A DNA stretch of 64,000 bases, taken from NCBI RefSeq assembly GCF_020176695.1, contig NZ_JAIWIA010000024.1, positions 1-64,000 of the forward strand, written 5' to 3'. Position 1 is the stretch's first letter; every line of letters starts with the position of its first letter. The DNA is from Massilia sp. MS-15 (GTDB lineage Bacteria; Pseudomonadota; Gammaproteobacteria; Burkholderiales; Burkholderiaceae_D). A program made the translations under genes and the position numbers. Below the pieces are notes generated by a model. That model worked only from the letters and a program-made list of their open reading frames with translations, was not told where the DNA came from and ran no database searches. Below, piece by piece: positions 1 through 64,000 of this stretch.

Positions 1-973
1 GCGCACTGCGCTCGATGCTGAAGTCGGCGCGCCATTCGCGCTGGTTGAAGCGCACCGGCAGGCTGGCGTGCAGCACCCCGTCGCCATCGCTTGCCGGCGC
101 CGCCGCCGGTGGCGCGGTGCCCGCCTGGCTATCGTACAGGGTCGCGCTGGGCGGCGCTTCTCCTGGTGCGTGCGGTATCGCGTCCAGGTCCCTGAGCACC
201 AGGCGTACGCCCTTGACCGGGAACTCGTCGAGCACGCCGCCTACCATCTGGGCAACCCCGAAGCCGATGCCCGCGGTACCGATGAAAGCGGCGCGGCGCT
301 GCTCCACGGTGTCGATCGGCATGCCGCTGCGGTAGACCGGCAGGCGCATTGCCAGGTGGTAGGGATTCGGCCCCGGCTCCATGCTGAGCCGGTTACCCGA
401 GGCCGCGATGCTGTTGCTGTCGCGCGCGGCAGCATGGATACGGCGGACATGGGGTAGCCGTTCGAGGTCCTTGCCGAGCTTGGAGAGGGCCTGCCGGCTG
501 GCTGGTTCGATATAGGTAATGATCGAGTAGCTGTCGCGGCCGGGTACCGGCGCCAGGCGCTGCGCTGGTTCGGGCATGCCGTGCTGGCGCAGCCGGCGCC
601 GGATGTCGGCGTCGATTGCCGGCAATTCGGCGGCACCTACGGTGTGTGCGAAATTGATGACTGACATGCCGGGAAAGTTGCGCGGCGTGTCGAGCTGCTC
701 GACATACTGGCGAAAATCCTCCGCGCTGGCGTCCGCATTGGCGTGGAACAGCCCGGCCGTCCCGCGCAACACGTCCGTATAGCTCTTGATGCGCGCATCG
801 ATGGTGTGCTGGGCGGCGCGCGCCATGCCGCGAAAGCGCGCCTCGGCATCGCTGTCGATGGCCTTGGCGGTGGCCAGGTAGAGCGCCGCGCCGACCGCGA
901 GGGACAAGAGCAGTCCTGCCAGCATCGTCGCCGGCGCCACGAGCGGATGATGGGAAGGAGAAGGGAAATGCAT
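1..973 (-). CDS. CHASE-domain membrane sensor protein, N-terminal part (runs off left edge)
   Basis: The frame is open from an ATG at 973 to the left edge (324 codons), so the C-terminal output domain is not visible. Residues about 12-34 form one hydrophobic membrane segment. Residues about 60-250 resemble a CHASE extracytoplasmic sensor domain, including an NFPGMSVINFAHTV stretch and a later FIGTAGIGFGV stretch followed by LVLRDLD. CHASE domains sense small molecules outside the inner membrane and are normally fused to histidine kinase, GGDEF/EAL or adenylate cyclase modules. Which output this one carries cannot be told. Confidence in CHASE is good; the ligand is unknown. Confidence 0.75.
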   Translation of the reverse strand, partial: MHFPSPSHHPLVAPATMLAGLLLSLAVGAALYLATAKAIDSDAEARFRGMARAAQHTIDARIKSYTDVLRGTAGLFHANADASAEDFRQYVEQLDTPRNFPGMSVINFAHTVGAAELPAIDADIRRRLRQHGMPEPAQRLAPVPGRDSYSIITYIEPASRQALSKLGKDLERLPHVRRIHAAARDSNSIAASGNRLSMEPGPNPYHLAMRLPVYRSGMPIDTVEQRRAAFIGTAGIGFGVAQMVGGVLDEFPVKGVRLVLRDLDAIPHAPGEAPPSATLYDSQAGTAPPAAAPASDGDGVLHASLPVRFNQREWRADFSIERSA

Positions 974-1029
974 GGACCGTAATCTCGCTTGCGCAGTGGA
1001 AGCGTTTCTTGCACGCTTAAAACACTGAT

Positions 1030-1074
1030 ACGCTAAGCGTGTTTACGATAGGAGGGTCCTATCAGAGCTGATAG
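1030..1074. promoter_or_regulatory. Three consecutive inverted repeats upstream of the CHASE gene
   Basis: Three palindromes lie end to end: ACGCT-A-AGCGT (1030-1040), ATAGGA-GGG-TCCTAT (1048-1062) and CTATCAG-AG-CTGATAG (1059-1074). The last two overlap. They sit 57-101 bases upstream of the sensor gene start and beyond the glnS terminator, so they could be operator sites for the sensor gene. No regulator is identified. Confidence 0.35.
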
Positions 1075-1124
1075 GTTTTGTTGCTACACAACGAAACCCG
1101 GGCACGGGTCTGGAAAACGACCCG

Positions 1125-1159
1125 CCAAAGGAAAGAGGGCAGGCCGCCGGCCTGCCCTC
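1125..1159 (-). terminator. Rho-independent terminator of glnS
   Basis: A perfect 11-bp stem pairs GAGGGCAGGCC (1135-1145) with its complement at 1149-1159 around a 3-base loop. On the minus strand it is followed by a T-rich run (TCTTTCCTTT). It lies 20 bases after the glnS stop codon. Confidence 0.75.
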
Positions 1160-1178
1160 GCGCCTGGGACGAGGCGAA

Positions 1179-2951
1179 TTACTTGCCCCAGCTATCCTTC
1201 AGCGTGGTCACGCGGTTGAACACGGGCTTGCCCGGGGTCGAGTCCACGCGGTCGGCCACGAAGTAGCCGTGGCGCTCGAACTGGAAGCGCTGATCGGCCA
1301 TGGCGTCCTTCATGCCCGGCTCCAGGTAGGCCTTGACGGTCTCGAGCGCGTTGGGATTCAGGGCGGCCTTGAAGTCCTTGCCGCCGGCATCCGGCTGCGG
1401 TTCCGTGAACAGGCGGTCGTACAGGCGCACCTCGGCCTCGAGCGCGGTGGCGGCGCTGACCCAGGTGATGTTGCCCTTGACCTTGTAGTTGTCGGCGCCC
1501 GGCGTGCCCGACTTCGAATCCTCGAAGTACTTCACGTGCACCGCCGTGACCTTGCCATTTTCGTCCTTGTCGTAGCCGGTGCATTCGACCACGAAGCCGT
1601 ACTTCAGGCGCACGCGCGCACCCGGCTGGTCGCCCACGGGCGGAGTGAAGCGGTGATAGCCCTTGGTCGGGGTTTCCATGAAGTCTTCCTGCTCGATCCA
1701 CAGCTCGCGCGTGAACGGGAAGGTCCGCACGCCCATTTCCGGATGGTGCGGGTGGACCGGCGAAGAGCACTCGCTGGAGGCGCCTTCCGGGAAGTTGTCG
1801 ACGATGAGCTTCAGCGGACGCAGCACGGCGATCGCGCGCGGCGCCTTCGGGTCGAGGTCGTCGCGCAGCGCGCCTTCCAGCGTGCTCATGTCGATCCAGC
1901 CGTCGGCCTTGGACACGCCGATGCGCTCGCAGAACAGCTGGATCGATTCGGGCGTGTAGCCGCGGCGGCGCAGGCCGACGATGGTCGGCATGCGCGGATC
2001 GTCCCAGCCGGTAACCACGCCGGTATCGACCAGCTCGCGCAGCTTGCGCTTGGAGGTCACCACATAAGTCAGGTTCAGGCGCGCCATCTCGTACTGGCGC
2101 GGCACCGGGCGCGGGAAGAAGCCGCCGTCGGCTAAGGTAGCGACCAGCCAGTCGTACATCGGGCGGTGGTCCTGGAACTCGAGCGTGCAGATCGAATGGG
2201 TGATCGACTCCAGCGCATCCGAGATCGGGTGCGTGTAGTCGTACATCGGGTAGATGCACCAGGCGTCGCCGGTGCGGTGGTGGTGCGCATGGCGGATGCG
2301 GTACAGGGCCGGATCGCGGTTCGTCATGTTCGGCGAGGACATCGCGTCTTCGCTCATCTTGGCGCGCAGGATGTGTTCGCCGTCCTTGTACTTGCCGGCT
2401 TTCATGTCGCGGAACAGCTGCAGCGATTCTTCCACCGGGCGGTTGCGGAAGGGCGAGTTGGTGCCCGGCGTGCTGAAATTGCCGCGGTTCTTCGCCATTT
2501 CTTCGGGGCTCTGGCTGTCCACGTAGGCCTTGCCTTCGCGGATCAGGTACTCGGCCATCTCGTACAGCTTGTCGAAATAGTCGCTGGCGTAGTGCAGGTA
2601 TTCGCCGTCGCCGTATTCCCAGCTAAAGCCGAGCCACTTCACGGAATCCATGATGGTGTCGACGTATTCCTGGTCTTCCTTTTCCGGATTGGTGTCGTCG
2701 AAGCGCAGGTGGCAGCGGCCCCCGTAGTCGCGCGCCAGGCCGAAGTTCAGGCAGATCGACTTGGCGTGGCCCACGTGCAGGTAGCCGTTCGGCTCCGGCG
2801 GGAAGCGGGTGATCACGGGCGGCATGCCTGGGCGCGCGTGGGTGCCTGCCGCCAGGTCGTTGTCGATGATGGTGCGCAGGAAGTTGGGGGAAGGCGTCGC
2901 AGCCGGCGCCATCCTGGCGTTGGCCGCCGGGTGATTCTTCTCGTTGCTCAT
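1179..2951 (-). CDS. glnS: Glutaminyl-tRNA synthetase
   Basis: Class I aminoacyl-tRNA synthetase charging tRNA-Gln with glutamine in the cytoplasm. The predicted 590-residue protein has the HIGH-type signature inside PPEPNGYLHVGH (about residues 51-62) and the second signature as VTSKRKL. The LRFDDTNPEKEDQEYV segment is typical of GlnRS rather than GluRS. The C-terminal half matches the anticodon-binding beta-barrels. Start: the frame is open further upstream, but the ATG at 2951 (MSNEKNHP) gives a family-like length (about 554 in E. coli plus an N-terminal extension). No clear Shine-Dalgarno is present. It is monocistronic with its own terminator. Confidence 0.96.
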   Translation of the reverse strand: MSNEKNHPAANARMAPAATPSPNFLRTIIDNDLAAGTHARPGMPPVITRFPPEPNGYLHVGHAKSICLNFGLARDYGGRCHLRFDDTNPEKEDQEYVDTIMDSVKWLGFSWEYGDGEYLHYASDYFDKLYEMAEYLIREGKAYVDSQSPEEMAKNRGNFSTPGTNSPFRNRPVEESLQLFRDMKAGKYKDGEHILRAKMSEDAMSSPNMTNRDPALYRIRHAHHHRTGDAWCIYPMYDYTHPISDALESITHSICTLEFQDHRPMYDWLVATLADGGFFPRPVPRQYEMARLNLTYVVTSKRKLRELVDTGVVTGWDDPRMPTIVGLRRRGYTPESIQLFCERIGVSKADGWIDMSTLEGALRDDLDPKAPRAIAVLRPLKLIVDNFPEGASSECSSPVHPHHPEMGVRTFPFTRELWIEQEDFMETPTKGYHRFTPPVGDQPGARVRLKYGFVVECTGYDKDENGKVTAVHVKYFEDSKSGTPGADNYKVKGNITWVSAATALEAEVRLYDRLFTEPQPDAGGKDFKAALNPNALETVKAYLEPGMKDAMADQRFQFERHGYFVADRVDSTPGKPVFNRVTTLKDSWGK

Positions 2952-3224
2952 GAAAAGGAGTGTTGAATGGGAAATTGCGGCCATTTTACCGTAAGCCCGG
3001 GGCTGGCCGTCCCGGTATGTGGTGGAGCGCACGGTAAGCCTCGCTTGGTAGACACATACTGTGGGCAACAGCGGTCGTTCGCAAGGTCCGGCCACGTCCG
3101 TCGTATCGGATCGGAAGCTGGCGACACGCTGGGCAAGCTGCCCTCATATAGTGGATAATCTCGTTTTTGCCGTTTCGCGTTTGCCGTGCGGCCAGCATGT
3201 GCGGCCTTTGCCGGGAGAATTTCT

Positions 3225-3515
3225 TTGGAAAACTTATACGCGATCCTGGGCGTCGCCCCGAATGCCAGCGACGACGAGATCAAGAAGGTCTACCGTTCGC
3301 TGGCGATGCGCTATCACCCGGACCGCAATGGGGCGCCGGGCGCCGAAGCGCGCTTCAAGGCCGTGACCAAGGCCTATGAAGTCCTGTCCGATCCGGTCCG
3401 GCGCGCCGAGTACAACCAGAGCGTCAACCACCGTATCGTGCTCGACGCCGAGGCCGAGGCCTTCGAGCTGTGGCGCTCGCTGTTCGCGCTGCATGGCGTG
3501 AACGTGCAGGCATGA
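3225..3515 (+). CDS. Short J-domain (DnaJ-like) protein
   Basis: A 96-residue protein that is almost entirely a J domain: [23 protein letters not shown], the diagnostic HPD tripeptide in YHPDRN, then [13 protein letters not shown]. The Gly/Phe, zinc-finger and C-terminal substrate domains of full DnaJ are absent, so it is a type III J-protein that would recruit an Hsp70. The start is taken as TTG at 3225 because GGGAG lies 8-9 bases upstream; an in-frame ATG at 3186 lacks one. Three unrecognised genes follow on the same strand after 51 bases, which suggests a joint transcript. Confidence 0.85.
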
Positions 3516-3566
3516 CGCTGGCGGCCGGTGGCCGGCGCGCCCAATCATGAATCAACAGGACACATA

Positions 3567-4079
3567 ATGAAAAACGTACATCCGGAATTCTCGTTCCAGT
3601 CGCGCGAACTGGAAGGTCAGATCGAGGGCACGCTGGGCGATCCACCCAACCGCAAGAACTACGACATGATGGTCGGCGCGCTGGTGTCGGAATACGCCAG
3701 CGGCTCGGGCCTGGACGACGTCAACCTGATGGCCTTCGCCCTGGTTGACTGCATCCGCTTCAAGGATCCGAAAGGCTTGATGCGCGAGGCCGCCGACTAC
3801 GAGGGCGGCGACACGGCGCGCGTGTTCGCGATGGCCGAGTGCGAAGGCGAGCAGGGCAGCGCCATGTACGCCGCGATGACCGCCAACCACCCCGAACTGG
3901 CGCGCCAGGCGATCATCACCGCCTTCCTGTACAAGAACCAGGCGCGCTGGGAAGACGAAGACCGTTCGCTCGACCGCCTCGGCGAGGGCGACGACGGCGA
4001 CGAGGACGAGGACATCGACGGCACTGCCGCCAGCGACGACTTCACCCAGCTGTTCGATCCGGAAGGAGAGCGCGAATGA
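3567..4079 (+). CDS. Conserved-looking hypothetical protein, acidic C-terminus
   Basis: A 170-residue protein I do not recognise. It is mostly alpha-helical in appearance and soluble, with no signal peptide or membrane segment. The C-terminal 30 residues are strongly acidic (GEGDDGDEDEDIDG). The start at 3567 (MKNVHPEF) has AGGA about 9 bases upstream. Its stop overlaps the next gene's start in an ATGA arrangement, indicating translational coupling. The upstream neighbour encodes a J-domain protein. Function unknown. Confidence 0.7.
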   Translation: MKNVHPEFSFQSRELEGQIEGTLGDPPNRKNYDMMVGALVSEYASGSGLDDVNLMAFALVDCIRFKDPKGLMREAADYEGGDTARVFAMAECEGEQGSAMYAAMTANHPELARQAIITAFLYKNQARWEDEDRSLDRLGEGDDGDEDEDIDGTAASDDFTQLFDPEGERE

Positions 4080-4873
4080 GCGACCAGGAATCCAGCGACG
4101 CCGGCAAGGCCAATCTTCCGGCCCTGACCAGGCAGGTCAGCGAACTGGTGCTGGCCGGCTCGCTCGAGCACGCCGAGGAGGCGTTCTCGCAGGCGGCCGA
4201 CGAGCACGGCGACTACGCGGTGGTCGAAGTACTGTCGACCCTGCCACCCCAGGTCACGGCCCTGCACCTGTCCGGCTTCGACGGCGCCAAGACCTCGCTG
4301 GCCACCATGCTGGTGCCGCCCAAGGCCTGGGCCGACAGCCTGGCCTACATCGCGGCCACCTGGCCCGACAACCTGATCGAGGACGATCCGGAACGCATCG
4401 CCGAGAACCTGTTCAACCACGTGCACGGCATCGTCTACGCCAACGACGACGAAGAGCGCCGCATCGAGCTGCTGCAGGAAGCCTCGGCCACCGACCACGG
4501 CGCCACCGTGTTCGCCATCCTGTGGTCGCTGGCGCCGAAGGAAATCCTGGAGCTGGCCGGCGAGATCCTGTCCAAGGGCCGCTACGTGACGGCCCAGACC
4601 AGCGGCGACAGCGATATCGCGCCGCTGGCGGTCGACCTGGCCAAGGCCAGCGAGGACGGCTGGGAGCGTTCGCTGCTCGAACTGTTCCCGGAATTCCGCC
4701 ACAGCGCCGAGATGGCCGACGTCGCGCTGCCGGACGATCCCGACGAGGAGTCGCCCTTCATGCAGCGCAGCACGCGCGAACTGCTGTACCGCCTGCGCAA
4801 GCAGGTGCCGTCGGTGCGCAGCATGCCGCGCCGCGGCGCCCGCCGCAGCCTGGGCACGGACATCTTCTCGTGA
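4076..4873 (+). CDS. Hypothetical protein, second gene of unknown three-gene set
   Basis: A 265-residue protein beginning MSDQESSDAG, with a GGAAGGAGAG ribosome-binding site inside the preceding gene. It looks soluble and helical, rich in Ala, Leu and Glu. The C-terminal 40 residues are basic (RRGARRSLG), in contrast to the acidic body. It overlaps the previous gene by 4 bases and the next possible start (GTG 4870) by 4 bases. I do not recognise the family, and nothing indicates a catalytic site. Confidence 0.7.
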   Translation: MSDQESSDAGKANLPALTRQVSELVLAGSLEHAEEAFSQAADEHGDYAVVEVLSTLPPQVTALHLSGFDGAKTSLATMLVPPKAWADSLAYIAATWPDNLIEDDPERIAENLFNHVHGIVYANDDEERRIELLQEASATDHGATVFAILWSLAPKEILELAGEILSKGRYVTAQTSGDSDIAPLAVDLAKASEDGWERSLLELFPEFRHSAEMADVALPDDPDEESPFMQRSTRELLYRLRKQVPSVRSMPRRGARRSLGTDIFS

Positions 4874-4890
4874 GCGGGACGCAAGGATCC

Positions 4891-5763
4891 ATGCTGCCCG
4901 CGATCGTCATCGAGAAGCTGCCGCGCCTGGTGCGTGCCATCAAGCTGCTGCCGGAGGAAGCCTCGGCCGAGGAAGCCGCGGTGCTGGCCGACGAACTGGC
5001 CGGCATCACCGCGATGGTGGCCGAGAAGTTCACCAACGACCGCACCGCGGAAGGCATCGGGCGCGCGCTGCTGCTGACCGTGGGCGGGGTCTCGCTCGGC
5101 CTCGAGCACCTGCTCGACACCGACGACGACCTCGACGCGCTCGACCTCTTGATCGAGGAGGGCCCCGAGCTGGTGTTCCAGCAGGGCTTTCGCCTGGTGA
5201 AGGAGCTGGCCGCGCTGCCCGAGGACAGCCTGGTGGGCGAGTACGACCTCGATCCGGTGTATTCCCAGCGGCGCCTGAAGGAACTGTTCATCGACCTGTG
5301 CACGGCCGACCCGGGCGAGAGCTGGACCGGCTACGAGCGCTACGTCGGCCAGCTCAGGCAGCGCCAGGGCGTGCAGGCGATCGTGCGCGCGGCCCAGTGG
5401 CTGCGCCGCCACCACTACGAGGGCCCGATCATTGACCCGGACCTGAACGCCGAAGGAGTGATCGCGCTGGCGATCATTTTCGCGGTCGAGGGCGGCGGGC
5501 GCATCACCGCGCGCACCGGCCAGAAGGAGTTCGAGCGCCTGGTGAAATCGGTACGCAAGAACAAGCCGGACTTCGAGGCCGGCTGGGCCGCGCTGATGGA
5601 AAACATCCCGGCGGCGCACCAGCCCATCATCGCCGAGCGCATCGACACCTACCGCCAGCACTGCACGGTGCTGCAGCACATCGGTACCCGCGCCAGCATG
5701 ACGCAGCTGTTTACCGAGCTGGAAAACTACGCAGGCTCCGAGCTCGATCCGGACCTGCCCTGA
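4891..5763 (+). CDS. Hypothetical protein, third gene of unknown three-gene set
   Basis: A 290-residue soluble, helical, acidic protein of unknown family. Two starts are possible: ATG 4891 (MLPAIVIEKLPRLVRAIKLL), preceded closely by AAGGA, or GTG 4870, which overlaps the previous stop as GTGA. I prefer 4891 because of the ribosome-binding site, but coupling through GTG 4870 is plausible. No transmembrane segment or signal peptide is seen. It is last in the tight J-protein-led set; the MFS gene begins 15 bases later. Confidence 0.68.
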   Translation: MLPAIVIEKLPRLVRAIKLLPEEASAEEAAVLADELAGITAMVAEKFTNDRTAEGIGRALLLTVGGVSLGLEHLLDTDDDLDALDLLIEEGPELVFQQGFRLVKELAALPEDSLVGEYDLDPVYSQRRLKELFIDLCTADPGESWTGYERYVGQLRQRQGVQAIVRAAQWLRRHHYEGPIIDPDLNAEGVIALAIIFAVEGGGRITARTGQKEFERLVKSVRKNKPDFEAGWAALMENIPAAHQPIIAERIDTYRQHCTVLQHIGTRASMTQLFTELENYAGSELDPDLP

Positions 5764-5778
5764 GCCAGGCCCGCCACC

Positions 5779-6987
5779 ATGGACGCCGAATGCGGCCGGA
5801 TCGTGGCGGGAACCCGGGCTTTTCGCCGCATCAACCGCGCCATGGCCTTCGGTGGCTTCTCGGTCTTCGCGCTGCTCTACTGCGTCCAGCCGCTGATGCC
5901 GCTGCTGGCGCGCGATTTCCATCTCACGCCTGCCCAATCCAGCCTGGCCTTGTCGGTATCGACCGCCACGCTCGCCGTGGCGCTGCTCGCTTCCGGCAGC
6001 GTGGCCCAGCGCATCGGCCGCAAGCCGCTGATGGTGGCGTCGATGGCGGGCGGCGCGCTGCTCACCCTGTTGTGCGCTTTCGCCGTCGACTACGCCCAGC
6101 TGGTCGGCGCGCGTGCGCTGCTCGGCCTGGTGCTGGGCGGCCTGCCGGCGGTGGCGATGGCCTATCTCGGCGAAGAGGTCGAGGGCGCTTCGCTCGGCCA
6201 GGCCATGGGGATGTACATCGGCGGCAGCGCCTTTGGCGGCATGAGCGGGCGCGTGCTGTCCTCGGTGATCAGCGATGTCGTCTCATGGCGCATCGCGCTC
6301 GGGCTGCTGGGCGCGGCCGGGCTGTACGCGGCCTGGGAGTTCTCGCGCAGCCTGCCGCCTTCGCGCCATGGCGAGACCAGGCGGGCGCGGGGGCCGGGCT
6401 TTCTCGATGGACTGCGCATCCACCTGGCGGACGAAGGCCTGCCCTGGCTGTTCGTACTGCCTTTCCTGCTGATGGGCTGTTTCGTGAGCCTGTACAACTA
6501 CATCAGCTATCGTTTGCTGGCGCCGCCGTTCGGCCTGAGCCAGAGCGCGGTGGGCGCGGTGTCGCTGCTCTACCTGCTGGGCATGTTCAGCTCGATGTGG
6601 GCGGGCAAGCTGGCCGACCGGCTGGGCCGGCGCAAGGTGCTGTGGCTGTTCATGGGCGTGATGATCGTGGGCCTGCTGGTGACGCTGCACGATTCGGTCG
6701 CCGCCACCGTACTCGGCACTGGCCTGGCCACCTTCGGTTTCTTCGCCTCGCATTCGGTGACCAGCAGCTGGGTCGGGCGGCGTGCCCGGCCACCCCAGGC
6801 GCTGGCCTCGGGCATCTACCTGTTCTGCTACTACCTCGGCTCGAGCGTGGTGGGCTGGTTCACCGGCCATGTGTGGGAACAGTGGGCCTGGCCGGGCGTG
6901 GTGGTCGTGCTCGGTGCCTTGCTCGGGGTGGCCATGCTGATCTCCCTGCGGCTGCGCCGGCTGGCGCCGGCGGCCCCTGGTCCCTAG
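5779..6987 (+). CDS. Major facilitator superfamily transporter (YnfM-like)
   Basis: A 402-residue inner-membrane protein with about 12 hydrophobic segments. The loop after segment 2 carries the MFS signature-like AQRIGRKPLM, and its counterpart in the second half reads GKLADRLGRRKVL. Overall it resembles the YnfM/arabinose-efflux group of predicted exporters; the substrate cannot be inferred. The start at ATG 5779 is 15 bases after the preceding stop, so it may be co-transcribed with the unknown genes, although its function looks unrelated. Confidence 0.88.
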   Translation: MDAECGRIVAGTRAFRRINRAMAFGGFSVFALLYCVQPLMPLLARDFHLTPAQSSLALSVSTATLAVALLASGSVAQRIGRKPLMVASMAGGALLTLLCAFAVDYAQLVGARALLGLVLGGLPAVAMAYLGEEVEGASLGQAMGMYIGGSAFGGMSGRVLSSVISDVVSWRIALGLLGAAGLYAAWEFSRSLPPSRHGETRRARGPGFLDGLRIHLADEGLPWLFVLPFLLMGCFVSLYNYISYRLLAPPFGLSQSAVGAVSLLYLLGMFSSMWAGKLADRLGRRKVLWLFMGVMIVGLLVTLHDSVAATVLGTGLATFGFFASHSVTSSWVGRRARPPQALASGIYLFCYYLGSSVVGWFTGHVWEQWAWPGVVVVLGALLGVAMLISLRLRRLAPAAPGP

Positions 6988-6989
6988 CC

Positions 6990-7532
6990 TCAGCCCGGCA
7001 GGGGGCTGCCGAGCTTGCGGATACGCAGCATCAGCTGCAGGATGGTGTAAGGCATGATCAGCGCGTACAGGACCAGGGCGATACACAGCGGCACCAGGAA
7101 GGGCAGGGACAGCTGCTCGAGGGCGCGCTGCTTGTCCGTCAGGATCAGCATGACGAACAGGGGCATGGCGCTGGCCACGAATGCGGCAAGCCGGTACCTG
7201 AATTGCCGGGCTTTCGAAGCATTGTCGCTGAACAGTTCCGGCGCCCTTCCGGCGACGGCCGGGGTGCGCCAGTAATGCCAGCCGACGGTCGTGGCAGCCA
7301 GGTTCCAGCCGGCATCGTGCATGAGCTGCCGGAAGGCCGGATCCTGGCTGCCATGCGGGAAGTCGACCCGGTATACGACGTCGGCCGGCTCGCCGAGGCG
7401 GAACGTCCAGAAGCAGAAGGGATTCACCTTCACCAGGTGCAGGCCCTGCTGCGCCATGGCGCGCAGCCAGGCTTCCTGCTGCTCGTCCTGGTGCGCCCAG
7501 AAAAATTTGAAGACCGTCTTCGTTCCGTTCAC
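6990..7532 (-). CDS. DUF2812 domain membrane protein
   Basis: A 180-residue protein. The N-terminal soluble part (about residues 1-110) fits DUF2812, with aromatic motifs such as EEWLRAMAQQGLHL-like EAWLRAMAQQGLHL and FRLGEPADVVYRVDF. The C-terminal third has two hydrophobic membrane segments. Genes of this family are typically paired with a PadR repressor, and here the start codon overlaps the padR stop by 4 bases (ATGA). The biochemical role is unknown; a part in membrane stress or drug response is only a guess from the PadR partner. Confidence 0.8.
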   Translation of the reverse strand: MNGTKTVFKFFWAHQDEQQEAWLRAMAQQGLHLVKVNPFCFWTFRLGEPADVVYRVDFPHGSQDPAFRQLMHDAGWNLAATTVGWHYWRTPAVAGRAPELFSDNASKARQFRYRLAAFVASAMPLFVMLILTDKQRALEQLSLPFLVPLCIALVLYALIMPYTILQLMLRIRKLGSPLPG

Positions 7533-7867
7533 GCCGCTTCTCCTGCATTCAGATGTGAAAGTGCAAACTGCCCGTTGCGCACCATGACGGCCAGGCGTCG
7601 TACCTGCTCGGCCAGTACCAGCTGTCCCTTGTCCGTCAAGCCGTAGGTCTTGCGCCGCTCGACTTCGCTGAGCTTCTCGATCAGCCCCTGCTTCTCCAGC
7701 GCGGCAAATGCGCCGTAAAGCGTTCCGGGCCCGATAACGACGTTGCCCTCGCTCATCGCTTCGACTTTCTGCATGAGCGCGTAGCCATGCAGCGGTTCGC
7801 GCAGCGCGGCCAGCACGTAGAAGGTGGCCTCCGATAGCGGCAGGAATTTCGCATAGTTGATGTCCAC
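7529..7867 (-). CDS. PadR-family transcriptional repressor
   Basis: A 112-residue winged-helix regulator of the usual PadR size. Visible features are LSEATFYVLAAL, HGYALMQKVE, IGPGTLYGAFAALEKQGLIE and the wing RRKTYGLTDKG. The start is GTG 7867, chosen because AGGAG sits five bases upstream; longer in-frame ATG starts would cover the promoter repeats and exceed family length. It is probably autoregulatory, repressing itself and the coupled DUF2812 gene through TATATCG repeats just upstream. Confidence 0.88.
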   Translation of the reverse strand: MDINYAKFLPLSEATFYVLAALREPLHGYALMQKVEAMSEGNVVIGPGTLYGAFAALEKQGLIEKLSEVERRKTYGLTDKGQLVLAEQVRRLAVMVRNGQFALSHLNAGEAA

Positions 7868-7880
7868 TCCAGCTCCTGGT

Positions 7881-7933
7881 TGTATATCGTGATCCAGTAT
7901 ATCGTGTCCCGACATATCGGATGTCGCTATACT
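7881..7933 (-). promoter_or_regulatory. Probable padR promoter/operator with repeated TATATCG motifs
   Basis: GTATATCGTG occurs twice as a 15-base-period direct repeat (7882-7891 and 7897-7906). It is followed by TGTC-CC-GACA and GACAT-ATCGG-ATGTC inverted repeats and an outer AGTATA/TATACT pair. On the minus strand GGGACA and TATACA, 18 bases apart, make a plausible -35/-10. Autoregulated PadR promoters commonly carry such AT-rich dyads; which repeat is bound is inferred, not shown. Confidence 0.5.
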
Positions 7934-8040
7934 AGCAGCGATGGATTCCACGTCAACACATTTTCCGCGCGGAATAGAAATTTATCCGGCCCGCATGGGC
8001 ACGAAGGCAGGAAAGACGCGCGCACACCTGAAGTGCGCGC

Positions 8041-8068
8041 TTGATATCCCTGGTGAGAGGACTAAAGT
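8041..8068 (+). promoter_or_regulatory. Candidate sigma-70 promoter for the 107-residue gene
   Basis: TTGATA (8041-8046) and TAAAGT (8063-8068) are separated by 16 bases and lie 45 bases before the next start codon. Recognised by eye only. Confidence 0.4.
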
Positions 8069-8112
8069 ACGTGGTCCGAGCGGGTTTACCGCCTTACTTT
8101 GAGGAGCGCATC

Positions 8113-8436
8113 ATGTTGCAAGCTGCCGAAATCCAGCAACGTTTCAGCCAGATCCAGCAAACGATCAACCAGGCCGAAGAAGTTACCCGGAACGACCAGG
8201 GCGCACCGAGTGACATCCGCGACTGCATCCAGAAGATCGCCCACGAAATGCCGGAAGCCCAGCGCGTCATGCAGTCGAATGACCCGATGCGGATGGCCGC
8301 GTGCATCGACCGGCTGGAAGAGATGGGCGACGAGGCCAAGCGCATGTGCCGCAGTCAGCAGCCGTCGCCGCAGGTCGCGTCGGTGGTGACGCGGGTGCAT
8401 GATGTCCTGTCGGACCTCAAGCACCAGATGCATTGA
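8113..8436 (+). CDS. Small helical hypothetical protein
   Basis: A 107-residue soluble protein, probably all helical and amphipathic (LQAAEIQQRFSQIQQTINQAEE), with two conserved-looking cysteines (DCIQKIAHEMPEAQ and MCRSQQPS). The start at ATG 8113 has GAGGAG 8-9 bases upstream; an in-frame ATG at 8041 lies within the presumed promoter and is rejected. It is a stand-alone gene that converges with the CoA-transferase gene one base after its stop. I do not recognise a characterised family. Confidence 0.72.
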   Translation: MLQAAEIQQRFSQIQQTINQAEEVTRNDQGAPSDIRDCIQKIAHEMPEAQRVMQSNDPMRMAACIDRLEEMGDEAKRMCRSQQPSPQVASVVTRVHDVLSDLKHQMH

Positions 8437-8437
8437 A

Positions 8438-9685
8438 CTAGACCACGCCCTTGCCGCGCAAGGCGGCAATCTCCGCCTCGCCCAGGCCCAGCACATCGTG
8501 CAGCACTTCAGTGGTGTGCTGGCCCAGCAGGGGCGGGGCCTTGTCGCTGGTGGCCGGCGTGGCCGACATCCGGATCGGATTGCGCACCAGTGTGACCTTG
8601 CCGGCGGTCGGATGCGGGAGTTCGATCGCGACTTCGCGCGCCCGCACCTGCTCGTTGGCAAACACTTCGCCGATGTCGTTGATCGGCCCGCAAGGCACGC
8701 CGACCGACTCCAGCAGGGCGATCCACGCATCGCGCTTCTTCTCCCTGACCATTTCCGCCAGGATCGGCACCAGGAGGTCGCGGTTCTGCACGCGCAGCGG
8801 ATTGGTGGCGAAGCGCGGGTCGCTGCCCAGCTCCGGCCGGCCACCCGCTTCGACGAACTTGCGGTACTGGCCGTCGTTGCCGGTGGCGACGATGATGTGC
8901 CCGTCCGCGCAGGCGAAGGTCTGGTAGGGCACGATGTTGGCATGGGCATTGCCCCAGCGCCTGGGCGGCTTGCCGCTGTTGAGGTAGTTGCTGCCCATGT
9001 TCGCCAGCATCGCCACCTGCGTGTCGAGCAGGGCCATGTCGATGTGCTGGCCCTGGCCCGTGCGGTCGCGGTGGGTGAGCGCGGCCAGCACGGCCACGGT
9101 GGCGTACATGCCGGTCATCAGGTCGGTCAGGGCCACGCCGGCCTTCTGCGGGCCCCCGCCCGGCAGGTCGTCGCGCTCGCCGGTGACCGACATCAGGCCG
9201 CCCATGCCCTGGATCAGGAAGTCATAGCCGGCGCGGTGCGCATACGGCCCGTCCTGGCCGAAGCCGGTGATCGAGCAGTACACCAGGTCGGGCTTGATCG
9301 CCTTCAGGCTGTCGTAGTCCAGGCGGTAGCGCTTCAGGTGGCCGACCTTGAAGTTCTCCAGCACCACGTCGCAGTGCTTCACCAGTTCGTGCAGCAGGGC
9401 CTGGCCCTCGCTGCTGGCGATATCGACCGTCACCGAGCGCTTGCCGCGGTTGGCCGCCAGGTAGTAGGCGGCTTCGCCCGTGTCCTGGCCCTCGGCATCG
9501 CGCGCATAGGGCGGACCCCAGGCGCGGGTGTCGTCGCCGCTGCCGGGACGTTCGATCTTGATCACGTCGGCACCGAGGTCGGCCAGGTTCTGCGCGCACC
9601 AGGGTCCGGCCAGCACGCGCGACAGGTCGAGCACGCGGATGTGGCCGAGCGCCTTCGGCGCGGAAGGAGTAGGGACTTGCGTCAT
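8438..9685 (-). CDS. CaiB/BaiF-type (family III) CoA-transferase
   Basis: A 415-residue cytoplasmic enzyme of the formyl-CoA transferase/CaiB family, moving CoA between carboxylic acids. It shows the family opening (IRVLDLSRVLAGPWCAQNLADLGADVIKIERPG), NRGKRSVTVDI, DVVLENFKVG, YCSITGFGQDGPY and GQGQHIDMALLD. Family members act on carnitine, formate, succinate, 2-methylacyl and other substrates, and nothing here fixes the substrate. No oxalyl-CoA decarboxylase or acyl-CoA ligase lies beside it. It is followed on the same strand by no close gene; speD upstream starts a separate locus. Confidence 0.92.
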   Translation of the reverse strand: MTQVPTPSAPKALGHIRVLDLSRVLAGPWCAQNLADLGADVIKIERPGSGDDTRAWGPPYARDAEGQDTGEAAYYLAANRGKRSVTVDIASSEGQALLHELVKHCDVVLENFKVGHLKRYRLDYDSLKAIKPDLVYCSITGFGQDGPYAHRAGYDFLIQGMGGLMSVTGERDDLPGGGPQKAGVALTDLMTGMYATVAVLAALTHRDRTGQGQHIDMALLDTQVAMLANMGSNYLNSGKPPRRWGNAHANIVPYQTFACADGHIIVATGNDGQYRKFVEAGGRPELGSDPRFATNPLRVQNRDLLVPILAEMVREKKRDAWIALLESVGVPCGPINDIGEVFANEQVRAREVAIELPHPTAGKVTLVRNPIRMSATPATSDKAPPLLGQHTTEVLHDVLGLGEAEIAALRGKGVV

Positions 9686-9730
9686 GTGGTTCCTGCGGAT
9701 GGTCGGGAGATGAGCGGGACAAGCCCCCGA

Positions 9731-10090
9731 TTATAGCTGCCCGCGCGCAATGGTCTGCACCGTGCGCGTGGCGGGCCTGAATGCGGCCTCGATCAGCTCC
9801 AGCGCGCGCTCGGGCCGGGCCGCGCCGCACATGAAAATGTCGGCCGCGGCGAAGCCGTGTTCGGGCCAGGTGTGGATCGAGATGTGCGACTCGGCCAGTA
9901 GCAGCACCCCCGTCACGCCCTGGCCCGGACCGAAGCCGTGGAAGTGGCTGTGCAGGATGCAGGCGCCGGCCGCCAGCGCGGCCGCGCGCAGCAGCGTGTC
10001 GATCGCGTCGGCATCGGCCAGCAGCACGGCCTCGATGCCGCCCAGGTCGGCCAGCAGGTGGATCCCGGCGGGACGGTGCACACCGCTCAT
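9731..10090 (-). CDS. speD: S-adenosylmethionine decarboxylase proenzyme, short bacterial type
   Basis: Makes decarboxylated AdoMet, the aminopropyl donor for spermidine. At 119 residues it is the short (B. subtilis/T. maritima-like) class rather than the 264-residue E. coli form. The self-processing site is the Glu67-Ser68 bond in LLLAESHISIHTWPE, which would give a pyruvoyl-capped alpha chain. His73 and Cys88 (DIFMCG) sit at the positions of the known processing His and Cys, with the same spacing as Ser63/His68/Cys83 of the T. maritima enzyme. It is the last gene of a five-gene minus-strand operon, and its ATG overlaps the stop of the small membrane-peptide gene. Confidence 0.94.
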   Translation of the reverse strand: MSGVHRPAGIHLLADLGGIEAVLLADADAIDTLLRAAALAAGACILHSHFHGFGPGQGVTGVLLLAESHISIHTWPEHGFAAADIFMCGAARPERALELIEAAFRPATRTVQTIARGQL

Positions 10091-10248
10091 TTGTGGCTGC
10101 CGCCGCCGCTGTAGCCACCACCGCCGTAGCTGTGGGAGCGCCAGCTGTTGCCGCCGCCCTTGCTGACGGAGCCAAGCATGCTGCTCCAGGACAGGATGGT
10201 CGTGACCAGGGCCACCACGATGGCGTAGAGGAGGAATTTGGTTCTCAT
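10087..10248 (-). CDS. 53-residue membrane peptide with Gly/Ser/His-rich tail
   Basis: A short frame from ATG 10248 to a stop overlapping the speD start (ATGA). It encodes MRTKFLLYAIVVALVTTILS, forming a single membrane segment, then a tail rich in Gly, Ser, Tyr and His (WRSHSYGGGGYSGGG) ending SHK. It lies exactly between the DUF4178 gene (10 bases away) and speD, with no spare sequence, which argues that it is real. No function is known; a low-complexity tail anchored at the membrane could act as an assembly or tethering element. Confidence 0.72.
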   Translation of the reverse strand: MRTKFLLYAIVVALVTTILSWSSMLGSVSKGGGNSWRSHSYGGGGYSGGGSHK

Positions 10249-10258
10249 GGATGCACTG

Positions 10259-11710
10259 TCATTTGTCCGGTCCCAGCTTCAGGGGCAGGAACAGGACGAC
10301 GATCCCGACCAGTACCCAGGCCAGCGTCGTGCCGAAATTGAAGATCAGCGGGATGGCGTTCAGGCCCACCATCCACAGCAGGGTTTTCCAGGCGATGTCG
10401 CGGTCCGTCATCGGCTGCTTTTCCGGTGTGGCCGGCTTGGACAGTCCAAACCACGCGCGCACCTGGTCATCGGCCACCGGCGTCGAACGCGACCAGCTCA
10501 GTTCCTCGGCCGTATGTTCAGCCGACAGACTGTTCTGGCCGTGCTCGTACTCGACCACCTGCACCGTGTCGCCGGCCGCCACGCGCCAGGTGAATGCCCC
10601 GGCCGCGGCCACCACGCGCGCCGGGTAGTCCCAGGTGCGCGTGTAGTCGGCGCCGGCGCAGCGCACCGTATGCGCGGACGGCAGGGGCGGCGCCGGCCAG
10701 TCGTCCAGCACGTCGGCGCGCGACCAGCCTTCGTCGGTCTCGACCAGCCAGAAGAAGGGGCCACGCGGCGCGTACATCAGGTATTCATTCCAGGCCTCGC
10801 CCTCGTCGTCCTCGCGCCGCATGGCGCCGAGCACGCGGTACTCCTGGCCGCTGATCTTCGCCGTCGCGCCCAGTTCCAGGGTGAAGGGCAGGCGCGCCAC
10901 CTGTTCGCCCTTGCGCAGCACCTCGACCTTGGGCGAGGAAGCATCCACGCGCGCGCTGCAGGCAGGGCACACGCAGTTCGCCGCCAGGCCCGGGAGATAG
11001 CGGATCGCCGTCCCGCAGGACGGGCACGCCAGCGTGTCGACCTGGCCGCGGTAGCGCCCGGCGCTGGCCTTGATCTGTTCCTCGTCGCGCAGCAACTGGC
11101 AGCGCATCGCTTCCAGCGTCACCGCGCTGCCGGCGTAGAGCATTGGCGGGTCCGCGCGCGTGGCCGCGTCGGAATAGTCGAGCGTGGTGAAGCTGGGGCC
11201 GCGCCGGAAGTCGGCCACGCGCGCTTCCCAGCCCTGGCCCACCCGGAACGGCAGCTCGCCCTGGCCGCCGCTGCAGCGCGCGACGCGCTTGTCGGCCGCG
11301 ACGAAGGGGCCGAATCCGATGTCGACCTGTTGCCCGATCCGGATCGCTTCGAAGGCCGGCCAGCCGGGCGCCAGCTCGCGCCGGGTGGTCATCACATACT
11401 GGCCGGCGGCCTCGCCCAGCCAGCCGTCGCCACCGTCGTCGAACAGGACGTACCACTCGTTCCACATGCCGGCATCGAAGCGCAGCTGGATGCGGCCGAT
11501 GACGGTGAAGCCGCGGCCACCGTGGCTGCCGGCGGTGCCGAGCTGGATGCGCGAATAGTCTTCCAGCACCTCGGACATCTTGCCGAGGTCGCGCACCGCG
11601 CCCGCTTCCTTGAGCACGGTCGCGCGACAGTACTCGCACACCGCCACGACGGAGGCATGCGAGCGGAAGCCGACCGGCGCGCCGCAGGAAGGACAGTCGA
11701 CGGTCTGCAT
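10259..11710 (-). CDS. DUF4178 protein with two zinc ribbons and C-terminal membrane hairpin
   Basis: A 483-residue protein. Residues about 1-30 form a zinc ribbon (CPSCGAPVGF...CEYCRA), followed by a first DUF4178-like beta domain (ending about 200). A second ribbon follows (ACPSCGTAIRY...CVCPACSARV, about 228-260), then a second DUF4178 domain with the EWNEYLMYAP-type motif (EAWNEYLMYAPRG). Two hydrophobic segments lie near the C-terminus (about 435-478). The start codon overlaps the SPFH stop as TGATG. DUF4178 has no established activity. The tandem ribbons suggest a membrane-tethered scaffold or sensor for the SPFH and DUF350 partners; this is inference. Confidence 0.85.
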   Translation of the reverse strand: MQTVDCPSCGAPVGFRSHASVVAVCEYCRATVLKEAGAVRDLGKMSEVLEDYSRIQLGTAGSHGGRGFTVIGRIQLRFDAGMWNEWYVLFDDGGDGWLGEAAGQYVMTTRRELAPGWPAFEAIRIGQQVDIGFGPFVAADKRVARCSGGQGELPFRVGQGWEARVADFRRGPSFTTLDYSDAATRADPPMLYAGSAVTLEAMRCQLLRDEEQIKASAGRYRGQVDTLACPSCGTAIRYLPGLAANCVCPACSARVDASSPKVEVLRKGEQVARLPFTLELGATAKISGQEYRVLGAMRREDDEGEAWNEYLMYAPRGPFFWLVETDEGWSRADVLDDWPAPPLPSAHTVRCAGADYTRTWDYPARVVAAAGAFTWRVAAGDTVQVVEYEHGQNSLSAEHTAEELSWSRSTPVADDQVRAWFGLSKPATPEKQPMTDRDIAWKTLLWMVGLNAIPLIFNFGTTLAWVLVGIVVLFLPLKLGPDK

Positions 11711-12750
11711 CAGCCGATCAGTTTCTTCAGCAGCTCGGCCTTGGTGCTGTCATAGTCGCCCTGCGAGATCAGGCCCTTGTCCAGCAGGCCCTTGAGCTTG
11801 GACAGGCGGTCCTCGATCGACTCGGCGCCTGCGGGCACCGCCGGCGGCTGTGGTGGCGTTGCGGCGCCCGGCGCGAACGCCCCTTGCATGCCCTGCGCCA
11901 TGGCCTGGCCGATGGCGATGCCGGCGCCGGCACCGGCGCCGATGCCGGCGATGCCGCCCTCGTTCTGGGCCGCCAGCGGGATGCTGCTGGCCACCTGGAA
12001 CTGGGTGAAGCCGCCCATCTTGTCGGCGCCCAGGCTGGCCTTCATGCCGGCCGAGATGCGCTCGTCCAGCGCCGCCTGCAGTTCTTCCGGCAGGCTGACG
12101 CTGGCCACGTTGAACTCGTCCAGCCCGATGCCGTAGCGGCCGAAGGCCGTAGCCAGGTCGCCACGGATCTGCTGCGCCATCAGGGTCTGGTTGGCGGCCA
12201 TGTCGAGGAAGGCGATTTTTGATGCGCCCAGCGAGTTGGCCATGGTGGCCAGCATCAGGCCGCGCAGCTGGTCCTCGACTTCCTCGCGGGTGTAGACGGC
12301 GCGGGTGCCGCTGATCTCGGTGAAGAACAGGCGCGGATCGGCGATGCGGTAGGAGTACATGCCAAAGGCGCGCACCCGGATCATGTCGAAGTCCTTGTCG
12401 CGGATCGTCACCGGCTGCGGGGTGCCCCACTTGCGTCCGGTCTGCACGCGCGTGGAAAAGAAATACACGTCCGACTTGAAGGGCGAGGCGAACAGCTTGT
12501 CCCAGTTCTTCAGGTTGGTCAGCAGCGGCAGAGTAGAAGTGGTCAGGCGGTGCGTGCCGGGGCCGAACACATCGGCCACCCGGCCCTCGTCGACGAACAC
12601 GGCGACCTGCGATTCGCGCACCACCAGGGTGGCGCCGTTCTGGATTTCGAAGTCCTCCATCGGGTGGCGCCAGGCGAGAACCCCTTCGCCTTCCTCGTTC
12701 CACTGCAGGACGTCGAGAAACTGCTTCTTGATGAATGAGCCGAGCGACAT
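11710..12750 (-). CDS. SPFH/Band-7-like protein with C-terminal SHOCT domain
   Basis: A 346-residue protein similar to the YdjI/virion-core-like SPFH family. The N-terminal beta-rich region reads WRHPMEDFEIQNGATLVVRESQ and FGPGTHRLTT. A Band-7 core follows (VTIRDKDFDMIRVRAFGMYSYRI), then helices with TAFGRYGIGLDEFNVASVSLPEE, a Gly/Ala-rich flexible stretch (about 265-300) and a SHOCT motif (EDRLSKLKGLLDKGLISQGDYD) at the end. Such proteins form membrane-associated oligomers. GAGGAAG lies 5 bases before the ATG. It is the second gene of the DUF350-to-speD operon. Confidence 0.87.
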   Translation of the reverse strand: MSLGSFIKKQFLDVLQWNEEGEGVLAWRHPMEDFEIQNGATLVVRESQVAVFVDEGRVADVFGPGTHRLTTSTLPLLTNLKNWDKLFASPFKSDVYFFSTRVQTGRKWGTPQPVTIRDKDFDMIRVRAFGMYSYRIADPRLFFTEISGTRAVYTREEVEDQLRGLMLATMANSLGASKIAFLDMAANQTLMAQQIRGDLATAFGRYGIGLDEFNVASVSLPEELQAALDERISAGMKASLGADKMGGFTQFQVASSIPLAAQNEGGIAGIGAGAGAGIAIGQAMAQGMQGAFAPGAATPPQPPAVPAGAESIEDRLSKLKGLLDKGLISQGDYDSTKAELLKKLIG

Positions 12751-12778
12751 GGTGCTTCCTCTTTATGCGGGTGGTGGA

Positions 12779-13165
12779 TCAGGAGATGCTGCCGGCGTTG
12801 ACCAGGCCGATCGACAGCGAAATGGCGCCGAGCAGGATGCCGAAGCCGATGTTGTTGTGTTCGATCTGGTCCTTCGACATGCGCAGCAGGCGGGTGGCGA
12901 CCACGAACACCAGCACCTGGATCAGCATCGCCAGCGCCGCCCAGGCGCAGAACGCGACGTAGTCGGCGGTGTGCATCAGGGCCGAGGCGATGGTCACCGA
13001 GAAGCCGAGCAGGGTACCGCCCAGCGACAGCGCGGCGGCGCAGTTCCCCTGGCGGATCAGCAGGATTTCGTCATAGGGCGTGATCCGCGTGTACACCACA
13101 AAAAACGCCAGAACCAGCGCGATCGCCGTCGCAAGATGCAGCACATAGTTTAGGATGGCGGGCAC
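12779..13165 (-). CDS. DUF350 integral membrane protein (YjfL-like)
   Basis: A 128-residue protein with four predicted membrane helices, fitting DUF350: polar DEILLIRQGN after helix 1, AALSLGGTLLGFSVTIASAL in helix 2, and a final helix in NNIGFGILLGAISLSIGLVNAGSI. E. coli YjfL belongs to this family and lies near a glutathionylspermidine-synthase-like gene (yjfC), so a link to polyamines recurs outside this genome. It is the first gene of the minus operon, divergent from the spermidine synthase gene with 73 bases between the starts. Confidence 0.85.
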   Translation of the reverse strand: MPAILNYVLHLATAIALVLAFFVVYTRITPYDEILLIRQGNCAAALSLGGTLLGFSVTIASALMHTADYVAFCAWAALAMLIQVLVFVVATRLLRMSKDQIEHNNIGFGILLGAISLSIGLVNAGSIS

Positions 13166-13222
13166 AAGTTTCTCCAGAATAAATAATCGAGGTCGTCACA
13201 CTGCGGCAGCACAGCGATCTTA

Positions 13223-13237
13223 GAACAAAAGTTGTTC
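13223..13237. promoter_or_regulatory. Inverted repeat in the divergent polyamine promoter region
   Basis: GAACAA-AAG-TTGTTC is a perfect dyad ending one base before the ATG at 13239. It replaces any normal ribosome-binding site, so a bound protein or RNA hairpin here could control the spermidine synthase gene, and possibly the divergent operon within the 73-base gap. Confidence 0.35.
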
Positions 13238-13238
13238 A

Positions 13239-14750
13239 ATGACCAAAAAAATTCTGATCCTGTCGGTGTTCGTCGTCGCCTCCTGCGGCCTGGCCTATGA
13301 ACTGGTCGCCGGCGCCCTGTCCAGCTACCTGCTGGGCGACTCGGTGCTCCAGTTCTCCACCATCATCGGCTGCTACCTGTTCGCCATGGGCGTTGGCGCG
13401 CACTTCTCGAAGTACGTACGCGACGAGGACGTGCTGGGGCGTTTCATCGACATCGAACTGGCCGTCGGCCTGGTGGGCGGGATGTCGGCCGCCGTGCTGT
13501 TCATGACCTTCACCTGGATGGGCGCGCCCTTCCGCACGGTGCTCTACCTGACCGTGTTCCTGATCGGGATGATGGTGGGCATGGAGGTGCCGCTGGTGAT
13601 GCGCGCGCTGAACGAGCGCCGCACCGGGTTCGCCGAGATCGTCAGCCGCGTGCTGACCTTCGACTATCTTGGCGCACTGGCCGTGTCGCTGCTGTTCCCG
13701 CTGGTGCTGGCGCCGCAACTGGGCCTGGTGCGCACCGGCTTCCTGTTCGGCATGCTCAACGTCGGCGTCGCGATGTGGACCCTGTACGTGTTCCGCGCCG
13801 AACTGGAGGCCCTGCGCGGGCGCGCGATCCGCGCCTGCGCGGTGCTGTTCACGCTGGTGCTCGGCTTCGGCCTGTCGGACCGCATGGTGGAGTGGGGCGA
13901 GCATGGCCTGTTCGGCGACGAGGTCGTGTATTCCACCACCACGCCCTACCAGCGCCTGGTGATCACGCGCTGGAAGGACGACCTGCGCCTGTACATCAAC
14001 GGCAACCTGCAGTTCTCCTCGCGCGACGAATACCGCTACCACGAGGCGCTGGTGCATCCGGCGATGCAGTCGCTGCCCTGGGCGCGGCGGGTGCTGGTGC
14101 TGGGCGGCGGTGACGGGCTGGCCCTGCGCGAGGTGCTGCGCTATCCGCAGGTGGAGGAGGTGACCCTGGTCGATCTCGATCCGGCCATGACCGCGGCCTT
14201 TGCGACCCGCCCGGAACTGGTGAAGCTCAATGCCGGAGCATTGAACGACAAGCGGGTCAAGGTGGTGAACGCCGACGCCGGCATCTGGCTGCAAAAGGAC
14301 GCCGGCATGTACGACGTGGCCATCGTCGACTTCCCCGATCCGTCCAGCTTCGCCCTCGGCAAGCTGTACTCGGTGCCGTTCTACGGCCTGCTGCGCAAGC
14401 ACGTGGCGGCCCAGGGCCTGATCGTGGTGCAGTCGACCTCTCCGTTCTTCGCGCCGAACGCCTACTGGACCATCGAGGCGACCCTGCGCGAAGTGGGCCT
14501 GCGCACCTGGCCCTACCACCTGTACGTGCCGTCCTTCGGCGAGTGGGGCTTCGTGATGGCCTCGCCCGAGGGACGCTTCGCGCCGCCCGCCAGCTACCGC
14601 CTGCCGATGCGTTTCCTGGACGGCGCCAGCACCCGCGCCATGTTCGAGTTCCCGCCCGACATGCCGCGCCGGCCGATGGCGCCGAACCGGCTCGACTCCC
14701 AGTCGCTGGTGCGCGCTTTCGAGGAAGACTGGCGCCAGGTGATCCGCTGA
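13239..14750 (+). CDS. Membrane-embedded spermidine synthase-like aminopropyltransferase
   Basis: A 503-residue protein. The N-terminal 220 residues hold about seven membrane helices (from ILILSVFVVASCGLAYELVAGAL onward). The C-terminal half is a spermidine-synthase fold: the AdoMet-binding loop VLVLGGGDGLALREVL, acidic VTLVDLDPAM, and the catalytic-region DVAIVDFPDPSS. Soluble SpeE uses a DxxDP-type loop of the same kind. The enzyme would transfer an aminopropyl group from the SpeD product, at the inner face of the membrane. Acceptor specificity is unknown. Its stop overlaps the following flavoprotein start as TGATG. Confidence 0.9.
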   Translation: MTKKILILSVFVVASCGLAYELVAGALSSYLLGDSVLQFSTIIGCYLFAMGVGAHFSKYVRDEDVLGRFIDIELAVGLVGGMSAAVLFMTFTWMGAPFRTVLYLTVFLIGMMVGMEVPLVMRALNERRTGFAEIVSRVLTFDYLGALAVSLLFPLVLAPQLGLVRTGFLFGMLNVGVAMWTLYVFRAELEALRGRAIRACAVLFTLVLGFGLSDRMVEWGEHGLFGDEVVYSTTTPYQRLVITRWKDDLRLYINGNLQFSSRDEYRYHEALVHPAMQSLPWARRVLVLGGGDGLALREVLRYPQVEEVTLVDLDPAMTAAFATRPELVKLNAGALNDKRVKVVNADAGIWLQKDAGMYDVAIVDFPDPSSFALGKLYSVPFYGLLRKHVAAQGLIVVQSTSPFFAPNAYWTIEATLREVGLRTWPYHLYVPSFGEWGFVMASPEGRFAPPASYRLPMRFLDGASTRAMFEFPPDMPRRPMAPNRLDSQSLVRAFEEDWRQVIR

Positions 14751-16351
14751 TGCAGCGCCGCTCGTTCGTGTTCACGGCGCTTGGCGCCGCCGGCGCCGCG
14801 CTGGCGGGCGGCGCCGGCTTCGCGCGCTGGCAGGAGATCGCGCCTTCGGTACATGCGCCGGGCCGCGACGAGGGGCATTACCTGCGCGACCGCGGCCGCC
14901 TGCCGCCGCCCGCGCAAGTGCTCGAAACCGATGTGCTGATCCTGGGTTCCGGCGTCGCCGGCCTGAGCGCGGCCTGGCAGCTCGGCAAGCTGGGCCACCA
15001 GGACTACCTGCTGCTGGACGGCCCCGAAGCCTTCGGCAACGCCGCCGGCGGCCGCTACGGCGAGCTGGCCTGCCCGACGGGCGCGCACTACCTGCCGCTG
15101 CCGGGGCCGGAGTCCGGCCACGTGCGCGCCATGCTGGCCGACCTCGGCATCCTGCTGCGCGGCGCCGACCAGGCGCGTCCCGCCTACGACGAGCGCTTCA
15201 TCCTGCACGGCCCGCAGGAGCGCCTGCTGCGCGACGGCGCCTGGCACGAAGGCCTGGTACCGGCCGATGCGCGCGACGCCGCCGAACACCGGCGCTTCTT
15301 CGCTGCGATGGCGCGCCTGCGCCACGAGCGCGGTGCGGATGGCCGGCGCGCCTTCGCCTTCCCGCTGGTGCTGGCTTCCAGCGATCCGGCCTGGCGCGCG
15401 CTCGACCGCGTCAGCTTCGCGCACTGGCTGGACCGGGAGGGCTACCGTTCACCGACGCTGCGCTGGTACCTCGACTACTGCTGCCGCGACGACTATGGCG
15501 CCGGCACCGGACGCGTCTCGGCCTGGGCCGGCATCCATTATTTTGCCGGGCGCTGGGGCCAGGCCGCGAACGCGGACGAGAACGCGCTGCTGACCTGGCC
15601 CGGCGGCCTGGCGCCGCTGGCCGAAGCCCTTGCCGCGCGCGCGGGAGCGCGCCGGCGCGCCGGCACCGCAGCCTCGGTGCGCGTCGTGGACGGCAGGGCC
15701 GAGGCGCTGTGCTTCACGCTGGAAGGCGGGCAGGCGCGCAGCTTCCTGGTGCGCGCGCGCCGCGCGATCATCGCCATGCCGCTGTTCGTCGCCAGCCGCG
15801 TGGTGGAGGGCATCCAGGCCTACGGCTTCGATCCGCGCCAGCACCTGCCGGAGTACGCGCCCTGGATGGTGACGAACTTCCTGATGCGCGACTTCCCGCG
15901 CGAGCTGCCCGACGCCCAGCTGGCCTGGGACAATGTCGTGTACGGGGGGCGCGGACTGGGCTACGTGGTGTCCACGCACCAGGACATCCGCTCGCGGCCG
16001 CCCGACAAGACCGTGTTCACCGCCTACACGGCGCTGTCGGAACGTACCCCGCAGGAAGCGCGCCGCTGGCTGCAGTCGGCCCGCCCGGAAGCCCTGCTGG
16101 AACTGGCCGCCAGCGACCTGGAACAGGCCTATGGCTGGGCCTTCGCGCCCTGCGTGGAGCGGGCCGACATCACGCTGCGCGCGCACGCGATGGCGGTGCC
16201 GCGGCCGGGGTTTCTCGCCAATGCCGGCCTGGCGGCCCTGCGCGAGGCGGCCGGTCCGGTCCTGTTCGCGCATGCCGACCTGTCCGGCCTGTCGGTGTTC
16301 GAGGAAGCCGCCTGGTGGGGGTGCCGGGCGGCGCGGCGCGCGCTGGCCTGA
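14750..16351 (+). CDS. FAD-dependent amine-oxidase-like oxidoreductase with Tat-type signal
   Basis: A 533-residue flavoprotein. The N-terminus (MQRRSFVFTALGAAGAALAGG) has a twin-arginine motif and hydrophobic core, implying export in folded form or membrane anchoring. A Rossmann dinucleotide-binding motif follows (VLILGSGVAGLSAAWQLGKLG), and the C-terminal FAD-contact region reads FAHADLSGLSVFEEAAWWG. The family includes polyamine and monoamine oxidases and desaturases. Its coupling to a spermidine synthase makes a polyamine or polyamine conjugate a reasonable substrate, by inference. It overlaps the previous gene by one base. Confidence 0.84.
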   Translation: MQRRSFVFTALGAAGAALAGGAGFARWQEIAPSVHAPGRDEGHYLRDRGRLPPPAQVLETDVLILGSGVAGLSAAWQLGKLGHQDYLLLDGPEAFGNAAGGRYGELACPTGAHYLPLPGPESGHVRAMLADLGILLRGADQARPAYDERFILHGPQERLLRDGAWHEGLVPADARDAAEHRRFFAAMARLRHERGADGRRAFAFPLVLASSDPAWRALDRVSFAHWLDREGYRSPTLRWYLDYCCRDDYGAGTGRVSAWAGIHYFAGRWGQAANADENALLTWPGGLAPLAEALAARAGARRRAGTAASVRVVDGRAEALCFTLEGGQARSFLVRARRAIIAMPLFVASRVVEGIQAYGFDPRQHLPEYAPWMVTNFLMRDFPRELPDAQLAWDNVVYGGRGLGYVVSTHQDIRSRPPDKTVFTAYTALSERTPQEARRWLQSARPEALLELAASDLEQAYGWAFAPCVERADITLRAHAMAVPRPGFLANAGLAALREAAGPVLFAHADLSGLSVFEEAAWWGCRAARRALA

Positions 16352-16437
16352 AGGCGAGTCGTGCACGGCGTTCGGCGCAGCCGTGGCATGCTGGGCGCCT
16401 GGCCCGGATGACCGGGCAGGCAAGGCAAGGAGGGCGC

Positions 16438-17685
16438 ATGGCACGGCATCCCGGGATCTTCCCGACTTTCTTTCTGTCCGGCTTCGAGTGTTCCAACTTC
16501 CTCTGGGGCGAGGACTGCGTGCGGCGCAACCTGGTGGCCGAGACGGCGCACGACCGCCATGCCGCGGCCGACTACCAGATGCTGGCGCGGCTCGGCATCG
16601 CCGTCGCGCGCGAAGGCATTCCCTGGCCGCTGGTGGACCGTGCCGGCCAGTGCGATTTTTCGCTCATCGATCCCTACATCGCGGCGATGAACGCGGCGCA
16701 GGTGCTGCCGGTGTGGGACCTGTGCCACTACGGCTATCCGGACGACCTCGATCCGTTCTCGGACGCTTTCGTGGCGCGCTTCGCGGCCTACTGCCGCGCC
16801 GCCGCCGGCTACGTGCTGCCGCGGGTGCGCGGGCCGCATTTCTTCACGCCGGTCAACGAGATCACCTTCTTTTCCTATTGCGCCGGCGAATGGGGCTGGG
16901 CCGCGCCCTACCGCCGCAGCCGCGCGGAACGCATGCGCCTGCGGGTGGCGCTGTGCCGCGCCGCGATCGCCGGCGCGCGGGCGATCCGGGAAGTCGATCC
17001 GCAGGCGCGCCTGGTCCACATCGACCCGCTGGTGCGGGTGGTGGCGCCGCGCGACCGTCCGGACCAGGCCGAGGCCGCCCGCCATGAGACCGAGGCCGAT
17101 ACCTTCCTGGCCTGGGACATCATCGCCGGGCGCGCGCATCCGGAATGCGGCGGCGCGCCCGAACTGCTGGACATCGTCGGCGCCAACGTCTATTCCTTTG
17201 GCCAGATGGAGTACCGCGAGAGCGGACCGCATGCGCCGCTGCCGCCCGGCGACGAACGCATCGCGCCGCTGTGCGACATGCTCGGCACGGTCTGGGAGCG
17301 CTACCGGCGGCCGATGATCATCGGCGAGACCAGCGGCCTGGGACACGGCCGCGCCGACTGGCTGCGCGACGTGATGGGCGAATCGCTGGCGGCGGTGCGG
17401 CGCGGCATGGACCTGCAGGGCATCTGCCTGTTCCCGGCGGTCGACATGCCGGACTGGCATACCGGGGAGTGGGTCAAGAACGGCATCTGCGACCTGGCCG
17501 AACAGGACGGCGACCTGAAACGGGTGCCGCACCAGCCCTATGTCGACGAGCTGCGGCGCTGGCAGAAAGCGCTGAACCGCGTCACCGAGCTGGACGCCGA
17601 CCCTTTCAGCGATCCGGTCGAGCTGCAGGACGTGGTCGATGCCGCGCACCGGCTCGATGCGCAGCCGGACAAGGACTGGCACTGA
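16438..17685 (+). CDS. GH1-like glycoside hydrolase family protein
   Basis: A 415-residue protein with a (beta/alpha)8 glycosidase appearance. The acid/base Glu141 lies in FFTPVNEITFF and the nucleophile Glu297 in IIGETSGLGHG, matching the NE and xTE/GE positions of clan GH-A. The opening (FFLSGFECSNFLWGED) resembles divergent family-1 members rather than classical beta-glucosidases. No signal peptide is seen. Start ATG 16438 has a strong AAGGAGG. It lies 86 bases after the flavoprotein gene and may be part of the same transcript. The substrate is unknown. A second GH1-like domain occurs at 20446-22764. Confidence 0.8.
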   Translation: MARHPGIFPTFFLSGFECSNFLWGEDCVRRNLVAETAHDRHAAADYQMLARLGIAVAREGIPWPLVDRAGQCDFSLIDPYIAAMNAAQVLPVWDLCHYGYPDDLDPFSDAFVARFAAYCRAAAGYVLPRVRGPHFFTPVNEITFFSYCAGEWGWAAPYRRSRAERMRLRVALCRAAIAGARAIREVDPQARLVHIDPLVRVVAPRDRPDQAEAARHETEADTFLAWDIIAGRAHPECGGAPELLDIVGANVYSFGQMEYRESGPHAPLPPGDERIAPLCDMLGTVWERYRRPMIIGETSGLGHGRADWLRDVMGESLAAVRRGMDLQGICLFPAVDMPDWHTGEWVKNGICDLAEQDGDLKRVPHQPYVDELRRWQKALNRVTELDADPFSDPVELQDVVDAAHRLDAQPDKDWH

Positions 17686-17712
17686 GGGGCGCGCCGCGCC
17701 CGGCGCCCGTGC

Positions 17713-19470
17713 TCAGGGGGTGTGTCCAGGCGCCAGCAGCTTGGCGTTGACCAGCTCGCGCTCATGGTCGACGATGCCATCCACGGTGCGTTCGTCCAGG
17801 CCCATCGCTTCCAGCACGAAGGCCGACAGTTGCAGGCTCGCTTCGAGCGTCTCGGGTACCACCACGCTGGCGCCGGCCAGGCGCAGCGCGCGCGCGTCCT
17901 TCTCGTCGCGCGAGCGCACGAACAGGCGCACGTGCGGGAAGTCGCGCCGGATGCTGCGCACCGCCCGCATGGCCGAGGCAGGGTGGTCCATGGTCAGCAC
18001 AATGGCCGGCGCCTCGTCGGCATGGACATGGTGCAGCAGTTCCGGACGCGCGGCATTGCCGAAGTAGACCGGCTTGCCTTCGGCATGCAGCCTGGACACC
18101 AGCTTGGCGTCGCATTCGAAGGCGATGAAGGGGATGTTCTGCTCGCCCAGCAGCTTGGCCAGCTGCTGTCCAACGCGTCCGAAACCGGCGATGATGATGC
18201 GGCCGCGTGCCGATGCCAGCGCCCCGTCGTCGGGTGCCTGCTGCTGGTCGCGGGTGCGCTCGTGGCGCTGGCCGATGGCGCGGCCCAGGCGCGCCAGCAC
18301 CGGGGTGAGGAACAGCGACAGGCCGACCACCAGCATGACGCGCGCGCCCAGCGCCGGCTCCAGCACCTGCACGCTCATCGCGTAGCCGATCGCGACGAAC
18401 ACGAATTCCCCGCCCTGGCCCAGCAACAGGCCGCCCTCGAGCGCGCGGCTCCATGGGTGGCCGCCGACGCGCATCACGGCCGCCACCACCAGCGCCTTGA
18501 GCAGCACCAGGCCGGCCACCAGCCCGGCCAGCAGCAGCGGTGCCTCGAGCATCTGGCGGGTGTCGATGCTCATCCCGACGCTCATGAAGAACAGGCCCAT
18601 GAGCAGGCCCTTGAACGGCTCGATCACCAGCTCGACCTCGTGCTTGAACTCGGTCTCGGCCAGCACCACGCCGGTGAGCAGGGCGCCCAGCGCCATCGAC
18701 AGGCCGGCGCTGGCTGCCAGGCCGGCGATGCCGAAGGTGCAGAGCAGGATCAGCGCCATGAAGACGTCCGGCTGGCGGTGGTCGGCAAATACGCGGAACA
18801 GCTTGTGGACGACGCGCCCGCCGACCAGGTAGATCAGGCCGATGGCAAGCGCGGCCTTGCCCAGCGTGAGCACGGCCAGCAGCGCGACATCGTCGCCGCC
18901 GCCCTTGCCGCCGAGGGCGCCGATCAGGAGCAGGATCGGCACCACGGCCAGGTCCTGCAGCATCAGGATGGCGAAGGCCGCCTGGCCGAGCGGGCTGCCG
19001 GTGGCCCGCTGCTGGGCGAGCAGCTGCATCACCACCGCGGTGGACGACAAGGACAGCACCAGTCCGACGATCAGGGCGCTGCGGGTGTCGAGCCCGGAGG
19101 CGAGCAGCAGGCCGCCGCCGAGCAGGAGGGCGCTGGCCAGCACCTGCACGGTGCCGGCCCCGAACACCCAGCGCCGCAGCGCCCACAGGCGCGCGGCCGA
19201 GAGCTCGAGGCCGATCATGAACATCAGGAACAGTACGCCGATCTCGGCCAGTGCCGCCGTGCCCTGGTCGCGTGGCAGGGCAAGGAAAGCCAGCCAGGGC
19301 ACATCGTCCGCCAGCAGGGCCAGTCCGAAGGGACCGACCAGGGTGCCGACGGCCAGAAAGCCGACCACCTGGTTGATGCGCAGGCGCTGCAGGATCGGAA
19401 TCAGGATGCCCGACAGGACCAGGAACAGGAGGATCTCCCGCAGGAAGGGAAAGGCGTGTTGCTCTTGCAC
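17713..19470 (-). CDS. Monovalent cation:proton antiporter, KefB/KefC type (CPA2)
   Basis: A 585-residue protein with about 12 membrane helices (residues 1-390). It has the conserved GLELS in helix 3 and SSTAVVMQLL and QDLAVVPILLL motifs. A cytosolic RCK/TrkA-N domain follows (GRIIIAGFGRVGQQLAKLL, about 420-540). Family members exchange K+ or Na+ for protons and are gated by nucleotides or glutathione adducts. No KefF/KefG ancillary gene is adjacent. Upstream on the same strand is a secreted hydrolase gene, 62 bases away. Confidence 0.92.
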   Translation of the reverse strand: MQEQHAFPFLREILLFLVLSGILIPILQRLRINQVVGFLAVGTLVGPFGLALLADDVPWLAFLALPRDQGTAALAEIGVLFLMFMIGLELSAARLWALRRWVFGAGTVQVLASALLLGGGLLLASGLDTRSALIVGLVLSLSSTAVVMQLLAQQRATGSPLGQAAFAILMLQDLAVVPILLLIGALGGKGGGDDVALLAVLTLGKAALAIGLIYLVGGRVVHKLFRVFADHRQPDVFMALILLCTFGIAGLAASAGLSMALGALLTGVVLAETEFKHEVELVIEPFKGLLMGLFFMSVGMSIDTRQMLEAPLLLAGLVAGLVLLKALVVAAVMRVGGHPWSRALEGGLLLGQGGEFVFVAIGYAMSVQVLEPALGARVMLVVGLSLFLTPVLARLGRAIGQRHERTRDQQQAPDDGALASARGRIIIAGFGRVGQQLAKLLGEQNIPFIAFECDAKLVSRLHAEGKPVYFGNAARPELLHHVHADEAPAIVLTMDHPASAMRAVRSIRRDFPHVRLFVRSRDEKDARALRLAGASVVVPETLEASLQLSAFVLEAMGLDERTVDGIVDHERELVNAKLLAPGHTP

Positions 19471-19532
19471 GGTATCGACGAAGAAGTGGTGGCTGGGCCG
19501 GATTGTAACGTGGAAGGAGGCGGTCCCCGGCG

Positions 19533-20258
19533 CTAACTGGCAGGTGCGGGGGCGCAGGCATAGGCCGGCTGGCGCGCCGGCGCGAGGAAAGTCTCGAGGA
19601 TGGCGAGGATCGTTTCCTTGAGCCGGGCGCTGCCTTCGTCCTGCATGTCGTTGTGGCGCGCGCCTTCGATGCGCACGATGCAGCTGCCATGGCGGCGCTG
19701 TTCGGCTTCGTCCGGCAGCACGCCCGGGTCGGCGACGGTGTCGCTGGCGCGGATCGACAGCACACGGATGCCGTCGGCGCGCGGCAGGGCGACGCGCCGG
19801 TTGTCGAGGCTGACCAGGGCCGACACGCGACCCGGGTAATCGGCGGCGAACTGGGCCGAACTGTCACCGCCGAGCGAATGGCCGACCAGCAGCACGCGCC
19901 GCCAGTCGAAGCGCCGGTCGCGGGCCGCCCCTTCGGCGAGCAGGGCGGCGATGCCGCGCGCGGTGGCGCGGGCGATTGCCTGTACCTGGGGCGTGATCGG
20001 CGCGCCGCGGTCGATCGTGGCGCCGCCGGCGCTGTCGCGCAGGGCCAGGACCAGGTAGCCCATGCCGTTCAGTTGGCGGGTCAGGAAGCCGTAGTCGGTC
20101 CCGGCCAGTCCGTAGCCGGGACTGAGCACGGCGACCGGGCAGGGCGCGGCCACGCTGCAGGCTCCGATGCCGGCCGGCAGGTGGGTGTCCGCCGGGATGG
20201 CTGCCAGCGCGGGCGGCAGCGTGAACAGGAGAAGGAGCAGGGCGGACAGGCGGCGCAT
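19533..20258 (-). CDS. Secreted alpha/beta hydrolase
   Basis: A 241-residue protein with a signal peptide (MRRLSALLLLLFTLPPALA, cleaved near AIPADT). The nucleophile elbow is GHSLGGDSS, and a later RHNDMQDEG supplies the likely catalytic His; an acidic residue such as the Asp in IRASDTVADP may complete the triad. It resembles dienelactone hydrolase/chlorophyllase-like esterases that act on small esters. Four cysteines outside the signal peptide could form disulfides in the periplasm. The substrate is unknown. Confidence 0.83.
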   Translation of the reverse strand: MRRLSALLLLLFTLPPALAAIPADTHLPAGIGACSVAAPCPVAVLSPGYGLAGTDYGFLTRQLNGMGYLVLALRDSAGGATIDRGAPITPQVQAIARATARGIAALLAEGAARDRRFDWRRVLLVGHSLGGDSSAQFAADYPGRVSALVSLDNRRVALPRADGIRVLSIRASDTVADPGVLPDEAEQRRHGSCIVRIEGARHNDMQDEGSARLKETILAILETFLAPARQPAYACAPAPAS

Positions 20259-20392
20259 GGGATCCTGGTCGATGTGGATGGTCGCCTGGGGGCGGGATGG
20301 CGCAGTGTAGGGTCTTCTCGTACTCGAGGCAAGATCGGGGGGCGTGGTCAGCTCAACGCGCGGCCGGAGCCAACCGCCCTACCGTTTCGCCT

Positions 20393-20423
20393 GGCGGAAC
20401 AATGCCCCTCACATTGTTCCGCC
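20393..20423 (-). terminator. Stem-loop after the GH1-RmlD gene
   Basis: A perfect 12-bp stem pairs GGCGGAACAATG (20393-20404) with CATTGTTCCGCC (20412-20423) around a 7-base loop, 22 bases beyond the stop codon. There is no U-run, so it is either a 3'-end stabiliser or a weak terminator between the two same-strand genes. Confidence 0.5.
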
Positions 20424-20445
20424 TCGTGAAACAGGCCTGGGTGAT

Positions 20446-22764
20446 TCAGCAGTTCCTGGCCTGCACCGCGTCCAGCGGGGTTTCTTCCTGCTGGCGGTGG
20501 CCGCTGGCCAGCGGCTGGCGGCTCTCGGCGGTGTGCTGGAGTTCCACGATTTCCGGATCGTCCAGGTTGCGCAGTTCCAGGTAGCGGTCCAGCGCCTGGT
20601 CCAGGCGCGGCAGCAGGATGCCGCGCTCGCTGCCCAGGGCGCAGTAGCGCGGCCGCGCGGCCGGGTAGTCGATGGCGCGCGCTTCCAGCCGGCTGGCGTC
20701 GATGCCGGCCCGTCCGGCCGCCTTCAGCGCCAGCTCGGCCCAGGTGAGTTCGCCCCCATTCGACAGGTGCCAGATGCCGGCCTCGCGGTCGATCGCCAGG
20801 TCGAGGCAGGCGTGCACCAGGTCGGGCACGTAGGTGGCGGTGATGGTGAGGTCGTTCGAGGCCGCGAACGGCTCGCCGCGCTCGAGCGCGCCCAGCGCCA
20901 GGGTGACGAAGTTGTAGGCGTCCCATGGGCCGAAGAAGGCGCTGGTGCGCACCACCAGCGCGTCCGGGTTCGCGTCCAGTACCGCCACCTCGGCCTCGGC
21001 CTTGCTGCGCCCGTAGACGTTGAGCGGCGCCACCGGGTCGGATTCGACGTAGGGACGGTCCTGCCTGCCGTCGAACACCAGGTCGCTGGAGAAGGTGGTC
21101 AGGTGGATGCCGTGGCGCGCGCAGGCGGCGGCCAGGATCGCGGGGCCGGACGTGTTCTCGCGCAGGCAGCGCGCGGCGTCCCCCTCGGCCTCGTCCACGC
21201 GCACGTAGCCGCAGGTGTTGATCACGGCCCAGGGCTGGTACTGGGCCAGGGCGCGCTCGACCGAGGCGGCGTCGGCGATGTCCATCTCCTGGCGCGACAG
21301 CAGGCGGTAGGACAGGTTGCGCCGGCGGCAGACGCGGGCGAAGGCGCGGCCGAGGGTGCCGGTGGCGCCCAGGATCAGGATCGGCGCCGCCTGCGTGCCC
21401 ACCAGGCGCGCACCGTCGGCCGCGATCGAGGTCAGGGCGGCCGGGGTGGCCACCGGCGGGTGGCACAGGAAGCGCCCCGGACGGCGCCACCAGCCCTGGC
21501 CGCGCAGTACCGGGTGCGACAGCGGGGCGCCCAGCGAGAGTTCCTTCATCATGCGTGCCAGCGCGGTCGGGCGCGGGGTGGGCGAGCGCACGTCGAACGG
21601 GCCCGGCTCGTAGTAGCCGCGGTTCTGGGTGACCAGGCTGTTCCAGTCGAAGGAACCGAGCAGCGACCACACGGTGACGGCGCGCACGTCGATCCCGTTG
21701 CGCTGCGACTGCTGGGCCGCCTGCCAGATCTCGAGCAGCCAGCGCAGCTGGTCTTCGCGGTTGGCATCGATGTGGGCCTCGGTGATGGCCAGCGGGATGC
21801 CGTAGCGGTCCCAGATCTCGGACAGCAGCGGGGCGATGCCCGGGGTCGGCGTGGCCAGCACGCGCGAGGCCTCAATGTCGGCGCAGGGAATGCCGTCGGC
21901 CACGCCGCGGTGGTGTTCCGGGAAGCGTTCGGGACGGTGGTCGAGCCAGCGCTCGGACGTCACGTAGTAGTTGACGCCGATGATGTCGGGCGGGCAGGGG
22001 TTGTCGCGGAACCACAGGAATTCTTCGGCCGCGATGCCGGTCTTGAGCAGGTAATCCCACAGGGCGTGCCCTTCGTCGACCATGCCGCACAGCAGGTCCC
22101 AGGCCAGCCAGCGGCGCTCGTTGTAGAACTCGGCCACGTGGCCCAGTTCCGGGGTGCCGTAGGTCTTGCCGAGGTCGTCGGTCTGGACCAGCTTCGCCTG
22201 CGGGTTGACGGCGCGGATGGCGCGCATTGACAGCACCACCGCGCGGCACTGGTTCAGCAGGGCCTGGACGAAGCTGCGGTCGTCGCGGCCGTGCGGGTAC
22301 CACACCCCGTACAGGCCGGCGAAGCGGGCGGTGGTGCAGGGTTCGTTGACCGGGGTGTAGTAGGTGATCCAGGGATAGCGCGCGGCCACCGCGCCGGCGT
22401 AGGCGGCCAGTTGTTCGGCGAAGCCGGGGTCGAGCAGGCTGGTGTGGCGTGGGCCGCTGCCATGGTGCACCAGGCCGGCGATCGGGGTGATGCCGGCGTC
22501 GCGCAGGGCCTGCAGGCGTTCGTCGGGCCAGGACCAGTCGGCCCCGTCGATGCCCTCGGGGGCGGTACGTTCCCACAGCACGGGATAGCGGATGGCGCGG
22601 ATGCCGGTGGCGGCGAAACGCCCGATGTCGCAGGCGCGTCCGGCATGGCCGTTACGGTCCAGCTGGCTGAAATACTCGTCGCGGACACGGTTGACCGTGC
22701 ATTCGAGGCCGCCCCACAGTTCCAGTGGGGGGCGTTGGCTGTTCGTGCTCTTTTGTGGATTCAT
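20446..22764 (-). CDS. Fusion protein: GH1-like glycosidase + RmlD-type dTDP-sugar reductase
   Basis: A 772-residue two-domain protein. Residues about 15-425 form a GH1-like barrel with acid/base Glu in YYTPVNEPC (about 141) and nucleophile Glu in LAITEAHID (about 329). Residues about 460-745 form an RmlD/SDR domain: ILILGATGTLGRAF binds the cofactor, TFSSDLVFDG carries the Ser, and NVYGRSKAEAE carries the YxxxK pair. RmlD reduces dTDP-4-keto-rhamnose to dTDP-rhamnose. No rmlABC genes are nearby. The first in-frame codons are GTG-ATG; ATG 22764 is preferred, with GGTGAG just upstream. It may link cleavage of a glycoside to modification of a sugar. Confidence 0.87.
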   Translation of the reverse strand: MNPQKSTNSQRPPLELWGGLECTVNRVRDEYFSQLDRNGHAGRACDIGRFAATGIRAIRYPVLWERTAPEGIDGADWSWPDERLQALRDAGITPIAGLVHHGSGPRHTSLLDPGFAEQLAAYAGAVAARYPWITYYTPVNEPCTTARFAGLYGVWYPHGRDDRSFVQALLNQCRAVVLSMRAIRAVNPQAKLVQTDDLGKTYGTPELGHVAEFYNERRWLAWDLLCGMVDEGHALWDYLLKTGIAAEEFLWFRDNPCPPDIIGVNYYVTSERWLDHRPERFPEHHRGVADGIPCADIEASRVLATPTPGIAPLLSEIWDRYGIPLAITEAHIDANREDQLRWLLEIWQAAQQSQRNGIDVRAVTVWSLLGSFDWNSLVTQNRGYYEPGPFDVRSPTPRPTALARMMKELSLGAPLSHPVLRGQGWWRRPGRFLCHPPVATPAALTSIAADGARLVGTQAAPILILGATGTLGRAFARVCRRRNLSYRLLSRQEMDIADAASVERALAQYQPWAVINTCGYVRVDEAEGDAARCLRENTSGPAILAAACARHGIHLTTFSSDLVFDGRQDRPYVESDPVAPLNVYGRSKAEAEVAVLDANPDALVVRTSAFFGPWDAYNFVTLALGALERGEPFAASNDLTITATYVPDLVHACLDLAIDREAGIWHLSNGGELTWAELALKAAGRAGIDASRLEARAIDYPAARPRYCALGSERGILLPRLDQALDRYLELRNLDDPEIVELQHTAESRQPLASGHRQQEETPLDAVQARNC

Positions 22765-22870
22765 CACTCACCATATTAGTTTTATAACAACAAAATCCCC
22801 GCAACGCAGCCTCCCAGGCGTAAAAGTGTCGAAAGGGGGGCTGGCCAGCGGGCCATGGGACGGGAAGCGG

Positions 22871-22899
22871 TTGACAGCGGCGCGCCAACCTGCAACCAT
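22871..22899 (+). promoter_or_regulatory. Candidate promoter of the trpS leader
   Basis: A perfect -35 TTGACA (22871-22876) is followed after 17 bases by AACCAT, preceded by TGC as a partial extended -10. If used, transcription would start near 22906, placing the leader AUG at 22907 almost at the RNA 5' end. The weak -10 keeps confidence low. Confidence 0.4.
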
Positions 22900-22960
22900 G
22901 CAGTCCATGAATTTTCCGAAAGCACATCAATTTTTGCTGACCTGGTGGCGCCGCTCCTGA
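22898..22960 (+). CDS. Putative Trp-rich leader peptide of trpS (20 residues)
   Basis: A tiny frame, ATG 22898 (or in-frame ATG 22907) to TGA 22958-22960, ends LLTWWRRS, with two adjacent Trp codons at 22943-22948. Tandem Trp codons in a short frame directly before a terminator-like hairpin are the hallmark of trp-type attenuation leaders; the analogy among synthetase genes is the Phe-rich pheM peptide before E. coli pheST. No Shine-Dalgarno is visible. If the upstream promoter is right, the peptide could be made leaderless from 22907. Confidence 0.55.
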   Translation: MQSMNFPKAHQFLLTWWRRS

Positions 22961-23023
22961 CGCGCGGCCCCAGGAATGATTTGCATTTCGATTAACGCCG
23001 CCTCGATCCAGGTGGCGTTTTCA
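22941..23023 (+). promoter_or_regulatory. Putative attenuator (1:2 / 2:3 / 3:4 stems) of trpS
   Basis: Mutually exclusive pairings are visible. Stem 1:2 pairs CCTGG (22941-22945) with CCAGG (22970-22974) and GCCGC (22950-22954) with GCGGC (22964-22968). Stem 2:3 pairs the same GCGGC with GCCGC (22997-23001). Stem 3:4 pairs AACGCCGCC (22994-23002) with GGTGGCGTT (23011-23019, one mismatch) and runs into TTTT, forming the terminator. A ribosome stalled on the Trp codons would mask strand 1, allow 2:3 and let transcription reach trpS. The layout is seen in the sequence; the mechanism is inferred. Confidence 0.55.
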
Positions 23024-23064
23024 TATCCAGCGCAGGAGGATCGGGGCACAGACAAGGAAACCCT

Positions 23065-24105
23065 ATGAGCTCCCCCACCCCTGCTACCGCAACTTCTCCT
23101 TCCATGCCGGTCATCCTCACCGGAGACCGTCCGACCGGTCCGCTGCACCTCGGCCACTTCGTGGGCAGCCTGCGCAACCGCGTCGCCTACCAGGACAGCT
23201 ACCGCCAGTTCGTCATGCTGGCCGATGCCCAGGCGCTGACCGACAACATGGATGACATCGGGAAGGTACACCGAAACGTGGTCGAAGTGGCGCTCGATTA
23301 CCTCGCCTGCGGCATCGATCCGGCCCGCACGACCATCCTGATCCAGTCGCAGATCCCGGAACTGACCGAGCTCACCTTCTATTACCTGAACCTGGTGACG
23401 GTGGCGCGCCTCGAGCGCAACCCGACCGTGAAGCAGGAAATCATCCTGCGCGGCTTCGAGCGCGACATCCCGGCCGGCTTCCTGACCTACCCGGCCAGCC
23501 AGGCCGCCGACATCACCGCCTTCAAGGCCACCGTGGTGCCGGTGGGCGAAGACCAGATCCCGATGATCGAGCAGTGCAACGAGATCGTGCGCCGCTTCAA
23601 CCGCACCTACAGCCCCGATCACGACATTCTGCTCGAGTGCAAGGCGATCGTGCCGGAAGTGGGCCGCCTGCCCGGCATCGACGGCCGCGCCAAGATGAGC
23701 AAGTCGCTCGGCAACACCATCAACCTGGGCGCCAGCGCCGACGAGATCCGCGCCGCCGTCAAGCAGGTCTATACCGACCCGCTGCACCTGAAGGTGTCCG
23801 ACCCCGGCCACCTGGAAGGCAACGTGGCCTTCATCTACCTCGACGCCTTCGACCAGGACAAGGAAGGCCTGGCCGAGATGAAGGCCCATTACGTGCGCGG
23901 CGGCCTGGGCGACAGCGTGGTCAAGAAGCGCCTGGAAGGCATCCTGCAGGACCTGCTGGCGCCGATCCGCGCGCGCCGCGAGGAGTTCGCCAAGGACCGC
24001 GGCCAGGTGCTGCAGATCCTGAAGGAGGGCACCATGAAGGCGCGCGAGGTGGCGGCCCAGACCACCGACGAAGTGAAGAAGGCGCTGGGGCTGTCCTACT
24101 TCTGA
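23065..24105 (+). CDS. trpS: Tryptophanyl-tRNA synthetase
   Basis: Charges tRNA-Trp. The 346-residue protein has the class I signatures HLGHF (in [13 protein letters not shown], about residue 30) and KMSKS (in [11 protein letters not shown]), and the TrpRS-typical [21 protein letters not shown]. The length fits bacterial TrpRS of the compact class. The start at ATG 23065 is 27 bases after GGAGGA, and the first 15 residues are a low-complexity Pro/Thr/Ala extension; the first well-conserved residues begin [11 protein letters not shown]. Expression is probably controlled by tryptophan supply through the leader just upstream. Confidence 0.96.
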
Positions 24106-24234
24106 CGGGCCGGGCCCGCGCCGGGTAGCGCGCGCCGCTACCCGGTGGTGCAGGGCGCGTGTTCTTGTGCGCGCTGCTGGAATGCAATTTCCTTTCGTGG
24201 CAAGCTGCCTCTTCCATCGACATGGGAGGACAAC

Positions 24235-25284
24235 ATGGGCAAGGGCTTGCGCTTCACCGAAAAATGGCTCCAGCGGGCCTTGTGGCTGGTCGCGTTCGCG
24301 TTTGCGGCCTTCCTGGTCGGCCTGGGCAGCGCCGTCATCGGCAACCTGGGCGACGTCGAGCCGGAACTCACGCTCGAGCAGTTCATGGACCCGGCCCAGG
24401 TGGCGCGCCTGCGCAGCGAGCAGACCGAGGCCAAGGAAAGGCATGCCGCCGCCGGCCTGGCATTCGAGCAGGCCAGCCACAAGCACGAGGTGGCACAGGC
24501 GAATACCCGCACCGCGCGCGAGACCCTGGATAACTGGCTCGCCACCCGGCGCGCCACCGCGCGCCCCGACCAGGACCCCGAATTGATCGGGCGCACCCGC
24601 GCGCTCGATGCGCTGGAAGCGCAGGAACGCGCGGCGCTCGCCGCGGTGCAGGCCCAGCAGCAGATCCTGCTCGACGCCGACCAGGCCCAGCGCAAGGCCG
24701 ACGCGCGCTGGGAGGCGCTGGAAGCGCCCGCGCGCGCCGCCGTCCTCGAGGCCCAGCGTGCGCTGGAGCTGCGCGTCTTCCTGTACCGCCTGGCCCTGAC
24801 CCTGCCCTTGCTGGCGGTGGCCGGCTGGCTGTTCGCACGCAAGCGCAAGAGCACCTACTGGCCGTTCGCCTGGGGCTTCATCTTCTTCGCCCTGTTCGCC
24901 TTCTTCTTCGAGCTGGTGCCCTACCTGCCCAGCTATGGCGGCTATGTGCGCAACCTGGTCGGCATCGCCGTCACGGTGCTGGCGGGACGCTATGCGATCC
25001 AGTCGCTGCAGCGCTACCTCGCGCGCCAGAAGGAAGCCGAGGCGCTGCCGGACGCGCAGCGCCGCCAGACCCTGCGCTACGACACGGTACAGGCCCGGCT
25101 GGGCAAGGGCGTGTGCCCGGGCTGCGAGCGTCCGCTCGACCTGAAGGACGCCAGCCTCGACTTCTGCCCCCACTGCGGCATCGGCCTGTTCGACCGCTGC
25201 GGCTGCTGCAACAGCCGCAAGAACGCCTTCGCCCGCTTCTGCTTCTCGTGCGGGACGGCGGCGAATACGGCGCTGGCGGATTGA
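24235..25284 (+). CDS. Membrane protein with coiled coil and C-terminal double zinc ribbon
   Basis: A 349-residue protein. A first membrane helix (about residues 13-35) precedes a long Ala/Glu/Gln-rich coiled coil (about 60-175). Three membrane helices follow (about 180-260), then a cytosolic zinc-ribbon tail with CPGCERPL, CPHCG, CGCCNSRK and CFSCG motifs (four CxxC pairs, two possible zinc sites). The start ATG 24235 has GGGAGGA five bases upstream. It is stand-alone after trpS. No enzymatic motif is seen; it may be a membrane scaffold of unknown role. Confidence 0.78.
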   Translation: MGKGLRFTEKWLQRALWLVAFAFAAFLVGLGSAVIGNLGDVEPELTLEQFMDPAQVARLRSEQTEAKERHAAAGLAFEQASHKHEVAQANTRTARETLDNWLATRRATARPDQDPELIGRTRALDALEAQERAALAAVQAQQQILLDADQAQRKADARWEALEAPARAAVLEAQRALELRVFLYRLALTLPLLAVAGWLFARKRKSTYWPFAWGFIFFALFAFFFELVPYLPSYGGYVRNLVGIAVTVLAGRYAIQSLQRYLARQKEAEALPDAQRRQTLRYDTVQARLGKGVCPGCERPLDLKDASLDFCPHCGIGLFDRCGCCNSRKNAFARFCFSCGTAANTALAD

Positions 25285-25294
25285 CGAGGGATGT

Positions 25295-25472
25295 GTAGGG
25301 TGGGCGGCTCCACCGGGAAACGCGGATTATCCGCAGCGTTCGCGCCGCCCACGCGGTAGTGTCCTTGGCGGTCCCGTTCTCGTGCCGGATGATCTTGCGG
25401 CATTTGATCACCGCGTGGGCGGCGCACAGGACGGCAGTCGTTCTAGTTGCCAGGTGCAGCCGCCCACCCTAC
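25295..25472. repeat. Nested inverted-repeat element (178 bp), MITE-like
   Basis: Outer perfect inverted repeats GTAGGGTGGGCGGCT (25295-25309) and its complement (25458-25472) enclose a second perfect 16-bp pair (25342-25357 with 25410-25425, reading GCGCCGCCCACGCGGT). No coding frame is supported inside. The core GGGTGGGCGG/CCGCCCAC recurs at 37511-37617, so this belongs to a family of dispersed palindromic elements in this genome. It occupies nearly all of the 217-base gap. Confidence 0.65.
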
Positions 25473-25501
25473 GGGAACGGCCCGTAGTAGCAGTGGCCTA
25501 C

Positions 25502-25936
25502 CTAGTCGCGCAGGTCGGCCGGCACCTTGCCGCCGTTGGCCGCCAGCTTGTTCATCACCTGGCGGTGCAGCCAGATGTTCATCTTGGCCGAGTCGCCCGT
25601 GTCACCCGTGTAGTGCAGCTCGGCGGCCAGCTCCTTGCGCGCCTGCAGGCTGCTGTCCAGGCCAAGCAGCTTCATCAGGTCGACGATCGAGCTGCGCCAG
25701 TTCAACTGCTGGCCCGAGGAGGCCTGCATCTGGGTCAGGATGGCCTCGACATCCACCTGCTCCATCGCGGCAGGCGCGGCCTGCGGCTGGGCCTGGGGGG
25801 CTGCCTGCGGCTGGGCCTGCGGTGCCGATGGTGACGACGGTGCCGGCGCCTGTGCCTGCGGCTGGGCCGCCGGTCCCTTGTTGGCGGCATGCGCTTTCGG
25901 GAAGATCTTGCCGAAGATATTGCTCAGGATACCCAT
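25502..25936 (-). CDS. DUF3597 domain protein (internal start within the fusion)
   Basis: From ATG 25936, preceded by AAGGAGATAAC, the same frame gives a 144-residue DUF3597 protein: N-terminal MGILSNIFGKIF, a Pro/Gln/Ala-rich linker with repeated APQAQPQA units (about residues 25-60), and a C-terminal globular part with VEAILTQMQASSGQQLNWRSSIVDLMKLLGLD and LAAELHYTGDTGDSAKMNIWLH. The latter resembles a LysM-neighbour domain in some family members. Both the short product and the 320-residue fusion may be made. Confidence 0.72.
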   Translation of the reverse strand: MGILSNIFGKIFPKAHAANKGPAAQPQAQAPAPSSPSAPQAQPQAAPQAQPQAAPAAMEQVDVEAILTQMQASSGQQLNWRSSIVDLMKLLGLDSSLQARKELAAELHYTGDTGDSAKMNIWLHRQVMNKLAANGGKVPADLRD

Positions 25937-26464
25937 GTTATCTCCTTCATTGCTGTTGGTGGATGGAGGACGCATGCGCTGCGCCACGTGGCCCAGCGCG
26001 AGTGCCAGCGCGGCGCCGCCGATGGCCTTGACCAGGGTCGGGTGCTCGGCATAGAAGGCGCTCATGCGGTCGACGATGCCGGGGTTCTGCTGCTCGGCCT
26101 TCTCGGCCAGCTCGCGCACCTGCTCGGGCGAGACCTGGGACGCCTGTTCCGGGCTGAGCTGCTTGCCGCCGCCGAACATGTTGCCGAACATGCCGCCCGC
26201 CACCGAGGACAGGACGGCCGGATTGAGCGAGCCCAGCAGCTGGTTCAGCATGCCGGCGCGGCCGTTCGCATCGCTCTGCCCGAACAGCTGGCTGACCACC
26301 TGCGGGAAGGGCGGGGTCTGGTTGGAACGCAGCGCGCTGGCCACGCCCTCGGCGAGCGTTTCGCGCGGAGCGCTCTGGGCCACGCGGTCGAAGTCTTCCG
26401 CGGCCCGGTCCTGGTTGCCTCCGCCCAGGTATTGCGACAACAAATTTCCCAAATCAAATGCCAT
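25502..26464 (-). CDS. In-frame fusion of a hypothetical protein with a DUF3597 protein
   Basis: A 320-residue frame from ATG 26464 (AGGAG six bases upstream). Residues 1-170 (MAFDLGNLLSQYLGGG...) form one unit: a Gln/Gly-rich helical region, GGMFGNMFGGGKQL, then a hydrophobic helix AIGGAALALALGHVA. Without any stop codon the frame enters residue 177, MGILSNIFGKIFPKAHA, which is the normal start of a DUF3597 protein. The join is preceded by an optimal ribosome-binding site, so two separate genes have most likely merged by loss of a stop codon. Function of both parts is unknown. Confidence 0.7.
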   Translation of the reverse strand: MAFDLGNLLSQYLGGGNQDRAAEDFDRVAQSAPRETLAEGVASALRSNQTPPFPQVVSQLFGQSDANGRAGMLNQLLGSLNPAVLSSVAGGMFGNMFGGGKQLSPEQASQVSPEQVRELAEKAEQQNPGIVDRMSAFYAEHPTLVKAIGGAALALALGHVAQRMRPPSTNSNEGDNMGILSNIFGKIFPKAHAANKGPAAQPQAQAPAPSSPSAPQAQPQAAPQAQPQAAPAAMEQVDVEAILTQMQASSGQQLNWRSSIVDLMKLLGLDSSLQARKELAAELHYTGDTGDSAKMNIWLHRQVMNKLAANGGKVPADLRD

Positions 26465-26564
26465 CTCATTCTCCTGGCTGCATACGGTTGAATGACGAGC
26501 GTAGGCGCTTTGGGCGCCTGTCTTCTGTTCGCTATCCAACCGTCGCCGTCAAAAGCGGCCCGGC

Positions 26565-27344
26565 TCAGCCGCGCAACAGCGCGTCGAGCCCGGTCCGGTA
26601 GCGGCGGCTGCCCAGCACCTCGCTGTCGCCGTCCAGCAGCAGCACGAAGTCGCCGCTGGCCTGCGGCTGCAATTCGCGGATGTCGCGCGTGTTGACGATG
26701 CAGGAGCGGGATACCCGTAGGAAAGCCTCCGGATCGAGCCGCGCCTCCAGGCCGGACAGGGTCTCGCGCAGCAGGTGCATGCGTTCGCGGGTGTGCACTT
26801 CGATGTAGTTGCCGGTGGCCTCGAAATGGGTGACCTCATCCACGTCGAGCAGCAGCACGCGGCCGGCCTTGCGGATCGGCAGGCGGCGCAGGTAGCGCCG
26901 CGCCGGGCTGGCGCCCAGTTCGTCCAGCACCGCCGCGACGCGTGCCGCCAGGTCGTTCGTCGTGTCCGTCCTGTCAGGCCTGGCCAGCCGGGTCCTGGCG
27001 CGCGCCAGCGCGTCGCGCAGGCGCGCCGGCTCCACCGGCTTGAGCAGGTAGTCGAGCGCCTGGACCTCGAAGGCGCGCACCGCATACTGGTCGTAAGCCG
27101 TGACGAAGATGGTGGCCGGCATGCAGTCGCCGCCGACCGCCGCGATCACGTCGAAACCGTCGGCCTCGGGCATGGCGATGTCGAGGAAGACCAGGTCCGG
27201 CTGCAACGCGGCGATGGCCTCGATGGCGGAGGCGCCGTCGGCGCATTCGCCCACCACCTCGATGCCGGCGTCGCCTTCGAGCAGCTGGCGGATGCCGCGC
27301 CGCGCCAGCGCCTCGTCGTCGACGATCAGGGTGCGGATGCGCAT
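26565..27344 (-). CDS. LytTR-family response regulator
   Basis: A 259-residue regulator. The receiver domain (residues 1-120) has the acidic pair DDE, phospho-acceptor Asp in LVFLDIAMPEADG, Thr/Ala in FVTAYDQ and Lys in YLLKPVE. The LytTR DNA-binding domain (about 155-255) has VDEVTHFEATGNYIEVHT and FLRVSRSCIVNTRDI. The start ATG 27344 overlaps the kinase gene by 19 bases, with GGAGGG just upstream, so the two are coupled. Targets are unknown; the next gene downstream is the DUF3597 fusion gene. Confidence 0.93.
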   Translation of the reverse strand: MRIRTLIVDDEALARRGIRQLLEGDAGIEVVGECADGASAIEAIAALQPDLVFLDIAMPEADGFDVIAAVGGDCMPATIFVTAYDQYAVRAFEVQALDYLLKPVEPARLRDALARARTRLARPDRTDTTNDLAARVAAVLDELGASPARRYLRRLPIRKAGRVLLLDVDEVTHFEATGNYIEVHTRERMHLLRETLSGLEARLDPEAFLRVSRSCIVNTRDIRELQPQASGDFVLLLDGDSEVLGSRRYRTGLDALLRG

Positions 27345-28486
27345 GCACCCTCCCGCAGCGGAATCGCGAGCGTGGCCACGGTGCCGCCGCCGGGCCGGGC
27401 GCCGATGGCGAAGCGCTGGCGCTCGCCGAACATGTGCTGCAGGCGGGCGCGCGTGTTCGACAGGCCGATGCCCCATCGCATGTGGCGGGACAGGCCGGCG
27501 CCGTCGTCGCTCACCGCCAGCTGCAGCATGCCGTCTTCGGCGCGGGCGCTGACCACGATGCGGCCGGGCCGGGCGCGCGGCGCCAGGCCGTGGCACAGGG
27601 CGTTTTCCACCAGCGGCTGCAGCACCAGGCTGGGCACGCGCGCCCCCAGCAGTTGCGGCGGGATGTCGATCCGGTAGCTGAGGCGGTCGGCGAAGCGGAT
27701 CTGCTCGATCTCCAGGAAGTTGGTGATGAAATCGCATTCCTCGCGCAGCGTGACCTCGGCGCTGGCGTCCTTGTCCAGCACCTTGCGCAGCAGGGCGCAC
27801 AGCAGCTGCAGCATGTGGCGCGCGGCGGCCGGGTCGTCGCCGGTGAGCACGGCGATCGCGTTCAGGGTGTTGAACAGGAAGTGCGGCTGCAGCTGCGAAC
27901 GCAGCGCCAGCAGGCGCGCCTCGGCCAGTTGCGCTTCCAGCCCGAGCTGGCGGCGCTCGCGCTCATGCACCGCCTGCTGCAGGCGCAGGAACTGCACCGC
28001 GCCCAGCAGCACCCAGTACACGGCCAGGCTGGGCAGGAAGGCCGAGCCGATCAGGCGCGCATAGGTGGCGCTCCAGTCGCCCGTGAAACCGGGCGCGCCC
28101 ACCAGCGGCGCGGCGGCCGCGTACAGCGCCAGGTGCAGCAGCACCGAGCCGGCGCTGGCGGCCGCGTGCAGCGCCAGCGCGCGCCAGACGTCCTGGCGCG
28201 TGACGGGCAGGCGCCTGGCCAGCCACAGCATGGCCGGCGTCAGCAGCGCCCAGGCGCCCGACCACACCGACCACGCCGCCAGGGTGCCGCCCCAGGGCAG
28301 CGGCTGTCCGCGCACCGCGGCGGCGACGTGGGACTGGGCGGCGAACACCAGCGCACACAGGGCCCAGCCGCCCAGCGTCAGGAGGAGGGGGCGGCGGTAG
28401 CCGGCGAAGCGCCGGAGCGGCGCGGTGGAGGCGACGGACACTGTGGACACTGCGGCACCGTGAAGGAAGACGATAGGCCAGCGCAT
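27326..28486 (-). CDS. LytS/AlgZ-type sensor histidine kinase
   Basis: A 386-residue membrane kinase. Four hydrophobic segments (about residues 33-190) make a membrane sensor without a large periplasmic loop. A coiled linker leads to the phospho-acceptor His in LRSQLQPHFLFNTLNAI, and then a GHKL ATPase domain with LVLQPLVENALCHGL (N box), SDDGAG (G1) and GIGLSNTRARL (G2). It partners with the overlapping LytTR regulator. The signal is unknown. Confidence 0.93.
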   Translation of the reverse strand: MRWPIVFLHGAAVSTVSVASTAPLRRFAGYRRPLLLTLGGWALCALVFAAQSHVAAAVRGQPLPWGGTLAAWSVWSGAWALLTPAMLWLARRLPVTRQDVWRALALHAAASAGSVLLHLALYAAAAPLVGAPGFTGDWSATYARLIGSAFLPSLAVYWVLLGAVQFLRLQQAVHERERRQLGLEAQLAEARLLALRSQLQPHFLFNTLNAIAVLTGDDPAAARHMLQLLCALLRKVLDKDASAEVTLREECDFITNFLEIEQIRFADRLSYRIDIPPQLLGARVPSLVLQPLVENALCHGLAPRARPGRIVVSARAEDGMLQLAVSDDGAGLSRHMRWGIGLSNTRARLQHMFGERQRFAIGARPGGGTVATLAIPLREGACASAP

Positions 28487-28534
28487 CTTACACCGGCTGC
28501 GGCCGCCGGCCGCCGCTTCCAGCCTGGATGTTCC

Positions 28535-29050
28535 TCACTGGTGGGCCGCCTTCAGCGGCGGCGCCGCCGTCTTCGACAGCAGGCCGAGCTGGCGCATGAT
28601 GCCGATCGTGTCGCCCGTGGCCCATTCCTCGGCAATCCTGCCGTCCACGAAACGGAAGGTGGCCTGGCCGGTGACCTTGACCGGCTTGCCGGTGGCCGGC
28701 AGGCCGTTGCCGGTGCCGGTATTGGTGCCGGTGGCGGTCCAGCGCACCGCCACCAGGTCGTTCTCGGCCAGGATCAGGTCGACGTGCATCCTGAGGTCGG
28801 GAAAGGCCTGGCGCCAGCCCCTGGCTTCGCGCATGCCGGCTTCGCGGGTAAAGGTGCCGCTGCCGGCGTGGCCGACGAAGTCCTCGGTATACGGCACGGT
28901 GAAGATCCCCTGGTTCAGGCCTTCTTCATAGACGCGGCGGGCCAGCGACTTGTTCAGTTCCTCCTGGGGCGCGGCCATGGCGCTGGCGTTGGCGAGGAAG
29001 GCGGTGGCGAGGAGGAGGGCGCGCAGGCTGCGCAGGATGGCGTGGTGCAT
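28535..29050 (-). CDS. Exported SnoaL-like (NTF2-fold) protein
   Basis: A 171-residue protein with a signal peptide (to about residue 27, ANASAMA). The body fits the SnoaL-like/ester-cyclase group: ARRVYEEGLNQG, FVGHAGSGTFTREAG, WRQAFPDLRMHVDLILAENDLVAVRWTATGT and RIAEEWATGDTIGIMRQLG. Family members include polyketide cyclases but also many scaffold or ligand-binding proteins. ATG 29050 has GGAG seven bases upstream. It lies 48 bases upstream of the kinase-regulator pair on the same strand and may be their companion. Confidence 0.82.
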   Translation of the reverse strand: MHHAILRSLRALLLATAFLANASAMAAPQEELNKSLARRVYEEGLNQGIFTVPYTEDFVGHAGSGTFTREAGMREARGWRQAFPDLRMHVDLILAENDLVAVRWTATGTNTGTGNGLPATGKPVKVTGQATFRFVDGRIAEEWATGDTIGIMRQLGLLSKTAAPPLKAAHQ

Positions 29051-29245
29051 GGGATGTCTCCATGGGAAGGTGAGGGCGGATGCGCCCGGGACACCATCCT
29101 GCGCCCGCCGCGGCCCCTGTCTGCCGGATGCGTGACGGATGGCGCGAAAGCGGTGACGGGTGGCGCGAAAGCAGGGACGGCGCAGGCGCGCGAATGGCGC
29201 CGGGCGCAGTGGACAGGCGCGCGCCGGCCGGGTTAAGCTCGCCGC

Positions 29246-29596
29246 ATGCCCTATCTGCCGCTCCTCCTGTTCGCCGTCCTGTATGCCTTCGCCACATTCG
29301 CGTGGGCGCTGCCGCCGCCGGTCGGGGGCATGTACCTGGCCATGAGCCTGAGCTGCTTCGCCGCGTATGCGATCGACAAGTCGGCCGCGCGCCAGGGCAA
29401 CTGGCGCACGCCGGAATCGACCCTGCTGCTGCTTGGCCTGGCCGGCGGCTGGCCGGGCGCCGTGCTGGCCCAGCAGTGGCTGCGGCACAAGACGGCGAAG
29501 GCCGCGTTCCAGCGCAAGTTCCAGCTGAGCGTGGCGCTGAACCTCGCTTTGTTCCTGTACCTGGCGCACGGGCTCGGCCAGGCGGGCGCGACCTGA
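29246..29596 (+). CDS. DUF1294 small membrane protein
   Basis: A 116-residue protein with about four membrane segments and the DUF1294 signature [33 protein letters not shown]...[17 protein letters not shown] (conserved Asp-Lys, Trp-Arg, Gly-Gly-Trp-Pro-Gly and Arg-His-Lys-Thr; only parts quoted). In other bacteria the domain is sometimes fused to a cold-shock domain; that domain is absent here. Function is unknown. The glycerophosphodiesterase gene starts 20 bases later, so co-transcription is likely. Confidence 0.85.
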
Positions 29597-29616
29597 AGCA
29601 CGGGGGCGGGCAGGGC

Positions 29617-30381
29617 ATGTGGCGCTATCCCCGGATTTTGGCACACCGTGGCGGCGGAACCCTGGCGCCCGAAAACACCTATGCGGGGCTGCGGCGCGGC
29701 CTGGCGTTCGGCTTTCGCGCCGTGGAGTTCGACGTCATGCTGGCGCGCGACGGCGTGCCGGTGGTGCTGCACGATCCCTGCCTTGGCCGCACCGTGAACG
29801 GCACCGGCCACGTGTTCGACTACGATGCGCGCGAACTGGCGCGCATGGATGCCGGCAGCTGGTTCGGCGCCGCCTACCGCGGCGAGGGTGTGCCCCTGTT
29901 CACCGAATTCGCCGCCCTGTGCCAGGCGCACGGGGTCTGGATGAACATCGAGATCAAGCCGGCGCCCGGCTTCGAGCGCGAGACCGGGGCGACGGTGGCG
30001 CGCCTGGCGCAGGCCATGTTCGCCGACACGCTCGCGGCAGGCGACCTGGCGCGCGCGCCGCTGCTGTCCTCGTTCAGCGTGGCGGCGCTGGAGGCCGCGC
30101 GGCTTGCCGCACCCGCGCTGCCGCGCGCCTGCCTGATGCGCCAGGCGCCACCCGACTGGGAAGCGCAGGCGCGCGCGGTGGGCGCGGCCGCGCTCCACCT
30201 CGACTACCGCTTCCTGGCGCCGGCGCTGGCCGCGGCCGTGCGCGCGGCGGGCTTCGGCCTGTTCTGCTACACGGTGAACACGCCGGCGCGGGCGCGCGAA
30301 CTGCTGTCCTGGGGCGTCGACGCCTTCTGCACCGACCGCATCGACCTGATCGGCCCGGCCGACTGGCCCGTCTCCAGCTAG
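29617..30381 (+). CDS. Glycerophosphodiester phosphodiesterase (cytoplasmic, UgpQ-type)
   Basis: A 254-residue enzyme that hydrolyses glycerophosphodiesters to glycerol-3-phosphate and an alcohol. Motifs: [15 protein letters not shown] (catalytic His and Arg), [18 protein letters not shown] (metal-binding Glu/Asp and second His), NIEIKP, and the end strands [25 protein letters not shown]. There is no signal peptide, so it should act inside the cell like E. coli UgpQ; ugpBAEC transport genes are not in the window. The stop is three bases before the alaS -10 element. Confidence 0.92.
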
Positions 30382-30383
30382 GC

Positions 30384-30389
30384 TATAAT
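30384..30389 (+). promoter_or_regulatory. Candidate -10 element of alaS
   Basis: A perfect TATAAT begins two bases after the previous gene's stop codon, 42 bases before the alaS ATG, and is followed by a T-run. The -35 region (about 30361) is not consensus. Confidence 0.5.
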
Positions 30390-30431
30390 CGTTTTTTTAT
30401 AGCGCATGCTCCCTCATTCCGCCCTCACGAC

Positions 30432-33041
<2,610 letters not shown>

Positions 33042-33067
33042 GCGTTGTTGACCATCCGGTAAAAATG

Positions 33068-33090
33068 ACGCCGCCTTCGGGCGGCGTTTG
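33068..33090 (+). terminator. Rho-independent terminator of alaS
   Basis: An 8-bp perfect stem ACGCCGCC/GGCGGCGT closed by a TTCG tetraloop (33068-33087), followed by TTG, 26 bases after the alaS stop. Confidence 0.8.
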
Positions 33091-33402
33091 CGTTGGCGCA
33101 TCCGTGAGGCTGGTGTATTCATGCATATTCGGCTGCGGGTTTTGTATTGCCTGCATTGCTTGCATGCGCATGCGTGTACGTGCAGCTTGCAAATCCGCTT
33201 GTCGGGCGCATTTACCAGGTGTCGCACCAAGGTGGTGCTACCCGGTTGCCAATGTGACGCATGCTGGTGCACAGGCATGGATCAGTTCACAATCGGTTGC
33301 AGTCGTGCAACAATGTATGACTATTTTGGTGCGCTGCGTCATACTGCCGTAAAAGGAGTAGTATTCGATTCCCGAGCACCTTCTTTACTTTGCAGGCATG
33401 CG
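33091..33402. other. Non-coding stretch before tusA
   Basis: About 310 bases with lower GC than the surroundings and several GCATGC-type self-complementary words near 33150-33180. An AAAAGGAG at 33352-33359 lies too far from the tusA start to serve as its ribosome-binding site. I find no supported gene, tRNA or clear promoter here; it presumably holds the tusA promoter. Confidence 0.5.
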
Positions 33403-33660
33403 ATGAGCGACACCACTATCGACATTGATACCATGGAATTCCAGCGAGACCTGGATGCGCGCGGACTGAACTGTCCGCTGCCGATCCTGAAGGCCAAGAA
33501 GGCACTGGCCGAAATGGAAAGCGGACAGGTGCTGCGCATCGTGGCGACCGACACCGGTTCCGTGCGCGATTTCCAGGCATTTGCCAAACAGACCGGCAAT
33601 GCCCTGCTGGCGCACACCGTCGAGCACGGCGAGTTCACCTTCTTCATGCGTCGCAAGTAA
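33403..33660 (+). CDS. tusA: TusA-family sulfurtransferase
   Basis: An 85-residue sulfur carrier with the TusA signature LDARGLNCPLPILKAKKAL; Cys24 in the CPxP motif carries the persulfide. In E. coli TusA passes sulfur from IscS toward 2-thiouridine of tRNA and molybdenum cofactor synthesis. Start ATG 33403 is the second of two near ATGs; the first (33398) is in another frame. It stands alone between alaS and the etf operon. Confidence 0.9.
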   Translation: MSDTTIDIDTMEFQRDLDARGLNCPLPILKAKKALAEMESGQVLRIVATDTGSVRDFQAFAKQTGNALLAHTVEHGEFTFFMRRK

Positions 33661-33820
33661 GTAGCCGACACGCCGCGAGCAAGGCATGCCCGTGTGGCGT
33701 GCCAGCTGGCGGCGGCAGGGGAGGGCGAGCCGCACAGCCCTTCCAATCCGATTCCCGCCGCCCCTGAAACGCAATTTAGGCGGAATGCTCTAACTAAAAA
33801 ACGCACGATCGTGCTTTAAT

Positions 33821-33850
33821 TTCGACCTGAAGCCGAATTTCTCTTATAAT
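33821..33850 (+). promoter_or_regulatory. Promoter of etfBA
   Basis: TTCGAC (33821-33826) and a perfect TATAAT (33845-33850), 18 bases apart, lie 49 bases before the etfB start in an AT-rich leader. Confidence 0.6.
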
Positions 33851-33898
33851 CGAGACCATTTTCGTCTGTCATTCCATTCCATTTTCTAAAGGCACCCT

Positions 33899-34648
33899 AT
33901 GAAAGTCCTGGTACCCGTCAAACGCGTGGTCGACTACAACGTCAAGGTCCGCGTCAAATCCGACGGCAGCGGCGTGGATATCGCCAATGTCAAAATGTCG
34001 ATGAACCCGTTCGACGAGATCGCGCTGGAAGAAGCCACGCGCCTGAAGGAAGCCGGCAAGGTCACCGAAGTGGTGGCAGTCTCGGTCGGCGTGGCCCAGT
34101 GCCAGGAAACCCTGCGTACCGGCATGGCGATCGGCGCCGACCGCGGCATCCTGGTCGAGACCGCGGTCGAGACCGAGCCGCTGGCCGTGGCCAAGATCAT
34201 GAAGGCGCTGGCCGACAAGGAACAGCCGCAGCTGATCATCCTGGGCAAGCAGGCGATCGACGACGACTCGAACCAGACCGGCCAGATGCTGGCTGCGCTG
34301 CTGGGCTGGCCGCAAGCGACCTTCGCGTCGAAAGTCGTGCTGGAAGACGGCAAGGTCACCGTGACCCGCGAAGTGGACGGCGGCCTGGAAACGGTCAGCC
34401 TGACCCTGCCGGCCATCGTCACCACCGACCTGCGCCTGAACGAGCCGCGCTACGTGACGCTGCCGAACATCATGAAGGCCAAGAAGAAGCCGCTGGAAAC
34501 CGTCAAGCCGGAAGACCTGGGCGTCGACGTGAGCCCGCGCCTGAAGACCCTGAAGGTCACCGAGCCGGCCAAGCGCTCGGCCGGCGTGAAAGTCCCGGAC
34601 GTGGCGACCCTGGTGCAGAAGCTGCGCACCGAGGCCAAAGTCATCTAA
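33899..34648 (+). CDS. etfB: Electron transfer flavoprotein beta subunit
   Basis: A 249-residue subunit of the heterodimer that accepts electrons from acyl-CoA dehydrogenases and passes them to ETF:quinone oxidoreductase. It has the canonical start [33 protein letters not shown], and the AMP/FAD-region [29 protein letters not shown]. It is followed by etfA after 36 bases and by an acyl-CoA dehydrogenase, a complete beta-oxidation electron chain. Confidence 0.97.
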
Positions 34649-34684
34649 TCGCGGCCTGCCGCTCACCATATTTAGGAAAAGAAC

Positions 34685-35614
34685 ATGGCCGCACTCGTTA
34701 TCGCTGAACACGACAATGGCACCCTGAAGGGCGCCACCCACCACACCGTGACCGCTGCCGCCCAGTGCGGCGGTGAAGTCCACATCCTGGTCGCCGGATC
34801 TAGCTGCGGCGCCGCCGCCGAAGCCGCCGCTGGAATCGCTGGCGTTGCAAAAGTGCTGGTCGCGGACGCGCCGCATTTCGCCGATGGCCTGGCCGAGAAC
34901 GTCGCCGAGCAGATCCTGGCGATCGCAGGTGGCTACTCGCACATCCTGGCCCCGGCCACCGCCTACGGCAAGAACATCCTGCCGCGCGTGGCCGCCAAGC
35001 TGGATGTGGCCCAGATCTCGGAAATCACCAAGGTCGAGTCGCCCGACACCTTCGAGCGTCCGATCTACGCCGGCAACGCCATCGCTACCGTGCAATCGAG
35101 CGACAGCGTGAAGGTCATCACCGTGCGCGGCACCGCGTTCGATAGCGCCGCCACCGGCGGTTCCGCCGCCGTCGAGCAGATCGCTCCGGTTGCTGACTTC
35201 GGCAAGTCGGCCTTCGTGGGCCGCGAGCTGGCCAAGTCGGACCGTCCGGAACTGACCGCCGCCAAGATCATCGTCTCCGGTGGCCGTGGCATCGGCTCGG
35301 CCGAGAACTTCAAGCTGCTGGAACCCCTGGCCGACAAGCTGGGCGCCGCCATGGGCGCTTCGCGCGCGGCGGTGGACGCCGGCTTCGTGCCGAACGACTG
35401 GCAGGTCGGCCAGACCGGCAAGATCGTCGCCCCGACCCTGTACATCGCGGTCGGCATCTCGGGCGCGATCCAGCACCTGGCCGGCATGAAGGACTCGAAG
35501 ACCATCGTCGCCATCAACAAGGATCCGGAAGCGCCGATCTTCTCGGTGGCCGACTACGGCCTGGTGGGCGACCTGTTCGAGGTCGTGCCGGCTCTGGTCA
35601 AGGAACTGGGCTAA
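34685..35614 (+). CDS. etfA: Electron transfer flavoprotein alpha subunit
   Basis: A 309-residue FAD-binding subunit pairing with EtfB. N-terminal [26 protein letters not shown]-terminal FAD domain with [40 protein letters not shown] and [31 protein letters not shown] (only partly needed for assignment). AGGAAAAGAAC precedes the ATG. It is coupled to etfB in the operon. Confidence 0.97.
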
Positions 35615-35653
35615 TCAGTCCGCGGTGCGATCTGCCACCGCAGCATGAAAACC

Positions 35654-35683
35654 ACGTCGTTCCCGCGCAAGCGGGAGCGACGT
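35654..35683. repeat. REP-like palindrome between etfA and the acyl-CoA dehydrogenase gene
   Basis: A stem of 13 positions per arm, ACGTCGTTCCCGC against GCGGGAGCGACGT with one mismatch, closed by GCAA. It resembles the widespread TTCCCGCGCAAGCGGGA-type intergenic palindromes of proteobacteria. It may modulate read-through from etfBA into the next gene. Confidence 0.6.
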
Positions 35684-35712
35684 TCGTACATTGAGCGTCA
35701 CATCAGGAGACC

Positions 35713-37506
35713 ATGGTGAGCTACCAAGCCCCGCTGAAAGACATGCAGTTCGTGCTGAACGAACTGGCCAACCTGGCTGAAATCAACCAGCTGCCCGGCT
35801 GCGAAGAAGCCACCCCCGACACGGTCGATGCCGTGCTCGAGGAAAGCGCGAAGTTCTGCGGCGAGGTCGTCGCTCCGCTGAACCATGCGGGCGACAAGGA
35901 ACCGAGCTTCTGGAAAGACGGCAGCGTCACCACCTCGAAAGGTTTCCGTGACGCCTTCCGCGCCTTTGCCGATGGCGGCTGGCAGGGCATCCAGCATCCG
36001 AGCGAATTTGGTGGCCAGGGCCTGCCGAAGCTGGTCGCGACGCCGTGCATGGAGATGCTGCACGCGGCCAACCTGTCCTTCGCGCTGGCCCCGCTGCTGA
36101 CCGACGGCGCCATCGAGGCGCTGCTCACCGCCGGTTCGGATGAACAGAAACAGCTGTTCCTGGAGCCGCTCATCAGCGGCAAGTGGACCGGCACCATGAA
36201 CCTGACCGAGCCGCAGGCCGGTTCGGACCTGGCCGCCGTGCGCACCCGCGCCGAGCCGCAGGGCGACGGCACCTACAAGATCTTCGGCACCAAGATCTTC
36301 ATCACCTATGGCGAGCACGACATGGCGGAGAACATCATCCACCTCGTGCTGGCGCGCACTCCGGACGCACCGGCGGGCGTGAAGGGCATCTCGCTGTTCA
36401 TCGTGCCGAAGTTCATGGTCAATGCCGACGGCTCGCTGGGCGCACGCAACGACGCCCACTGCGTCTCGATCGAACACAAGCTGGGCATCAAGGCTTCGCC
36501 GACCGCCGTGCTGCAGTTCGGCGACCACGGCGGCGCCATCGGCACCCTGGTGGGCGAAGAGAACCGCGGCCTCGAGTACATGTTCATCATGATGAACGCG
36601 GCCCGCTTCGGCGTTGGCATGCAGGGCGTCGGCCTGGCCGAACGCGCCTACCAGCAGGCGGTTGCTTTCGCCAAGGACCGCGTGCAGTCGCGCGAAGTGG
36701 CCGGCTCCCCGGGCCCGGTCGCCATCATCAACCACCCGGACGTGCGCCGCATGCTGATGTCGATGCGTTCGCAGACCGAGGCGGCGCGCGCGCTGGCCTA
36801 CGTCGGCGCCGCTTTGTCCGACATCGCGCACAGCCATGCCGATGAGGCGACCCGCAAGGCGAACCTGGCGGTGTACGAATACCTGGTCCCGGTCATCAAG
36901 GGCTGGTCGACCGAGATGAGCGAGAACGTGACCCGCGACGGCGTGCAGGTGCATGGCGGCATGGGCTTCATCGAAGAGACTGGCGCGGCCCAGCACTACC
37001 GCGACGCCAAGATCCTCACCATCTACGAAGGCACGACCGCGATCCAGGCCAACGACCTGGTCGGCCGCAAGACCGTGCGCGATGGCGGCGCCGTGGCCAA
37101 GTCGCTGATCGAACAGGTGCGCGCCGTCGAAGCGCAACTGGGGGAGCAGCAGGGTGAGGAGTTCGCGGCCATCCGCCGCCAGCTGGCGCTCGGCGCGGCC
37201 GCGCTGGAGGAAGTGGTGGACTTCGTGGTGGCGTATGGCAAATCGGACGTGCGCGCCGTGTACGCGGGCAGCGTGCCCTACCTGAAGCTGGCCGGCATCG
37301 TGCTGGGTGGCTGGCAGATGGCGCGCGCCGCATTGGTCGCCCAATCGAGGCTGGCGGCAGGTGAGGGCGATGCCTCCTTCCTGCGCGCGAAGATCGCCAC
37401 CGCGCGCTTCTTCGCCGACCACGTGCTGTCCTCGGCACCTGGCCTGCGCACCGCCATCGTCGAAGGCGCGCCGGGCGTGCTGGCGCTGGACGTCGAGCAG
37501 TTCTGA
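35713..37506 (+). CDS. Acyl-CoA dehydrogenase, long form with C-terminal extension
   Basis: A 597-residue FAD enzyme that introduces the alpha,beta double bond into acyl-CoA and reduces ETF. Motifs include GKWTGTMNLTEPQAGSDLAAVRTRA (flavin and substrate binding), KIFGTKIFITYGEHDMAENI, and QVHGGMGFIEETGAAQHYRDAKILTIYEGTTAIQ with its likely catalytic Glu (quoted in part). The roughly 130-residue C-terminal extension matches the FadE12/DmdC-like subclass rather than the 380-residue short forms. AGGAG lies three bases before ATG 35713 and six before GTG 35716, so either could start translation. Confidence 0.93.
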   Translation: MVSYQAPLKDMQFVLNELANLAEINQLPGCEEATPDTVDAVLEESAKFCGEVVAPLNHAGDKEPSFWKDGSVTTSKGFRDAFRAFADGGWQGIQHPSEFGGQGLPKLVATPCMEMLHAANLSFALAPLLTDGAIEALLTAGSDEQKQLFLEPLISGKWTGTMNLTEPQAGSDLAAVRTRAEPQGDGTYKIFGTKIFITYGEHDMAENIIHLVLARTPDAPAGVKGISLFIVPKFMVNADGSLGARNDAHCVSIEHKLGIKASPTAVLQFGDHGGAIGTLVGEENRGLEYMFIMMNAARFGVGMQGVGLAERAYQQAVAFAKDRVQSREVAGSPGPVAIINHPDVRRMLMSMRSQTEAARALAYVGAALSDIAHSHADEATRKANLAVYEYLVPVIKGWSTEMSENVTRDGVQVHGGMGFIEETGAAQHYRDAKILTIYEGTTAIQANDLVGRKTVRDGGAVAKSLIEQVRAVEAQLGEQQGEEFAAIRRQLALGAAALEEVVDFVVAYGKSDVRAVYAGSVPYLKLAGIVLGGWQMARAALVAQSRLAAGEGDASFLRAKIATARFFADHVLSSAPGLRTAIVEGAPGVLALDVEQF

Positions 37507-37513
37507 ATGTTGG

Positions 37514-37617
37514 GTGGGCGGTCCTCCGCCCACGCGTTCGAACGGTCCTTGAATAGCCTGTGTGTCTATTCACATGCTGATTGAACGCGTGGGCGCGGGA
37601 GCGCCCACGCGTTCAAT
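37514..37617. repeat. Paired palindromes sharing the GTGGGCG core
   Basis: Hairpin one: GTGGGCGG-TCCT-CCGCCCAC (37514-37533). Hairpin two: a perfect 17-bp stem, ATTGAACGCGTGGGCGC (37580-37596), with its complement at 37601-37617 around GGGA. The second starts two bases before the convergent TM2 gene's stop. The CGTGGGCG/CGCCCACG core matches the element at 25295-25472. It sits between convergent genes and could also terminate transcription both ways. Confidence 0.6.
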
Positions 37618-37618
37618 G

Positions 37619-38032
37619 TCAGCCGTACGACCCGCCCGTATAGAGCAGGTCGAACACCCGCGCGATCGTCCCGATCAGCACGATCGCCCCCACCCCCAGG
37701 ATCAGCACCAGCACCAGGGCCAGCACCCAGTTCGAGCGCGAGGTTTTGCCGCTGCCCTTGTTGTGCTGCGCATCCCAGGCCTCGTCCGGCGTCAAGCCGA
37801 TCACCAGCCCCTCGATGAAGCCCGCGATGTAGGACAGCAGCAGCGGCAGCAGCACGTAGAACGGATGCGGCTTCACGGCGCCCCACAGGATGCCGGTCAG
37901 CGGCAGGCTGCACAGGTGCAGCAGGCCGAGGCGGTCGCTGCCGCCCTTCAGGTAGAAACGGTGGACGCCGAAGCCGCCCAGCAGCAGGGCGAGGAGGGCG
38001 GCGAAGGTCTTGTTCTTGTGCTGGACAGCCAT
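37619..38032 (-). CDS. TM2-domain membrane protein
   Basis: A 137-residue protein. The N-terminal TM2 motif is KTFAALLALLLGGFGVHRFYLKGGSDRLGLLHL: two helices with the conserved GxxGxHRFYxG turn (quoted in part by KTFAALLALLLGGFG and HRFYLKGG). About two further helices follow, the last being VLALVLVLILGVGAIVLIG. Function unknown; TM2 proteins are common small membrane proteins. Start ATG 38032 (MAVQHKNK) is preferred over the in-frame ATG 38044. It is divergent from the ATPase gene with 32 bases between starts. Confidence 0.82.
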   Translation of the reverse strand: MAVQHKNKTFAALLALLLGGFGVHRFYLKGGSDRLGLLHLCSLPLTGILWGAVKPHPFYVLLPLLLSYIAGFIEGLVIGLTPDEAWDAQHNKGSGKTSRSNWVLALVLVLILGVGAIVLIGTIARVFDLLYTGGSYG

Positions 38033-38064
38033 GAGCGTTGCCAAAAGTTCAGGAAAACGGAAGT

Positions 38065-38874
38065 ATGGTGCAAAATGACAAGGAAGGCACGCGTTGCGTG
38101 CAGCCAGCCCATCTTCCGACCATGCTCAAGACGCGCGCCTACCTGGCAGAGATCCAGATCAAACCGACGGCGCCGCGCGCGCCGCCGGCGTTTCCTTTCA
38201 CGCTGCCCGCGATCCGCTCCCTCGAGCGCCTGGTGCTGCACCCGAAGGTCACCTTCCTGGTCGGCGAGAACGGCTCCGGCAAATCGACGCTGCTGGAGGC
38301 GATCGCGGTCGGCATGGGTTTCAATGCCGAAGGCGGCAGCCGCAATTTCAATTTCGCCACCCGGGCCTCGCATTCCAGCCTGCACGAGCACCTGCGCTTC
38401 GTGCGCGGCATCGAGCGGCCGCGCGACGGGTTCTTCCTGCGCGCGGAGAGCTTCTACAACGTCAGTACCGAAATCGAGCGGCTGGATGAGTTTCCAAACG
38501 GTCCATTGATGAGGGCATATGGCGGCGAGCGCTCGCTGCATGAGCAGTCGCATGGCGAAGCCTTCCTCAGCCTGTTCATGAACCGCTTCCGCAAGGACAG
38601 CTTTTACGTGCTGGACGAGCCGGAGGCCGCCCTGTCGCCCCAGCGCCAGCTGGCCCTGCTGGGCCGCCTGCACGACCTGGCCGGCGAACACTGCCAGTTC
38701 GTCATCGCCACCCACTCGCCGATCCTGATGGCTTACCCGGAGGCTACCATCTACGCCTTCGGCGAGGACGGCATCGGGCAAGTCGCCTACGAGGAGACGG
38801 AGCACTACCGCGTCACCCGCGATTTCCTCGCCAATCCGGCACGCATGTTGCGGATCCTGATGGGGGAAGACTAA
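38065..38874 (+). CDS. Small AAA/ABC-type ATPase (predicted, COG3910-like)
   Basis: A 269-residue soluble ATPase with Walker A GENGSGKST (about residue 70), a signature-like region with HGEAFLSLF, Walker B SFYVLDEPEAALS and H-loop ATHSPIL. It resembles stand-alone ATPases related to SMC/RecF/ABC heads. No membrane partner gene is adjacent. Several starts are possible; ATG 38065 has GGAAG nearby, while ATG 38122 (MLKTRAYLAEI), where similarity would begin, lacks a ribosome-binding site. The biological role is unknown. Confidence 0.85.
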   Translation: MVQNDKEGTRCVQPAHLPTMLKTRAYLAEIQIKPTAPRAPPAFPFTLPAIRSLERLVLHPKVTFLVGENGSGKSTLLEAIAVGMGFNAEGGSRNFNFATRASHSSLHEHLRFVRGIERPRDGFFLRAESFYNVSTEIERLDEFPNGPLMRAYGGERSLHEQSHGEAFLSLFMNRFRKDSFYVLDEPEAALSPQRQLALLGRLHDLAGEHCQFVIATHSPILMAYPEATIYAFGEDGIGQVAYEETEHYRVTRDFLANPARMLRILMGED

Positions 38875-38970
38875 GGGAGGTGGCCTTGCGACGCAAAATA
38901 GGTGATAATGCTCAATTCGCCGAACCTCACGCCGCCGGGTTGTCCAACCGCGCCGTGTTGCTATAACCGC

Positions 38971-39000
38971 TTGCCCCTCTCCAGGCTTACGCGCTATAAT
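38971..39000 (+). promoter_or_regulatory. Promoter of the rpsP operon
   Basis: TTGCCC (38971-38976) and a perfect TATAAT (38995-39000), 18 bases apart, lie 40 bases before the rpsP ATG. Confidence 0.6.
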
Positions 39001-39040
39001 CGTCGGCTTTCTCCGTCCAATACAACTTTTTGGAAATATT

Positions 39041-39289
39041 ATGGTCGTTATCCGTTTGGCTCGTGGCGGCGCAAAAAAGCGCCCGTTCTACAACATCGTT
39101 GCAACCGATTCGCGTAACCGTCGCGATGGCCGTTTCATCGAGCGCATCGGTTTCTACAACCCGATGGCATCGGGCGCTGAAGTCGGCCTGCGTATCGCTG
39201 CCGACCGCCTGGCTCACTGGCAAGGCGTTGGCGCACAACTGTCGCCGACCGTTGCTCGCCTGGTCGCCAACCAGCAGCCTGCAGCCTAA
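39041..39289 (+). CDS. rpsP: 30S ribosomal protein S16
   Basis: An 82-residue ribosomal protein with the canonical [20 protein letters not shown] and [14 protein letters not shown]. It is the first gene of the conserved rpsP-rimM-trmD-rplS operon, with rimM starting 17 bases after its stop. Confidence 0.98.
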
Positions 39290-39306
39290 GTAAGGCAGGT
39301 CAAGGC

Positions 39307-39861
39307 TTGACCGATTCGGCAGCATCCGGGGTGGAAGTCCCCGACGACCTGGTGCAGGTCGGATACGTCTCCGGCGCGTTCGGGATCGTGGGAGGCCTGC
39401 GTGTCACCCCGTTCTCGGTGGACGCCGATGCGCTGCTGAAGGTCAAGACCTGGTGGATCGACAAGCCGACCCTGCGTTCCGTCTCGGTACGCACGGCTAA
39501 GATGCATGGCGGCGACGTGGTCGCCACCCTGGTCGGCATGCGTGACCGCAACGACGCCGAAGCGCTCAAGGGCGCAGCGGTGCAGGTGTCGCGCAGCGAG
39601 TTCCCGCAACTCGAAGAAGACGAATACTACTGGTCCGACCTGATCGGGCTGGATGTGGTCAACCTGGAGGGCGAAGCCCTCGGCAAGGTGACCGACATGA
39701 TGCACAACGGCGCGCAGTCGATCCTGCGGATCGCGCCGGTGGACGCAGGCGCCCCGGATGCGAAAGTGTCGGAGCGCCTGGTGCCGTTTGTCGACGCTTT
39801 CGTCAAGAACGTCGACCTGGGCGCAAAACTGATTACCCTGGATTGGGGTCTGGATTATTGA
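39307..39861 (+). CDS. rimM: Ribosome maturation factor RimM
   Basis: A 184-residue 16S processing factor that binds S19 and assists 30S head assembly. N-terminal domain: VQVGYVSGAFGIVGGLRVTPFS; C-terminal PRC-barrel: YYWSDLIGLDVVNLEGEALG and LVPFVDAFVKNVDLGAKLITLDW. The start is taken as TTG 39307, preceded by AAGGCAGGTCAAGG; a GTG at 39331 is an alternative that keeps the whole core. The operon context supports the identity strongly. Confidence 0.95.
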   Translation: MTDSAASGVEVPDDLVQVGYVSGAFGIVGGLRVTPFSVDADALLKVKTWWIDKPTLRSVSVRTAKMHGGDVVATLVGMRDRNDAEALKGAAVQVSRSEFPQLEEDEYYWSDLIGLDVVNLEGEALGKVTDMMHNGAQSILRIAPVDAGAPDAKVSERLVPFVDAFVKNVDLGAKLITLDWGLDY

Positions 39862-39899
39862 CCCGCGTGGTAGCGTGCAGCCTGTGAAGCGAGGTTCCG

Positions 39900-40661
39900 G
39901 TGCAGTTTGACGTCGTGAGCTTGTTTCCCGAGATGTTCGCAGCGCTGACGCAGTCGGGCGTGACCCGGCGCGGCATCGAGCAGGGGCGCTGGGGCCTGCA
40001 TATCTGGAACCCGCGCGAATTCACGCAGGACCGCCACCGCACCGTGGATGACCGCCCTTACGGCGGCGGCCCCGGGATGGTGATGCTGGCCAAGCCGCTG
40101 GAGGCCGCGATCGCTGCCGCCAAGCAGCGTCAGGTCGACATGGGCTTGAGCACACCGCGCGTGGTGTTCATGTCGCCGCAGGGCAAACCCCTGACGCACG
40201 AGCGTGTCGTGGCCTTGAAGGACGAACCGGGACTGGTGGTGCTGTGTGGCCGCTACGAAGGCGTGGACCAGCGTTTGCTGGACCGCTGCGTCGACGAGGA
40301 AATCTCGCTCGGCGACTTCGTGCTGTCGGGTGGCGAACTGCCGGCGATGGCGCTGATGGATGCGGTCGTGCGGCTGCTGCCTGGCGTGCTGGGCGACGAA
40401 GCCTCGGCGGTCGAAGACAGTTTCGTCAACGGCCTGCTCGATTCGCCGCATTACACGCGCCCGGAAGTCTACGAGGGCGAGCCGGTGCCGCCGGTTTTGA
40501 TGGGCGGTAACCACGCCGAAATCATGAAGTGGCGCCGCCAGCGCATGCTGGAGGCGACATGGAAGAAACGGCCGGATCAGCTGGAGCGGGCGCGTGCCGC
40601 CGGCCAGTTGACCAAGCTGGACGAAAAGTTTCTGGCAGAGCTGAACAAGCCTGCCGAGTAA
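39900..40661 (+). CDS. trmD: tRNA (guanine-N1)-methyltransferase
   Basis: A 253-residue SPOUT-fold methylase making m1G37 in tRNAs to prevent frameshifting. Canonical [51 protein letters not shown] and [15 protein letters not shown], the knotted AdoMet-binding region. It starts at GTG 39900, with GAGG six bases upstream. Third gene of the rpsP operon. Confidence 0.97.
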
Positions 40662-40780
40662 GAATGCACCTTGTGTGCATGAGCAAGCGGGCGTGTTGCC
40701 TGCGTGTTTAACCCCATCCTCTACCGGGCAACGCAGTTTGTATCCTCGGCGCCGGCAAGATGGTCATTGGAGTGATAAAA

Positions 40781-41167
40781 ATGGATCTGATCCAACAACT
40801 CGAGCAAGAAGAAATTGCGCGCCTCGGCCGCAACATCCCTGACTTCGCACCGGGCGACACCGTGGTCGTCAGCGTCAACGTCGTCGAAGGCAACCGCAAG
40901 CGCGCCCAGGCATACGAAGGCGTCGTCATCTCGCGTCGTAACCGCGGCCTGAACTCGAACTTCATCGTTCGCAAGATCTCGTCGGGCGAAGGCGTCGAGC
41001 GTACCTTCCAGCTGTACTCGCCGCTGATCGCTTCGATCGAAGTGAAGCGTCGTGGTGACGTCCGTCGCGCCAAGCTGTACTACCTGCGTGAGCGTTCGGG
41101 CAAATCGGCACGTATCAAAGAAAAACTGCCGCAGCGTAAAGTCAAGACCGCAGCAGCAGCCGAGTAA
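40781..41167 (+). CDS. rplS: 50S ribosomal protein L19
   Basis: A 128-residue ribosomal protein with [36 protein letters not shown] and [21 protein letters not shown]. The start is ATG 40781, preceded by TTGGAGTGATAAA; an upstream in-frame ATG (40760) would add seven atypical residues. The 119-base gap after trmD may hold an internal promoter. A terminator follows. Confidence 0.98.
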
Positions 41168-41185
41168 TCGCTACTGTGTCATGAG

Positions 41186-41216
41186 AAAGGCATCCGCAAG
41201 GATGCCTTTTTCTTTA
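41186..41216 (+). terminator. Rho-independent terminator of the rpsP-rplS operon
   Basis: A perfect 10-bp stem, AAAGGCATCC/GGATGCCTTT, with a GCAA loop (41186-41209), followed by TTCTTT; 18 bases after the rplS stop. Confidence 0.88.
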
Positions 41217-41247
41217 TGCGACCCTGTTTTTGCCTTTAGGAACTTTT

Positions 41248-41916
41248 TTGACCAAGACCTTGTTCGATCCCGGCGCCATGCCCGTCGAGGGCCTGGCCGG
41301 CGAAGCGCCGCTCGCGCCGGACGTGTTGACGGCGCAGGCGGTGCGGGCCCGCTTCGCCCGCACCTTGCCCTGGGATCCTGAACCCTCGGACGAAGCCCTG
41401 GCCGCGCCCAGCCTGCGCCTGCGCCGCGCCGCCGTGCTGCTACCCCTGGTCGAGCGTCCCGCGGGCCTGAGCGTGCTGCTGACCCGGCGCACCGAGCACC
41501 TGTCCAGCCATGCGGGGCAGGTGAGCTTTCCCGGCGGCCGGGCCGAAGAGCTGGATTCCTCGCCGATCGAGACCGCCCTGCGCGAGACCGCAGAAGAGAT
41601 CGGCCTGCACCGGCGTCATGTGGAGATCGTCGGCGTGCTGCCGGAACACGTCACCATCAGCGCCTACCGGGTGACACCGGTGGTGGCCCTGGTGCAGCCG
41701 CCGTTCGCGCTGCGTCCTGATCCGGGCGAGGTGGCCGAGATCTTCGAAGTGCCGCTGGCCTTCCTGATGTCCGGCGCCAACCACGAGCGCCGCTCGGTGG
41801 CCCTGCCCGACGGCACCGGCAAGCGCAGCTTCTATGCCATGCCCTACCAGGATTACTTCATCTGGGGCGCGACGGCGGCCATGCTGCGCAACCTGTACCA
41901 TTTCCTGCGGGCCTGA
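41248..41916 (+). CDS. NUDIX hydrolase, CoA pyrophosphatase type
   Basis: A 222-residue enzyme. The NUDIX box is visible as GGRAEELDSSPIETALRETAEEIGL (quoted region about residues 93-117, with key residues G, E, RE, EE and G). The preceding LLTRRTEHLSSHAGQVSFPGG is the CoA-pyrophosphatase (NudL/YeaB) variant, which cleaves CoA and its derivatives. The start is inferred as TTG 41248 because AGGAAC sits seven bases upstream; another in-frame TTG lies at 41230. It follows the ribosomal operon terminator. Confidence 0.88.
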   Translation: MTKTLFDPGAMPVEGLAGEAPLAPDVLTAQAVRARFARTLPWDPEPSDEALAAPSLRLRRAAVLLPLVERPAGLSVLLTRRTEHLSSHAGQVSFPGGRAEELDSSPIETALRETAEEIGLHRRHVEIVGVLPEHVTISAYRVTPVVALVQPPFALRPDPGEVAEIFEVPLAFLMSGANHERRSVALPDGTGKRSFYAMPYQDYFIWGATAAMLRNLYHFLRA

Positions 41917-42036
41917 ACCCGCACCGCGACCTGGTCCACGGGACCAGGCCAGGTCGATTCCCGAATTGATTCCGGCTGGCTTCTCCGCTATCGTAGCGGG
42001 CAGCATGGACTTGCCAGAATAAAAAAGGATTCCTGA

Positions 42037-42996
42037 ATGACATTTTTCTCCATCCTCGTCGCGCTCATCATCGAGCAGCTCAAGCCGCTGCGCGCCGACA
42101 ACCAGGTATACGGTGGCATCAAGGGCCTGGCGATGCGCATCGAGGGCTGGTTCAATGCGGGCGAGCAGAAGAACGGTCGGATGGGCTGGATCCTGATGAT
42201 GCTGGCCCTGATGCTGCCGACCTGGCTGGTGTACTGGGTCTTCATGCGCTACAACCTGGTGCTGCTGGCCTTTGCCTGGAACGTGCTGATCGTCTACCTG
42301 ACCCTGGGGTTCCGCCACTACAGCCACTATTTCACTTCCATCCAGCTGGCCCTGAACCAGGGCGACGAAGCCAGCGCGCGCCAGCTGCTGGCCGAGTGGA
42401 CCCGCAGCGATACGGTCGGCATGGACGCCACCGAGATCTGCCGCGTGGCCGTCGAAAAATCGCTGATCACCACCCACCGCAACGTATTCGGCGTATTCTT
42501 TTGGTTCCTGATGCCCTTCGGTCCCGCGGGCGCGGTGCTGTACCGCGTCTCGGAATACCTGGCGCGCGCCTGGAACGAGCCCGACCATATGCGCAACGAG
42601 GCCTTCGGCCAGTTCGCCGCCAGGGCCTTCTACTGGATCGACTGGGTGCCGGTGCGCCTGACGGCGGTGGCCTTCGCCGTGGTCGGCAACTTCGAGGATG
42701 CGATCTACGCCTGGCGCAATTTTGCCGGCCGCTGGGCCGAGGAATCGCGGGGCATCCTGCTCGCCGCGGGCGGCGGGGCGATGGGCGTGCGCCTGGGGAC
42801 GCCGAACGAGAACGCGCCCGAACCGCTGCCGCTCGATGCCGCCACGGTGGACCTGAGCGACCGCGATACGGAGATGCTGCCGGGCGAGGAGCCGAACCTG
42901 CGCGCGCTGCAGAGCACGGTGGGGCTGGTGTGGCGGGCGCTGATCCTGTGGATGATCCTGCTGCTCCTGCTGTCGAGCGTGGTGTGGCTGGGCTGA
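42037..42996 (+). CDS. CobD/CbiB-family membrane protein
   Basis: A 319-residue integral membrane protein with about five helices, related to the CobD/CbiB and AmpE group. Visible are TFFSILVALIIEQLKPLRADNQ at the start and the core segment TTHRNVFGVFFWFLMPFGPAGAVLYRVSEYLARAW (quoted in part). No other cobalamin synthesis gene is in the window, so true adenosylcobinamide-phosphate synthase activity is doubtful; an AmpE-like or unknown envelope role is as likely. The last helix ends at the C-terminus (WMILLLLLSSVVWLG). Confidence 0.8.
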   Translation: MTFFSILVALIIEQLKPLRADNQVYGGIKGLAMRIEGWFNAGEQKNGRMGWILMMLALMLPTWLVYWVFMRYNLVLLAFAWNVLIVYLTLGFRHYSHYFTSIQLALNQGDEASARQLLAEWTRSDTVGMDATEICRVAVEKSLITTHRNVFGVFFWFLMPFGPAGAVLYRVSEYLARAWNEPDHMRNEAFGQFAARAFYWIDWVPVRLTAVAFAVVGNFEDAIYAWRNFAGRWAEESRGILLAAGGGAMGVRLGTPNENAPEPLPLDAATVDLSDRDTEMLPGEEPNLRALQSTVGLVWRALILWMILLLLLSSVVWLG

Positions 42997-43115
42997 GCGG
43001 GGGCTGAATTGTGAACAGGTCTCGTCCGTGAGTCTTCTATAAGATATAATAGTGAACTGAGCTGATCTGAGCTTGTTCTCTTTCACGCAGTATCCTTGTT
43101 TCAGCAAGCAGCACT

Positions 43116-43466
43116 ATGGCCGAGTTACCGCACACCACGGACAAGAAGCTCAAGGACGAGTTTTTTATCCTGGGCATTACGAGCAAAGGCAGGCAGTTCC
43201 GCCCCAGCGATTGGGCCGAGCGCCTGTGCGGGGTCATGTCCTGCTTCGCCCCCGGCGCCGCCGGCCGTGATTCCCACCTCCAGTTTTCCCCCTGGGTGCA
43301 CCCCACCGTCGTCAACGGCGTCAAGGCCGTGGTTGTCAGCCGCGAGCTGCAGCAGGTCGAGCCCCTCGCCTACCACTTCGTGCTCAATTTCGCCAAGGAC
43401 AACGATCTGCAGGTGGCCGACGCCTGCTTCGTGCCGCCCCCGGACGCCAGCAAGCCGGCGGCCTGA
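43116..43466 (+). CDS. DUF3579 protein
   Basis: A 116-residue soluble protein fitting DUF3579, found mainly in betaproteobacteria: FFILGITSKGRQFRPSDWAERLCGVMSCF, WVHPTVVNGVKAVVV and DNDLQVADACFV (short parts quoted). No function is established. A TATAAT at 43045-43050 upstream may be its -10. It stands alone. Confidence 0.85.
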   Translation: MAELPHTTDKKLKDEFFILGITSKGRQFRPSDWAERLCGVMSCFAPGAAGRDSHLQFSPWVHPTVVNGVKAVVVSRELQQVEPLAYHFVLNFAKDNDLQVADACFVPPPDASKPAA

Positions 43467-43550
43467 CCCCCTTTACGATTCCGGAACTGGCGCTATGATG
43501 AAAGTCATGGCGCCAGTTTTCATTGGGCCAGCGGAAACAAGGAGAGCAGC

Positions 43551-44000
43551 ATGCACATCCGCGATATCTGCACCAGCGAAGCCGCCCACTGCACGCGCGA
43601 CGAGACCGTGCAGGGCGCGGCGCTCATGATGCGCCGCCGGCACGTGGGCGACGTGGTCGTCGTCGACCGCCTCGACGGCGCCAGCGTCCCGGTCGGCATC
43701 CTGACCGACCGCGACATCGTCGTATCCGTCATCGCTCCCGGGCTCGATCCGGCCAGCCTGCAGGTGGGCGACATCATGGCCGACGACCTCCTGCTCGCGC
43801 ACGTGACGGACGACGTCTACGGGACCATCGAGCGCATGCGCCAGCGCGGTATCCGGCGCGTGCCGGTCATCGACGAGCAGGGAAATCTGGCCGGCATCGT
43901 CAGCGCCGACGACCTGTTCGAGTTCCTGGCGCAAGAGATGGCGGAATTATCCCGTATTAGCCCATATCAACAAGCTCACGAAAAGCGGGCCCGCCAGTAG
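43551..44000 (+). CDS. CBS-domain pair protein
   Basis: A 149-residue protein made of two CBS motifs: MHIRDICTSEAAHCTRDETV...VGILTDRDIVVSVIAPG and VGDIMADDLLLAHVTDDVYGTIERMRQRGIRRVPVIDEQG...GIVSADDLFEFLA (quoted in parts). CBS pairs bind adenosyl ligands such as AMP, ATP or AdoMet and usually regulate a partner; stand-alone forms are common in proteobacteria. AAGGAG lies before ATG 43551. Partner unknown. Confidence 0.9.
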   Translation: MHIRDICTSEAAHCTRDETVQGAALMMRRRHVGDVVVVDRLDGASVPVGILTDRDIVVSVIAPGLDPASLQVGDIMADDLLLAHVTDDVYGTIERMRQRGIRRVPVIDEQGNLAGIVSADDLFEFLAQEMAELSRISPYQQAHEKRARQ

Positions 44001-44073
44001 CGATCCGGTCTGCTACCATCCTGCATTCAAGAACATGCAGGGTGGAAACGTCCTGCCAACATGACAGGACACC

Positions 44074-46848
44074 ATGAATCCGATCGATCGCACACGCGGC
44101 ACGGCTGCGCGCCTGGCCGCCGCCAGCCTCTGTTTCGTCATGGCTGGCGCCGCCTGGGGGGCGCCGCCAGCCGCCGCGCCGGCCCGCGCGTCGGCCCCAC
44201 TGCCGCAGGGCGTCACGCTCGGCCCCTCGGCCGAAGGCATTACCGAATACCGCCTCGCCAACGGCCTGAAAGTGCTGCTGTTCCCCGACAGCTCGCGCCC
44301 GACGGTCACCGTGAACGTCACCTACCTGGTCGGCTCGCGCCACGAGAACTATGGCGAGACCGGCATGGCCCACCTGCTGGAACACCTGCTGTTCAAGGGG
44401 ACCAAAAAAAATCCGGACATCACCGGCCAGTTCGCGCGCCGCGGCATGGATTTCAACGGCACCACCTCGCTCGACCGCACCAATTACTACGAGGTGTTCC
44501 AGGCGTCGAAGGACAACCTGGACTGGGCGCTGCAGATGGAAGCCGACCGCATGGCGAATTCGCCGGTGGCCCCAAAGGACCTGGCGTCCGAGATGACGGT
44601 GGTACGCAACGAGTTCGAGAGCGGCGAGAATTCGCCGGCCCAGGTGCTGTTCAAGCGCATGCAGAGCGTGGCCTACGACTGGCACAGCTATGGGCGCTCG
44701 ACCATCGGCAACCGCAGCGACATCGAGAACGTCCGCATCGCCAACCTGCAGGCCTTCTACCGGACCTGGTACCAGCCCGACAACGCGGTGCTGCTGGTGG
44801 CCGGGAAGTTCGAGCCGAACGCGACCCTGGCCCAGATCAACCGCCTGTTCGGCGCGATCCCGAAGCCGAAGCGCGCGCTGCCCCGGTTCTGGACCGTGGA
44901 GCCGACCCAGGACGGCGAGCGCAGCTTCGTCGTGCGACGCCAGGGCGACGTGCAGATCGTCGCGGTCGGCTACAAGATCCCGTCCGACTTGCAGGAAGAA
45001 TCCGAGGCGCTCGGCTTCGCCGCCGAGATCATGGGCGACGCGCCCAATGGCCGCCTGCACAAGCTGCTGGTGGAGAGCGGCAAGGCGAGCCAGGTGTTCA
45101 GCTTCGGCCAGACCGGCTACGCGCCCGGCCTGCAGTTCTACGGCGCGGTGGTGAAGAAGGGCGAGCCGCTGGAGCCGGTGCGCGAGGCGCTGCTCGAGGC
45201 GGTCGAAGGCCTGGCCAAGCAGCCGCCCACCACCGCGGAGATGGAACGCGTGCGCCGCGCCTGGCTCAACAACATCGAACGCAGCCTGAACGACGCGCAG
45301 GGTTTCGGGGTCGCGCTGTCGGAAGCGATCGCGCTGGGCGACTGGCGCCTGTATTTCCTGGGCCGCGAGCGCATCAAGGAGGTCAAGGCGGAACAGGTGG
45401 CGGCCAGCGCCGGCCGCTATTTCCTGCGCAGTAACCGGGTGGTCGGCAGCTTCGTGCCGGAAGAGACGCCGCTGCGCGCGGCGATCCCGCCCGCGCCGCC
45501 GGTGGACAGCGTGATGAAGGACTACCGGCCGGCGGCCTCGAACCTGGTGGCGGAAGACTTCGATCCCAGCCAGGACAACATCATGAAGCGCACCACGCTC
45601 ACCACGGCGGGCGGCGTGAAGCTGGCGCTGCTGCCCAAGAAGAACCGCGGCGAGACCGTGACCGTGCAGCTGCGCCAGCACTTCGGCGACGAGAACAACC
45701 TGTTCGGCAAGGGGATGACGTCGGCGCTGACCTCGGCCATGCTGATGCGCGGCACCAGCAAGTACAGCCGCGCCGAGCTGGCCGACGCCTTCGACAAGCT
45801 CAAGATGGTGGGCGGTCCGAACAGCTTCCAGACCACGCGCGCCAACCTGGCCGAGGCCATCAGGCTGGCCGCCCACGTGCTCAAGGAACCGGCCCTGCCG
45901 GCGGCCGAGTTCGAGCAGCTGCGCAAGCAGATCCTGACCGGCCTGGAGGCCAGCCGCAACGAACCGCAAAGCGTGGCGGCGCGCGCGCTGGCCACCCACT
46001 TCAACCAGTACCCGCGTGGCGACATCCGCCATGCCAATACCCTGGAAGAAGACATCGCGGACCTGCAGGCGGTGCGCCTGGAAGACCTGGCGGCCTTCCA
46101 CCGCGGCTTCTACAACACCCATCCGGCCGAGATGGCGATCGTGGGCGACTTCGACCCGAAGGAAATCGTGCCGCTGGTGGACGCGCTGTTCGGCAAGTGG
46201 ACCGCGCCGGAGAAGGTGGCGCCGGTGCTGCGCCGCCACGCCGAGGTGGCGCCGGTCGCGCGCACCCTCGACACCCCGGACAAGGAAAACGGCTTCTACC
46301 TGGCCGGCATGAACCTCGACCTGAATGTCGATGACGCCGACTACCCGGCGCTGATGCTGGCCAATTACATCTTCGGCGAGGGCGGCCTGAAGTCGCGCCT
46401 GATGGACCGCATCCGCCAGAAGGATGGCCTGTCCTATGGCGGCGGCTCGGAACTGGCGGCGGGCGACCTGGACCGCGCCGGCAGCTTCTCGATCAGCGCC
46501 ATCGCCGCGCCCCAGAACCTGCGCAAGCTGGACGCCGCCGTGCGCGACGAGCTGGCGCGCGCCGTGGCCAAGGGTTTCACGGAACAGGAACTGGCCGACG
46601 CCAGGTCCGGCCTGATGCAGCAGCGCCTGCAGAACCGCGCCAACGACGCCGCCCTGGCCGCGGGCTGGACTTCCTACCTGTACCGCGGCCGCGACTTCAC
46701 CTGGTCGGCCGCGTTCGAGCGCAAGCTGATGGCGGTCACCCTGCCGCAAATGAACGCGGCCTTCCGCAAGGCAATCGATCCGGCCAAGCTGTCGGTGATC
46801 ATGGCGGGCGACCAGGGCAAGGCGGGCAAGGGAAGCGGCCAGCCCTAG
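44074..46848 (+). CDS. Periplasmic M16-family zinc metallopeptidase (tandem domains)
   Basis: A 924-residue insulinase/pitrilysin-like peptidase. Signal peptide to about residue 30 (MAGAAWGAPPA). The first M16 half holds the inverted zinc motif HLLEH (His100, Glu103, His104 in GMAHLLEHLLFKGT) and a downstream RNEFESGEN supplying the third ligand. The second half (from about residue 510) keeps the fold (FGDENNLFGKGMTSALTSAML) but lacks the HxxEH motif and would be structural. It resembles the PqqL/YhjJ group of exported peptidases. Substrates are unknown. Confidence 0.92.
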   Translation: MNPIDRTRGTAARLAAASLCFVMAGAAWGAPPAAAPARASAPLPQGVTLGPSAEGITEYRLANGLKVLLFPDSSRPTVTVNVTYLVGSRHENYGETGMAHLLEHLLFKGTKKNPDITGQFARRGMDFNGTTSLDRTNYYEVFQASKDNLDWALQMEADRMANSPVAPKDLASEMTVVRNEFESGENSPAQVLFKRMQSVAYDWHSYGRSTIGNRSDIENVRIANLQAFYRTWYQPDNAVLLVAGKFEPNATLAQINRLFGAIPKPKRALPRFWTVEPTQDGERSFVVRRQGDVQIVAVGYKIPSDLQEESEALGFAAEIMGDAPNGRLHKLLVESGKASQVFSFGQTGYAPGLQFYGAVVKKGEPLEPVREALLEAVEGLAKQPPTTAEMERVRRAWLNNIERSLNDAQGFGVALSEAIALGDWRLYFLGRERIKEVKAEQVAASAGRYFLRSNRVVGSFVPEETPLRAAIPPAPPVDSVMKDYRPAASNLVAEDFDPSQDNIMKRTTLTTAGGVKLALLPKKNRGETVTVQLRQHFGDENNLFGKGMTSALTSAMLMRGTSKYSRAELADAFDKLKMVGGPNSFQTTRANLAEAIRLAAHVLKEPALPAAEFEQLRKQILTGLEASRNEPQSVAARALATHFNQYPRGDIRHANTLEEDIADLQAVRLEDLAAFHRGFYNTHPAEMAIVGDFDPKEIVPLVDALFGKWTAPEKVAPVLRRHAEVAPVARTLDTPDKENGFYLAGMNLDLNVDDADYPALMLANYIFGEGGLKSRLMDRIRQKDGLSYGGGSELAAGDLDRAGSFSISAIAAPQNLRKLDAAVRDELARAVAKGFTEQELADARSGLMQQRLQNRANDAALAAGWTSYLYRGRDFTWSAAFERKLMAVTLPQMNAAFRKAIDPAKLSVIMAGDQGKAGKGSGQP

Positions 46849-46941
46849 AAGCAACAGCCCGGACGCCGGGCATGACAAAGCCCTCGCCCCTGCGTTAAAA
46901 TGTTTCCCTTGGGAACCATTTTGCAAGGCATCAGGAGTAAC

Positions 46942-47733
46942 ATGAGAGGGATAGCAAAAGCGCAAGCGCCAAACGAGGGCGGCTTTGCCGGCAAGGTGGC
47001 GCTGGTGACGGGCGCGGCCAGCGGCATCGGCCGCGCCACGGCGCTGGCGTTCGGCCGTGCCGGCGCCCACGTGGTGGTGGCCGACACGGCCGTCGACGGC
47101 GGCCATGCGACGGCGGCGATGATCGTCGAATCGGGCGGCAAGGCGCTGTTCGTGCGCAGCGACATCGGCAAGGCGGCCGATGTCGAGGCACTGGTCGACA
47201 AGACCATCAACTACTACGGCCGGCTGGACATTGCGGTCAACAATGCCGCGATCGACGAAGAGAGCGCGCCGCTGGCCGAGGGCGACGAGGCGCAGTACGA
47301 CCGCATCATGGACGCCAACGTCAAGGGCGTGTGGCTGTGCATGAAGTACCAGCTGCGCCAGATGCTCAGGCAGGGCAGCGGGGCGATCGTCAACGTGGCC
47401 TCGGTCTCGGGCCTGGTCGGCGCGCCGAACCGCGCGATCTATGCCGCCAGCAAGCACGCGGTGCTGGGCCTGACCCGCAGCGCCGCGGCCGAATATGCGC
47501 GCGAAGGCATCCGCATCAACGCGCTGTGTCCGGCGGCGGTGAAGACCCCGATGCTGGCGCGCTTCGTCGAACGCGATCCGGCCGCCGAGGAGAAGCTGGA
47601 GGCGAGCCATCCGATGGGCCGCGTGGCCGAGACCATCGAGGTCGCGAATGCGGCACTGTGGCTGGCTTCGGAGCAGGCCTCGTATGTGAACGGCCACGAG
47701 CTGGTGGTCGACGGCGGCTTCACCGCGGTGTAA
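46942..47733 (+). CDS. Short-chain dehydrogenase/reductase (SDR)
   Basis: A 263-residue classical SDR: cofactor motif VTGAASGIGRATA, NNAAI, catalytic Ser in VNVASVSGL and Tyr-Lys in YAASKHAV, and a C-terminal GHELVVDGGFTA. Asp in VVADTAV after beta-strand 2 suggests NAD(H) preference. Start ATG 46942 has AGGAG four bases upstream; the frame is open earlier but without support. The substrate is unknown. It is convergent with the GntR gene. Confidence 0.92.
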   Translation: MRGIAKAQAPNEGGFAGKVALVTGAASGIGRATALAFGRAGAHVVVADTAVDGGHATAAMIVESGGKALFVRSDIGKAADVEALVDKTINYYGRLDIAVNNAAIDEESAPLAEGDEAQYDRIMDANVKGVWLCMKYQLRQMLRQGSGAIVNVASVSGLVGAPNRAIYAASKHAVLGLTRSAAAEYAREGIRINALCPAAVKTPMLARFVERDPAAEEKLEASHPMGRVAETIEVANAALWLASEQASYVNGHELVVDGGFTAV

Positions 47734-47758
47734 GGCACGGCCGGCAGGGCCGGCCTTT

Positions 47759-48499
47759 TCACGACGCGTTCAGCTCCGCCACGAAATCGTACATGTCGCC
47801 CCTGAAGTAGGAGCGGCAGAACTCCACCGCCCGCCCGTCGCGGGCAAAGCCGAGCCGCTCCACGCACAGGCCCGCATCGCCTTCGCGGGTCTGCAGCAGG
47901 CGCGCCTGCTCGGCGCCCAGCAGCAGGGCCGACAGGCGCTGCAGCGCGCGCACCGGCCGGTTGCCACCCGCTTCCAGCGCCGCATACATCGAGTCTTCCA
48001 CCGCATCGAGCGAGGCCAGGGCGAAGGCGGCGATGGTGGCGTATTCCACGCACATCGGCAGCTCGTCCGCGTAGCGGATGCGGTGGAAGCGGTACACCGG
48101 CGTGCCCGGCGAGAGCCGCAGGCGCAGCGCTTCCTCGGGCGTGACCAGGCCTTCGGCGCGGCGCAGCCATTCGTTGCGCGGCACCCGGCCGCGCGCCCGC
48201 ATGTCCTCGGAAAACGAGGAGAGGCGGGCGAAGTTCTTCTCGATGCGCCCGTTGACGAAGTTACCGGCGCCGGCGCGCCGCACCAGCAGGCCTTCCTCGA
48301 CCAGCGCGTCGATCGCCTTGCGCACCGTGATGCGCGAAATTCCGAGCTCCTGCGCCAGCTGGCGCTCGGCCGGCAAGGCGCTGGCCGCGCCCCAGGCGCC
48401 TTCGCCGATGGCGCGGCGCAGCGCGTATTGCAGCTGCTGGTAAAGGGGGAGCTTGCCGCCGCCGGCGGCCGATTGCATCAGTTCCGCAAGTCCGTTCAT
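47759..48499 (-). CDS. GntR/HutC-family regulator with UTRA domain
   Basis: A 246-residue repressor. The N-terminal winged helix shows LYQQLQYALRRAI, LPAERQLAQELGISRITVRKAIDALVEEGLL. The C-terminal UTRA effector domain shows FSEDMRARGRVP, YRFHRIRYADELPMCVEYATI and FCRSYFRGDMYDF. The NagR/DasR/YvoA branch of this family controls amino-sugar use with GlcN-6-P or GlcNAc-6-P as effector. A nag operon lies 3.3 kb away on the same strand, so it is a candidate regulator of it; this link is inferred. Confidence 0.9.
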   Translation of the reverse strand: MNGLAELMQSAAGGGKLPLYQQLQYALRRAIGEGAWGAASALPAERQLAQELGISRITVRKAIDALVEEGLLVRRAGAGNFVNGRIEKNFARLSSFSEDMRARGRVPRNEWLRRAEGLVTPEEALRLRLSPGTPVYRFHRIRYADELPMCVEYATIAAFALASLDAVEDSMYAALEAGGNRPVRALQRLSALLLGAEQARLLQTREGDAGLCVERLGFARDGRAVEFCRSYFRGDMYDFVAELNAS

Positions 48500-48528
48500 T
48501 CCCGCATTCTACCGCTCCCTTCCGCTTC

Positions 48529-49608
48529 CTACTTTGGGCGCGGGTTGCGCAGCGGGTGCTCGGCCAGGGCCACCCGCCCGGCGCGGATCTCGCCCACCGC
48601 CGCGGCCACTGCGCGCGCCACGTTGCGCACCTCCTCCTGCACCGCCGTGTCGCGGTCGAGCGCCTCGTGGCTGGCGGCGTAGGATTCGTAGTAGCCGATG
48701 AAGCGGTCGAGCTGGGCGAAGCTGCCGGCATCGACCAGGCCCATCCACGACAGCCAGTCGGCCAGCGCTCGCCGCGTGCCCTCGATGCCGGCCACGTCGC
48801 CATGCACCACCAGCCCGTAGGCGCGTCCCGCCAGGTGCTTCGGATAGTCCCAGCCGTCCAGTTCGAGCGCCTTGGCTTCCTCTACCGTCTTGCCGTGGGT
48901 GGAGGTGGGGTCGGGGTTGCCGCCGTCGGCACAGACCAGGCGGTCGATCATCAGCTTGAGCGCGCTGGGCGTCTGGTACCAGTACACGGGCGTGAGGATG
49001 ATGATGCCGTGCGCGAGGGTCCAGCGCTCGTAGATCTCGTTCATCCAGTCATTCACCTGGCGCTCGGCATGGTTCGGGTAGCAGCTGCACGGCCAGTGGC
49101 ACAGCGGCATGGCGGTCGAGACGCAGCCCTTGCAGGGGTGGATATGGCGGTCGTAGTCGGAAGTGAGGCGGCTCAGGTCGAGCACGTCGGCCTCGAATCC
49201 CTCGGCTTCGAGGACCTCGCGCGCCAGCATGCTCAGGCGCCACGTCTTGGAGATCTCGCCGGGGCAGCTGCCGTCATTGCGCGCCGCGCCGTTGATCAGG
49301 AGCACCCGGCTGCGCGTGGCGGGATCCTTCTGCCGCGCCTCGGCCGCCAGCAGGCGGTCGCGCGCCTCCTTCCACTCCACCGAGAGGTCGTAACCTGGGT
49401 CGGCGAAGCCCGGCCCCGCTTTCACGGTGCGCGGCGCCTTGCGCCCTTCGTGGTAGGCGTCCCAGGCCACCTGTTCGATCGCGTCCAGTTGCGGCCCCAG
49501 GGCCTCGTAGGCCGGATCGAAGAAGGCCTGGCGGAAGCGCAGGTGGAACTCGTCGCGTCCGAGCGGGGCGGGCGCCTGCCCGGTGCGTTTCTCGGGTACC
49601 TGTGTCAT
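48529..49608 (-). CDS. NADPH-dependent FMN reductase/flavodoxin-fold protein
   Basis: A 359-residue protein. The first 95 residues are a polar extension. The flavodoxin-like core (about 100-300) has VLLINGAARNDGSCPGEISKTW (FMN phosphate loop), HPCKGCVSTA, GIIILTPVYWYQTPSALKLMIDRLVCADGG and YGLVVHGDVAGIEGTRRAL (parts quoted). Several cysteines (CKGC, CHWPCSC) cluster near the flavin site and could bind a metal or be redox-active. It probably reduces FMN or a quinone-like substrate. It lies 29 bases upstream of the GntR gene and may be co-transcribed with it. Confidence 0.85.
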   Translation of the reverse strand: MTQVPEKRTGQAPAPLGRDEFHLRFRQAFFDPAYEALGPQLDAIEQVAWDAYHEGRKAPRTVKAGPGFADPGYDLSVEWKEARDRLLAAEARQKDPATRSRVLLINGAARNDGSCPGEISKTWRLSMLAREVLEAEGFEADVLDLSRLTSDYDRHIHPCKGCVSTAMPLCHWPCSCYPNHAERQVNDWMNEIYERWTLAHGIIILTPVYWYQTPSALKLMIDRLVCADGGNPDPTSTHGKTVEEAKALELDGWDYPKHLAGRAYGLVVHGDVAGIEGTRRALADWLSWMGLVDAGSFAQLDRFIGYYESYAASHEALDRDTAVQEEVRNVARAVAAAVGEIRAGRVALAEHPLRNPRPK

Positions 49609-49732
49609 GCCGTCCTCCTCGCCTGTGCCGTGCGTGCATTATCGGCGTGGCGATGGCGGGCCGATGTACGCCCACGCACATTCGGCTGGCAAAGTCAGGA
49701 CAATCGCCGGACGCCGCACGGCTGCCGCGGAC

Positions 49733-49759
49733 GAAAAAAAACCGGGCCCGCGGGCCCGG
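49733..49759 (-). terminator. Rho-independent terminator of the TPR gene
   Basis: A self-complementary CCGGGCCCGCGGGCCCGG (49742-49759) is followed on the minus strand by a run of eight or more T. It lies 22 bases past the TPR gene stop. Confidence 0.85.
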
Positions 49760-49781
49760 CTGGCGTGGCAATGCCGCGCTC

Positions 49782-51092
49782 TTACTGGGCAGCGACGGCG
49801 CCGCCACCCTGCTGCAGCAGCAGGACCCAGTACTTGGCCAGGTCGGCCGCGCCGCCCTTGCCGTTGATGCCCTGGAAGGTCTGGATCGCTTCGGCCTTCT
49901 TGCCGGCGCGAACCTGTGCCATGCCGAGGCGCAGCTTGGCTTCGTCCGGGGCCTTCAGGCCGCCCTTGGCGATACCCTGCTGGATGAAGCCGACGCCCTT
50001 GTCGGCCTGGCCCATGGTGGCATAGGCCCAGCCCAGGTTGACCAGGCCGGCGCCGGTCTTGGCCTTGGCCGCGTTGGCTTCGCCCGCGGCGATGGTCTTG
50101 ACGTCGTCGGCGGCCTGCTTGGTGGCCTTGGCGCGCAGGGCGCTCAGGGCCTTGGCGTCGCTGCCCTTGCCCAGCACGCCGGCATTGAAGCCCGCGTCCA
50201 GCACCTGCTTGGCCTCGGCCGGGAAGCCGTCGCGCATCGCGATCTCGGCCAGGTAGGAATAGTGCTCAGGCGGCATTTCCTTCACCGCGGCCATTTCCAG
50301 GCGCAGCATGTCGGCGCCGTAGGTCGGCTCGTCGAAACCCGGCTTGCGGGTCACGCCGCGGCTCAGCAGGTCCATCCAGAAGTCGTCGGTCGGATAGTAC
50401 TGGACCAGGTTCTCGAGGGCGAACAGGTAGGTGTCGCTGTCCTTGGCCTTGTTCGCTTCCTGGCCCAGCAGGCGCAGGTCGTTCTCGGACGGCTTCTGGC
50501 CGGCCTGCTTGGCCGCGTTGATGTTGGTCATCAACAAGGTCTTGGCGCCGGCGAAGTTGCCGCTGCTGACCTGGGCACGCGACAGTGCGCTACGCACCTT
50601 GTTCGGGTCGCCGCCTTCGTTCTGGAAGCGGGTGTACCACTCGACCGCCTTGGCATAGTTCTTGGCGTTGTAGTTGGCGTCACCCAGGGCCTGGAAGTAA
50701 TTCAGCTGGTCGCCCTTCTCGAGGCGGCCCGAGGCCAGGATCGCTTCCATGGTCGCAATGGCGGTCGCACTGTTCTCGGTGGCCAGGGCCCACGACAGCT
50801 TCATGCGGTTGATCACGTAGTCTTCGTAGGGCGTGCGGTTCTGGATCGCCTCGGCCTGGGTGATGCGGTTCTGCACTTCGCTGTAGTTCTTGGCATCCAT
50901 CAGGGGCTTGAGGGCGGCCGGATCGAGCAGCTTGAACATTTCGGGACGGACGGTGTCCTTCGCCGCTGCCGGCGCGGCGGCAGCCGGCGCATCGCTCTTC
51001 TGCTGTGCGTGGGCGCTGGAAACCAGTGCCGGGGCGGATACGCCGATCGCGGCGAGCATCAGGCAGAGGCGGGCAAGACGGAATTGGGCCAT
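49782..51092 (-). CDS. Periplasmic tetratricopeptide-repeat protein
   Basis: A 436-residue exported protein. Signal peptide to about residue 29 (ALVSSAHAQ). A flexible Ala/Pro stretch is followed by TPR-type helical pairs, for example NYFQALGDANYNAKNYAKAVEWYTRF and AGLVNLGWAYATMGQADKGVGFIQQGIAKG (parts quoted), and ends with a Gln/Gly tail. TPR proteins mediate protein contacts; no enzymatic motif is seen. It follows the nag operon on the same strand 164 bases later, with its own terminator. Its relation to sugar use is uncertain. Confidence 0.85.
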   Translation of the reverse strand: MAQFRLARLCLMLAAIGVSAPALVSSAHAQQKSDAPAAAAPAAAKDTVRPEMFKLLDPAALKPLMDAKNYSEVQNRITQAEAIQNRTPYEDYVINRMKLSWALATENSATAIATMEAILASGRLEKGDQLNYFQALGDANYNAKNYAKAVEWYTRFQNEGGDPNKVRSALSRAQVSSGNFAGAKTLLMTNINAAKQAGQKPSENDLRLLGQEANKAKDSDTYLFALENLVQYYPTDDFWMDLLSRGVTRKPGFDEPTYGADMLRLEMAAVKEMPPEHYSYLAEIAMRDGFPAEAKQVLDAGFNAGVLGKGSDAKALSALRAKATKQAADDVKTIAAGEANAAKAKTGAGLVNLGWAYATMGQADKGVGFIQQGIAKGGLKAPDEAKLRLGMAQVRAGKKAEAIQTFQGINGKGGAADLAKYWVLLLQQGGGAVAAQ

Positions 51093-51256
51093 GAATAATC
51101 CTTCAATGGAGTCGAAAATAAGGGGAGTGCACTCAGGACATGCATACTCGGAAATATAGTGAGAATGCTATCCCGGCAAAGTGTGCATTGTCCCATAAAA
51201 CTGCCTTTTTCAGGCCCGGCAATTGTGCCGCAGCCCGGGCCGCGGTGCGCGCACGG

Positions 51257-52780
51257 TTACATAGCGTTACCGAGTTTCGCCGAGGCAGCATCGAAGCCCG
51301 GTACCGGGCAGCGTCCCGGCGCCCCGCCTTCGCCGGCCAGCCAGGCCAGCACCGCTTCCAGGGCCGGCGGCGCGAAGCCGTAGCTCATCAGGGCCGGGGC
51401 GGCGAAGTCGAGCGCCTGGTACGGGTTCCACAAGGCCAGGTGCAGGTCCGGGCGCCATGTCGCGCGCGCATGGGGACCGTAGCGCCGGCGCGAGGTCGAG
51501 GCCAGGATCGTGAAGCGGCCGTCCTGCGCCAGCGCGTTCCAGTCGAAGCGCTCGGCGTCGGCAAAGGTGACCAGCTCGACCTCGTACAGGCGGCCGAGCA
51601 GGGCGGCCAGGGCGGCGGCCGGCACCCCGGCCTCGGACACGCCGTCGCTGACCACGTCGGCGCGCGCCACCAGGCGCACCGCGCTGCCGGGCGCGGGTGG
51701 ACGCGGCTGGCCGAGCGCGGTGAGGCCCGCCTGCCAGGCGCGCGCCATCAGGGCGCGGTCCTCGGCGTCGCGCGTGTAGGGCGCAGGGCCGGCCGGATGC
51801 GCCTGCGCCAGGCGGGACAGGCGCGCCAGGCGCGCATGCACTTCCGCCAGCGGCAGCACACCGGTGCGGATGGCGGCGGCGATCGCGTGCACGGTGTCGC
51901 GCTGGCTTTCGCGCGAGCCGATCGCCATCACCATGTCGGCGCCCGCCGCCAGCGCGTTCACTGCCGCTTCGCCGGCGCCGTAGCGGTGCGCGATCGCGTG
52001 CATGTCCATGCCGTCGGTGATGATCACGCCTCCATAGCCGAAGCGCTGGCGCAGGATGCCCGTCAGGATCGCGCGCGACATCGTGGCCGGATGCGCCGGG
52101 TCGAGCGCGGGATACACGATGTGCGCGGTCATCACCGCGCTGGCCTTCGGCGCGGCGATGCGGAAGGGGGCGAACTCGAAGCGCTCCAGTTCCGCCAGCG
52201 GCTTGTCGACGGTGGGCAGGTCGCGGTGCGAATCGACGTGGGTGTCGCCGTGGCCGGGGAAGTGCTTGACGCAGCAGGCCACGCCCTCGCTTTCGCTGCC
52301 CTCCATCCAGGCCATCGCGATGCGGGTCGCGGCAGCGGGATCGGCGCCGAAGGAGCGCTCGGCGATCACCGGGTTGTGCGGGTTGTTGTTCAGGTCCAGC
52401 ACCGGCGCGAAGTTCCAGTTGAAGCCGAGCGCGCGCACGGCCCGCGCCACCGCCGCGCCGACCTCGCGCGCAAAAAGCGGGTCGCCGGCCGCGCCCAGCG
52501 CCATCGCGCTCGGCGGCGCCGGCACCCAGGTGGCGCGCACCACGGCGCCGCCTTCCTGGTCGAGGGCCAGCAGCGCTTCCGGACCCATTGCCGCGCGCAG
52601 GGCGCCGGTGAAGCGGACCAGCTGGGCCGCATCCGTCATGTTCTGGCGGAACAGGCAGGCGCCGCGCACCCGGTACTGGCGAATGAAGGCCTCGGTATCG
52701 GCATCGAGTTCGGTGCCGAACAGGCGCACCATGATCAGTTGCCCGGCGAGGGCGAGGTAGTCGTCGTGCTGCTCTGCCAT
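51257..52780 (-). CDS. GH3-family beta-N-acetylhexosaminidase (NagZ-like)
   Basis: A 507-residue glycosidase releasing terminal GlcNAc. The NagZ motif is KHFPGHGDTHVDSH (His177 and Asp179 form the acid/base pair typical of this subclass), and the nucleophile is Asp256 in VIITDGMDM. There is no signal peptide, so it acts in the cytoplasm on imported chitobiose-like or muropeptide fragments. At 507 residues it is longer than E. coli NagZ (341) and carries a C-terminal extension (about 345-507) of unknown role. It lies 21 bases after the deaminase gene at the end of the nag operon. Confidence 0.92.
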   Translation of the reverse strand: MAEQHDDYLALAGQLIMVRLFGTELDADTEAFIRQYRVRGACLFRQNMTDAAQLVRFTGALRAAMGPEALLALDQEGGAVVRATWVPAPPSAMALGAAGDPLFAREVGAAVARAVRALGFNWNFAPVLDLNNNPHNPVIAERSFGADPAAATRIAMAWMEGSESEGVACCVKHFPGHGDTHVDSHRDLPTVDKPLAELERFEFAPFRIAAPKASAVMTAHIVYPALDPAHPATMSRAILTGILRQRFGYGGVIITDGMDMHAIAHRYGAGEAAVNALAAGADMVMAIGSRESQRDTVHAIAAAIRTGVLPLAEVHARLARLSRLAQAHPAGPAPYTRDAEDRALMARAWQAGLTALGQPRPPAPGSAVRLVARADVVSDGVSEAGVPAAALAALLGRLYEVELVTFADAERFDWNALAQDGRFTILASTSRRRYGPHARATWRPDLHLALWNPYQALDFAAPALMSYGFAPPALEAVLAWLAGEGGAPGRCPVPGFDAASAKLGNAM

Positions 52781-52801
52781 GTCGCTTCGTCTCGCTTGGT
52801 C

Positions 52802-53833
52802 TCAGTTGGTCTTCGTGACTTTGCTCAGGTGGCGCGGCTGGTCGGGGTCCAGTCCGCGCGCTTCGGACAGGCGCGCCGCCATCATGTAGAAGGCCTGGAT
52901 CGCGGCGATCGGGTCGAGTTCGGGCAGGGCGGCCACCGGCAGCGTGAGGTCGCGGCTGGCGACGTCTTCGGGGGCGGCCAGCAGCACGCGCGCGCCGCGC
53001 CCGCGCATCTCCTCGGCCAGCGCCACCAGGCCGGCCTGGGCCGGGCCGCGGGTGGCGAAGATCAGCAGCGGATAGCCGTCCTCGATCAGCGCCATCGGGC
53101 CGTGCTTGATCTCGGCGCCGCTGAAGGCTTCGGCCTGCAGGGCCGAGGTTTCCTTGAATTTCAGGGCCGCTTCCAGCGCCACCGGGAAGCTGATGCCGCG
53201 TCCGACCACCATGATGTTGCGGGCCGGGGCCAGCGCCTCGATCGCCGGCGACCAGTCGAGCGTGCTGGCGGCGCGCAGCGTATCGGGCAGGGCCGCGATG
53301 CCGTCCTGCAGTTGGCGGTCGTCCTGCCAGTGCGCGACCAGGCGCGCGCCGGCCACCAGGCTGGCGATGAAGCTCTTGGTGGCGGCCACGCTTTTCTCCT
53401 GGCCGGCGTGCAGTGGCATGGTCCATTCGGCGGCGCGCGCCAGCGGCGAGGCGGCGTCGTTCACCAGCGCCACAGTGGTGGCGCCGCCGGCGCGGAAGTA
53501 CTGGATCGGCTCGACCACGTCCGGGCTCTGGCCGGACTGCGAGATCGCTATCGCCAGCGTGTCGCGCGTGACCAGGGGCGACTTGTACAGCGTGACCAGG
53601 GACATCGGCAGCGAGGTCACCAGGCGGCCCATGCGCGCCATGATCAGGTAGGCCAGGTAGCTCGAGGCATGGTCGGAGCTGCCGCGCGCCACCGTCACCG
53701 CGCTGTGGAAGCTGGCCGCGCGCAGTGCCGCGCCGAGCTGCGCATAGCGTTCGGTATCCTGGGCCAGCTGCCGGGCGACGCAGTCGCCGGCCGACAGGGC
53801 TTCCTGGTACATCAGCGAATGCGGGACGCTCAC
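52802..53833 (-). CDS. SIS-domain glucosamine-6-phosphate deaminase (NagB-II type)
   Basis: A 343-residue protein with two SIS sugar-phosphate domains: TVARGSSDHASSYLAY / AIAISQSGQSPDVVEP and VVGRGISFPVALEAALKFKETSALQAEAFSGAEIKHGPMALIE (parts quoted). It resembles the isomerase half of GlmS without the glutaminase domain, the hallmark of NagB-II, which converts GlcN-6-P to Fru-6-P and ammonia. GTG 53833 is the start: AAGGAG lies upstream and GTGA overlaps the nagA stop. It replaces classical NagB in this operon. Confidence 0.9.
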   Translation of the reverse strand: MSVPHSLMYQEALSAGDCVARQLAQDTERYAQLGAALRAASFHSAVTVARGSSDHASSYLAYLIMARMGRLVTSLPMSLVTLYKSPLVTRDTLAIAISQSGQSPDVVEPIQYFRAGGATTVALVNDAASPLARAAEWTMPLHAGQEKSVAATKSFIASLVAGARLVAHWQDDRQLQDGIAALPDTLRAASTLDWSPAIEALAPARNIMVVGRGISFPVALEAALKFKETSALQAEAFSGAEIKHGPMALIEDGYPLLIFATRGPAQAGLVALAEEMRGRGARVLLAAPEDVASRDLTLPVAALPELDPIAAIQAFYMMAARLSEARGLDPDQPRHLSKVTKTN

Positions 53834-54915
53834 TGCGGTTCTCCTTCGATATGGACAGACTTGATGTTCAGTTCGCGGTCGAGCACCACGAAGTCGGCAT
53901 GGCAGCCCGGTGCCAGGCGCCCGCGCCGGGTTTCGCCGAGGTAGTCGGCGGCATGGGTGGACACGCGCCGGCTGGCCTCGGCCAGCGGCAGGCCGATGCT
54001 CACGAGGTTGCGCAGCGCGCCATCCATGGTGAGCGTGCTGCCGGCCAGGGTGCCGTCCTGCAGGCGCACACCGCCCATGCATTTGTGGACGGTCTGGCGG
54101 CCCAGCATGTACTCGCCGTCCGGCATGCCGGCGGCCGCGGTGGAATCGGTGACGCAGAACAGCTTCGGGATGCAGCGCAGCGCGGTCCTGATCGCCCCCG
54201 GGTGCACGTGCAGCAGGTCGGGAATGATCTCGGCGTATTCGGCATGGGCCAGCGCCGCGCCCACCATGCCGGGCGCGCGGTGGTGCAGGCCGGGCATCGC
54301 ATTGAACAGGTGGGTGAAACCGCCGGCGCCGCGCGCCAGCGCCTGCACGCCATCCTCGTAGGAACCATTGGTATGGCCGATCTGGACCCGGATGCCGGCG
54401 TCGGCGATGGCGCGCACCAGGTCGAGGTGGCCGTCGATCTCGGGCGCCACCGTGATCAGGCGCAGCGGCGCCATCGCGTGGAAGCGCATCACCTCGTCGA
54501 GCGTGGCTTCGCGCGCATACGGCGGCTGGGCGCCCAGCTTGCCCGCATTGATGTACGGGCCTTCCAGGTGCACGCCGAGGATGCGCGCTTCGCCCGGGCC
54601 GCGCGCGCGGCAGGCGGCGCCGATCGCGCCCAGGGCGCGTTCGATGTCGTCCACCGGGGCGGTCATGGTGGTGGCCAGCAGCGCGGTGGTGCCGTGCCTG
54701 GCGTGCAGCGCGGCGACCACGTGCGGGGCGTCGCCGCCTTCCATCATGTCGCGCCCGGCGCCGCCGTGCACGTGCACGTCGATGAAGCCGGGCAGGATGT
54801 AGTCGTCCTGGTTGGCGGCCGGGTCCACTTCATGGCCCTCGACCGCCTCGATGACGGCGCCGTGGCGCAGCATGCCGTGGATCCAGCCGTCCGGGGTGAG
54901 AATGTTGCCCTTCAT
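53830..54915 (-). CDS. nagA: N-acetylglucosamine-6-phosphate deacetylase
   Basis: A 361-residue amidohydrolase removing acetate from GlcNAc-6-P. Metal ligands lie in GFIDVHVHGGAGRDMM, in LGVHLEGPYINAGKLGA, in IGHTNGSYEDG and in FTHLFNAMPGLHHR; the catalytic Asp is in CVTDSTAAAGMPDG. ATG 54915 has AAGGAG seven bases upstream and overlaps the kinase gene stop (ATGA). Second gene of the nag operon. Confidence 0.95.
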   Translation of the reverse strand: MKGNILTPDGWIHGMLRHGAVIEAVEGHEVDPAANQDDYILPGFIDVHVHGGAGRDMMEGGDAPHVVAALHARHGTTALLATTMTAPVDDIERALGAIGAACRARGPGEARILGVHLEGPYINAGKLGAQPPYAREATLDEVMRFHAMAPLRLITVAPEIDGHLDLVRAIADAGIRVQIGHTNGSYEDGVQALARGAGGFTHLFNAMPGLHHRAPGMVGAALAHAEYAEIIPDLLHVHPGAIRTALRCIPKLFCVTDSTAAAGMPDGEYMLGRQTVHKCMGGVRLQDGTLAGSTLTMDGALRNLVSIGLPLAEASRRVSTHAADYLGETRRGRLAPGCHADFVVLDRELNIKSVHIEGEPQ

Positions 54916-55790
54916 TGTGTCGCTCCTTGCAGGCGTTGGCGGATCATGCGCAGCGCGCCGGCGGCCGAGTCGCCCTCGGGCGGCACGCAGCGCGCCAGGG
55001 TGTCGGCGGGCAGCCAGGCGCGCAGGACCTCGCCCAGGCCGCCGCACAGGGCCAGCGGCAGCGTGCCGCCGGGGTCGAGCGCGGCGGCGATGGCGGCCAC
55101 TTCGCGGCCCGCATGTTCGAGGATGGCGCGCGCCACCGGGTCCGTCCCGCCGTGGGCCACCACGAAGCGCGCCAGGCCGGCGTAGGCGGTCTGGTTGGCG
55201 CGTCCTAACCAGACCTGGACCGCGTCGCGCGAACCGCCGCAAAAGGCGATGAGCTCGCGCGCGAAATCGCCGCCTTCGGCGCGGCCGTCGAGCACGTGTT
55301 CGATGTGGTTCAGGGCGCGCAGGCCCATCCAGGCGCCGCTGGCCTCGTCGCCGGCCGGAAAGCCCCAGCCGCCGACTTCGACCTTGCCGCCATCGGGCAG
55401 CATCGCTTCGCCCACGCTGCCGGTGCCGATCGCGACGATCGCGCCGGGCCGTCCGCCGTGGGCGCCCATCAGGGTGGTGAAACCGTCGGTGTCGAGGGCG
55501 AGGGCGGCGTAGCCGGGATCGGCGGCGACGAAGGCGGCCGCCCATTCCCTGTTGTGCACGCCGGCCAGGCCGAGGCCGATGGCGCAGTCGCGCAGCGGCA
55601 CCTCGGCCATGCCGATGGCGGCGAAGGCGTCGGCAACGACGCCGTTGATGGTGGTCCAGGCGTTGTCGATGCCGCGCGCCAGGGCGGACGGGCCGCCGCT
55701 GGCCTGCGCCAGTGCGCTGCCGTCGGCGCGCGCCAGGCGTACGCGGGTGCCGGTGCCGCCGCCATCGACGCCGATGAGATAGTCGCTCAT
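54912..55790 (-). CDS. N-acetylglucosamine kinase, BadF/BcrAD ATPase family
   Basis: A 292-residue ASKHA-fold kinase: LIGVDGGGTGTRVRL (phosphate 1), ALALDTDGFTTLMGAHGGRPGAIVAIGTGSVGEA (phosphate 2 region, quoted in part), and LALCGGLGE near the end. The family includes human NAGK and bacterial GlcNAc kinases; placement as first gene before nagA and a NagB-II supports GlcNAc phosphorylation after uptake of the free sugar. No uptake gene (nagP, nagE or TonB receptor) is in the window. Confidence 0.87.
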   Translation of the reverse strand: MSDYLIGVDGGGTGTRVRLARADGSALAQASGGPSALARGIDNAWTTINGVVADAFAAIGMAEVPLRDCAIGLGLAGVHNREWAAAFVAADPGYAALALDTDGFTTLMGAHGGRPGAIVAIGTGSVGEAMLPDGGKVEVGGWGFPAGDEASGAWMGLRALNHIEHVLDGRAEGGDFARELIAFCGGSRDAVQVWLGRANQTAYAGLARFVVAHGGTDPVARAILEHAGREVAAIAAALDPGGTLPLALCGGLGEVLRAWLPADTLARCVPPEGDSAAGALRMIRQRLQGATQ

Positions 55791-55848
55791 GTTGAAGTGT
55801 TCAGCCGGGAAGGTCAGCGCACTATAGGCAGGCGGGCCGATGCTGTCA

Positions 55849-55965
55849 ACAGGTATTTAACTGGTATGCAAACATTCTTTGCAAGGATCCTGCAGGCGGC
55901 ATGGTTTATTTGCATAAACCATTGATTTTGCAGTTATATTTATTGGTATTGGAACTGGTATTGCA
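55849..55965. promoter_or_regulatory. Candidate operator cluster upstream of the nag operon
   Basis: Upstream of the kinase start is an AT-rich stretch with repeated GGTAT words (55852, 55863, 55945 and 55957; the last two are TGGTATTG units in a 12-base-period direct repeat), TGCAAA-CATTC-TTTGCA (55866-55882), and a perfect 9-bp dyad ATGGTTTAT-TTGC-ATAAACCAT (55901-55922). Amino-sugar GntR regulators (DasR/NagR) bind TGGT-containing palindromes, so these are candidate sites. The specific regulator and site remain inference. Confidence 0.45.
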
Positions 55966-56029
55966 GAGGCGTGAAAACGGAGAGTAGGCCTGCCGGGAAG
56001 GGCGCCGCCAGGCGGCGGCGCCCGGGATA

Positions 56030-57391
56030 TTACTGCACCGAGTGGCGGCTGCCGCGGTGGTCCACCACCAGCAGCGCGGCCTGGCCCTCGCGCCGGGCAG
56101 CCTTGCGCGGCTCCTCCTGGCCGGTGACCTGCACCTGTGCCTTGCCCGGGCCGGTGACGGCGATGTCGGCCTGTCCCGCCGTCAGGCCGCGGCCGTCGAG
56201 GCCGCCGGAGCCGCTCAGGCGCGCCTTGACCAGTGCGACATGGCCCTCGACGCGGGCGGCGCCCGGTCCCGTCATCCTGAGCAGCAGGCGCTTGCCGTCG
56301 ATGCGCGCATCCAGGCCGCCCGAGCCGTGCAGCTCGGCGTCCAGGGTGTCGGACACGTCGGCCAGTGCGACGCCGCCCGGGCCGCGCGTCTTGAGCATGG
56401 CGCGCTGGACCTTCAGGGCGCCGGCTTCCAGGTCGCCGGAACCGCTGATGTCGGCGCTGAGTTCGCCGATACTGCCTTCCAGCGTGGCGCTGCCCGGGCC
56501 GCCCAGGCGCACGACCGCGCTGCCGGCCTGCAGGCCGCTGGCGCGCAGGTCGCCGGAGCCGCGTACTTCGGCATCGAACTTCGTGATGGCGCCGTTGACG
56601 CAGGCGCTGCCCGGGCCGTTCTGCACGGTGGAGGCTGTTTCCACTGCCAGTGAACAGGCGTCCAGGTCGCCGGAACCGCTGATCGCCGCACGCAGTTCGC
56701 GCGCGCTGCCGGACAGCTTCATGCCGCCCGGGCCGCTCATGCGGGCCTGCAGGCGCGCCAGGCGCATGTCGTCGGCCGTCAGGTCGCCGGAACCGCTGAG
56801 CGTGGCCTTGAGTTCGTTGCCGACGCCGGCCAGGCGCACGTCGCCCGGTCCGGACATGTGCAGTTCCACGTTGGCCGCCTTCAGGCGCTGCAGGTCGGCA
56901 TCGCCGCTGCCGCTGGAGCGCAGTGCCAGCTCGCGCACCGCGCCTTCCGCCTGCAAATCGCCGGGGCCGTCCACGCTGAGCGCGACGCGCTCGCCGGCCA
57001 GCCGGGTCAGCGCGACGTCGCCGCTGCCCGACATCTTCAGGCTCTTCAGGCTGCCCGCGGTGATGTGGATCGTGACCTTGTCGCGCCGCTTGTTCCAGCT
57101 GAAATGAAAGCCGGTGCGCTGTACCGGGCGCACCACCAGGGTGTCGCCCCGCACGAAGGTCTCGACCTCGCCGAGCTGCCTGGCCTCGCCCGACAGCGAG
57201 ACCGCCTGGCTCCCCTGGGCCTGCACCACCACCTGGTAAGGGCCGGACAGTTCGATGGCGCTGAAGGCGGCCAGCGTGCGCTGCTGCGCGACCGGCGTGG
57301 AAGGCGCTTCGGCATGGCTGGCTTGGGCGAAGGCGCCGGCGGCGATGGCAATGGCGGCGGCGAGCAGGGTAGGCTTGAGGACGGTAGGCAT
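56030..57391 (-). CDS. Exported protein of 16 alternating GSG/GPG repeats (expanded GIN/DUF2807-like)
   Basis: A 453-residue protein. The signal peptide is MPTVLKPTLLAAAIAIAAGA followed by FAQASHA. After a DUF2807-like opening (FSAIELSGPYQVVVQAQGSQAVSLSG) come 16 units of 19-20 residues strictly alternating between a GSG type (SGSGDLxA...) and a GPG type (GPGxxx...), eight of each, spanning about residues 115-425. This predicts a long right-handed beta-helix. The C-terminal 30 residues are basic and irregular. DUF2807 proteins usually run 200-250 residues, so this one is about doubled. Role unknown, possibly cell surface. Confidence 0.8.
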   Translation of the reverse strand: MPTVLKPTLLAAAIAIAAGAFAQASHAEAPSTPVAQQRTLAAFSAIELSGPYQVVVQAQGSQAVSLSGEARQLGEVETFVRGDTLVVRPVQRTGFHFSWNKRRDKVTIHITAGSLKSLKMSGSGDVALTRLAGERVALSVDGPGDLQAEGAVRELALRSSGSGDADLQRLKAANVELHMSGPGDVRLAGVGNELKATLSGSGDLTADDMRLARLQARMSGPGGMKLSGSARELRAAISGSGDLDACSLAVETASTVQNGPGSACVNGAITKFDAEVRGSGDLRASGLQAGSAVVRLGGPGSATLEGSIGELSADISGSGDLEAGALKVQRAMLKTRGPGGVALADVSDTLDAELHGSGGLDARIDGKRLLLRMTGPGAARVEGHVALVKARLSGSGGLDGRGLTAGQADIAVTGPGKAQVQVTGQEEPRKAARREGQAALLVVDHRGSRHSVQ

Positions 57392-57635
57392 GTCGTTGTC
57401 GTTGATCAGGGCGTCGGGAGACTGCAAGATAAGACAGGTCATCGCCGACGTCGCAGGTAAACCGACGGAAGCGCAAAAACGGGGAATGAATTGTCATTTA
57501 CAGGGATGAGACGAGGCAGCATGGACCGGCCGGCCTGCGCTGCGCTGAATATTGCCGTCAGTCAACCAAGCCGGAAAGGGGCGCATGCGCCGCCGGCGCC
57601 GGTGCTATATTGCTCGCTCGATCCCGGGAGCCGCC

Positions 57636-58460
57636 ATGTCTTCGCTTACCGTCCGCAAGCTCGACGTCGACCTGTCGGGCGGCTTCGGCCGCCGCTGGCT
57701 GGGCGGCGACGCCTACCGCACCCAGTTCTTCAATGCGCTGTCGATGACCTTCCCGATCGGCGAACAGATGTTCATCGACAGCCTGCGCGCGCTGCCGCAG
57801 GAGCGGCTCGATCCGGCGCTGCGCGCCGAGGTCAAGGATTTCATCGGCCAGGAAGCGACCCACCGCCACATGCATGTCCAGTACAACGCCGAACTCGAGC
57901 GGCAGGGCCTGCGCTTCGCGATCGAAGGGCGCATCGTGCGCCGCGTGCGCCGCATCGCCGCGCTCGGCGTGCGCGACCGGGTGGCGATCACCTGCGCCCT
58001 GGAACACTACACGGCGATGCTGGCCGACGGCGTGCTGCGCCACCCCGAGTGGCTCGAAGGCGCCGAGCCGGCCCTGCGCCGCCTGTGGGAATGGCACGCG
58101 GTGGAGGAGCTCGAGCACAAGGCGGTGGCCTTCGACGCCTACCGCGCCGCCGGTGGCGGCCACCTGCGTCGCGTGCTGTGGTTCCTGCACGCCAGCCTGG
58201 TGTTCTGGTTCGACATCTTCCTGCAGACCGCGCACAACCTGCGGCGCGACGGCGCCCTGTGGCGGCCCGGCACCTGGACCAGCGCCGCGCGCATGTGGTT
58301 CGGCCGGCGCGGCCTGGCCTGGCACATGGCGGGGCCGGTGCTGCAGTACTGTTCGCCGCGCTTCCACCCCTGGCGCCACGACAACCGGGGCCTGGTCCGG
58401 ATGTGGCTGGACCGCAACAGCGCGGCCTGGGAAGCGCTGCGCAGCAGCCCACCCGCCTGA
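57636..58460 (+). CDS. Putative metal-dependent hydrolase (PF10118-type)
   Basis: A 274-residue protein resembling the predicted metal-dependent hydrolase family COG3687. Ferritin-like helical metal ligands are visible: FPIGEQMFIDSLR, IGQEATHRHMHVQYN, EHYTAML and WHAVEELEHKAVAFDAY, supplying Glu/His pairs suited to a di-iron site. Membrane-leaning hydrophobic helices follow (WFLHASLVFWFDIFLQT). Start ATG 57636 has GGGAG five bases upstream. The substrate is unknown; a di-iron oxygenase-like activity is as plausible as hydrolysis. Confidence 0.82.
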   Translation: MSSLTVRKLDVDLSGGFGRRWLGGDAYRTQFFNALSMTFPIGEQMFIDSLRALPQERLDPALRAEVKDFIGQEATHRHMHVQYNAELERQGLRFAIEGRIVRRVRRIAALGVRDRVAITCALEHYTAMLADGVLRHPEWLEGAEPALRRLWEWHAVEELEHKAVAFDAYRAAGGGHLRRVLWFLHASLVFWFDIFLQTAHNLRRDGALWRPGTWTSAARMWFGRRGLAWHMAGPVLQYCSPRFHPWRHDNRGLVRMWLDRNSAAWEALRSSPPA

Positions 58461-58582
58461 GGCGCCGCGTTTTGCCGTGGAGATCGCGTCCGCCAGCGCC
58501 GGGTTGCAGGCTCCTGCCGGGCGGGCGCGTGGCCCGGCGCGCCGCGGGATGTCATAATACGGGTCATGGAAGGAGAGCTACC

Positions 58583-58765
58583 GTGATTCGCTATATGGGC
58601 ACCCGTAACAAGGATGGGGCTGCTGTGTATGTCTTCATCGTCAATGGCATGCAGAAGGAAGTGCGCGAACACGCGCTGAAACAGCATCCCGGCTGCTATG
58701 AAGCCCTGCCGTCCTCGGTCAAGGCCCAGATCGCGGCCAACCGCGACTGGCTGTCCAGGCTCTAG
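58583..58765 (+). CDS. Small hypothetical protein, 60 residues
   Basis: A short frame starting at GTG 58583, with AAGGAG eight bases upstream and a CATAAT -10-like word at 58553. The protein (IRYMGTRNKDGAAVYVFIVNG...HPGCYEALPSSVKAQIAANRDWLSRL, parts quoted) looks like a compact alpha/beta soluble domain. Good ribosome-binding site and spacing support a real gene. It is followed after six bases by the next gene. Family not recognised. Confidence 0.6.
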   Translation: MIRYMGTRNKDGAAVYVFIVNGMQKEVREHALKQHPGCYEALPSSVKAQIAANRDWLSRL

Positions 58766-58771
58766 GCCGCC

Positions 58772-59233
58772 GTGCGCCGTCTTTGGCTGGCCGCCGTGTG
58801 CCTCGCGCTGTGCGCAGTCGTGCCGGCGCGCGCCATGCCCTCGACCTTCAACCAGGTGATCGGCGATGCCCTGCTGTGCCGCAGCCACCTCGACAACCGC
58901 TATTTCCACGACTACCTCACCGCCGCCTTCGGCCCCGCCTACAAGCGCGAGGGCGGCGCCTACTGGTTCCGGGTCGAGGCCACGCTGTGGGGTGCGCGGG
59001 TGGCGGAAGTCATGGTCAGCGACGACAGCAGCGCGCTGGTGTTCATCGCCGCCGCCACCGGCAGCACCCCGGACGAGCTGCAGGAAAGCATCCGCGCCGC
59101 TTCCGGCACCGCCTTCCGGCCGCGCGACGCCTCGCCCTTTCCCGTGCGCGTGTCCAGCCCTGGCAGCACGATTGCTTACGTGAATGACAAAAGCAAGATA
59201 TATTGCGCGAAGTTCAAGTCGCAGTCCCGCTAG
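58772..59233 (+). CDS. Exported hypothetical protein
   Basis: A 153-residue protein starting at GTG 58772, with a signal peptide (LWLAAVCLALCAVVPARA, cleaved before MPSTF). The mature part has two cysteines (LLCRSHLDN near the start, IYCAKFK near the end) that could pair in the periplasm, and a mixed alpha/beta pattern. It sits directly downstream of the 60-residue gene, and gspA begins 21 bases after its stop. I do not recognise the family. Confidence 0.68.
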   Translation: MRRLWLAAVCLALCAVVPARAMPSTFNQVIGDALLCRSHLDNRYFHDYLTAAFGPAYKREGGAYWFRVEATLWGARVAEVMVSDDSSALVFIAAATGSTPDELQESIRAASGTAFRPRDASPFPVRVSSPGSTIAYVNDKSKIYCAKFKSQSR

Positions 59234-59254
59234 CCAGCGCAACCCTGCCCACGC

Positions 59255-60868
59255 ATGTACAACCATTACTTCGACCTGAAGGGCGCACCGTTCTCGATCG
59301 CTCCCGATCCGCGCTACCTGTTCATGAGCGAGCGCCATCGCGAGGCGCTGGCGCACCTGCTGTACGGGATCGGCAGCGGCGGCGGCTTCGTCCTGCTCAC
59401 CGGCGAGATCGGCGCCGGCAAGACCACGGTATGCCGCTGCTTCATCGAGCAGGTTCCCGCGAACTGCCGGCTGGCGTATATCTTCAACCCGCGCCTGAGC
59501 GTGGGCGAACTGCTGCAGAGCGTGTGCGACGAGCTGCATATTCCCGTGCCGCAAGCCACGTCCGGCGCCGGTATCAAGGCCTACGTGGACGCCATCAACG
59601 TCCACCTGCTGGAAGCCCATGCCCGGGGCCTGAACAATGTGCTGGTGATCGACGAGGCGCAGAACCTGTCGGCCGAGGTGCTCGAACAGCTGCGCCTCTT
59701 GACCAACCTCGAGACCAGCGAGCGCAAGCTGCTGCAGATCATCCTGATCGGCCAGCCCGAGCTGCGCAGCATGCTGGCGCGCCCGGAACTGGAGCAGCTG
59801 GCCCAGCGCGTGATCGCGCGCTACCACCTGGGGCCGCTGTCGGAAGCGGAGACCGGCGCCTACGTCGCGCACCGGCTGGCGGTGGCCGGCAGCAGCGGCA
59901 GGCCGTTCCCGCCCGCGCTTACGCCCGCGATCCATGCCTGGACCCAGGGGGTACCGCGCCGTATCAACCTGCTGTGCGACCGCGCGCTGCTGGGCGCCTA
60001 TGTCGAGAACAGCCCGCAGGTCACGCGCCGGATCCTGAACAAGGCCGCGGCCGAGGTGTTCGCGACGGAGGCCCCCGCCGCCCGCCCGCGCCGCCTGCCG
60101 CTGGCGGCGGGCGCGCTGCTGGCGCTGGCGGCGCTCAGCGCGGCCGCCTGGCAGGTCATGCCGGGACGCGAAGCGGCGCCGGTCAAGCGGGCTGCGGCCC
60201 CGGCTGCCGGCGCGCCGCCCCAGGCTCCGGCTCCGGCAGCGAATGCCGTACGAGGCGCGGCGCCGGCCAGCGTGCCGCCGCTGCAGGCCGACCAGGCCGG
60301 CGCCCTGCGCAGCCTGGCCGCCCTGTGGGGCCAGTCCCTGGACGGCGAGGACCCGTGCGCGGCCGCGCTGCGCCAGGACCTGCGCTGCCACCAGGGCCGC
60401 GGCGGCCTGTACGAGCTGCGCCTGCTCGACCGCCCGGCCGTGGTGACCCTGCATGAGGGCCCGCGCACGGGCTACGCCGTGCTGTCCGCGCTGGACGGGC
60501 AGGGCGTCACCCTGAGCGCCGGCGGACGCCGGGAGCGCATCGGCCTGGCCGACTTCGTGGCCCGCTTCGGCGGCGAGTTCACCACCTTCTGGCGCATGCC
60601 GCGCGCGTTTCGCGACGAGCTGGCCGAAGGCGACCGCGGCCCGGATGCCGACTGGCTGGCGGCGCGCCTGGCGCAGCTGGAGGGCGCGCCCGCGCCGCGG
60701 CCCGCGGCAGCGCTGGACGGCGTCACCCGTGAACGGCTGCGGCGCTTCCAGGGCGCGCAGGACCTGAAGGCGGACGGCGTGGCCGGTCCGCGCACCTACA
60801 TGCGCCTGAACCAGCTGTCGGGCGTGCCCGAGCCCCGCCTGCTGGCCCGGGCCGCGACCGGAAACTAA
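59255..60868 (+). CDS. gspA: GspA/ExeA-type AAA ATPase of the general secretion pathway
   Basis: A 537-residue inner-membrane ATPase. Residues 1-270: AAA domain with MYNHYFDLKGAPFSIAPDPRYLFMS (family start, quoted in part), Walker A TGEIGAGKTT, Walker B NVLVIDEAQNLS, and QPELRSML. A single membrane helix (about 282-300) leads to a periplasmic part with a Pro/Ala linker, a C39-like region (LDGEDPCAAALRQDLRCHQGRGGLYELR) and a C-terminal peptidoglycan-binding domain (LRRFQGAQDLKADGVAGPRT). With GspB it inserts the type II secretion secretin through peptidoglycan. The gsp core genes are elsewhere. Confidence 0.92.
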   Translation: MYNHYFDLKGAPFSIAPDPRYLFMSERHREALAHLLYGIGSGGGFVLLTGEIGAGKTTVCRCFIEQVPANCRLAYIFNPRLSVGELLQSVCDELHIPVPQATSGAGIKAYVDAINVHLLEAHARGLNNVLVIDEAQNLSAEVLEQLRLLTNLETSERKLLQIILIGQPELRSMLARPELEQLAQRVIARYHLGPLSEAETGAYVAHRLAVAGSSGRPFPPALTPAIHAWTQGVPRRINLLCDRALLGAYVENSPQVTRRILNKAAAEVFATEAPAARPRRLPLAAGALLALAALSAAAWQVMPGREAAPVKRAAAPAAGAPPQAPAPAANAVRGAAPASVPPLQADQAGALRSLAALWGQSLDGEDPCAAALRQDLRCHQGRGGLYELRLLDRPAVVTLHEGPRTGYAVLSALDGQGVTLSAGGRRERIGLADFVARFGGEFTTFWRMPRAFRDELAEGDRGPDADWLAARLAQLEGAPAPRPAAALDGVTRERLRRFQGAQDLKADGVAGPRTYMRLNQLSGVPEPRLLARAATGN

Positions 60869-60871
60869 GCC

Positions 60872-61834
60872 ATGTCGTATATCCTCGACGCCCTCAAGAA
60901 GGCCCAGGCCGAGCGCCAGCTCGGCGATATCCCGACCATCCACGCGCCGGCGCCCGCGCCGGCGGCCCCGCCGGAGCGCGGGCGCCATGTCCCGCGGCTG
61001 GCCCCCGCCGGCCCCGGCGCCGCCTTCGGGGCGCTGGGGGCGGCTTTCCTGCGGCGCCAGCCGGCGCCGGCGGCGGGGCCGGGGGCTGGGCTGCCGGCGC
61101 CGGCCGCCCGGGCGGGGCCGCTCGCCGCCGGACCCGCGCCGGCGGCGGTGCCGGTGCCGCCGGCGTCCACAGCGGCCGGCGCGCCAGCCCGGCCGGCGCC
61201 GGCGCCGGGGCAGGGTAATGCGCTGCCGGCGCCGGCCGCCACGGCGGTGCCGCTCGCCGCCGCACCCGCGCCTGCGGCCGTTCCCGTACCGGCGCCCGTT
61301 GCTGCGCCTGTGCCTGCCTCCGCTGGCACGGCTGTTGCACCGTCCGCGCCGGCCAGCGTCGCCGCCACCCCGGCTCGCGTGGCGGAACCGGCGCCCGCCA
61401 CGCCGGCGGCGGTGCCGGTGCCGCCGGCGTCCACAGCGGCCATCGCGCCAGCCCGGCCGGCGCCGGCGCCGGTGCCGGTACGCACGCCCGCCACGCCGCA
61501 GGAGGCGCCGGCGCGCCTGGCGCAAGCCGCGCCGTCCGAGCCGGCCGCCGCGGTACCGGCCCCGGCCCCGGCGCCCCCGCCTGTGCCCGCGGCGGTGGCC
61601 GAGGACAGCGCCGGTCCCCTGCAGTCGCTGCCGGAGGCCGTGCAGCGCGAGATCCCGAAAGTCACCTTCGGCGGCTACATCTACTCGCCGAACCCGGCCG
61701 AGCGCCTGCTGCTGGTCGACAAGATGCTGCGCCGCGAAGGCGAGGAGGTCGCCCCGGGCCTGGTGCTGGAGCGCCTGCTGCCGAAGGCGGCGATCCTGAA
61801 CTACCGCGGCTACCGCTACCGTGTCGGCTACTGA
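60872..61834 (+). CDS. gspB: GspB, partner of GspA
   Basis: A 320-residue protein with the GspB start [18 protein letters not shown] and a conserved C-terminal domain (about residues 255-320: [41 protein letters not shown]). In between lies a 200-residue Pro/Ala/Val-rich linker able to span the periplasm, containing an internal duplication. An obvious hydrophobic membrane helix is not distinct after residue 40, where GspB relatives normally have one; the linker seems to have replaced or blurred it. It starts three bases after gspA and overlaps mobB by 14 bases. Confidence 0.85.
61141..61472 (+). repeat. Internal 68-bp duplication in gspB
   Basis: The segment 61141-61208 recurs at 61405-61472 with two mismatches, an in-frame offset of 264 bases. 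Both encode [11 protein letters not shown][10 protein letters not shown]. This points to recent expansion of the low-complexity linker. Confidence 0.8.
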
Positions 61835-62357
61835 GGCGCCGCGCCGGCTGCTGGGCGTGGTCGGCTGGTCCGGCTGCGGCAAGACCTCGCTGCTGGAATT
61901 CCTGGTGGCCGCCCTGGCGCGCGAGGGCCTGCGCGTGAATGTCGTCAAGCACAGCCACCACGATGTCGAACTGGAGCCGCCCCGCAAGGACAGCGCGCGC
62001 CTGCGCATGGCGGGAGCGGCCGAGGTGCTGCTCGCCTCGCCCTACCGCGTCGCCATCCTGCGCGAGCTGCGCGGCGCCCCGGAGCCGCCGCTGGCCCAGC
62101 ACCTGGCGCGGCTGGCGCCGGCCGAGCTGACCCTGGTCGAGGGATACAAGTGGGAGCGCATGCCCAAGCTGGAAGTGTTCCGCCCCGGCCTGGGCCGCCC
62201 GGCCCTGTATCCGGACGACCCGGACATCGTCGCCGTGGCCTCCGACGCGCCCGCGCCGGTGGAGCAGGGCGGTCCCGCCTGGCTGGACCTGAACGACCGC
62301 CAGGCCGTGCTGGGCTGGCTGCGGGCCTGGATGCAAAAAGAAGCGCGGCAAGCCTAA
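61821..62357 (+). CDS. mobB: Molybdopterin-guanine dinucleotide biosynthesis protein MobB
   Basis: A 178-residue P-loop GTPase: [21 protein letters not shown] (Walker [10 protein letters not shown]), [32 protein letters not shown] (the MobB-specific HxxHDxE-K-DS region, quoted in part) and [15 protein letters not shown]. It helps MobA attach GMP to molybdopterin. It starts at GTG 61821 inside the gspB end, so translation is coupled, although the pathways are unrelated. Confidence 0.93.
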
Positions 62358-62410
62358 AGTTCCTGCCGGCGCCGCCGTAAACGGTGGATACGCCTTAATG
62401 GGAGAGTGAC

Positions 62411-62608
62411 ATGGATGTGTCGAGCATCGCCAAGCTGTCCACCAGCATCGCCGAGACCGGCCAGCGCCAGGAGCTGAGCCTGGCCGTCATGAAGAAGGCC
62501 CAGCAGATCCAGGAAGCCACCGCCACCCAGCTGCTCGAGGCCCTGCCGGCGGCGCAGCCGGCGCGCCTGCCCGCGCACCTGGGCAACAAGATCGACACGA
62601 CCGCCTGA
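62411..62608 (+). CDS. YjfB-family small protein
   Basis: A 65-residue protein matching the YjfB/putative motility family: [42 protein letters not shown] and a closing LGNKIDTTA. The family is often found under flagellar regulation in Bacillus and proteobacteria, with no defined role. GGAGAG lies upstream of ATG 62411. It stands alone. Confidence 0.8.
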
Positions 62609-62617
62609 GCCTTCGTC

Positions 62618-62644
62618 TTGCATCTTTCTCCGGCCTGATAAATA
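62618..62644 (+). promoter_or_regulatory. Candidate promoter of the bufferin locus
   Basis: TTGCAT (62618-62623) and TAAATA (62639-62644), 15 bases apart, precede bufA by 32 bases. The short spacing keeps this tentative; many bufferin loci are controlled by ECF sigma factors. Confidence 0.35.
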
Positions 62645-62675
62645 CTGGCGCTTTTCACCTGCCAGGAGTACCCGC

Positions 62676-63005
62676 ATGACCCACCGCCACGCCCTGATCG
62701 CCGCCGCCCTCGCCAGCGCCTGTGCCCACGCCGCCGCCCAGGATGCGATGGGCGTGCCGAAGGCCGACCAGGAAGCCTGCTATGGCGTAGCCAAGGCCGG
62801 GCAGAACGACTGCGGCACCGCCACCCACGGCTGCGCCGGCGCCGCCCGCGTCGACCAGGACCCGAACGAATGGAAGTTCGTGGCCAAGGGTAGCTGCACC
62901 AAACTGGGCGGTTCGCTGGAGGCCGGGCGCGCACCCCGCGACGCGGCGGCCCAGGGCAAGGCCGAGGCTGCGGTGGAGGCGTCCAGGCCCGCCGTGCGCA
63001 AATAA
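62676..63005 (+). CDS. bufA: Bufferin precursor BufA1 (DUF2282)
   Basis: A 109-residue precursor. The signal peptide ([16 protein letters not shown]) is followed by the DUF2282 core with four cysteines: [20 protein letters not shown] and KGSC (Cys35, 46, 53, 74). Family knowledge: bufferins are copper-chelating ribosomal peptides exported to the periplasm after some cysteines are converted to thiooxazoles by the MNIO enzyme BufB. The last 30 residues form an Ala/Arg/Glu tail beyond the usual core. AGGAG lies before the ATG. The MNIO gene starts 45 bases later. Confidence 0.88.
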
Positions 63006-63050
63006 GCTACGCAGGCCAGGTCAGGCAAACAGCGCCGCACGCGCACGTCG

Positions 63051-64000
63051 ATGTCCGCTCCCCAGGCCGTCCCGCGCGCCGGCATCGGGCTGCGCGCGCC
63101 GCACTACCGCGCCTTCCTCGCCAGCCGCCCCGCGGTCGGCTTCATCGAAGTCCATAGCGAAAACTACCTGGCCCGGGCCGGGTGGGACTGGCACGTGCTG
63201 GAAACACTGCGCCGCGACTATCCGCTCAGCCTGCACGGGGTCGGGCTCGGCTTGGGGTCGGTGCAGGGGTTTTCCGAGGCCCACCTGGAACGCGTCGCGG
63301 CGCTCGCCGCGGCCCTCGATCCGCTGCTCGTCTCCGAACACCTGAGCTGGGGCGCGCTGGCCGGACGCCAGCTCAACGACCTGTTGCCGCTGGCGCTGGA
63401 CGAAGCCACCCTGGCACTGCTGTGCGAGCGCGTCGACCGCGTCCAGTCGCGCCTGGGCCGGCGCCTGCTGCTGGAAAACGTGTCGGCCTACGTGCGCTGG
63501 CGCGGCGACAGCATGGGCGAGACCGCCTTCCTGGCGGAGCTGGCGCGGCGCACCGGCTGCGGCATCCTGCTCGACGTGAACAACCTGTACGTCAACCAGT
63601 GCAACCACGGCGAAGACGCGCTGGCGGCCATCGCCGCGCTGGCGCCCGGCAGCGTGGGCGAGATCCACCTGGCCGGCCACCTGGAGACCCCGCTCGGCGT
63701 GGTGGACCACCACGGCGCGGCGGTGGCGGCGCCGGTCTGGGCGCTGTACCGCGCCGCGCTGGCGCGCTTCGGACGGGTGCCGGCCCTGGTCGAGTGGGAT
63801 GCGGAGCTGCCCGCGCTCGAGGTGCTGGTGGCCGAGGCGCGGGCGGCCGATGCGATTGCCCGCGACTATCCTCCGCCTGCCCCCGCGCAGCTGCCAGCGC
63901 CCCTATCGCGCGCTGCGCTGGCGCCAGGAGCGGGGGCAGCACAGGAAGACATGCAACAGCGCTTCGGCGCGGCCCTGCTCGATGCGGACCAGGACGCGGC
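63051..64000 (+). CDS. bufB: DUF692 MNIO enzyme BufB, continuing into a BufC-like domain (cut by right edge)
   Basis: The frame is open from ATG 63051 to the window edge (316 codons). Residues 1-280 form the MNIO TIM-barrel: [89 protein letters not shown] and [10 protein letters not shown], supplying the iron-binding His/Asp/Glu set. After a Pro/Ala linker (about 283-299) the frame reads [14 protein letters not shown], which looks like the start of the DUF2063 partner BufC that recruits the precursor. It would install thiooxazoles in BufA. The end is not visible. Confidence 0.88.

Follow-up and report, generated by a model that had tools for sequence, protein, structure and literature searches.

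The window, the whole 64,000-nucleotide stretch of a contig from the soil bacterium Massilia sp. MS-15 analysed here, carries trpS at positions 23065..24105 of the forward strand. The gene encodes a 346-aa tryptophan–tRNA ligase of the short type, whose product scores 225 bits against TIGR00233 (cut-off 176.75), and a whole-genome search returned it as the single trpS match in its own genome. The closest named relative is Massilia alkalitolerans, at 95% identity. A 297-base gap separates trpS from a divergent minus-strand gene at 20446-22767, a 773-codon frame whose first half weakly matches glycoside hydrolase family 1 and whose second half gives an RmlD-like (dTDP-4-dehydrorhamnose reductase) match under the curated cut-off. 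The gap and the trpS start contain the following features, and helices are referred to below by the two strands that form them.

22871..22876, forward strand: -35 box, TTGACA, found in 74 of 81 loci
22891..22899, forward strand: extended -10 box, TGC-AACCAT, with AACCAT itself at 22894-22899
22907..22960, forward strand: leader ORF of 17 codons, MNFPKAHQFLLTWWRRS, with Trp codons at 22943-22948 and the stop at 22958-22960
22923..22928, forward strand: strand 0, CACATC, which pairs with 22978-22983 and contains an often conserved His codon
22945..22954, forward strand: strand 1, overlapping the second Trp codon and two Arg codons, with the core GCCGC at 22950-22954
22962..22971, forward strand: strand 2, with the core GCGGC at 22964-22968
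22994..23021, forward strand: terminator hairpin, comprising strand 3 (22994-23003), a loop, strand 4 (23010-23019) and a T-run to 23021
23000..23009, forward strand: strand 3b, GCCTCGATCC, covering terminator 5' arm and loop, an alternative partner of strand 5
23029..23033, forward strand: strand 4', AGCGC, which pairs with 23015-23018 within the 3b:5 hairpin (94.4% of cells paired)
23038..23047, forward strand: strand 5, GGATCGGGGC, just before the trpS Shine-Dalgarno, with 3b and the trpS start region as possible alternative partners
23054..23059, forward strand: Shine-Dalgarno of trpS, AAGGAA
23060..23066, forward strand: strand 6, ACCCTAT, surrounding the trpS start and complementary to strand 5

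The TTGACA box that the sequence-only reading had recognised is present at 22871-22876. So is the frame with tandem Trp codons, which was said to span 20 codons: MQSMNFPKAHQFLLTWWRRS contains TGGTGG, may begin at ATG 22898 or at ATG 22907, and stops at 22958-22960. Its length has to be revised: ATG 22898 overlaps the -10 box AACCAT, so the ORF in the transcript most likely begins at 22907 and has 17 codons. Seven bases separate this ATG from the -10 box. The three mutually exclusive stems that had been proposed were also located, with GCCGC at 22950-22954, GCGGC at 22964-22968 and, within strand 3, GCCGC at 22997-23001. A hairpin does stand where the last stem with a T-run had been placed, and strands 3 and 4 form 10 bp there; the run itself is short, with four T at 23018-23021, two of them inside the stem. 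A promoter and terminator scan of 22500-23400 reported no sigma-70 promoter and no terminator, and the sequence there falls outside the scan's -10 rule and its T-run rule (at least five T in eight).

To assess chance occurrence, we generated 5000 dinucleotide shuffles of 22768-23064 and searched them for an ATG-initiated ORF of 8-40 codons with in-frame TGGTGG. A comparable ORF arose in 21 of the 5000 shuffles, and it was accompanied by a terminator-like hairpin in 1 of the 5000. The reality of the leader rests chiefly on its conservation, which is the stronger test. Among 81 loci, comprising the window and the best 80 of 357 confirmed relatives, promoter and leader ORF are kept in 74; the seven loci in which no such promoter and ORF were found are all seven Collimonas records. 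The spacing between TTGACA and the -10 box is 17 nt in 74/74 leaders (16-18 allowed). The -10 box reads AACCAT in 67 of the 74, with four variants among the other seven, and is preceded by TGN. The distance from the -10 box to the ATG (4-9 allowed) is 7 nt in 40 leaders, 6 in 33 and 5 in one. TGGTGG lies in frame in all 67 leaders that have it, at 30, 33, 36 or 45 nt from the ATG. The remaining seven, six Duganella or Rugamonas loci and a metagenome-assembled genome labelled Janthinobacterium (L054), contain a single Trp codon, so that each of the 74 leaders has at least one in frame. Comparison therefore supports the ORF, its frame and its promoter spacing.

For comparison of the RNA strands, near-identical loci were removed (74 to 51) and then L003 and L016, which left 49 leaders in alignment A1. 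In L016, from Herbaspirillum sp. SJZ107, strand 5 is separated from the trpS ribosome-binding site by an insert of about 110 bases whose ends are inverted (GGACATCGAAAAACC ... GGTTTTTCGAGGTCC), and this locus was also excluded from the class-swap, forced-fold and start-openness tests described below.

A model built on A1, termed R1, gave one match each in 163 of 392 family genomes, distributed over 8 of 44 genera, and in 30 of 30 fetched loci the match stood directly before trpS. In a class-wide sample it matched 1 of 369 genomes, namely its own. When 40 of the 163 R1-positive genomes were searched with TrpS, 23 contained the short trpS alone and 17 contained, in addition, a distant second match, mostly of a longer type. 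Two types of trpS, short (~346 aa) and long (~400 aa), occur singly or together in genomes of the family and the order. We also drew 30 trpS loci, 11 of the short type and 19 of the long type, from 43 genomes that belong mostly to genera in which R1 had no match. A Trp leader of very different sequence precedes 6 of the 11 short-type loci, for instance MLFLKDQLAKTQHWWRA or, with one Trp codon, MNTPPTNAPGWMRA, and none was counted at the other five; the short frames listed at the 19 loci of the long type contain no WW. Across the order, short trpS was found at E up to 1e-100 in 51 of 349 genomes, at 52 places. Of these, 40 stretches were fetched; 26 display a WW or WWW leader, several being near-copies of each other, and in 14 no Trp leader was counted. 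The WW frame of L151, MAAPMTMWWPCVLW, was not counted as a leader. Tests on divergent leaders used 30 of the 32 obtained in this way (6 from the family, 26 from the order), L119 and L168 being left out for want of an automatically detected terminator. Two further loci deserve mention. L118 is the sole trpS match of genome G032, is of the short type, and is preceded by a GCCGC...GCGGC hairpin with seven T and by no Trp leader ORF. Genome G391, of the same genus as the genome under study and listed as 100% complete, gave no TrpS match at E up to 0.001, perhaps owing to an assembly gap or a binning problem.

The trpS leader is probably leaderless, as the sequence-only reading had guessed, and seems to have no ribosome-binding site, because its ATG sits 5-7 nt past the -10 box in all 74 leaders. 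In each of the 30 divergent leaders, the distance from the best promoter to the leader ATG is likewise 5-7 nt (5-8 allowed), and this promoter beat four offset controls every time, in a test that could choose among up to three ATGs while the controls could not. A leader without an untranslated 5' end is the simplest reading for these divergent sequences as well. The reading had staked itself beforehand on the Trp codons and stems being kept in relatives and on transcription starting upstream of 22960. Codons and stems are kept, and the conserved promoter would place the start near 22906-22907.

A promoter about 6 nt from the leader ATG is also what characterizes rnTrpL-like leaders, and a leaderless Trp leader acting in trans is described for Sinorhizobium meliloti in the accessible part of the published account (PMC7298713). 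One could thus suppose, as for Sinorhizobium peTrpL, that the leader peptide itself is the product, a small functional protein made from a leaderless mRNA, with attenuation secondary. We regard this as improbable, since outside WWR(R) the peptide is highly variable in both sequence and length, while the RNA strands stay complementary.

This complementarity underlies the classical part of the proposed attenuator. Across the 49 leaders of A1, pairing reaches 97.1% of cells in the 3:4 helix and 90.3% in the 1:2 helix. The strand 0 helix, which brackets 1:2, is paired in 92.1% of cells, with one pair mismatched in the window. The competing 2:3 helix (5 bp) can form in 49 of 49 leaders and, being invariant, gives no covariation information. 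RNAalifold applied to A1 kept the terminator together with three 1:2 pairs and three 5:6 pairs. To mimic a ribosome on the first Trp codon, which would hide strand 1, we masked this strand and folded the nascent RNA to the end of strand 3, before strand 4 exists. The median probability of 2:3 rose from 0 in the free RNA to 0.94, with an increase in 73 of 74 leaders; it exceeded 0.5 in 64 leaders and stayed at or below 0.5 in 10 despite the masking. With strand 4 included, the equilibrium fold assigned the terminator a probability of at least 0.5 in 71 of 74 leaders even when strand 1 was masked, so that equilibrium folding up to the U-run does not display the antitermination seen as 2:3 at the earlier time point. 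Because the terminator wins at equilibrium, antitermination must be kinetic, a choice made in time, as is usually assumed for E. coli trp. Unmasked, only L051 and L072 (2 of 74) lacked a preference for the terminator.

The locus combines two features expected of an amino-acid attenuator: an ORF with tandem control codons precedes the linked gene, and the mutually exclusive stems place strand 1 at those codons. The conserved 3:4 helix is a candidate intrinsic terminator, yet the window provides only four T. Transcription would start at or next to ATG 22907, and the leader would be read as a leaderless ORF. When Trp-tRNA is plentiful, the ribosome would pass both Trp codons, 1:2 and 3:4 would form, and the polymerase would stop after about 115 nt. 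When it is scarce, the ribosome would stall on the Trp codons and cover strand 1, 2:3 would form before strand 4 is made, and the polymerase would continue into trpS. We consider it very probable that a ribosome-mediated tryptophan attenuator of this kind controls trpS; the stems and the effect of masking strand 1 are supported by comparison or folding, and the response to Trp, the efficiency of termination and the induction by uncharged tRNA-Trp are inferred. The earlier observation of a trpS leader is confirmed by these comparisons, and its interpretation as an attenuator is supported.

Control of trpS by other means, such as a T-box or protein autoregulation, would make the Trp codons incidental. 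Strands 5 and 6 flank the ribosome-binding site, a possible place for an autoregulatory operator. Rfam, which includes a Trp leader family, gave no gathering-level match in the window and none in nine relatives; when E values up to 5 were admitted, six weak matches appeared within 22860-23080, none of them to a T-box or a Trp leader model. Together with an in-frame Trp codon in each of the 74 leaders, this renders such control very unlikely indeed, and attenuation by the leader ORF remains our preferred reading.

The sequence-only reading contained neither strand 5 nor a possible hairpin at the start codon, and it did not extend to the occurrence of such leaders across the order, the additional trpS gene of many relatives or the Trp leader ahead of trpE. 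Strand 5 forms a helix with the 5' arm of the terminator, for which the alignment provides some covariation. In A1, 3b:5 is paired in 90.8% of cells and the whole 12-pair structure in 92.0%, and columns 118:171, 119:170 and 120:169 hold several pair types. The structure contains 30 double-change cells, compared with 13.0 in shuffled alignments and at most 7 in slid controls, and its covariation score also exceeds both. The stricter measures are not above the shuffles, with 3 double-change pairs (shuffles 3.4) and 15 further pair types (shuffles 14.7). An alignment-free class swap was performed on 68 leaders, excluding L016 and five loci without the usual strand 5 (L054, L062, L064, L070 and L073). 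The observed pairing energy was reached in 6 of 10000 permutations for 3b with 5 and in 11 of 10000 for 5 with 6, in a kind of test that kinship inflates. A tree-based independent-pairs test on the trpS tree had too few events (4-5) for significance among the pairs listed. In the divergent leaders, the pairing between the terminator arm and the stretch before trpS was compared with 200 shuffles: no more than 10 of them equalled it in 18 of 30 leaders, and no more than 2 in 11 of 30; post hoc hand correction of four misplaced terminators (L153, L154, L155 and L157) changed these counts to 22/30 and 14/30. The 3b:5 helix is thus supported by comparison, and in read-through RNA strand 5 could take the 5' arm of the terminator.

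By capturing strand 5, 3b:5 would keep it off the trpS start, where it can otherwise form 5:6, and RNA that leaks through folded as the terminator would be translated less. The 5:6 helix is paired in 82.1% of A1 cells, and columns 171:209, 172:208 and 173:207 exhibit changes on both sides in 5, 3 and 7 of 49 sequences, respectively; by the stricter measures (double-change pairs and further pair types), 5:6 is not above shuffles. When 3:4 was forced, the median probability of 5:6 was 0.72 and the trpS start was 0.30 unpaired; when 2:3 was forced, the values were 0.35 and 0.53. The start was more open under forced 2:3 than under forced 3:4 in only 42 of 73 leaders. Against controls with shuffled upstream parts, openness of the start region was lowered only slightly in the family (44 of 73 leaders; mean 0.505, shuffled 0.534) and more clearly in the order (23 of 26; mean 0.389, shuffled 0.490), the order set excluding the four loci with misplaced terminators. 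The window shows no excess pairing of this region over shuffles (openness 0.54 against 0.51), and its strand 6 has CCCTAT in place of the CCCGAT of many relatives, so that one 5:6 pair is lost. A translational layer in the group is a plausible step with moderate support at best from these alignments and folds. It is less likely in the window genome itself, because one 5:6 pair is broken there and no start-occlusion effect appears.

Loci of one genus bear on this layer. From mid-scoring R1 matches we took 20 loci of a single genus (L189-L208), four of which are the named Janthinobacterium records L062, L064, L070 and L073. In 19 of the 20, GGTGGCGTAACAGG stands in place of the U-run, while the WW leader ORF and the stems are kept, and a prominent hairpin surrounds the trpS start. 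Three higher-scoring loci of the genus contain GTTGTTG or GTTTTTC at this place, and among eight named loci labelled Janthinobacterium the same four records lack a U-run. If these leaders still regulate, they would have to manage with no intrinsic terminator at this position, and regulation would most simply act at translation. The fold from strand 3 to the start is finely balanced, and a shorter stretch of L062 folds as 3:5.

These observations could be joined in a switch with two levels. With the arm of strand 3 held in the terminator, strand 5 would close the trpS site; once freed, the arm would capture strand 5 and open the site, and the Janthinobacterium clade without a U-run would possess a purely translational Trp attenuator. 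We hold this proposal only tentatively and find it rather doubtful, having marked it down because the stricter covariation measures for 3b:5 and 5:6 do not exceed shuffles. If it is true, the Janthinobacterium leader represents a natural conversion between transcriptional and translational modes.

Alternatively, attenuation may be transcriptional only, with 3b:5 and 5:6 playing no part in translation and arising only because the arms are GC-rich and resemble one another; only the translational layer is at issue here, and the core attenuator stays as it is. The broken 5:6 pair and the unexceptional start region of the window speak for it, as do forced folds that distinguish the two states in just 42 of 73 leaders, counts of double-change pairs and pair types at the level of shuffles, and an independent-pairs test without significance. 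It accounts less well for the double-change cells and the covariation score of 3b:5, both higher than in shuffles and slid controls, for the recurrence of this helix in very different leaders (18/30, or 22/30 after the hand correction), and for the retention of the leader without a U-run in 19 of the 20 chosen Janthinobacterium loci. Taking both sides together, we give purely transcriptional attenuation somewhat less than an even chance. The core of the locus is an ordinary leader-peptide attenuator under either account; what merits experimental work is strand 5 and the loci that lack a U-run, the Janthinobacterium loci offering a ready comparison of terminator-bearing and terminator-less versions.

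In Proteobacteria, the main known example of a synthetase gene under leader-peptide attenuation is pheST, and the pheM leader of E. coli pheM-pheST has an ordinary ribosome-binding site. Vecchione and Sello are said to have studied trpRS1 of Streptomyces coelicolor, and Lopatovskaya and others (2010) reportedly addressed attenuation of synthetase genes and might already list such cases. As far as the accessible text goes, E. coli pheST resembles the present locus as a proteobacterial aminoacyl-tRNA synthetase under leader-peptide attenuation (PMC1262725), with the difference that it responds to Phe rather than Trp. A close likeness in regulated gene and control codon comes from the trpS/trpS2 attenuators of Streptomyces, predicted in S. 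avermitilis and represented in S. lividans TK24 by trpL2 (MMTRTCTQLWRAA), in which one or more Trp codons lie in a short leader before trpS (accessible parts of PMC1262725 and PMC8079986). The available account of trpL2 describes it as leaderless by RNA-seq and mentions hairpins, whereas a U-rich stretch downstream was not found (PMC8079986). Streptomyces belongs to another phylum, trpL2 has one Trp codon in contrast to the usual two or three here, and a counterpart of strand 5 is not described in the accessible parts of these two sources (PMC1262725, PMC8079986).

Other systems share single elements. In S. meliloti trpL/rnTrpL, the RNA begins with the ATG of the Trp leader ORF according to the available text (PMC7298713), much like the putative leaderless trpS leader; that leader controls trpE(G) instead of trpS and belongs to an alphaproteobacterium. 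Ribosome profiling placed a small CDS before trpS on the Caulobacter crescentus trpS mRNA, and the accessible part of that study gives no attenuator structure (PMC4117421). The proposed translational layer finds its likeness in B. subtilis tlrB (yxjB), in which, per the available text, one leader peptide goes together with both a terminator and, in read-through RNA, a hairpin covering the ribosome-binding site (PMC6851288); tlrB senses tylosin and not an amino acid. As regards such a dual attenuator, the trpS leaders display 5:6 changes on both sides at three columns and the class-swap result of 11/10000, but the start is only weakly occluded in family leaders and not in the window.

The sequence-only reading had known of no described Trp leader for trpS in this group, and the literature searched, which covers few subscription journals, likewise yielded no account of a trpS attenuator in Burkholderiales. 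Among papers with both 'trpS' and 'leader peptide', no title concerns Burkholderiales, and neither 'trpS' nor 'attenuat' occurs in the main text of a study on B. cenocepacia start sites (PMC4603805). A B. cenocepacia small-RNA study describes, in its accessible part, two tRNA synthetase genes (BCAL3373 and BCAL3436) whose 5' ends are short and attenuated, and its tables may hold a similar observation (PMC5688073).

Leader-peptide attenuation thus appears to precede trpS in several families of one order, and in 23 of the 40 R1-positive genomes tested the attenuated short gene is the only trpS found. Through the downstream strand 5, termination could be coupled to translation. Violacein, a tryptophan-derived pigment, is made by members of several of these genera, and in such producers the balance between Trp use and Trp-tRNA charging may have practical interest.

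A search of the same genome for other sites combining WW with a terminator gave four matches, compared with three for the reversed pattern, which corresponds to chance; the gaps permitted were too short to catch the trpS leader. About 180 bases upstream of trpE in this genome (L147, contig C87) lies a Trp-rich leader ORF, MFFTKKHTVNQTGALEAWLWRRWQSWAN, closed by a stop codon and followed by a hairpin and a T-run. With one leader before trpE and another before trpS, the cell would have separate sensors for the supply of Trp and for the charging of its tRNA.
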